Shown one piece after another: positions 1 to 21,733 of a stretch of 21,733 nt of DNA (position 1 is its first letter; each line of letters begins with the position of its first letter). The translations under genes were made by a program, and so were the position numbers. Below the pieces are notes generated by a model. It made no database searches and had not been told where the DNA came from. It saw only the letters and a program-made list of their open reading frames with translations. Source of the DNA: a virus; IMG/VR virus record IMGVR_UViG_3300028025_000271, positions 1 through 21,733 of that record; one strand, written 5' to 3'.

Positions 1-11
1 AGATTAAGCAT
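1..11 (-). CDS. Possible start of a further leftward gene, cut by the window edge
   Basis: An ATG on the minus strand (complement of 9-11) is preceded by an AAAGG-type ribosome binding site at a spacing of five bases (complement of 12-25) and lies about 50 bases after the stop of the DUF2800 gene. Only the first residues (Met-Leu-Asn) are inside the window, so the product cannot be named. DUF2800 genes are often followed by a DUF2815 single-strand binding protein gene, which is a guess from gene order only. Positions 12-61 hold nothing else that I can support. Confidence 0.35.
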
Positions 12-61
12 TTGAGCCTTTCGAGTTTATGTTGCACAGGGCAACGGATTGGGGGAATGGA

Positions 62-1162
62 TTATTGACCTAAAGAATAGTCACGCGCAAGAGTGAGACC
101 ACTAGACTCTTTGCGTGTGAGCGTGTCAATTAAGTCTTTTGATTCTTTGGGCAACAGTTTGGCTGCCTCAGATGGGCTAATTAGTTCACTAGAGACCAAC
201 TTATCTGCTGGGATACCAGCGTCGTGCAATGCGTGCTTTGCTGCTGTCTCATCGATCCACTTGCGGTACGCACGCTTTGCTGTCATCTGCCAGCCCTTAA
301 TTACTGCACCGTCTTCAATGCGTTTGACTGCGTGATCTCTCACGGCATCGATGAACTTCTCCACAAGAGGAGCGCGATCAAGTAAGTCTGCGATCTGTTC
401 TGGAGTGAGCGTAGTCGCTAAAGACTTCATCTCTTCCTTAGTCATTACCGCAAGGTTTGGTGTAGCAGCAATGACCTCAAAGCCTTTACGCTGTGCTGGA
501 CACACCGCCTTTGCTGGACACCATTGGCATCCATCCTCTGTTGGCGTGGGTTCGGTGTCGCCTTGTCTGATCGCTTGTATCGCTGGGGTTAATTTTGTCG
601 CTGCCCAATCGTTCAATTCCTTGAATGTAATCTTGTGGGTACGGGGTTCACCGTGGTGAGGTTGAATAATCGACAACTCGATGTTGCTGAACTCTGTCTT
701 TGCGTGACGCATCGCACCGATGGCGTATATCTTCATCTGGTCTGAGTCAGCGTCCACATAGCCACGACCAGTCTTCAAGTCTGCAATGACCAAGGTTGAC
801 TTCTCGTCGTTCCACGCAACCACATCGGCAGTACCGCCAAGCTCGATGTCCTTGTCCTTGTACACGGTCACATACTGCTCAACCTTGAGAGTGCCAAGTC
901 TTAACTCCAAGTCCCTGATGTGGTTCACATGAGCCTGAGCAAAGTCGGCATTCTGCTCGGTTATCACAATGTCTTTTACGGTCTGTCCAATCCAGTCGTA
1001 GGGGCTTGCATTGGTGAGGTATGCAGTCTCAGCCACCTCATGTATTGCAGTACCGATCTGCGCAGCTTCTCCTGCTGGCTGGTAAGGGATGTCGGCACAA
1101 AGCCTCACAGATGCAGGACAAGAGAGCCAGCGTGTTGCTGCACTTGGGCGTAGTTTGATCAT
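62..1162 (-). CDS. DUF2800 family protein, Cas4/RecB-like PD-(D/E)XK nuclease with Fe-S cysteines
   Basis: 366-residue phage protein of the DUF2800 type, a PD-(D/E)XK exonuclease relative found in phage replication and recombination modules. Seen in the sequence: His41 in GTAIHE (RecB-type histidine motif), Asp113 in GGTADVV, the Asp128-Leu-Lys130 pair in ADLKTG, and Gln142 in DQMKIY, in the order expected for this nuclease fold. Cys15 near the N-terminus plus Cys212, Cys215 and Cys221 match the one-plus-three cysteine pattern that holds a 4Fe-4S cluster in Cas4 and AddB nucleases. The expected role is processing DNA ends during phage replication or recombination, in the cytoplasm. It is the fourth gene of the leftward operon, and its ATG overlaps the stop of the preceding small gene by four bases. 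The family call is firm; the iron-sulphur cluster and exact polarity are inferred. Confidence 0.88.
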   Translation of the reverse strand: MIKLRPSAATRWLSCPASVRLCADIPYQPAGEAAQIGTAIHEVAETAYLTNASPYDWIGQTVKDIVITEQNADFAQAHVNHIRDLELRLGTLKVEQYVTVYKDKDIELGGTADVVAWNDEKSTLVIADLKTGRGYVDADSDQMKIYAIGAMRHAKTEFSNIELSIIQPHHGEPRTHKITFKELNDWAATKLTPAIQAIRQGDTEPTPTEDGCQWCPAKAVCPAQRKGFEVIAATPNLAVMTKEEMKSLATTLTPEQIADLLDRAPLVEKFIDAVRDHAVKRIEDGAVIKGWQMTAKRAYRKWIDETAAKHALHDAGIPADKLVSSELISPSEAAKLLPKESKDLIDTLTRKESSGLTLARDYSLGQ

Positions 1163-1359
1163 TTATTGTTTTCCTGTAAATACAAAATTGTGTAGATGCG
1201 ACCGCGAATCTCTTGCGTGACAGCGTGACCCAGCTCCTCTGGGTTGAGCATCTCTTTAAGCAATTCATTGCGTGTCTTTAATTGCTCTCTTGCGTCCTCC
1301 AGCTCCTTCGTCAGCCAGACAATGTGCTCGCGCATGGTGTTGCGTTCTTCGTCATTCAT
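1159..1359 (-). CDS. Small coiled-coil phage protein, function unknown
   Basis: 66-residue charged protein whose first half (heptad-like Leu/Glu/Lys pattern around WLTKELEDAREQLKTRNELL) looks like a coiled coil. I chose the ATG at 1359 because it overlaps the stop codon of the resolvase gene as ATGA, with a G-rich Shine-Dalgarno-like stretch upstream; a GTG six codons earlier (1377) is possible but less economical. It overlaps the DUF2800 start by four bases, so it is translationally coupled on both sides. No domain is recognised; it may be an accessory to the nuclease or resolvase, which is only suggested by the operon. Confidence 0.7.
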   Translation of the reverse strand: MNDEERNTMREHIVWLTKELEDAREQLKTRNELLKEMLNPEELGHAVTQEIRGRIYTILYLQENNK

Positions 1360-1826
1360 AACTGCTTCAACCCCCACATTGCTATGAGCACAGCCTCAGC
1401 GCGACCGTCGTGCTTAACCAACTTAAACCAGTCCTGCTTGTCTGGGAAGAGTTCCATTGCGCGGTGTCTTGATGCGTCCTTGCCGTAGCCCTTGTTCATA
1501 GTCCTTGCCCAGACTGCTGGCTGAACATACGACACGGGTATTTGAAGCGCAGCCAATACGCCTTCAATGACCCCAGCAGAGCGTCCAAACGCAAAGGTAG
1601 AACTCACGCCTTGGTTTGGCATTGAGCCGACCTTCTCGACTGCCGCATGAGTCGGGTTCATCTCCTTGATGATGCCCACCAAGGCTTGCGCAGACACTTG
1701 TCTCTTTGTTGTCTTACCGCGTTTAATCTCGACGATAGGCATATCCTCAACGCGCTCTAAGACACCATCGACGATCAAGGAGATCGCACCGTTGTTGCCG
1801 ACATCGATACCAAGCTGTCTAATCAT
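1356..1826 (-). CDS. RuvC-like Holliday junction resolvase
   Basis: 156-residue RNase H-fold endonuclease of the RuvC type, the usual phage length. Motifs: Asp8 in GIDVGNNGAIS (first acidic residue of the RNase H fold), Glu64 in VEKVGSMPNQG (second acidic residue), and HDGRAEAVLIA with Asp140 and Glu144 (C-terminal acidic helix typical of RuvC and its phage relatives). It should cut four-way junctions in replication intermediates before packaging. The ATG lies inside the end of the upstream HTH gene (8-base overlap), and its stop overlaps the next start as ATGA, so it is embedded in the leftward replication operon. The family call is strong; substrate preference cannot be read from sequence. 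Confidence 0.9.
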   Translation of the reverse strand: MIRQLGIDVGNNGAISLIVDGVLERVEDMPIVEIKRGKTTKRQVSAQALVGIIKEMNPTHAAVEKVGSMPNQGVSSTFAFGRSAGVIEGVLAALQIPVSYVQPAVWARTMNKGYGKDASRHRAMELFPDKQDWFKLVKHDGRAEAVLIAMWGLKQL

Positions 1827-2031
1827 TCTTGACCCCTAAAGACGCAATGCGTCCAGCGATCAAGCGATCTGTTGCGGTTTTGAGCTTCTCAATGGAGGAG
1901 ACCAAAGGCACAGTATGCCCAGCCACCCATCGAGACATCTGAGCCTGATCAATGCCAGCCTCACGGCATATATCTGCCATCTTAAACCCCGCCTTTTCAG
2001 CGCGTTCTATGATTTCGGTTATGTAGTTCAT
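1819..2031 (-). CDS. XRE/Cro-type helix-turn-helix DNA-binding protein
   Basis: 70-residue protein consisting almost entirely of a lambda-repressor-like HTH. Residues 18-27 (KMADICREAG) form the positioning helix and residues 28-39 (DQAQMSRWVAGH) the recognition helix, followed by a hydrophobic helix that could dimerise. It is the first gene leftward of the divergent control region and is cotranscribed with the resolvase and nuclease genes, so it may autoregulate this operon and control the opposing rightward genes, in the manner of Cro. No clear Shine-Dalgarno sequence precedes the ATG at 2031, which is unusual beside its neighbours. It lacks a peptidase or oligomerisation domain, so it is not a CI-like LexA repressor. 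Operators are inferred from inverted repeats upstream. Confidence 0.8.
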   Translation of the reverse strand: MNYITEIIERAEKAGFKMADICREAGIDQAQMSRWVAGHTVPLVSSIEKLKTATDRLIAGRIASLGVKND

Positions 2032-2043
2032 GGCTAGAATGTT

Positions 2044-2062
2044 AACTCATAATTGACGAGTT
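2044..2062. promoter_or_regulatory. Short inverted repeat upstream of the HTH gene, possible operator
   Basis: AACTC (2044-2048) and GAGTT (2058-2062) face each other across nine bases, and the flanks nearly extend the symmetry (GTT on the left, GAAC on the right). It lies 13-31 bases upstream of the HTH start codon and contains TTGAC, also present in the larger inverted repeat at 2199-2233. It could be an autoregulatory site, but five-base arms are short. Confidence 0.3.
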
Positions 2063-2075
2063 GAACAAGGCAGAC

Positions 2076-2108
2076 AAAAAAAGGGGATGAGTCCTGTCAC
2101 CCATCCCC
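2076..2108 (-). terminator. Rho-independent terminator, leftward, upstream of the HTH gene
   Basis: Stem arms at 2083-2092 and 2099-2108 pair over ten bases with one A-C mismatch around a six-base loop (2093-2098). Read leftward, the hairpin is followed immediately by seven U residues (A-tract at 2076-2082). This is a textbook intrinsic terminator. It is oddly placed: about 45 bases upstream of the HTH start codon and in the same direction, so it would stop leftward transcription before the replication operon unless it is read through or anti-terminated. Confidence 0.8.
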
Positions 2109-2149
2109 TATCAAGGCAACTGCACCTCTTGCGGAGACATAAGGCACAG

Positions 2150-2175
2150 CCGACAGGGAAACTACACCCTGTCGG
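2150..2175. repeat. Perfect 9-bp hairpin in the control region
   Basis: CCGACAGGG (2150-2158) and CCCTGTCGG (2167-2175) are perfect reverse complements around an eight-base loop. No T-run follows on either strand, so it is not an intrinsic terminator by itself. It may be an RNA structure or protein-binding site. Confidence 0.7.
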
Positions 2176-2198
2176 GGTCTATTGTATTGGGGTAATAG

Positions 2199-2233
2199 TT
2201 GACTAAATAGTAGGGGCTTGATGATGTAGTCAA
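2199..2233. promoter_or_regulatory. Inverted repeat TTGACTA...TAGTCAA, candidate operator
   Basis: Perfect 7-bp arms at 2199-2205 and 2227-2233 separated by 21 bases. The arms coincide with the -10/-35 elements of the candidate leftward promoter, and the right arm lies in the spacer of the candidate rightward promoter. A dimeric HTH protein binding here could control both directions; the XRE-type protein at 1819-2031 is the obvious candidate. Confidence 0.45.
2204..2233 (-). promoter_or_regulatory. Candidate leftward promoter
   Basis: On the minus strand TTGACT (complement of 2228-2233) is followed after 18 bases by TATTTA (complement of 2204-2209), a fair sigma-70 match with a good -35 and a weak -10. 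It would start transcription near 2197, into the hairpin-terminator region and then the HTH operon. Confidence 0.4.
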
Positions 2234-2245
2234 TTCATGTATGAT
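2218..2245 (+). promoter_or_regulatory. Candidate rightward sigma-70 promoter
   Basis: TTGATG (2218-2223) and TATGAT (2240-2245) are separated by 16 bases; the -10 matches the consensus at five of six positions. Transcription would begin near 2252, giving a short leader before the first rightward gene, whose AAGGAG ribosome binding site is at 2268-2273. Confidence 0.5.
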
Positions 2246-2281
2246 TGGGACATCAACAACCGAAGCTAAGGAGCAATCGAG

Positions 2282-2479
2282 ATGAGAGTAATGCACTTAA
2301 ACAAATATGGTTCTGGCATGACATCCAGAACTGCTTGCGGTAGAAACATACTGCGCACACCAATGTCAGGTAACTGGTCTGAGTTCAAGGCAGATCAGTA
2401 TCAATGCGCGAAGTGCGCAGCAAGCAAACAAGCAGATTTTTTTACACGCATCGACGCAAAGAAAGAGGTGACAGCATGA
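2282..2479 (+). CDS. Small Cys-containing phage protein, first gene of the rightward operon
   Basis: 65 residues, with a strong AAGGAG ribosome binding site eight bases before the ATG. Cys19 (TACGRN) and the pair Cys42-Ala-Lys-Cys45 (QCAKCAASK) could form a partial zinc ribbon, but a fourth ligand is not evident unless His5 serves. The start is well supported as the first ATG downstream of the candidate promoter. The stop overlaps the next ATG as ATGA. Function unknown; as the first early gene it could act in host takeover, which is inference from position only. Confidence 0.75.
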   Translation: MRVMHLNKYGSGMTSRTACGRNILRTPMSGNWSEFKADQYQCAKCAASKQADFFTRIDAKKEVTA

Positions 2480-2709
2480 CCGAAACCCTATACAAATTTA
2501 ACTGCGAAGTGGAAGGAGTCACTCTCGTCTGCTTCCTAGAACACGAACCCGCAGAATTCAACCACGGGGAAGCGCCAGACTTCCCTGAGTGCATGAATCT
2601 AGTCAATGCCTTTTGTGGTGACATTGACATCGCCCACATACTTATGCAAAGCATCGTGGATCACATCTGCGAAGAAGCCCTCACCCAACTTAACTCTGAA
2701 AGCGAATAA
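2476..2709 (+). CDS. Small acidic phage protein, function unknown
   Basis: 77 residues starting at the ATG that overlaps the preceding stop (ATGA) with a GAGGTG ribosome binding site just upstream. An upstream in-frame ATG at 2404 would extend it by 24 residues into the previous gene and is less likely. The protein is strongly acidic (Asp/Glu-rich, MTETLYKFNCEVEG start, SESE end) and has several cysteines. Low net charge and small size are common in phage DNA-mimic or inhibitor proteins, but nothing specific identifies one here. Confidence 0.7.
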   Translation: MTETLYKFNCEVEGVTLVCFLEHEPAEFNHGEAPDFPECMNLVNAFCGDIDIAHILMQSIVDHICEEALTQLNSESE

Positions 2710-2852
2710 TGAAACATCAAAACTACACCGAGAACTTTGAAGTCGATGGACCTTATCAAGACAACAAGATCAGCCTTGTGGATTGCGTTCTCATCTTCCT
2801 GACTGGCGTATCTGTCGGTCTCATCACAGCCCTCATTGCAACAGGAAACTAA
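2709..2852 (+). CDS. 47-residue single-pass membrane protein
   Basis: Read directly from the sequence: the ATG overlaps the previous stop as TAATG, and the frame stays open to TAA at 2850-2852. The N-terminal half is polar (MKHQNYTENFEVDGPYQDNK) and residues 22-45 form one hydrophobic helix (LVDCVLIFLTGVSVGLITAL), so it should insert in the inner membrane with a very short C-terminal tail. The tight fit between neighbours on both sides supports it as a real gene. Function unknown. Confidence 0.65.
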   Translation: MKHQNYTENFEVDGPYQDNKISLVDCVLIFLTGVSVGLITALIATGN

Positions 2853-2853
2853 T

Positions 2854-3114
2854 ATGTCAGTAGAAAAAAAGATTGAAGAGATTGTCTTAGGTTACTTAAA
2901 AAAAGCCGAAGGAAGAACAGCCATCATGTCTCCACAGGACATCGGTAAACTGGTAAGCGAAGCAGCTCACAAAGGTGCAATGCTTGGTTACGACGCAGGG
3001 ATGCAGATGGCACGACGCTCACACGGCAACGAGCTGGAGATCGCAGAATTGACAGTCAAAGAGTTGACCGAGCGCGTCAAAGAGTTAGAGACACAAATGA
3101 TTGCGCAGCAATGA
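2854..3114 (+). CDS. Small protein with C-terminal coiled coil, function unknown
   Basis: 86 residues, using the ATG at 2854 one base after the previous stop, with AGGAAA as ribosome binding site. A TTG six codons upstream is possible but would overlap the membrane protein gene. The C-terminal third (ELEIAELTVKELTERVKELE) shows clear heptad Leu/Glu/Lys periodicity, so it probably oligomerises. The middle contains MLGYDAGMQMARR. No family recognised. The stop overlaps the next start as ATGA. Confidence 0.72.
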   Translation: MSVEKKIEEIVLGYLKKAEGRTAIMSPQDIGKLVSEAAHKGAMLGYDAGMQMARRSHGNELEIAELTVKELTERVKELETQMIAQQ

Positions 3115-3257
3115 CTGAAGTCAAAACTAAATGGGTGACACCGCCACCGTGGGTAACGCTACGCACCAAGTGCGAGACCCTTGGCGTGTGTCAGTCCAAG
3201 GAAAAAGTGTTCTGCATAAACTGCCCAAGGTTAAAACGCAATGCGAAAAAAAAGTAA
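3111..3257 (+). CDS. 48-residue basic peptide with four cysteines, possible zinc-binding
   Basis: Read directly from the sequence: ATG at 3111 overlaps the previous stop (ATGA), and the frame closes at TAA 3255-3257 inside the start of the next gene (17-base overlap). Four cysteines lie as CETLGVC (21-27) and CINC (35-38), followed by a Lys/Arg-rich tail (RLKRNAKKK). This is compatible with a small zinc ribbon binding nucleic acid. The operon fit and cysteine spacing support it; function is unknown. Confidence 0.65.
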   Translation: MTEVKTKWVTPPPWVTLRTKCETLGVCQSKEKVFCINCPRLKRNAKKK

Positions 3258-3717
3258 ATACAAACCCAAAGGTGTCAGACTAGATGTCGCCACATGGGTG
3301 ATCAATGGCTTTAAGCCAGTAGCAGCCACAGGCAGCGCGGTACTCGATCTAAAGATAAAGAACCACTCTGCCTTGGAAGCGCTCAGGACGGGTCAGGCAA
3401 AGCGATATGACATCGACTCCATCATCTCTGCTTTGAATGTCTCAGAAGCCCTTTCTCGCCTTGGCATTGGGCATGAATATAAAGACGAGATTAAGGAAGG
3501 TCAGGACGCATTGCTGGAGTTGTCGCGTCGCGGTATCAATCGTGAGGATAGGTTTGTGGCGAAGGCTTCCGAGCTGACAGCGATCAACTATGTCATGGAG
3601 CTGCATGACGCGCAGCTTGAGATCACCACCATCGCCCAGCTTGAGAAGGCACTCGATATTGTTATGAATGAGATAAAGTCACGCAAGGCTAGAGTCATTG
3701 AGGAGAAAACTGTATGA
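3241..3717 (+). CDS. Conserved-looking phage protein, function unknown
   Basis: 158 residues with a basic N-terminus (MRKKSKYKPKGVRLD), then mostly alpha-helical. I have the impression that proteins starting this way recur next to small early genes in phages of Burkholderiales-like hosts, but no biochemical role is known to me. The ATG at 3241 overlaps the end of the Cys-rich peptide by 17 bases and has only a weak AAGG upstream. The stop overlaps the next start (ATGA). There is no recognisable motif or membrane segment; the basic start might contact nucleic acid. Confidence 0.8.
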   Translation: MRKKSKYKPKGVRLDVATWVINGFKPVAATGSAVLDLKIKNHSALEALRTGQAKRYDIDSIISALNVSEALSRLGIGHEYKDEIKEGQDALLELSRRGINREDRFVAKASELTAINYVMELHDAQLEITTIAQLEKALDIVMNEIKSRKARVIEEKTV

Positions 3718-4277
3718 GCAAAGAAGCAATGAAACAGGCGCTTGAAGCGTTGGAGTATGTAAAGCAAACTTATGATGAGCAAGGACTTGTCTCATTAGGA
3801 ACGAATACAGCCATCATTGATTTACGCCAAGCCATCGCAGAGGCAGAGAAGCAAGAGCCTGTGATGATTCTTCCAGACGGAAGTGCGTTTGGCGTAATGT
3901 CTTTTCCGCTACCTGATGACCATTGGCTTTATGCGCCAAATGAATACAAAGATGGTGAATACGAGCCAATTGATCTTCCAAAGCCTATTTTGACTCACGA
4001 ATTAAGAGATGCGGTTGTAGCGGCTGTTCGTTATGCGGTGCGCGGAGCAACAATGAGGGGTCAGGAAACAGACTTTGATCCTGACGCTCTTGTGCAAAAT
4101 GCAGTCTACGCATTGTGCGGGCCTTACGCTACCCCACCACAGCGCACATGGGTTGGGCTGACGGATGAGGAGATTGCAGATTGCGCTGAAAAAATGGAAG
4201 CATCAGACCCGACCGATAGTTTTTGGCGTGAATTTTTCAGAGGCATTGAAGCCAAACTCAAGGATAAAAATCTATGA
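3714..4277 (+). CDS. Phage accessory protein with ALEALE-type N-terminus and shared C-terminal module
   Basis: 187 residues. The N-terminus (EAMKQALEALEYVKQ ... AIAEAEKQEPV) is the helical EALE/AIAE type very common in modular phage accessory proteins. The middle (residues 45-140) looks globular. The C-terminus from about residue 146 (RTWVGLTDEEIADC ... GIEAKLKDKNL) is a module repeated in the next gene. Such proteins appear to be assembled from exchangeable pieces in many tailed phages; their role is unknown. ATGA overlaps at both ends. Confidence 0.8.
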   Translation: MSKEAMKQALEALEYVKQTYDEQGLVSLGTNTAIIDLRQAIAEAEKQEPVMILPDGSAFGVMSFPLPDDHWLYAPNEYKDGEYEPIDLPKPILTHELRDAVVAAVRYAVRGATMRGQETDFDPDALVQNAVYALCGPYATPPQRTWVGLTDEEIADCAEKMEASDPTDSFWREFFRGIEAKLKDKNL

Positions 4278-4471
4278 CACGACACATAGGCATTTCAGTC
4301 CCGCACCGCAAGGTTGTGGACGACGACGACATCCAGACCTACAAAAGAGCGTGGGTATCCCTCACCGAAGAGGAGATACACAAGTGCATAGCATACGGCA
4401 AAGGAGGTTGCGAGATCGAGCAGACCGCAAGGAATATTGAGTTAAAACTGAAAGGGCTTAACTATGATTGA
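4274..4471 (+). CDS. Small protein sharing the C-terminal module of its upstream neighbour
   Basis: 65 residues. An acidic N-terminal part (VVDDDDIQTYKR) is followed by AWVSLTEEEIHKC and IELKLKGLNYD, which align with the C-terminus of the 187-residue protein just upstream (WVGLTDEEIADC, IEAKLKDKNL). It starts with ATGA on the upstream stop and overlaps the next small gene by eight bases. It probably arose by duplication or shuffling of the module. Function unknown. Confidence 0.75.
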   Translation: MTRHIGISVPHRKVVDDDDIQTYKRAWVSLTEEEIHKCIAYGKGGCEIEQTARNIELKLKGLNYD

Positions 4472-4568
4472 AAACATCCTGACCATCATCGTCTTGCTGG
4501 TGATGGGTGCTTTGATTGGACTGGCGGTTATCTTTGCAGTTCTCTACTTTGGACTTGACGACAAATGA
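4464..4568 (+). CDS. 34-residue single-pass membrane peptide
   Basis: Read directly from the sequence: ATG at 4464 inside the end of the preceding gene, stop TGA at 4566-4568 overlapping the next ATG (ATGA). Nearly the whole peptide is one hydrophobic helix (from ILTIIVLLVMGALIGLAV to VLYFG) with a short acidic end (LDDK). Coupled overlaps on both sides favour a real gene. Function unknown; tiny early membrane peptides of phages can act in superinfection exclusion or host inhibition, but nothing here shows that. Confidence 0.6.
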   Translation: MIENILTIIVLLVMGALIGLAVIFAVLYFGLDDK

Positions 4569-4954
4569 GGTCCACCAGAATGCCTAAACTGGTTGCCCTG
4601 ATCTCTCAGAAGGGTTACACCAGCAGAGAGTTGGCAGACCTCCTTCATTGCACCTTGAGGTCTAGCAGAGATATGCTGCAAAAGCTCAAGGAAGAAGGTG
4701 CTGTCCATATCCAGTCATGGCGTAAGGCAAAAGCAAACGGCTGGATTGCTGTCTGGAGGTACGGCATTGGAGTCGATGCAGAGAAACCTGAGCCTGTGAG
4801 CAATAGAGCCAGAATCAAGAAGTGCAGAGAGCGCGAGAGCATTGACGAGAAAGAGTTTCGTCTTGCTCGTCAGAGACAGCTCAAGCGTAAGGTCAAGCGC
4901 GACCCGTTGACTGCTGCTTTTTATGGAAGCGGATACAGCAGTCCAGCAGACTGA
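4565..4954 (+). CDS. Basic winged-helix/HTH-like protein, last gene of the rightward operon
   Basis: 129 residues. Residues 6-55 (LVALISQKGYTSRELADLLH, then RSSRDMLQKLKEEGAVHI) have the pattern of a winged helix-turn-helix: helix, turn, recognition helix, then a short wing ending in WIAVWRYG. The C-terminal half is Arg/Lys-rich (RARIKKCRERE, RQRQLKRKVKRD), typical of nucleic-acid contacts. It could regulate late or early genes. Its 3' end runs 34 bases into the end of the convergent ART gene, and no clear bidirectional terminator separates them. An alternative start at Met6 (4580) is possible. Confidence 0.75.
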   Translation: MRSTRMPKLVALISQKGYTSRELADLLHCTLRSSRDMLQKLKEEGAVHIQSWRKAKANGWIAVWRYGIGVDAEKPEPVSNRARIKKCRERESIDEKEFRLARQRQLKRKVKRDPLTAAFYGSGYSSPAD

Positions 4955-6483
4955 GGTTGCTGGTTATTTTCAGCAGCAAGCAGATCAGGCAATGCAACAC
5001 CCATTGCGGTTGCAGTTGCTACATCCTTGCGGAATGGATCGAAGGCAGCGAAGCGTGAGCGAATTTGATCAGGACTAAATACAGCGCCAACATCAATCAA
5101 TTTAGATGGACCAGACGCTGGATCGTATGTGTTCTTCATAATCAAAGCATCGTGACCACCAGCCATAGCCTGATCAATCAAATCTGAATAACTTTGATCT
5201 CTGTAAGAACTTCCAGCAAAGTCATAAACCATTGGATTCTTATAACGCAAAGCGACTGGCAAAACATTGCCACCTTCTTGCGTATTCTCAGAGATCATTC
5301 TTTCAGCCTTGATCGACTTAAAGTCATCAATCTGCTTTAACGCTGGAGCAGCAGCGTCTTCCCCCACAAGATTAACTAATTGTTTTTTAAGATCATTAAA
5401 TTGCTTAGGTTCAAAAGTGTTATACCAACCGTAAGGCATTAACTCCATATACTTTTTATCTAATGCACTTGCTTCTTCTTGAGATAATTTTTTACTATAT
5501 ATAGTGTTTTTAATTGTCTCTAGCATCTGGTCTCTAGCGTCGCCATACTTAGCCACTAACCCTTGCGCATAGTTCATTCTGCTTATTTCAGAATCTTCTG
5601 CAATTTGCATTTGCTTTTCGTATTCATTCCAGTCGCCACGCTTTTCTGCTGCATTAGCCTTGCGCATTGCTTCTCTGTATTCTCTTGAACCGCCAATCTG
5701 GGCATAGCCAGATGCAGTCTGAGCAGCGTTTCCTTCCATTGATACAGCATTAAGTGCAGCGATTTCCTCGTCTGTCTTGCCTAATCGTTTGAGTAAATCT
5801 ATTGATTCTTGATCGGTTGTTTTTTGCAGTAATCCAGCAGGAGGATTTTGCGGATCACGCGCAAAGAAGTATGCCTTCTTAGCACTTGCAGCACCAGTAG
5901 CCTCACCAAGAAGGTCTGGTCTAAAGTTTGTAATATCACCAGTAGAACCGTGATACCAATCTGGATAAAACCCTTGTTGCAGCATCCTTGTCTCTTGATT
6001 AACAGACTGTCCAAGTGTTGCAGCATTTTCCTGTGCAGTACGCAATGCCTGTTCTTGCGGATAAGGTGATCTTTGTCTTACTTGAGGCACAACCCTCGCT
6101 GGCTGACCAGCAGCAAGAAACTCTTTACCAGCCCTAGCCACATTTGATGGAAGTTCAGCCACAGCGCGACCAAGGTTGATTGGTCCTCTAGGATTGGCAG
6201 CAGAGCCTATCTGCTCCATACCAGCCGTCTCCATGCGTGGTGCTGTCATGCGTGGAATGCTAGACAGCAGTCCTTCGGTAGTTGGCAATACTGGTGTCTC
6301 ACCCACATTCACACCACCACGACCAAAGGAGAAGTTCACTCCCTTGCGTAGCAAGCCCTCGATGTCACCAAGCAGACCGACAGGCGCGACAGCAAAGCCA
6401 CGACCAAAGGACTCAGCGTTGCTCAGAGAGCCACGCAATGCGTCCATCAAGAGAGTGTCGGAGTACGGGTTTGATGTTGCCAT
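4921..6483 (-). CDS. ADP-ribosyltransferase-domain (ART-PolyVal-like) phage protein, probable ejected effector
   Basis: 520 residues. The N-terminal 165 residues are low-complexity and Gly/Ala/Pro-rich. From about 172 comes an ART-like core: DWYHGSTGDITNF with His178 (ART histidine motif), KKAYFFARDP at 202-211 (second strand with Tyr205), a charged helical insertion (about 220-400), then GGHDALIMKN (442-451) and AVFSPDQIRSRFAAFDP (467-483), with Gln473 where the family has its third, acidic or Gln, position. This pattern matches the ART-PolyVal family of phage polyvalent and ejected proteins, which transfer ADP-ribose from NAD to host targets. It is the last gene of the late operon, after the three ejection-type proteins, with an AGGA ribosome binding site before the ATG. 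Delivery with the DNA and enzymatic activity are inferred; a degenerate ART is possible. Confidence 0.78.
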   Translation of the reverse strand: MATSNPYSDTLLMDALRGSLSNAESFGRGFAVAPVGLLGDIEGLLRKGVNFSFGRGGVNVGETPVLPTTEGLLSSIPRMTAPRMETAGMEQIGSAANPRGPINLGRAVAELPSNVARAGKEFLAAGQPARVVPQVRQRSPYPQEQALRTAQENAATLGQSVNQETRMLQQGFYPDWYHGSTGDITNFRPDLLGEATGAASAKKAYFFARDPQNPPAGLLQKTTDQESIDLLKRLGKTDEEIAALNAVSMEGNAAQTASGYAQIGGSREYREAMRKANAAEKRGDWNEYEKQMQIAEDSEISRMNYAQGLVAKYGDARDQMLETIKNTIYSKKLSQEEASALDKKYMELMPYGWYNTFEPKQFNDLKKQLVNLVGEDAAAPALKQIDDFKSIKAERMISENTQEGGNVLPVALRYKNPMVYDFAGSSYRDQSYSDLIDQAMAGGHDALIMKNTYDPASGPSKLIDVGAVFSPDQIRSRFAAFDPFRKDVATATAMGVALPDLLAAENNQQPQSAGLLYPLP

Positions 6484-6492
6484 CGTCTTGTC

Positions 6493-6849
6493 CTAGTCCA
6501 GTAATCCAGCAGGAGCTGGGTAACGAAGTTCTGTCGGTTGTGAGAATGGGCTAAGTCCCTGCTGAAGTCTTTGCATTGCGTACTCTTCAGCCTTCTTGTA
6601 AATGTCTTCTGTCGGAGGTTTATTTGCAAGCAGATGGTCTAACTCTTCTTTTGTAAGAGTCGGCACAATCAATGGGTACTCAACATTCTTACCGTTCTGG
6701 GTGAACTCGCTTGATATTTCAGTCGAAACACCACCAGCAGTATTTGGCAATAAACCAAAGTAACCCTTACCCTTCATGGTGTCGCCACCATGACGAATGC
6801 CGTAAGGAGATAACCCCATATTGCCTGAGTATTGAAGTAATCCAGCCAT
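6493..6849 (-). CDS. Conserved small phage protein of the late operon
   Basis: 118 residues. The core RHGGDTMKGKGYFGLLP, then the TEISSEF and VPTLTKEELDHLL stretches and a tail ending GLSPFSQP, looks like a small protein found near internal virion protein genes in many phages and prophages; its role is unknown. Its five-base spacing from the upstream gene and nine-base spacing to the ART gene show cotranscription. The AGGA-like ribosome binding site lies at the end of the upstream gene. It may be virion-associated, judging by position. Confidence 0.8.
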   Translation of the reverse strand: MAGLLQYSGNMGLSPYGIRHGGDTMKGKGYFGLLPNTAGGVSTEISSEFTQNGKNVEYPLIVPTLTKEELDHLLANKPPTEDIYKKAEEYAMQRLQQGLSPFSQPTELRYPAPAGLLD

Positions 6850-6853
6850 ATCT

Positions 6854-8683
6854 TTACGGTCCTAAAAGTCCACCGAGTCCAAGACCACCAGTAATTGGCA
6901 AAGCCTTGCGTAATGACTCAACCTGAGCCTGTTCCAATGCGTTTGGCATCAAGCCAGTACCGCCAACAGTTCTGGTCAATACCGATGATGCTGGCGCTGA
7001 TGTGTAAGCCTTTGCAGCCAAGTTTGTTGGCATCGACAAAAGCATATTCAATGGAGAGTATTCCATCGAGCGAGTCGCAGTTCCAGAGTCACCCACGATT
7101 GGTCTGAATGCCTGTGCGAACCTTGCAGCCTCATACATTGGTGTCTGGTTAGAGCCAAACACAAATCCTTGTGGGTCTTTGCGTGTCAGGGCAGACGCTA
7201 GATTCAAACCAGATACATTGCCTGATGATGGGTTGACAACGCCAGACGCTGTGCGAATGGTCATTAGGTTGCGGTAGTTGTTGCGAGCCGTAGCAAACGC
7301 CTCTTGCTCTGCCTTGCTGAGTCCAGCAGATAGAGCGTCGTCGACCATCTCCTTTAACTGGAATAAGGCAGAGCCTAACTCACGGTCACCCATTGCGGTA
7401 GTCATCTCATTCTTGGCTTTCTTGCCAATCTTAGAAGACAGGTTTTGCAGTTGTACGCCACTAGCCTCACCCTTTAGAGCCAAGTCCTGTAATTGCTTTA
7501 CAAAGATGTTTGTCTTTAACGGCTGATTAGTAAGACCTTCAAAGGCATTGTCCACAAGGTCAATGTTGTTCATAAAGGTCATGCCGTCTAACTTGCGTAC
7601 ATCTGGTGTTGCCACCTTCTTGTAAACATCGCTAATCTGACGCTGTGCCTGAGCCAATACTGGATTGCTCAACTCGTCAGAGTTAACGCCAATGGCTTGG
7701 GCTGTGGCGCGGTTTAATACCTTCTGGTTTTCAGCCTTGATGGTGTTGAATGGCGCAGAAGTGAATGGGCTTGACTCCATTCGCGCTTCCATCTGGAGAA
7801 GTGATCTCGATCCAGTTTCTTGTGCTGGCGTAGTCTTGAACCCCATAGCCTTGCCACGCTCTAAGATAGCCTTTTGAGCAGCAGTAAGGGCAGCGCCAGA
7901 CTCAGGTGCAACAGCTCCTAAGTTGACACCGCCACCAGTAACTTGAGCAGTCGGTGTAGCGCTCACAGTTGCCTGAGCAGAGCTAGTACCGCCACCACCA
8001 GCGCCACCAACGGAAGGAGCTGCACCGCGACCAAATAAAAGGTTAGCGATCTTGTCTCCAAGATACCCGCCACCAGCACCAAGCAAACCACTTAATCCAA
8101 CTTGCGTAGCCTTTTGCGCACCAAATGAATCTTGTGGTTCAAGGACGGGCTGTAAGCCACCGCCAACAGCACCAGAGACAGCGCCAGCACGCACAGGTGC
8201 AGTTGTTAGTCCAAGAGCCTTCACAGCCGTTGTAGCGGGAATTGCGGTAGCAACAGCACCACCAACAGCGCGACCAACATCAAACTCGTCTGGTCTCATC
8301 TGACCCATGCGCCAGTCTTGTTGGTAGGCGCGTTCAGCCTCGCGGTTTATGTCTTCGACTCGTCTGCGCTCTGCTTGCATGAACTTCTCCATGCTAGAGC
8401 CAGCAGGTGAAATAGCCTCTAATCCTCGCGTTAGCAGTTGTGCGCCAGCGTCTGGAATGTCACGCAAGCCACGAATAACACCGCCAACAGGAGAAGCCAA
8501 GACCTTCTCGGTTACTGTCTTAGGTTGTCTCGGTGCTGGAGCTGGCGCAGGGGCAGACGCTAGGGCAGATGTAGCGGGGTCTTGAAGAAGAGTGCCAATG
8601 GCTTTCAGTATGTCATCGTCAGACATTGTGTCTGGAAACTTAACTGCGCCAATGTTTGGAATTTGAACTATTTTGTCAGCCAT
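6854..8683 (-). CDS. Large internal/ejection-type virion protein (T7 gp16 position)
   Basis: 609 residues. It opens with IVQIPNIGAVKFPDTMSDDD, a short N-terminal motif seen in many phage virion proteins, followed by an APAPAPAP linker (about 43-52). Residues 135-215 are Gly/Ala-rich and hydrophobic (VGGAVATAIPATTAVKALGL, VGLSGLLGAGGGYLGDKIA), which could span or insert in membrane. The C-terminal 330 residues are mainly helical, including SRSLLQMEARMESSPFTSAP. The composition and the position after two other large proteins suggest an internal protein ejected with the DNA. No lytic transglycosylase motif is visible. AGGAA ribosome binding site; two bases after the upstream stop. Confidence 0.75.
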   Translation of the reverse strand: MADKIVQIPNIGAVKFPDTMSDDDILKAIGTLLQDPATSALASAPAPAPAPRQPKTVTEKVLASPVGGVIRGLRDIPDAGAQLLTRGLEAISPAGSSMEKFMQAERRRVEDINREAERAYQQDWRMGQMRPDEFDVGRAVGGAVATAIPATTAVKALGLTTAPVRAGAVSGAVGGGLQPVLEPQDSFGAQKATQVGLSGLLGAGGGYLGDKIANLLFGRGAAPSVGGAGGGGTSSAQATVSATPTAQVTGGGVNLGAVAPESGAALTAAQKAILERGKAMGFKTTPAQETGSRSLLQMEARMESSPFTSAPFNTIKAENQKVLNRATAQAIGVNSDELSNPVLAQAQRQISDVYKKVATPDVRKLDGMTFMNNIDLVDNAFEGLTNQPLKTNIFVKQLQDLALKGEASGVQLQNLSSKIGKKAKNEMTTAMGDRELGSALFQLKEMVDDALSAGLSKAEQEAFATARNNYRNLMTIRTASGVVNPSSGNVSGLNLASALTRKDPQGFVFGSNQTPMYEAARFAQAFRPIVGDSGTATRSMEYSPLNMLLSMPTNLAAKAYTSAPASSVLTRTVGGTGLMPNALEQAQVESLRKALPITGGLGLGGLLGP

Positions 8684-8685
8684 GA

Positions 8686-10182
8686 TTATTCCTGCACATA
8701 AGTTAACACGCCTGTCGCTGGATCACGCACAAGTCTTGGTGTTCTTGCAGCCATTGCTTTTTGTATCTGCTTATAAGCTGGACCAGCTCGCACAGTCATA
8801 GCAAGTTCAGTATCGCGTCTTGCGCGAGCCTTTTGCTCAATAGTTTCTTTTGTGTCGCTTACTTGTGGGAAATATTTAATAATTTCCTTGTCCATTTCAT
8901 CTACGCCAATAACAGCGCCAGACTCTGGTCTTAGGTTAGCAGTCACCCAATTTTGTTGCGCTTGTCGATACTGCTGTCGAAGACCACTCTCGCTGATATT
9001 TGCGATTCCAGTAGTCAATCCAGCACTAGGTATATTTCGCATGATTGACTGATAGTAATTTGGCTGCCCAACAGCTTGCTCTAAGGTAACAGGCTTGTTT
9101 GTCTTAGGGTCAAGAATTGGCTTTCCATCTGCACCAATTACAGGCTGATTGAAAATCTCAGTTGATTGCTTCATGCGGAAAGCAAATCCTGCCGACTTGC
9201 TTTGATCCTCAGTAGGCTTAGAGCCAGCACCCTCAAGAGGTTTACCGCCTTCTGACATAACTGGTACGGCTGCACCAGTAGGTGCTTTCGGCACATAAAC
9301 CAAGCCCTCTGGAGTTTCCTTAATATCAAACGCGCCACGCTCAAATTCCTGCTGTCGCAAATTAAGGTTGCCCATAGCAATGCGATTAGATGCCATCTCA
9401 GAAGGTGACATTGTTTTAGCAATACGCTCAACTTCTGCATTAGTAGACTTGTCGCGCACACTAACATAAGAGCCAAAGTCTTGATATGTGTAGTCTGGGC
9501 TTTTGTTTACATCAAGCAGCTTCATACCGCCAGACTTACTCATCACAAAAGATATTGGAGTTCCCTTTGCACTTACACCGTACTGAGGTGTGGTGCTAAA
9601 TTCTTCAGTTGGCTTGATCTTTAGAGCTGACTCTAAATACTTCTGCGCCTGTTCTGGCATCCCGTATCTTTCGGCAATTCTGTATTTATTTATTGCGTCT
9701 TGATACAACATATCTTGCTCAGACATTTTTGGTGCAGGTGCTTGTACTTGCTGACCGATTAAGTTTGCACGCGCAACGGTAGGACCAGCAGGTAGACCCT
9801 CCATAGATATGGCTTGATCTGGCGTAACTGTTGTAACTTCACCACCACCACCCATTTGCGGTTGCATTTGTTGCGTTTGCAATGCTTTGCGGAAGTCTTC
9901 CTGACGCTTGGCTTCACCCAATTTTTGTCTCGTTAATAGGCTTTGAATAGCACCTTGCTGTGCTTGCTGGTATCCAGCAGAACCTGCTTGTAGAGCACCG
10001 CCAAGGGCTTGACCTAAAGAGACAGGTCTCTCGCTTGGACCACCAGCAGAAAGCAATGCTGCTGCTGCTTGTAGAAGCGCTTGGTTTCTAATTCCGCTTT
10101 GCTGGTCTGCACTTAGATAGTCTTCTAGTCCAGTACCACCACCGCCAAAGAGTAAACCGCCAAAGTCTTGCATTGTTGCCAT
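8686..10182 (-). CDS. Internal/ejection-type virion protein (T7 gp15 position)
   Basis: 498 residues. A Gly/Ala/Gln-rich N-terminus (LLFGGGGTGLEDYL, then LQAAAALLSAGG and a helical Gln-rich stretch) precedes a middle beta-rich section. The C-terminal segment at about 411-465 (NWVTANLRPESGAVIG ... IIKYFPQVSDTKETIEQKA) resembles a segment I know from phage DNA-ejection or internal virion proteins (RRESGA...YFPQPGD type). It ends RDPATGVLTYVQE. An AAGGGG ribosome binding site precedes the ATG at 10182; Met4 is an alternative start. Likely a structural protein delivered into the cell envelope during infection. Confidence 0.75.
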   Translation of the reverse strand: MATMQDFGGLLFGGGGTGLEDYLSADQQSGIRNQALLQAAAALLSAGGPSERPVSLGQALGGALQAGSAGYQQAQQGAIQSLLTRQKLGEAKRQEDFRKALQTQQMQPQMGGGGEVTTVTPDQAISMEGLPAGPTVARANLIGQQVQAPAPKMSEQDMLYQDAINKYRIAERYGMPEQAQKYLESALKIKPTEEFSTTPQYGVSAKGTPISFVMSKSGGMKLLDVNKSPDYTYQDFGSYVSVRDKSTNAEVERIAKTMSPSEMASNRIAMGNLNLRQQEFERGAFDIKETPEGLVYVPKAPTGAAVPVMSEGGKPLEGAGSKPTEDQSKSAGFAFRMKQSTEIFNQPVIGADGKPILDPKTNKPVTLEQAVGQPNYYQSIMRNIPSAGLTTGIANISESGLRQQYRQAQQNWVTANLRPESGAVIGVDEMDKEIIKYFPQVSDTKETIEQKARARRDTELAMTVRAGPAYKQIQKAMAARTPRLVRDPATGVLTYVQE

Positions 10183-10192
10183 GTCTTACCCC

Positions 10193-11455
10193 TTAACCTA
10201 AGAATCCAAGCAGACCGCCAATGCCAGCGCCATAGCCAGCATACTCAGGGTTAGCAGTTCCACCGATCAACGAACCTAGTTGAGCACCACCCAAAGCACC
10301 ACCAAAGCCAGACGCTACTGGGTTTGTGTAGATTGGCTTTGTGGTGCTTTCACCGATCCTTGCTGGTTGCAGACTTAATGCGCCTTGAGCCACATTCAAT
10401 CGCTCTAGACCTAAGTTGCGAGCTGCGTCGAGTCTTTGCTGTTCGTATTGCTGCATCATTTGTTGTTGCGACAGACCCAAGTTCTGAGCCTGTGCAAAGC
10501 CAGTCTGACGAAGTTGTGCTGCTGCATTAGTTGCATTGCGTAGTGCTGCTTCATCAACTAGCGATCTGGTGACTGCTTGGCGTGTACCGCCAAAGGCTTT
10601 AGCAGCAGTAGCTCTTGCACCTTCAGCAGATATTTGACCTTGACGAGCACGCTCAATGTCTCCAAGAGTTCCTTGGATTACTTCTTGCTCGTAAGGGTTC
10701 ATGTACTTCTGAACCATACCAAGGTTGTACTCAGCATAAGGAGCAAACTCTCTAGTGCCTAAGCCAGCAGCAGTTGCTCTGGCTTCTTCTAGGTTGCGTA
10801 GATATGCAGCCTTGACATCTGGGTCAATGCTAGTCGTTGCGGTGCTTGATGATGGTGTACTTCCACCTAAAGCCTTAGCAGCCAAACCAGCACCAGCCAA
10901 CGCTAAAGGTGCGTTAGCAGAAGCCCAATCCATTGCGCCACCAATTAAACCCTTAGACGCTGCTTGCTCTTTAGCTATCATTTCAGCAGTCTGCTGTGCA
11001 GTCATCTCGCCAGCAGTCGTAACGGCTGAAGGGATGGCAGACGGGATAGCCGACGGGGTAACTGGAGGAGTAACTGTCGGTGTAGTTGTTGGAGGTAATG
11101 TTGTCGGATATTGATTGAGTTGACTTATTACTTGGTCATAGACACTTGGTGTCGTTGAGCTACCAGCAAGCCCCGCCAGTTGAGATGCCTCAACCGAGCT
11201 GGCAGCAGCAGCAGCAGCCTGTGCTGGAGTAAGAGCCGAACTAGCAAGATAAGCGCTGTCAGCAGCGACTGCTGCATTTGCACCAGATAATGCAGCGCCT
11301 TCAGCACCGACTGGTAAACCTTGACTCGCCAAATAGATAGCTGCTGCGATCTTGGCTTCTTGAGGTATTGCGTCGTCGAGTTGAGTTAAGCCCTCATCAA
11401 CGCCACTAATGATGCCTTGACCAATCTCGCCTACTTCGCTTACTACTCCACCCAT
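10193..11455 (-). CDS. Internal/ejection-type virion protein with YMNPYEQEV motif (T7 gp14 position)
   Basis: 420 residues, Ala-rich. The N-terminal third includes poly-Ala and Thr/Pro-rich linkers (TTLPPTTTPTVTPP, near 115-140). A hydrophobic segment (MDWASANAPLALAGAGLAAK) follows, then a helical domain with MNPYEQEVIQGTLGDIERAR at 252-271 and AKAFGGTRQAVTRS at 285-298, which I recognise from many podovirus internal proteins, and a long Gln-rich helix. The C-terminus is Gly-rich and hydrophobic. GGGAGA ribosome binding site. Probably the smallest of three ejection proteins forming the trans-envelope channel; inferred from order and composition. Confidence 0.75.
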   Translation of the reverse strand: MGGVVSEVGEIGQGIISGVDEGLTQLDDAIPQEAKIAAAIYLASQGLPVGAEGAALSGANAAVAADSAYLASSALTPAQAAAAAASSVEASQLAGLAGSSTTPSVYDQVISQLNQYPTTLPPTTTPTVTPPVTPSAIPSAIPSAVTTAGEMTAQQTAEMIAKEQAASKGLIGGAMDWASANAPLALAGAGLAAKALGGSTPSSSTATTSIDPDVKAAYLRNLEEARATAAGLGTREFAPYAEYNLGMVQKYMNPYEQEVIQGTLGDIERARQGQISAEGARATAAKAFGGTRQAVTRSLVDEAALRNATNAAAQLRQTGFAQAQNLGLSQQQMMQQYEQQRLDAARNLGLERLNVAQGALSLQPARIGESTTKPIYTNPVASGFGGALGGAQLGSLIGGTANPEYAGYGAGIGGLLGFLG

Positions 11456-11468
11456 ATCATCTCCCTTG

Positions 11469-11810
11469 TCACACCATGTTGGTGTAAATAAAAGCCTTCG
11501 ATCCGTCTAATAGTGATATTTGACATTTCTCAGACCAGCCAAATGACTTGGCAAATCTTACAAGTTTGATGTCATCCTCGCGTATCAGCGCGACGATAGG
11601 CTTCCCAATTAAATTCTCAATAAGAGCAATGCTCTTTAAGCAGTCCTTTTTGACCCCAGAAGACCATCTCTTGATCTCCACATGAATCCACAAATTACCC
11701 CTAAAGAACTCCAAGTACACGGTGTAATCCTCTCGGATACACACAGGCACTTTTCCCGCCCTTAATTCTTGACTCAATTCTAAGTCACCGCTTACCCATT
11801 GCGACAACAT
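11469..11810 (-). CDS. Small GNAT-fold-like protein in T7 gp13 position
   Basis: 113 residues if started at the ATG at 11810; a TTG at 11828 would add six, and a TTG further in would shorten it. The C-terminal part (KLVRFAKSFGWSEK ... DGSKAFIYTN) has the same run of features as the end of T7 gp13 (IRFLKTIGAVFHEEY, DGQFQLFTI): helix, Gly turn, strand, Asp-Gly turn, strand, as in an acetyltransferase-like fold. T7 gp13 is a small protein needed for virion maturation, encoded just before the internal core proteins, as here. No catalytic residues are evident. It overlaps the nozzle gene by 26 bases. Confidence 0.6.
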   Translation of the reverse strand: MLSQWVSGDLELSQELRAGKVPVCIREDYTVYLEFFRGNLWIHVEIKRWSSGVKKDCLKSIALIENLIGKPIVALIREDDIKLVRFAKSFGWSEKCQISLLDGSKAFIYTNMV

Positions 11811-13266
11811 CAAATCGGTTAACGCCAACGCGCCAGTCCTCTAAGACATTGCCCGTGTACCTGACCTTGACCTGTCTGGCAGCAAACCGCACATCTGTCG
11901 GTTGTGACGCTGCATACGGTCCGTAAGTCGTCTCAGTCGCCATCGGATACATCCGAGTCTTGAAGGACACGACGACCTCGCCAAGCGTTTGCTCGTCTGG
12001 GATAACTCGACGCACCGACATGATGTTGTCACCGTTACCAATCTCGTAAGGACCAGACTCAGCAAACGGGACAGCGCTGTCATACGCAAATCCAACCTCG
12101 TGCTCGTAGATGTAACCATCTGACGAAATCATCAAAGGATTGACGAATACGCCCCTGTCAGTCCCAGCAGTACGAGACAAAGTGCCAATAGCCCAATGCG
12201 CTTCGCGGTAGTTGTAGACGACATAGGAGTCGTTCTCATTGCTGGCGCTAGAAGGGTAAAACCAGATGATCTCGCCATACTTTGAGTTGTGGACAGCGTA
12301 GACCTTTGAGGCTTGGTTGTAGTTGATGTTCTGGAAGATATAGTCTCCAACATCAGACACCAATGGCTTGACATAGCCGTCGTACACCCAGAAGCCTGAC
12401 TTAGACATCCAGATGGCTGCCGTATCAATGGCTGCGACAGCCTGTGAGGAGATCACGCCACAGCCTGATCCTGCCTTCTCAAAGGAATACACATAAGGCA
12501 GACCAATATAGGTAGCAGCATGGACATCGACATCGGTAAACAGAAGATTGATACCCCTGACGCGCTTACCGCACTTTAGAGACCCTACTGAGTTGAGTTC
12601 AAAGTCACCAGCCTGATTCGTTGCGGATGGTGTCCAGACTGTGTTGTTTTCTTGGTCACACCATGAAACCTTGCGTGGATTGCCTGACGCGCCAAGTCCA
12701 AAGACAAAGCGCTCTGCCGTGGTCATCACGGCTGCACAGCTCGTTGGCGCGTTAGTAATGGCAACAGCCTTTGTAGGGGTTGTAAAGCCTAACTGCCACT
12801 CCAAGAGTTGACCGTCTTTGCTAGAACACGCCACAAGATACTCGCCCCAAGAATCCATTGTCCAAGTGGTTGCTGGAATGATGTCGCCCAAGTCTGGACG
12901 CGCCACACCATAGGAATATGAGCCGTAGTTGCTGTAACCGTAACCCGTCTTCAGACTAGCGTCTGTATCACCAGTCGTAAAAGTTGTGGGGGTAATGTCC
13001 TTGAGAGTTCCAGCCTCATTCATTGCGTAGAGCTTTGTCGGTGTTCCAGCAGCGATCCAACGCAAGTTGGAGTTATCACGCCAAGTGAGCATTCCACGGC
13101 TGACACCAGTCATTTGTGAGGTTGAGCGCTTACGCCACCCGCCCCAAGGTCTCAATGTGTTCTCAAACCAACGCACAAGGTTTGAGTCATACCAGCGCCC
13201 CGCAGACTGGTACTCAGTACCGTTGCGGTAAACGCCAGCAGGGATTTTGATTGGTACGAGTGCCAT
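11785..13266 (-). CDS. Tail nozzle / stem protein (P22 gp10 or T7 gp12-like position)
   Basis: 493 residues, beta-rich throughout. The start (VPIKIPAGVYRNGTEYQSAG, then WYDSNLVRWFENTLRPWGGW) is a signature I associate with phage tail proteins annotated as packaged-DNA stabilisation or nozzle proteins. Repeated beta-propeller-like blades follow (SWGEYLVACSSKDGQLLEWQ, AIWMSKSGFWVYDGYVKPLV, EIIWFYP). It would extend the short tail below the adaptor ring. It lies between the TNF-like gene and the gp13-like gene, and its 3' end overlaps the latter. The ribosome binding site is weak. The structural role is confident; which model family it belongs to is less so. Confidence 0.78.
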   Translation of the reverse strand: MALVPIKIPAGVYRNGTEYQSAGRWYDSNLVRWFENTLRPWGGWRKRSTSQMTGVSRGMLTWRDNSNLRWIAAGTPTKLYAMNEAGTLKDITPTTFTTGDTDASLKTGYGYSNYGSYSYGVARPDLGDIIPATTWTMDSWGEYLVACSSKDGQLLEWQLGFTTPTKAVAITNAPTSCAAVMTTAERFVFGLGASGNPRKVSWCDQENNTVWTPSATNQAGDFELNSVGSLKCGKRVRGINLLFTDVDVHAATYIGLPYVYSFEKAGSGCGVISSQAVAAIDTAAIWMSKSGFWVYDGYVKPLVSDVGDYIFQNINYNQASKVYAVHNSKYGEIIWFYPSSASNENDSYVVYNYREAHWAIGTLSRTAGTDRGVFVNPLMISSDGYIYEHEVGFAYDSAVPFAESGPYEIGNGDNIMSVRRVIPDEQTLGEVVVSFKTRMYPMATETTYGPYAASQPTDVRFAARQVKVRYTGNVLEDWRVGVNRFDVVAMGKR

Positions 13267-13275
13267 AGGGTCTAA

Positions 13276-13947
13276 TTATGCTGAAAGATTGGACACAAAG
13301 GTCAATGTCGCAACGACTGAAGCCGTGGACGGTCTAGTTGGTGATGTTCCTGCTGCATAGGCTTGGATGGTCACAGCCGTATTCGGAGTTGACCACCAAA
13401 TCTCTACAAAGTCGTTTGTGTTGAGAGTGACAAAGTAGTTCCATCCAATAATGACATGACCACTTATGCCGCCATGAGAACTAGGCACGCCAATAAGTCC
13501 AGCCGATCCAGCAATGTCAGTCCCAGCACCAGAAGCGTCTTGACGCAACCAGACGCTGACATCGTGCTCTTGCGTGTCGGTGTTATCAAACTGCGCACTA
13601 AATTGCAAGTTGTAGATGCCAGCCTGTGCAACAGTCAGTCTCGATGCCTTACCGCCACTTGTAACAACAGACACGCCATTGGCGAAGTCTGTCGTGTTGA
13701 ATGTCATCACCGTGGCGGTGTTAGCCGTAGCCGTCTGGTCTGTGGTGTCTTGGAATGCCCCGTAAGGCATATTGATAAACCTACCACCCCGCGGTGACGC
13801 AATGGATTGCAAGGCATTTGTCAACTTCAAGAAGAAGGTGCGCAATGCACCATTCGTCTGAGCAACAGTCAGACGGTCATACTTATCCTGCGGATTAGGC
13901 AGGTCTGGTACGGCTGGAGTCTGGAGTTGCTGATAGAAGTTCGTCAT
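13276..13947 (-). CDS. Virion protein with C-terminal TNF/C1q-like jelly roll
   Basis: 223 residues. Residues 1-55 are a polar helical base (PDLPNPQDKYDRLTVAQTNG, FFLKLTNALQSIASPRGGR). From about 60 to the end is a jelly-roll pattern of alternating strands: TATVMTFNTTDFANG, SRLTVAQAGIYNLQFSAQFD, DVSVWLRQDASG, NYFVTLNTNDFVEIWW, ASVVATLTFVSN. This order matches the trimeric TNF/C1q-like heads found on phage fibres and capsid decorations. It could bind host sugars or form a head fibre. Its ATG overlaps the endolysin stop (ATGA), so it is coupled to the lysis cassette even though it is likely structural. Confidence 0.72.
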   Translation of the reverse strand: MTNFYQQLQTPAVPDLPNPQDKYDRLTVAQTNGALRTFFLKLTNALQSIASPRGGRFINMPYGAFQDTTDQTATANTATVMTFNTTDFANGVSVVTSGGKASRLTVAQAGIYNLQFSAQFDNTDTQEHDVSVWLRQDASGAGTDIAGSAGLIGVPSSHGGISGHVIIGWNYFVTLNTNDFVEIWWSTPNTAVTIQAYAAGTSPTRPSTASVVATLTFVSNLSA

Positions 13948-14405
13948 AGAGCCTTGTTGTACTCTTCTTGCGTCAACAAGCCAACAGCGTACTTATTCTG
14001 TGGTCTGAAGATGGTTAACTTCTGACCGCGCATCTCAGGAGCAAAGGAGATGTGCGTCCATGAGCTGTACTCGTGAATCATCTGGTCAAACTTGATTCCT
14101 GCTGCCTCGATAGCCTTACAGACCGCCAAAGGATTGCCAAAGTCTTTACAGGTGAAGTCGATAGCCCAACCGTCCATGTGTGAGCTGATCTTCGATCCAC
14201 CCACAGCGACATTGACTTCTGGAAGACGCAACCAAGAATTGACATGGATTGACTTACCTAATAAAGCGCGAATCTTCTCCATGCCAGCAGCAGCCACCTT
14301 CATGTTCTCTAACTGTTGCGGTGACGGCTGGTTGTTAATACCCAAACGAGTTGCGGTATCGGAGTGCGTCGCCTCTTCAAGACTAAAGTGTTCACTTAGT
14401 TGCAT
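13944..14405 (-). CDS. Endolysin, peptidase M15A-type D-Ala-D-Ala or endopeptidase
   Basis: 153 residues. Zinc-peptidase motif of the M15 family: His76 and Asp83 in SSHMDGWAIDF (H-x6-D), acidic Glu112 in MIHEYSSW, and His118 in WTHISF. The N-terminus MQLSEHFSLEEATHSDTATR is typical of M15A phage proteins, which cut peptidoglycan peptide cross-links. I start at the second of two adjacent ATGs (14405) because GGAG is then six bases upstream; longer in-frame extensions lie inside the upstream membrane protein gene. No signal peptide is seen, so it needs a holin. It overlaps its upstream neighbour by 14 bases and the next gene by four. Confidence 0.88.
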   Translation of the reverse strand: MQLSEHFSLEEATHSDTATRLGINNQPSPQQLENMKVAAAGMEKIRALLGKSIHVNSWLRLPEVNVAVGGSKISSHMDGWAIDFTCKDFGNPLAVCKAIEAAGIKFDQMIHEYSSWTHISFAPEMRGQKLTIFRPQNKYAVGLLTQEEYNKAL

Positions 14406-14709
14406 CATCTTCTCCCACAATGGCTTTTGCAATGGCAGTCGATGCCTTGCGTCCTGAGATACCGCCCATAGTGCCGACACCCATAAACGCAATGGCTTTC
14501 AAGATTTCAAGGAATACACCGTCGATCGGTGCGAGTTCTGGGTCTTGCTTCTCAAACCCGATCAGGTACAAAACACCAAACGCAATGCCAAGAACCATGA
14601 TGGTGATCGACTTGACAACGAATGCCCAGACTTGAACCTCGACCTCTTCGACTGTTGGCTTTGGACGGTTAGCCTTCGCCAGCATCAGTTGTTTTAACAG
14701 TTCAATCAT
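14392..14709 (-). CDS. Two-helix membrane protein next to endolysin, holin candidate
   Basis: 105 residues. The N-terminus is amphipathic (MIELLKQLMLAKANRPK). Transmembrane helix 1 is about residues 28-51 (VWAFVVKSITIMVLGIAFGV) and helix 2 about 66-87 (FLEILKAIAFMGVGTMGGIS). The C-terminus is charged. Two helices with a charged tail fit a class II-like holin, and it directly precedes the endolysin with overlapping frames. However, another small holin-like gene (16635-16823) and a 3TM holin-like gene (15302-15757) are present, so its role may be antiholin or accessory. Its ATG overlaps the HNH gene stop (ATGA). Confidence 0.65.
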   Translation of the reverse strand: MIELLKQLMLAKANRPKPTVEEVEVQVWAFVVKSITIMVLGIAFGVLYLIGFEKQDPELAPIDGVFLEILKAIAFMGVGTMGGISGRKASTAIAKAIVGEDDATK

Positions 14710-15305
14710 TTGCGCTCCAATAAAAGTTTGTTACCTTTTTTCCTGTTTTCAATCCAATTAAGAATTTGTAAATTATCTTGATGGTGTAACCCGCCTAAAG
14801 ATACAGGAATTACATGATCTACCTCATGTTTTATGCCCGTCTCTTCCGTTAATCTCATTGCTTCATTGTAAAAGTTTTGTATCTTTTTTTTATCAGCATC
14901 TGGTGGTGTTAAACATTTGATTTTTCTTAATCTCTCATACGCTCTGGCAATATATCCCTGTTTATTCCTTTGATATTCTGATCGTCTTAAATGCTGTTTA
15001 TCAAGATAATAAATTCTTTTCTTCTTTTTTAACTCATCACTCATTTTTTCTCTATAACGCTTATCTGACTCTGATTTTATTTTTTTGTATGAGTCAGTAA
15101 TCCTTCGTTGCATTTCATATTTTTTAATCTTTAATGAGTTTTCTTCTCTATATTTTTGTTGAGTTTTTATATATACAGATTGTTTTAACTTTCTATCAAT
15201 ATTTACACAACTCTTACACCAACTATGCAAAGTTCCTTTAGACTTGTTTCCAGTTGAAAAGCAATCTAAAGACTTTTCTTCTTTGCATTTAGTGCAAATT
15301 TTCAC
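14706..15305 (-). CDS. Free-standing HNH endonuclease with N-terminal zinc ribbon
   Basis: 199 residues. An N-terminal CTKC (4-7) with WCKSC (Cys30, Cys33) forms a zinc ribbon. A long Lys/Arg-rich helical section (60-135) follows, then the HNH core HEVDHVIPVSLGGLHHQDNL at 160-179 with Asp163-His164, His174/175, Asn178 and the later NRKKGNK. Such genes usually act as homing endonucleases. The gene is visibly more AT-rich than all its late neighbours (long T-tracts on the plus strand) and Lys-rich, which suggests recent arrival from another source. It starts with GTG overlapping the upstream stop (GTGA) with GAAGGG as ribosome binding site, and ends overlapping the next ATG, so it sits seamlessly inside the lysis cassette. 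Confidence 0.85.
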   Translation of the reverse strand: MKICTKCKEEKSLDCFSTGNKSKGTLHSWCKSCVNIDRKLKQSVYIKTQQKYREENSLKIKKYEMQRRITDSYKKIKSESDKRYREKMSDELKKKKRIYYLDKQHLRRSEYQRNKQGYIARAYERLRKIKCLTPPDADKKKIQNFYNEAMRLTEETGIKHEVDHVIPVSLGGLHHQDNLQILNWIENRKKGNKLLLERK

Positions 15306-15757
15306 TTTTTACCCTTCATATCTGTAATCTTCTCTAAAGTGCGTGAACCAAAATATGCACCAAACACCAACATTCCCCAGTTTCCTAATAAAGTTACATA
15401 GGATTCGTTAGCGTTATAACCAAAAGCACTCATCATGGCAAAAATGAAATAGCCACCAAGAATTGCAATCAATGACATTGGACGAATGTTTTTTGATAGC
15501 CACGAATCAGAAGCCATGTCAGCTTTCCATCTATCCGTAACATTTTGCTGCTCAATTTTGAAAAACTCTAATTCTATTTCTGCTATCTTTTCAGCAGCCT
15601 TTGGATCGCCAGCAATAGCCTTTGCAACGGCATCAACACTATCAGACACGCCAAACTTACTAGCCAAAGCGGTAACAGCAGCCCCACCCATAGGACCAGC
15701 GACAGCCATTGCCAGCGTGGGTGCGACACCCTTGAGAAGATTGAGTAAGTCATTCAT
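15302..15757 (-). CDS. 3TM-type holin family protein (GTA_holin_3TM-like)
   Basis: 151 residues. Residues 10-32 are a hydrophobic Gly/Ala segment (VAPTLAMAVAGPMGGAAVTA), residues 45-80 a charged helix (AIAGDPKAAEKIAEIELEFF), then DSWLSKNIRP followed by two transmembrane helices at about 94-113 and 120-138. The SWLS(K/R)N-RP motif before the helices is characteristic of the holin family known from gene transfer agents and many phages. It would release the endolysin or trigger lysis. The ATG overlaps the spanin-like gene stop by eight bases; an AAGG lies about ten bases upstream. Confidence 0.78.
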   Translation of the reverse strand: MNDLLNLLKGVAPTLAMAVAGPMGGAAVTALASKFGVSDSVDAVAKAIAGDPKAAEKIAEIELEFFKIEQQNVTDRWKADMASDSWLSKNIRPMSLIAILGGYFIFAMMSAFGYNANESYVTLLGNWGMLVFGAYFGSRTLEKITDMKGKK

Positions 15758-15932
15758 TGCTCTGCCTTAGCTGTTGTAGTTGACGGTTAATCTGCTTTTC
15801 CTTGCGCTCAATCCTGACTTCAGCCTTCTGAATCTTGATCCACATCATTATCATTACTGGCGAGATGATCAGGACGATAGTCAGCATCACACACACAAGA
15901 ATCAAAATGCCTCGATAAATGAATTTATCCAT
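15750..15932 (-). CDS. Single-pass membrane protein with charged coiled-coil tail, i-spanin-like
   Basis: 60 residues starting at ATG 15932 (a TTG at 15947 would add five). One long N-terminal transmembrane helix (ILILVCVMLTIVLIISPVMI) is followed by a highly charged helical tail (KAEVRIERKEKQINRQLQQL). This resembles the topology of inner-membrane spanins (Rz-like), although it is shorter than typical Rz and no lipobox-bearing o-spanin partner is visible nearby. It overlaps the upstream gene by 31 bases and the downstream holin-like gene by eight. The role is inferred from topology and position. Confidence 0.6.
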   Translation of the reverse strand: MDKFIYRGILILVCVMLTIVLIISPVMIMMWIKIQKAEVRIERKEKQINRQLQQLRQSNE

Positions 15933-16633
15933 ACGGCATAGAGCCAAGAAACAATGATTAGCACCAGAAACAATCCCATGCCAAGCTCAATCTTTTCTTG
16001 TCTGAACCTTTCTTGTTTGTAAGCCTCTATCTGTCTCCTAATTCTAATTTGTTCCTTGCGTTTTAGTTGTTCTGCTTGAACCTTGGAGTAGATGTTGTTG
16101 TAGTTCTCCCAGAGTGGTCCTAGTTGGTGTGGCACGCCAGCACCTCTCATCATTCCGCTTAACTTGACATACGACTGGTCTAGTTCGTTTTTGTAAACAG
16201 AGAGTTCCAGAATCGTCTCAGGGTCTGGGTCACTACTTGCAAATACCTCTTCATACTTGATTTCCACATACTCTGTCAGCTCCTTGTGGTGTCTAAAGAA
16301 TGCGCCTAGATGACCAATAAACTGCTGGACGATCTCAGTCTCATTCGGGATGTGAGTTGTATAGACTTCCTTCTTTTTCGCCACAGGCTTGGCTTCTGTG
16401 GATGTCTTGGAGTCTGACTGCTTGGTGTCTGGCTTTGAGCCACCAAAGAGATTCTTGAAGAATCCGAAGATTGACTTGGTATCCTTAATGATGGTCTGAG
16501 CATCATCGGTTGCCTTCTTAATCTTCTGGACAGCGACCTTACCCTCGGATAAGGCTTCACAACAGTAGGTGATCCCGTCATAAGCCAGTTGCATTGCCTT
16601 GAAAGCAGCGCCAATGGTAATGGGATCAAACAC
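15902..16633 (-). CDS. Tail-anchored protein of the lysis cassette, function unknown
   Basis: 243 residues. The N-terminal amphipathic region (ITIGAAFKAMQLAYDGITYC) is followed by helices, a polar linker (about 70-90), a helical middle, and a basic coiled-coil stretch (QLKRKEQIRIRRQIEAYKQE) leading to a single C-terminal transmembrane helix (GMGLFLVLIIVSWLYAVW). The topology is tail-anchored. The start is GTG at 16633, one base after the upstream stop; a nearby ATG lies in another frame. It is placed between a holin-like gene and the spanin-like gene, so an envelope role in lysis or timing is possible. I do not recognise the family. Confidence 0.72.
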   Translation of the reverse strand: MFDPITIGAAFKAMQLAYDGITYCCEALSEGKVAVQKIKKATDDAQTIIKDTKSIFGFFKNLFGGSKPDTKQSDSKTSTEAKPVAKKKEVYTTHIPNETEIVQQFIGHLGAFFRHHKELTEYVEIKYEEVFASSDPDPETILELSVYKNELDQSYVKLSGMMRGAGVPHQLGPLWENYNNIYSKVQAEQLKRKEQIRIRRQIEAYKQERFRQEKIELGMGLFLVLIIVSWLYAVWINSFIEAF

Positions 16634-16634
16634 A

Positions 16635-16823
16635 TCACTTCTTTATATCTTTATAAATCTGGTACATCTTGTGACCGATCATCAAGACCGTGTAGATTAG
16701 CGTAGCCCACAGCACCAGCTCGCTTACCTGATAACCCGCAACGGTTGCAAGCGATATGGTGACTGGCGGTGCTGCCTTGGCGATAAGAGCCGTTGCGCCT
16801 TCAGTTGTGTGGTCTGAAGTCAT
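16635..16823 (-). CDS. Small holin
   Basis: 62 residues. A polar N-terminus ([17 protein letters not shown]) is followed by a hydrophobic patch (APPVTISLATVAGYQVSE), a transmembrane helix (LVLWATLIYTVLMIGHKMY) and a basic tail (IYKDIKK). The PPV...LVLWATLIYT...HK pattern matches small class II-like phage holins. It starts with TAATG on the tail-fibre stop, so it is translated immediately after the receptor-binding protein, a common place for the holin. Of the holin candidates in this window this has the best match. Confidence 0.75.
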   Translation of the reverse strand: MTSDHTTEGATALIAKAAPPVTISLATVAGYQVSELVLWATLIYTVLMIGHKMYQIYKDIKK

Positions 16824-18349
16824 TAGTTAGCCTCTAATGCTGCGATTCTTGCGGTTAGTGAATCATTTAGTGCTTTGAGGTCTTTGATAGCATTAACCAT
16901 GTGCCAAAAAATGTTATCTGAATCAACAGAAATCACTCCAGTAGTTTCTACTTTTACACAATCAGGACATACTTCTTGTAACTCTTGAGCAACAACGCCA
17001 AGTTGTACGCCTTCTTTATCAATTACTGTGTGCTTTGGAAGTTCAGTTACTTCTTCTGCTGTGCGGTATTCAAAGTTGCGAACACGAATTTGGCTAACAA
17101 TGTCCAAACCTTCCGTGTTATCAATAATGTTCTTTTTAAGTCTTCTGTCTGATGTGGTTGACCAAGAAGATGAGTTATTTCCTTGATATACACCACCACC
17201 ATTGGCGTTAATAAATCCTGTATTTGAGCCTTTTCCAGTTATGTTGCAACCAATCACAATTTCATGACTATTTGCGCTACCTGATGCATTTCCATTTTGA
17301 CCAACAAAAGTGCTATTGTTTCCAGTAGCGGCTACTTTTCCAGCACTTTCACCAATTGCTGTATTTCCAGCACCAGTTGTCATTGCTGGAAATGCGCCAT
17401 TTCCACACGCCACATTTTGGCTTCCTGTACTAAAAAGCGCAAGAGCATCTCTTCCTATTGCAACAGTAGTACCTCCAGATGTAACGCTAGACATTGCACC
17501 AGAACCAACAGCAGTATTTGAACTGCCAGAAGTTAAAGCATACATGGCATATCTTCCGATGCCTGTATTAAGTGTTCCAGAAGAACCAGAAGAACCAAGA
17601 CCCGCTTGAATACCAAACCAAGAATTATCTGCGCCTGTTTGGTTATACCCCGCCTGATAACCTACTGCTGTGTTGTTAGATGCTGTGGTGTTGACGCTAA
17701 GTGCAAACATACCAATTGCTGTGTTGTAGCCACCAGTAGTGTTTGCTGATAAAGCATATGCACCAAAACCTGCGTTTCTTACGCCAGTAGTGTTACTTGT
17801 CAATGCCGCAAAACCAGATGCCGCTAAGAACTCACCAGTAGTGTTTGTTTGCAATGCGCCTTGACCAAAAGCAGAGTTTTGGTTTCCTGTGGTATTTGAT
17901 AACAGAGCGTTATTACCAGTTGCCGTATTGTTTCCTAAAGCACCACCGCCTTTACCTACTGTTACACCTGAGATAGATGCGTCAGATGTTGATACAACAA
18001 GACCCGTTCCTTTTGGAGTTAGGGTAATACCGATATTTGTATCTCCACCAGTCGCTGATAAGACAGGATTACTACCAGTAGCAGCATTTGCAAGAGTTAC
18101 TTCATTGACTGCCGATGCAGTTGCAGATACTTTTAGCAGCTCGTTGCCGTTAGTGTCAATGACATCGCCAACCAGTTTGAGCTTCTTACCGCTACCGATA
18201 TTAAGACCTACTGATGTGCCAGTACCTGCTGCGGTGAATAACGCGTCAATGGAGTCAAGATCGGTATTGATCTTTGTTCCCCATGTGTCTGTGGATGCCC
18301 CTACCTCTGGTTTGGTAAGGGATAGGTTAGTGGTTGTTGTATCTGCCAT
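16823..18349 (-). CDS. Tail fibre with beta-roll repeats and C-terminal S74 intramolecular chaperone
   Basis: 508 residues. The N-terminus ([20 protein letters not shown], then [18 protein letters not shown]) is the standard phage fibre attachment segment. Residues 148-390 are NTTG/NTA-G-ALxxN repeats forming a YadA/haemagglutinin-like trimeric beta roll. Residues 396-508 are a peptidase S74 endosialidase chaperone: [10 protein letters not shown] with Ser400 and Lys405, the self-cleavage dyad, and [15 protein letters not shown]. It folds as a trimer and sheds about 109 residues by cutting before Ser400. The probable role is host receptor binding. An AGGTG ribosome binding site precedes the ATG. 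Confidence 0.9.
17654..17908 (-). repeat. 51-bp coding repeats in the tail-fibre gene (four clear units plus one degenerate)
   Basis: The fibre encodes consecutive 17-residue units of the form AL-x-x-NTTG-x(3-5)-A-x-G-x-x at residues 148-215, with a fifth degenerate unit to 232. In the DNA the shared string CCAGTAGTGTT recurs at 17733, 17784 and 17835, exactly 51 bases apart, so the units expanded as DNA. Such repeats can vary fibre length by slippage or recombination. Confidence 0.8.
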
Positions 18350-18358
18350 AGTTCACCT

Positions 18359-18829
18359 TCATGCTGAGACTTGCGTCCATGTTTCTGAATTGTCTGCTAT
18401 TTGCGTCCAAGTTTCTGGTGTGTCTTGTTGTGTCGTCCAAGTTTCAGATATGTCTGGAATTGTGCTCCAGCCAAATCCAATTATTGTTCCGACAGAGCAA
18501 ACGATCTGATTTCCAATTATCTCAATACTTATGCCATTTGTAACGCTGTCAATAGATAGCGTAGAAGCGTTACCTGTAACAGTAAAACTTCTGTCTCCAG
18601 TTAAAGTACCAATTGATAAAGTTGACGAGTTGCCAGTTATCGCAATGGTTCTAGATATTCCAACCGTTCCAACATTACCTGTGGCGACAGTTCCGTCTTC
18701 TTGCTCTGATCTATTTACGCCAAGAGTGCCAACATTAAGAGTTGACGAATTTCCCGTTAGTGCAGCACTTGGATTGTCTCCATAGCCCCACAATCCATAG
18801 CCATATCTGCCAGAGCCGTAAGCAGCCAT
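18359..18829 (-). CDS. Repeat-rich small virion protein with WT decapeptide tail
   Basis: 156 residues. A Gly/Tyr-rich start (MAAYGSGRYGYGLWGYG) is followed by 20-residue beta repeats (ITGNSSTLSIGTLTGDRSFT, VTGNASTLSIDSVTNGISIE and diverged copies), then a C-terminal triplet of decapeptides of the form D-x-x-ETWT-x-x-x. Strong GGGAGG ribosome binding site. It lies directly upstream of the tail fibre gene in the late operon and is probably a fibre-associated or surface-exposed protein. The repeat pattern is plain in the sequence; the function is not. Confidence 0.75.
   Translation of the reverse strand: MAAYGSGRYGYGLWGYGDNPSAALTGNSSTLNVGTLGVNRSEQEDGTVATGNVGTVGISRTIAITGNSSTLSIGTLTGDRSFTVTGNASTLSIDSVTNGISIEIIGNQIVCSVGTIIGFGWSTIPDISETWTTQQDTPETWTQIADNSETWTQVSA
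18365..18454 (-). repeat. Three tandem 30-bp coding repeats (DxxETWTxxx)
   Basis: Residues 126-155 of the 156-residue protein are DISETWTTQQ, DTPETWTQIA and DNSETWTQVS. The DNA shows GTCCA(A/T)GTTTC at each unit, so this is a tandem 30-bp duplication. Confidence 0.75.
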
Positions 18830-18844
18830 TTTGCTGCCTCCCTA

Positions 18845-19300
18845 CTAAGCGAGTCTGATCAAGCCTGTGCTTGAGTCATTCGTCGGCATGGTTAAGGTAA
18901 ATGTTCCAGCAGTAATGGTCTGACTGCCAAATGTATGCACACTAACCGCCTTATTTGATTGAGTTGAGTTGTATATCAAGACACAATCAAACGCAGTTGC
19001 TAGGGTCACAGTTGTATATACGATATTGGCACTAGGAGTCCAATATGCAGTAGTACCGTTAGTTGCTGGGGCTGTTGCATTAGTTACAGTTACACCACCA
19101 GCCGTATAGTTTGTGCCAGTTACTTCACCAGTTGAAGAATAGGCGGTTGTTGATGCATTGACTGTTGCGGATGCTAAGTAAAGCGCTGCTTTAAAAGTAT
19201 CAGCAGTTGTTGCCGCACGAACCACACCAGTACCAAAGTTGTGAGTTCCAGTCAGTAATTCACCCTTGAATGAGGTGCACATTGCCTGAGTATTTGCCAT
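18845..19300 (-). CDS. Conserved small virion protein, beta-rich
   Basis: 151 residues, Thr/Ala-rich and beta-sheet-like. The start (MANTQAMCTSFKGELLTGTH) and DTFKAALYLASA look like a small structural protein that recurs between adaptor and fibre genes in tailed phages. It may be a fibre base, decoration or tail knob subunit. AAGGAA ribosome binding site before ATG 19300. No enzyme motif. The family impression comes from memory of similar N-termini. Confidence 0.75.
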   Translation of the reverse strand: MANTQAMCTSFKGELLTGTHNFGTGVVRAATTADTFKAALYLASATVNASTTAYSSTGEVTGTNYTAGGVTVTNATAPATNGTTAYWTPSANIVYTTVTLATAFDCVLIYNSTQSNKAVSVHTFGSQTITAGTFTLTMPTNDSSTGLIRLA

Positions 19301-19309
19301 GATATTCCT

Positions 19310-19501
19310 TTAAAAAGATTGAGCGACTGGTTCACCAGTCACAGTCATACGCTTTAGAGTCATATCGACTGAGCGATGTACAAGCTCGCCTTCTAGCCAA
19401 TACTCAACCCACTTTGTCGTCTCGTTGTCGTTGTCAATGATGCCTTCTCGCTTCTCCAGCAAAGAATCATCCATCTCGCCTTTTGTTGTGTTCACCAGCA
19501 T
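19310..19501 (-). CDS. Small conserved phage protein, function unknown
   Basis: 63 residues: GEMDDSLLEKREGIIDNDNE followed by TKWVEYWLEGELVHRSVDM. This motif string appears in short phage proteins beside head-tail adaptors. It starts three bases after the adaptor gene stop, with a GGGGTAA ribosome binding site overlapping that stop. Acidic, no membrane segment. Possibly a small structural or assembly factor. Confidence 0.75.
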   Translation of the reverse strand: MLVNTTKGEMDDSLLEKREGIIDNDNETTKWVEYWLEGELVHRSVDMTLKRMTVTGEPVAQSF

Positions 19502-19504
19502 CTA

Positions 19505-20125
19505 TTACCCCAAAGTTCTTGCGCGTGTGATCAATGTTCCACCAGATGTAGCACCACGATCATCAGACTGCTTTAGCTCCTCAAGACCCGTCTTGTAGAG
19601 CGATGCCCATGTCGCAATTCTCGCATCATCTTGCAGATAAGGAGCTGCTTGCATCAATGCGCCATATAGATAAACATCAGGTGCAGAAGTCAATAACCAG
19701 TTGGTTGTGTTGGTGCTTGATAACTTGCTCAACTTTGCGTAATAAGCTAACTCACCCGTGTATGTTGTATCTGGTGTCGGCACAAAGCGAAACTGTCCAC
19801 CCACCACGCTGAAATACGCTGGCTTGGTTGACGATGTGTAGATGGTTGACAAGTTGTCCATCGAGTCGATAGTCTCAAACTGCAATGGAGTAGGGGGATT
19901 AGTGTTCAGCTTGAATGACTTAACTTCTAGAAAGTCTGCTGGTACGGCTGCGTACTCAGTATCAATGGTTGCCGTGGCGCGTGAAAGCATCTGTCTAGTG
20001 CGAAGGTTACGCTCGATCTGAGCCTCCGCAAGAGAGATAAAGTCAGGGATAGCAGTAGTTAGATCGGATCGGTTAAGCCAATCCCCGACAGATGTCTTTA
20101 ACTCAGCATATGTTGTTAGCGCCAT
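19505..20125 (-). CDS. Head-to-tail adaptor protein (P22 gp4 / T7 gp11-type role)
   Basis: 206 residues. The N-terminus TYAELKTSVGDWLNRSDLTT, then PDFISLAEAQIERNLRTRQM, followed by DFLEVKSFKLNTNPPTPLQF and a helical end, matches the short-tail adaptor family that forms a ring under the portal. It overlaps the glycosyltransferase gene by 23 bases and uses AAGG as ribosome binding site seven bases upstream. It heads the tail gene group in a position equivalent to T7 gp11. The structural role is confident; exact family membership is from memory. Confidence 0.82.
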   Translation of the reverse strand: MALTTYAELKTSVGDWLNRSDLTTAIPDFISLAEAQIERNLRTRQMLSRATATIDTEYAAVPADFLEVKSFKLNTNPPTPLQFETIDSMDNLSTIYTSSTKPAYFSVVGGQFRFVPTPDTTYTGELAYYAKLSKLSSTNTTNWLLTSAPDVYLYGALMQAAPYLQDDARIATWASLYKTGLEELKQSDDRGATSGGTLITRARTLG

Positions 20126-20786
20126 CTTCAGCCTTTTCTGCTTTCTCCAAGTCGCGCATCACCCAAGTGTGATCGTGCTTGAATTCAAAAGTCCCAATGT
20201 GTCCGATCTCTTTGGACACATCGTGGTCAATGTAGATTTTAAAGCCAGCAGACTGTGCTTTACGGCAGAAGAAAACATCTTCTCCAACATAGCCACGCTT
20301 ATCGTTGCGCCAAGGAGTCTCAAACCAAGGTTCGCTCAAAGCCTCAAAGACCTTACGTTTGATCAACATGACACCCATGCCAATTGAGCCAACTTCCTCG
20401 ATTCCTGTGGACTCTGGCATTGTGTAGACCAGTACACGCTCACCATTCTCGTCATAGCGTTGTGCAGTTGGTCCTGTTGGCAGTCTGCGTCTTGCACAGT
20501 TCGTTGCCACAATGTCCAAGTCATGCGCCAAGAGTCTCTCAATCATGTCTTGCGGGAAAGTCATGTCTGAGTCAACAAACAAGATATGGGTACAACCCTC
20601 TGCCATTGCGTCTAGGCACAGATCAGCACGCTGAGTTTGAATGAGAGTGCCTTGCATAATCTTCAAGGACACAGCGTCAGTCGTGTTGATAGTGTGATGC
20701 GCCACCATGTTAGTCATGCAAAAAGCATAATTTGCGTGAACCATGTCACGCGCTGGTGTGCATACCGCAATGTAGTTTGGTGTCAT
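20103..20786 (-). CDS. GT-A fold glycosyltransferase-like protein
   Basis: 227 residues. It begins PNYIAVCTPARDMVHANYAF and carries ILFVDSDMTFP with Asp72-Ser-Asp74, the metal-binding DxD motif of GT-A enzymes. GYVGEDVFFCRKAQ at 166-179 is the acceptor-side GED region, and HDVSKEIGHIG includes His196, often a metal ligand. The fold is that of family 2-like transferases, used to add sugars from nucleotide donors. Placed between a small capsid-proximal gene and the adaptor, it may decorate virion proteins or host/phage surface. It starts with ATGA on the upstream stop and overlaps the adaptor gene. Confidence 0.82.
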   Translation of the reverse strand: MTPNYIAVCTPARDMVHANYAFCMTNMVAHHTINTTDAVSLKIMQGTLIQTQRADLCLDAMAEGCTHILFVDSDMTFPQDMIERLLAHDLDIVATNCARRRLPTGPTAQRYDENGERVLVYTMPESTGIEEVGSIGMGVMLIKRKVFEALSEPWFETPWRNDKRGYVGEDVFFCRKAQSAGFKIYIDHDVSKEIGHIGTFEFKHDHTWVMRDLEKAEKAEDGANNIC

Positions 20787-21097
20787 ACTTTTCCTGATCT
20801 AGTTCTGAAATACTTATTCTCTGGATCGTTGATCCACTTTTTCATGTAAGCCTGATCATCTAATTTGCCTTCAGCCTTAAGCTGAAAGTAGATAGACATC
20901 GGGATGCTGGCGACTCGCGTCCATTCACCCCACCGAGCACGCTCATCAACCTGTGCGTACTCTTGCTTATTCTCTTCAATAATTGCAGTCACATCTTGTT
21001 GTGTCTGAATCGTTGCCTGATTCGTTTCATCATCGTAATGAAAAGTGCGCGTGATCCCCTGATCAGCGTCTGTACTAAATAATCTTTTTTCAATCAT
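20783..21097 (-). CDS. Conserved small phage protein after the capsid gene
   Basis: 104 residues. The C-terminal part (ARWGEWTRVASIPMSIYFQL, then KKWINDPENKYFRTRSGKV) is a pattern I associate with a small protein found next to capsid and adaptor genes in many phages; its role is unknown. The start ATG at 21097 lies two bases after the U-run of the capsid terminator and has no Shine-Dalgarno sequence, and no other good start exists until Met67. Expression therefore depends on readthrough and unusual initiation. The stop overlaps the glycosyltransferase start (ATGA). Confidence 0.8.
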   Translation of the reverse strand: MIEKRLFSTDADQGITRTFHYDDETNQATIQTQQDVTAIIEENKQEYAQVDERARWGEWTRVASIPMSIYFQLKAEGKLDDQAYMKKWINDPENKYFRTRSGKV

Positions 21098-21099
21098 GT

Positions 21100-21130
21100 A
21101 AAAAAAGGGTCTGAGTTTCCCCAGACCCTT
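21100..21130 (-). terminator. Rho-independent terminator after the capsid gene
   Basis: Perfect 9-bp stem (arms 21105-21113 and 21122-21130) with an eight-base loop, followed leftward by a run of U residues (A-tract 21100-21106). It lies 12 bases after the capsid stop. It probably limits readthrough so that capsid transcripts far outnumber those of the downstream tail genes. Confidence 0.88.
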
Positions 21131-21141
21131 CGTTAGTTAGA

Positions 21142-21733
21142 TCAAGAAGTGATCAAGTCAGCAGCAATGCCGTGGGCATTCTCTGCCAACACTTTGTGAC
21201 CCCACTCAACGATCAGCATACGCTTTTCAGCATCGCCAGTCTTTGCCAACTCAACTTGTTGGTAAGGACGCAAAGTTGTGACTTTTGCGTAATCTGGATC
21301 GATCACGAAAGCATCACGCTCGCGCTGGAAGCGGTTAGGAACGACTTGCACATTGCCGAAGTCAGACACATAAATGTCTGCTGCGCCAATGATGGTTGCA
21401 GGACGAGCACCGCCATCAATGTTGAAGCGTGAAGATGCGATACCAGAGAAGCCAGACACGCGCTGCTTGTTGACTGGACCAGTCATCAAGATTTTTGGTG
21501 TACCGCCAGAAGTCCAAACTTGTTGAATAACATTCTTCAAGATGGTCTCTGTAAAGGTACGCACATTGCCGTCACTACGAGCGCCAGTAGGCACAGTTGT
21601 ATACGATGGGTTAGCACCGTTGGTCTGCATATCGTAGTTAGTCTTGATGAAGGCTTGCAATGAAGCAGTACCGCGAGCTGTTGTGGTGTTACCAGCAGCA
21701 GCGACAGCACCGTTCAACATTGAGAACTCTTGA
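21142..21733 (-). CDS. Major capsid protein (DUF5309/SU10-like), C-terminal part, cut by window edge
   Basis: The frame is open to the right edge of the window, so the Met at 21720 is internal and the true start lies outside. About 196 residues are visible, roughly the C-terminal 60 percent of a usual 320-340 residue protein. Signature: TILKNVIQQVWTSGGTPKIL with TGPVNKQRVSGFSG, then DIYVSDFGNVQVVPNR, RDAFVIDPDYAKVTTLRPYQ and EWGHKVLAENAHG, typical of the DUF5309/SU10 major capsid family (HK97 fold). It is the most highly expressed structural gene and is followed by a strong terminator. Confidence 0.88.
   Translation of the reverse strand, partial: QEFSMLNGAVAAAGNTTTARGTASLQAFIKTNYDMQTNGANPSYTTVPTGARSDGNVRTFTETILKNVIQQVWTSGGTPKILMTGPVNKQRVSGFSGIASSRFNIDGGARPATIIGAADIYVSDFGNVQVVPNRFQRERDAFVIDPDYAKVTTLRPYQQVELAKTGDAEKRMLIVEWGHKVLAENAHGIAADLITS

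Follow-up and report, generated by a model that had tools for sequence, protein, structure and literature searches.

A conserved structured RNA between divergent early operons of uncultured freshwater phages, a candidate repressor of translation

The IMG/VR virus record IMGVR_UViG_3300028025_000271 (positions 1 to 21,733, the whole stretch analysed here, referred to as the window) is an uncultured phage fragment. The 250-base gap that separates its divergent early operons holds a conserved structured RNA, the secondary structure of which is backed by covariation. We consider it fairly likely that this RNA is a stand-alone phage small RNA (sRNA) of about 100 nt, with anti-Shine-Dalgarno (anti-SD) loops that would repress translation by pairing with ribosome-binding sites (RBSs). 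To our knowledge, few phage small RNAs are known outside the model temperate phages, and most of them were found singly by RNA-seq. The present RNA represents an apparently undescribed conserved family, with covariation, in uncultured freshwater phages; it lies within the control region from which the early operons diverge, and yields a testable prediction, namely that its anti-SD loops repress translation.

Structure and conservation of the RNA

The phage head encoded in the window is related to the head of Methylophilales phage Venkman and to heads of Manatee Spring phages, and a DNA search with positions 1356–2300 found no relatives among GenBank phages. Leftward from position 2031 lie a helix-turn-helix (HTH) regulator gene opening the operon (1819–2031, minus strand, 70 amino acids; phrog_4 repressor, E 3e-4; Pfam HTH_Tnp_1, E 6.5e-6), a RuvC-like Holliday junction resolvase gene (1356–1826, minus strand; phrog_1770, E 1.3e-30), a small gene, and a DUF2800/PD-(D/E)XK exonuclease gene. 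Rightward from 2282 lie short early genes. The promoter scan places the divergent rightward promoter, TTGATG-16-TATGAT, at 2218–2245 (plus strand); it is conserved in relatives and overlaps an imperfect TTGA...TCAA palindrome detected by a palindrome search. Such palindromes lie over the divergent promoter (window positions 2218–2233) and, in relatives, over the HTH promoter (around 2050–2066); TTGA-N5-8-TCAA occurs 8 times in the window versus 2.9 expected. They are probable operators of the HTH protein.

The RNA is encoded on the minus strand at 2076–2175 and consists of three hairpins, a single-stranded GUUGCC and an intrinsic terminator, as delineated by folds, covariance model matches and covariation. 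Hairpin 1 (2150–2175, minus strand) reads CCGACAGGG-TGTAGTTT-CCCTGTCGG and forms nine perfect pairs closed by an 8-nt loop, UGUAGUUU, with an anti-SD-like GUUUCC on the 3′ side of the loop. Hairpin 2 (2120–2149, minus strand) is predicted by folding to expose an apical loop UGU-CUCC-GCA with the anti-SD core. Between hairpin 2 and the terminator lies the unpaired single strand GUUGCCUUGAUA (2110–2120, minus strand), which forms invariant columns in alignments A1, A2, A5 and A6; its GUUGCC is kept throughout the HTH-linked group. The terminator (2076–2109, minus strand) was identified by a terminator scan and comprises hairpin 3, AGGGGATGGGTGACAGGACTCATCCCCT, followed by seven T (seven U in the RNA). 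Terminator-like sites in the region (8 found versus 5.3 expected) are in no clear excess. An initial annotation of this DNA had described the perfect 9-bp hairpin and the U7 terminator in front of the HTH gene, both of which our scans recover in place; it had missed hairpin 2 (2149–2120), with CUCC in its loop, as well as the conserved single strand GUUGCCUU.

Folding of the minus strand from 2185 to 2072 yields −52.8 kcal/mol (z −4.7), and folding of the exact RNA −51.3 kcal/mol (z −6.0), while the plus-strand fold is weaker (−41.7). The six-frame list holds no open reading frame of at least 50 amino acids inside 2076–2175, and the RNA overlaps no called coding gene.

A search with the HTH protein retrieved 45 IMG/VR loci, and all of those of sufficient length carry the sRNA at the same place and on the same strand. 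Summed across searches and not deduplicated, about 100 IMG/VR contigs have the sRNA upstream of the HTH gene. The close group comprises 28 distinct sRNA sequences, including that of the window, with a divergent form in L046. In this group, the mean identity of hairpin 1 is 99.7% versus 68.5% at third codon positions of the HTH gene, 69% in the divergent promoter region and 74% in the sRNA promoter region. In close relatives no other stretch of the gap is as well conserved as hairpin 1, and the terminator varies more than hairpins 1 and 2.

The stems of the close group display 34 cells changed on both sides versus 12.8 in shuffles, and 98.6% of the stem cells are paired versus at most 54% when partners are slid. 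Alignment A5 (MAFFT) misaligned hairpin 2 between the close and distant groups, which were therefore counted separately. Hairpin 2 in 19 distant sequences is paired in 99.4% of cells, with 5 pairs changed on both sides and 24 two-sided cells versus 8.2 in shuffles. In both sets the number of two-sided changes was reached by none of 500 shuffles and is far above that of slid structures. The terminator arms also covary among relatives (CG/GC/AU and GC/AU). Conserved G-U pairs at columns 29–53 and 39–44 occur in 28 of 28 sequences, which fits an RNA of the minus strand rather than a DNA dyad.

Covariance searches, proposed by the initial annotation as a check, found matches in distant relatives, directly in front of the HTH gene and on its strand, at E values down to 1e-11 (model R1) and 1e-30 (model R2). 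More distant loci were found at E 7e-11 to 7e-4, with L147 at 0.018; in those read by eye, the sRNA lies directly upstream of a gene for an HTH homologue that is 50–76% identical. Two further scans with HTH profiles added about two dozen loci with the sRNA. The distant stems differ in sequence yet are intact, and in distant groups hairpin 1 is replaced by hairpins of other sequence, most of them with the loop GGUUUCUCC. A version with one hairpin is found in L147 and in at least 10 loci detected by motif; in the group L239–L257, hairpin 1 is mostly devoid of the anti-SD loop. All copies retain a strong terminator. Lack of hairpin conservation at the same gene order had been named as evidence against a functional RNA, but the hairpins are kept in nearly all relatives. 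A related HTH gene without the sRNA occurs in two branches, L148–L152 and GenBank MW202879. In the latter, the HTH gene (L233:9498–9668, minus strand) is unannotated, 46% identical, has its −10 box 7 nt ahead of the ATG, and underlies a gene annotated on the opposite strand.

An exact 22-nt copy of hairpin 1 in a Planctomycetaceae MAG (L195:1297–1318) was dismissed as chance, being at an unrelated locus and devoid of the other features. Short-motif searches in phages and plasmids returned only unrelated terminator-like or chance matches. Separately, an int-alpA RNA (RF02996, 41.4 bits, cut-off 35.8) was found in a relative, contig 3300017766_000747 (L125:111–176, minus strand, and L211:10328–10393, both on this contig).

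Promoters, exposed loops and candidate targets

Transcription, mode of action and targets of the sRNA are read here from sequence comparisons. The 5′ end is placed by inference at about 2176–2174. A candidate −10 box, TACAAT (minus strand, 2181–2186 in plus-strand numbering), ends about 7 nt ahead of hairpin 1, and 74 distinct blocks of relatives have TAAAAT, TACAAT, TAGAAT or CATAAT at the same place. The −10 box and the terminator are conserved at fixed places, with no clear −35. The leftward candidate promoter of the initial annotation has a good −10 box; it has no recognizable −35 and is absent from the promoter-scan list.

The HTH gene has a separate putative promoter, TTGTTC-18-TAACAT (2039–2068, minus strand), located 3′ of the terminator. 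In all 74 distinct blocks, exactly 7 nt separate its −10 box from the ATG (positions 2032–2044 in the window), and for this reason the HTH mRNA is probably leaderless: it could begin at or beside the ATG, bypassing the hairpins. The sequence evidence does not place its start upstream of the terminator. Given this separate promoter downstream, the sRNA is best read as stand-alone rather than as an attenuator. We hypothesize that leftward transcription from a promoter of its own within the gap yields the sRNA, that its own terminator stops this transcription and would thereby keep the sRNA and HTH transcripts apart, and that the HTH gene relies on its separate promoter and gives a leaderless mRNA.

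What is kept while the stems change is the anti-SD loop, the unpaired GUUGCC and the terminator. Nearly all copies have UCUCC (GUUUCCC in the shortest form) together with these two elements. All groups with a hairpin 2 have UCUCC or CUCC in its loop; most hairpin 1 loops contain GUUUC(U)CC, and the only hairpin of L147 contains GUUUCCC. In the predicted folds, CUCC-type sequence is thus exposed in loops, as expected of an anti-SD sRNA. Two anti-SD motifs mediate the translational repression exerted by Neisseria NmsRA/B (PMC5362039), and this precedent makes such repression the simplest mode of action. By analogy, the sRNA would most likely pair with RBSs through its anti-SD loops and the single-stranded GUUGCC and thereby repress translation, probably assisted by Hfq at the U tail.

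Loops were compared with the RBSs of the first four divergent genes on the same contig, against a null in which the anti-SD core was kept and the remainder of the loop shuffled. Perfect matches to their own divergent RBSs were found for 3 of 21 loop types (L046, 12 nt; L200, 11 nt; L147, 10 nt) versus 0.14–0.20 expected for matches of 10–12 nt (P about 0.003 or less, with a statistic chosen after the first matches had been seen). None of the foreign loops equals these matches. RBSs of the HTH operon display no excess (2 observed, 0.83 expected, P 0.16), and no long loop matches were observed in gene interiors. The candidate targets in L046, L258 and L200 belong to a common small membrane-protein-like family with a YPRTMEEAFG motif. 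Proteins of 57–67 amino acids that begin with a YPRTMEEAFG-like sequence and have a hydrophobic segment at the C-terminus are common among the first divergent genes (L046, L258, L260, L200, L121); two of them were searched and had no PHROG match. In the window, a candidate weak target is the RBS AGGAAACTA and start codon of an 86-amino-acid gene (2843–2856, plus strand), which could pair over 8 nt with the loop of hairpin 1. This match is 8 nt in the group of the window and 8–9 nt in most, not all, relatives.

Self-targeting as a general rule was rejected. Most loop types match the RBSs of their own phage over 5–8 nt, covering the core only; in a whole-RNA comparison ignoring accessible loops, own RNAs performed no better than foreign ones; among relatives fetched later, the sole added long match was L258, a close relative of L046; and L272–L274 retain the L046 loop despite a changed RBS. 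These limits make self-targeting a lead for some lineages only. Host mRNAs appear to be likelier general targets than genes of the phage itself; probable targets are host mRNAs, to which some lineages would add divergent early genes of their own.

Alternative readings of the locus

The initial annotation left two options, a stand-alone sRNA or attenuation/antitermination of the HTH-resolvase-nuclease operon. The former is favoured by the −10 box before hairpin 1, the U-tailed terminator and the separate HTH promoter, while the 74/74 spacing speaks against the latter. A structured leader of the leftward operon, starting at 2175 and subject to termination or antitermination before the HTH gene, would account for a terminator that lies upstream of the operon and is co-directional with it, and for the GACAGG common to hairpin 1 and the terminator loop in the window. 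The switch proposed on the basis of this GACAGG fails: of 43 close relatives, 15 have a terminator loop devoid of it, and so have several distant groups, with the rest of the sRNA intact. Together with the conserved HTH promoter and its 7-nt spacing, this led us to reject the attenuator and its switch, and we regard the leader reading as quite improbable. Similarly improbable is that the terminator alone matters, insulating the HTH promoter from transcription of the divergent region, with the upstream hairpins being incidental. A strong terminator in all copies would be in line with this, but the upstream hairpins covary, hairpin 1 is better conserved than any other stretch of the gap in close relatives, and hairpins 1 and 2 vary less than the terminator. 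Dyads are common at replication origins, and the position between divergent operons may likewise suggest a role of the inverted repeats at the DNA level, as origin, cruciform or protein-binding sites. We consider this highly improbable, as the conserved G-U pairs work only in minus-strand RNA, the plus-strand fold is less stable, and the U tract never changes sides.

A real stand-alone sRNA could, on the other hand, act by binding a protein instead of RBSs, either as a sponge for Hfq or another RNA chaperone, or on a translation factor. The loops and GUUGCC are constrained in sequence while the stems vary, hairpin 1 hardly varies among close relatives, most loops are without long complementarity in their own phage, and there is a precedent in the phage sRNA VpdS, which competes for Hfq (review: PMC12197685). 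However, the conserved loops consist of anti-SD sequence, their long matches fall on RBSs only, and nothing indicates a protein partner. We regard protein binding as rather unlikely, and prefer a stand-alone sRNA pairing with RBSs.

Related motif modules and known RNAs

A pattern scan for UCUCC, GC(A/G)GUUGCC and a T-run displays, among the matches listed and besides the HTH-linked group, the same motif order with a real terminator after unrelated genes. Among these matches, the module follows a head-assembly gene (L366, L372, L396, L398 and others), an HNH endonuclease gene (L373, L374), a major head protein gene (L387) and other genes; it also follows an HNH endonuclease gene in GenBank MW202462 (R2, E 1e-7). 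Several other matches are plainly due to chance and lie inside genes. The order UCUCC, GCAGUUGCC and terminator at gene 3′ ends was also seen in L367, L370 and L236:29602–29665 (minus strand); no HTH gene was found near these loci or near the head-assembly and L373/L374 copies. The 3′-end copies resemble the HTH-linked sRNA in motif order and terminator, but the folds differ: in the copies after head-assembly genes, GUUGCC is part of a small hairpin and UCUCC remains unpaired. It is possible, albeit doubtful, that UCUCC, GCAGUUGCC and terminator constitute one mobile sRNA cassette of many unrelated freshwater phages, stand-alone beside an HTH regulator or as the 3′ end of an mRNA (head-assembly, HNH endonuclease, others), which would silence the same group of host mRNAs at the level of translation or mimic a host sRNA. 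If the 3′-end copies share a function with the sRNA, this would point to a common RNA tool of freshwater phages acting on host or phage translation.

Comparison of the window and the loci of relatives with Rfam 15 at the gathering cut-off yielded no family matching the sRNA; matches to it or its relatives are sub-threshold only. Literature searches found no description of it, which is not proof of absence. The predicted sRNA resembles NmsRA/NmsRB (RcoF/NgncR_162-163; Rfam NmsRb RF02877), which are intrinsically terminated, similar in length and carry two anti-SD motifs (PMC5362039), but are chromosomal and linked to metabolism. The NmsRb model scores 20.6 bits on one distant relative (cut-off 52) and is absent from the sub-threshold matches of the window. 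The mmgR/suhB sRNA of Alphaproteobacteria (RF00519) shares the succession of hairpin, single strand, terminator and U tail, and its consensus contains GUUUCCUCCC. Its model scores 25.4 bits on one relative (cut-off 41, E 0.0009), with the aligned part being mostly terminator and U tail, and does not match the window itself. Identity with mmgR or NmsRb was rejected, both being below cut-off.

Short phage RNAs such as lambda OOP, P22 sar, lambda PreS and VP882 VpdS are established, several of them with phage control genes or host mRNAs as targets (PMC12197685). OOP and sar are antisense to overlapping genes, in contrast to the sRNA described here, which has no overlapping called gene. The cI mRNA of lambda transcribed from PRM is a leaderless repressor mRNA, and the HTH gene shares this geometry of −10 box and ATG; unlike in lambda, a predicted sRNA gene with its own terminator is located directly upstream of the repressor promoter.
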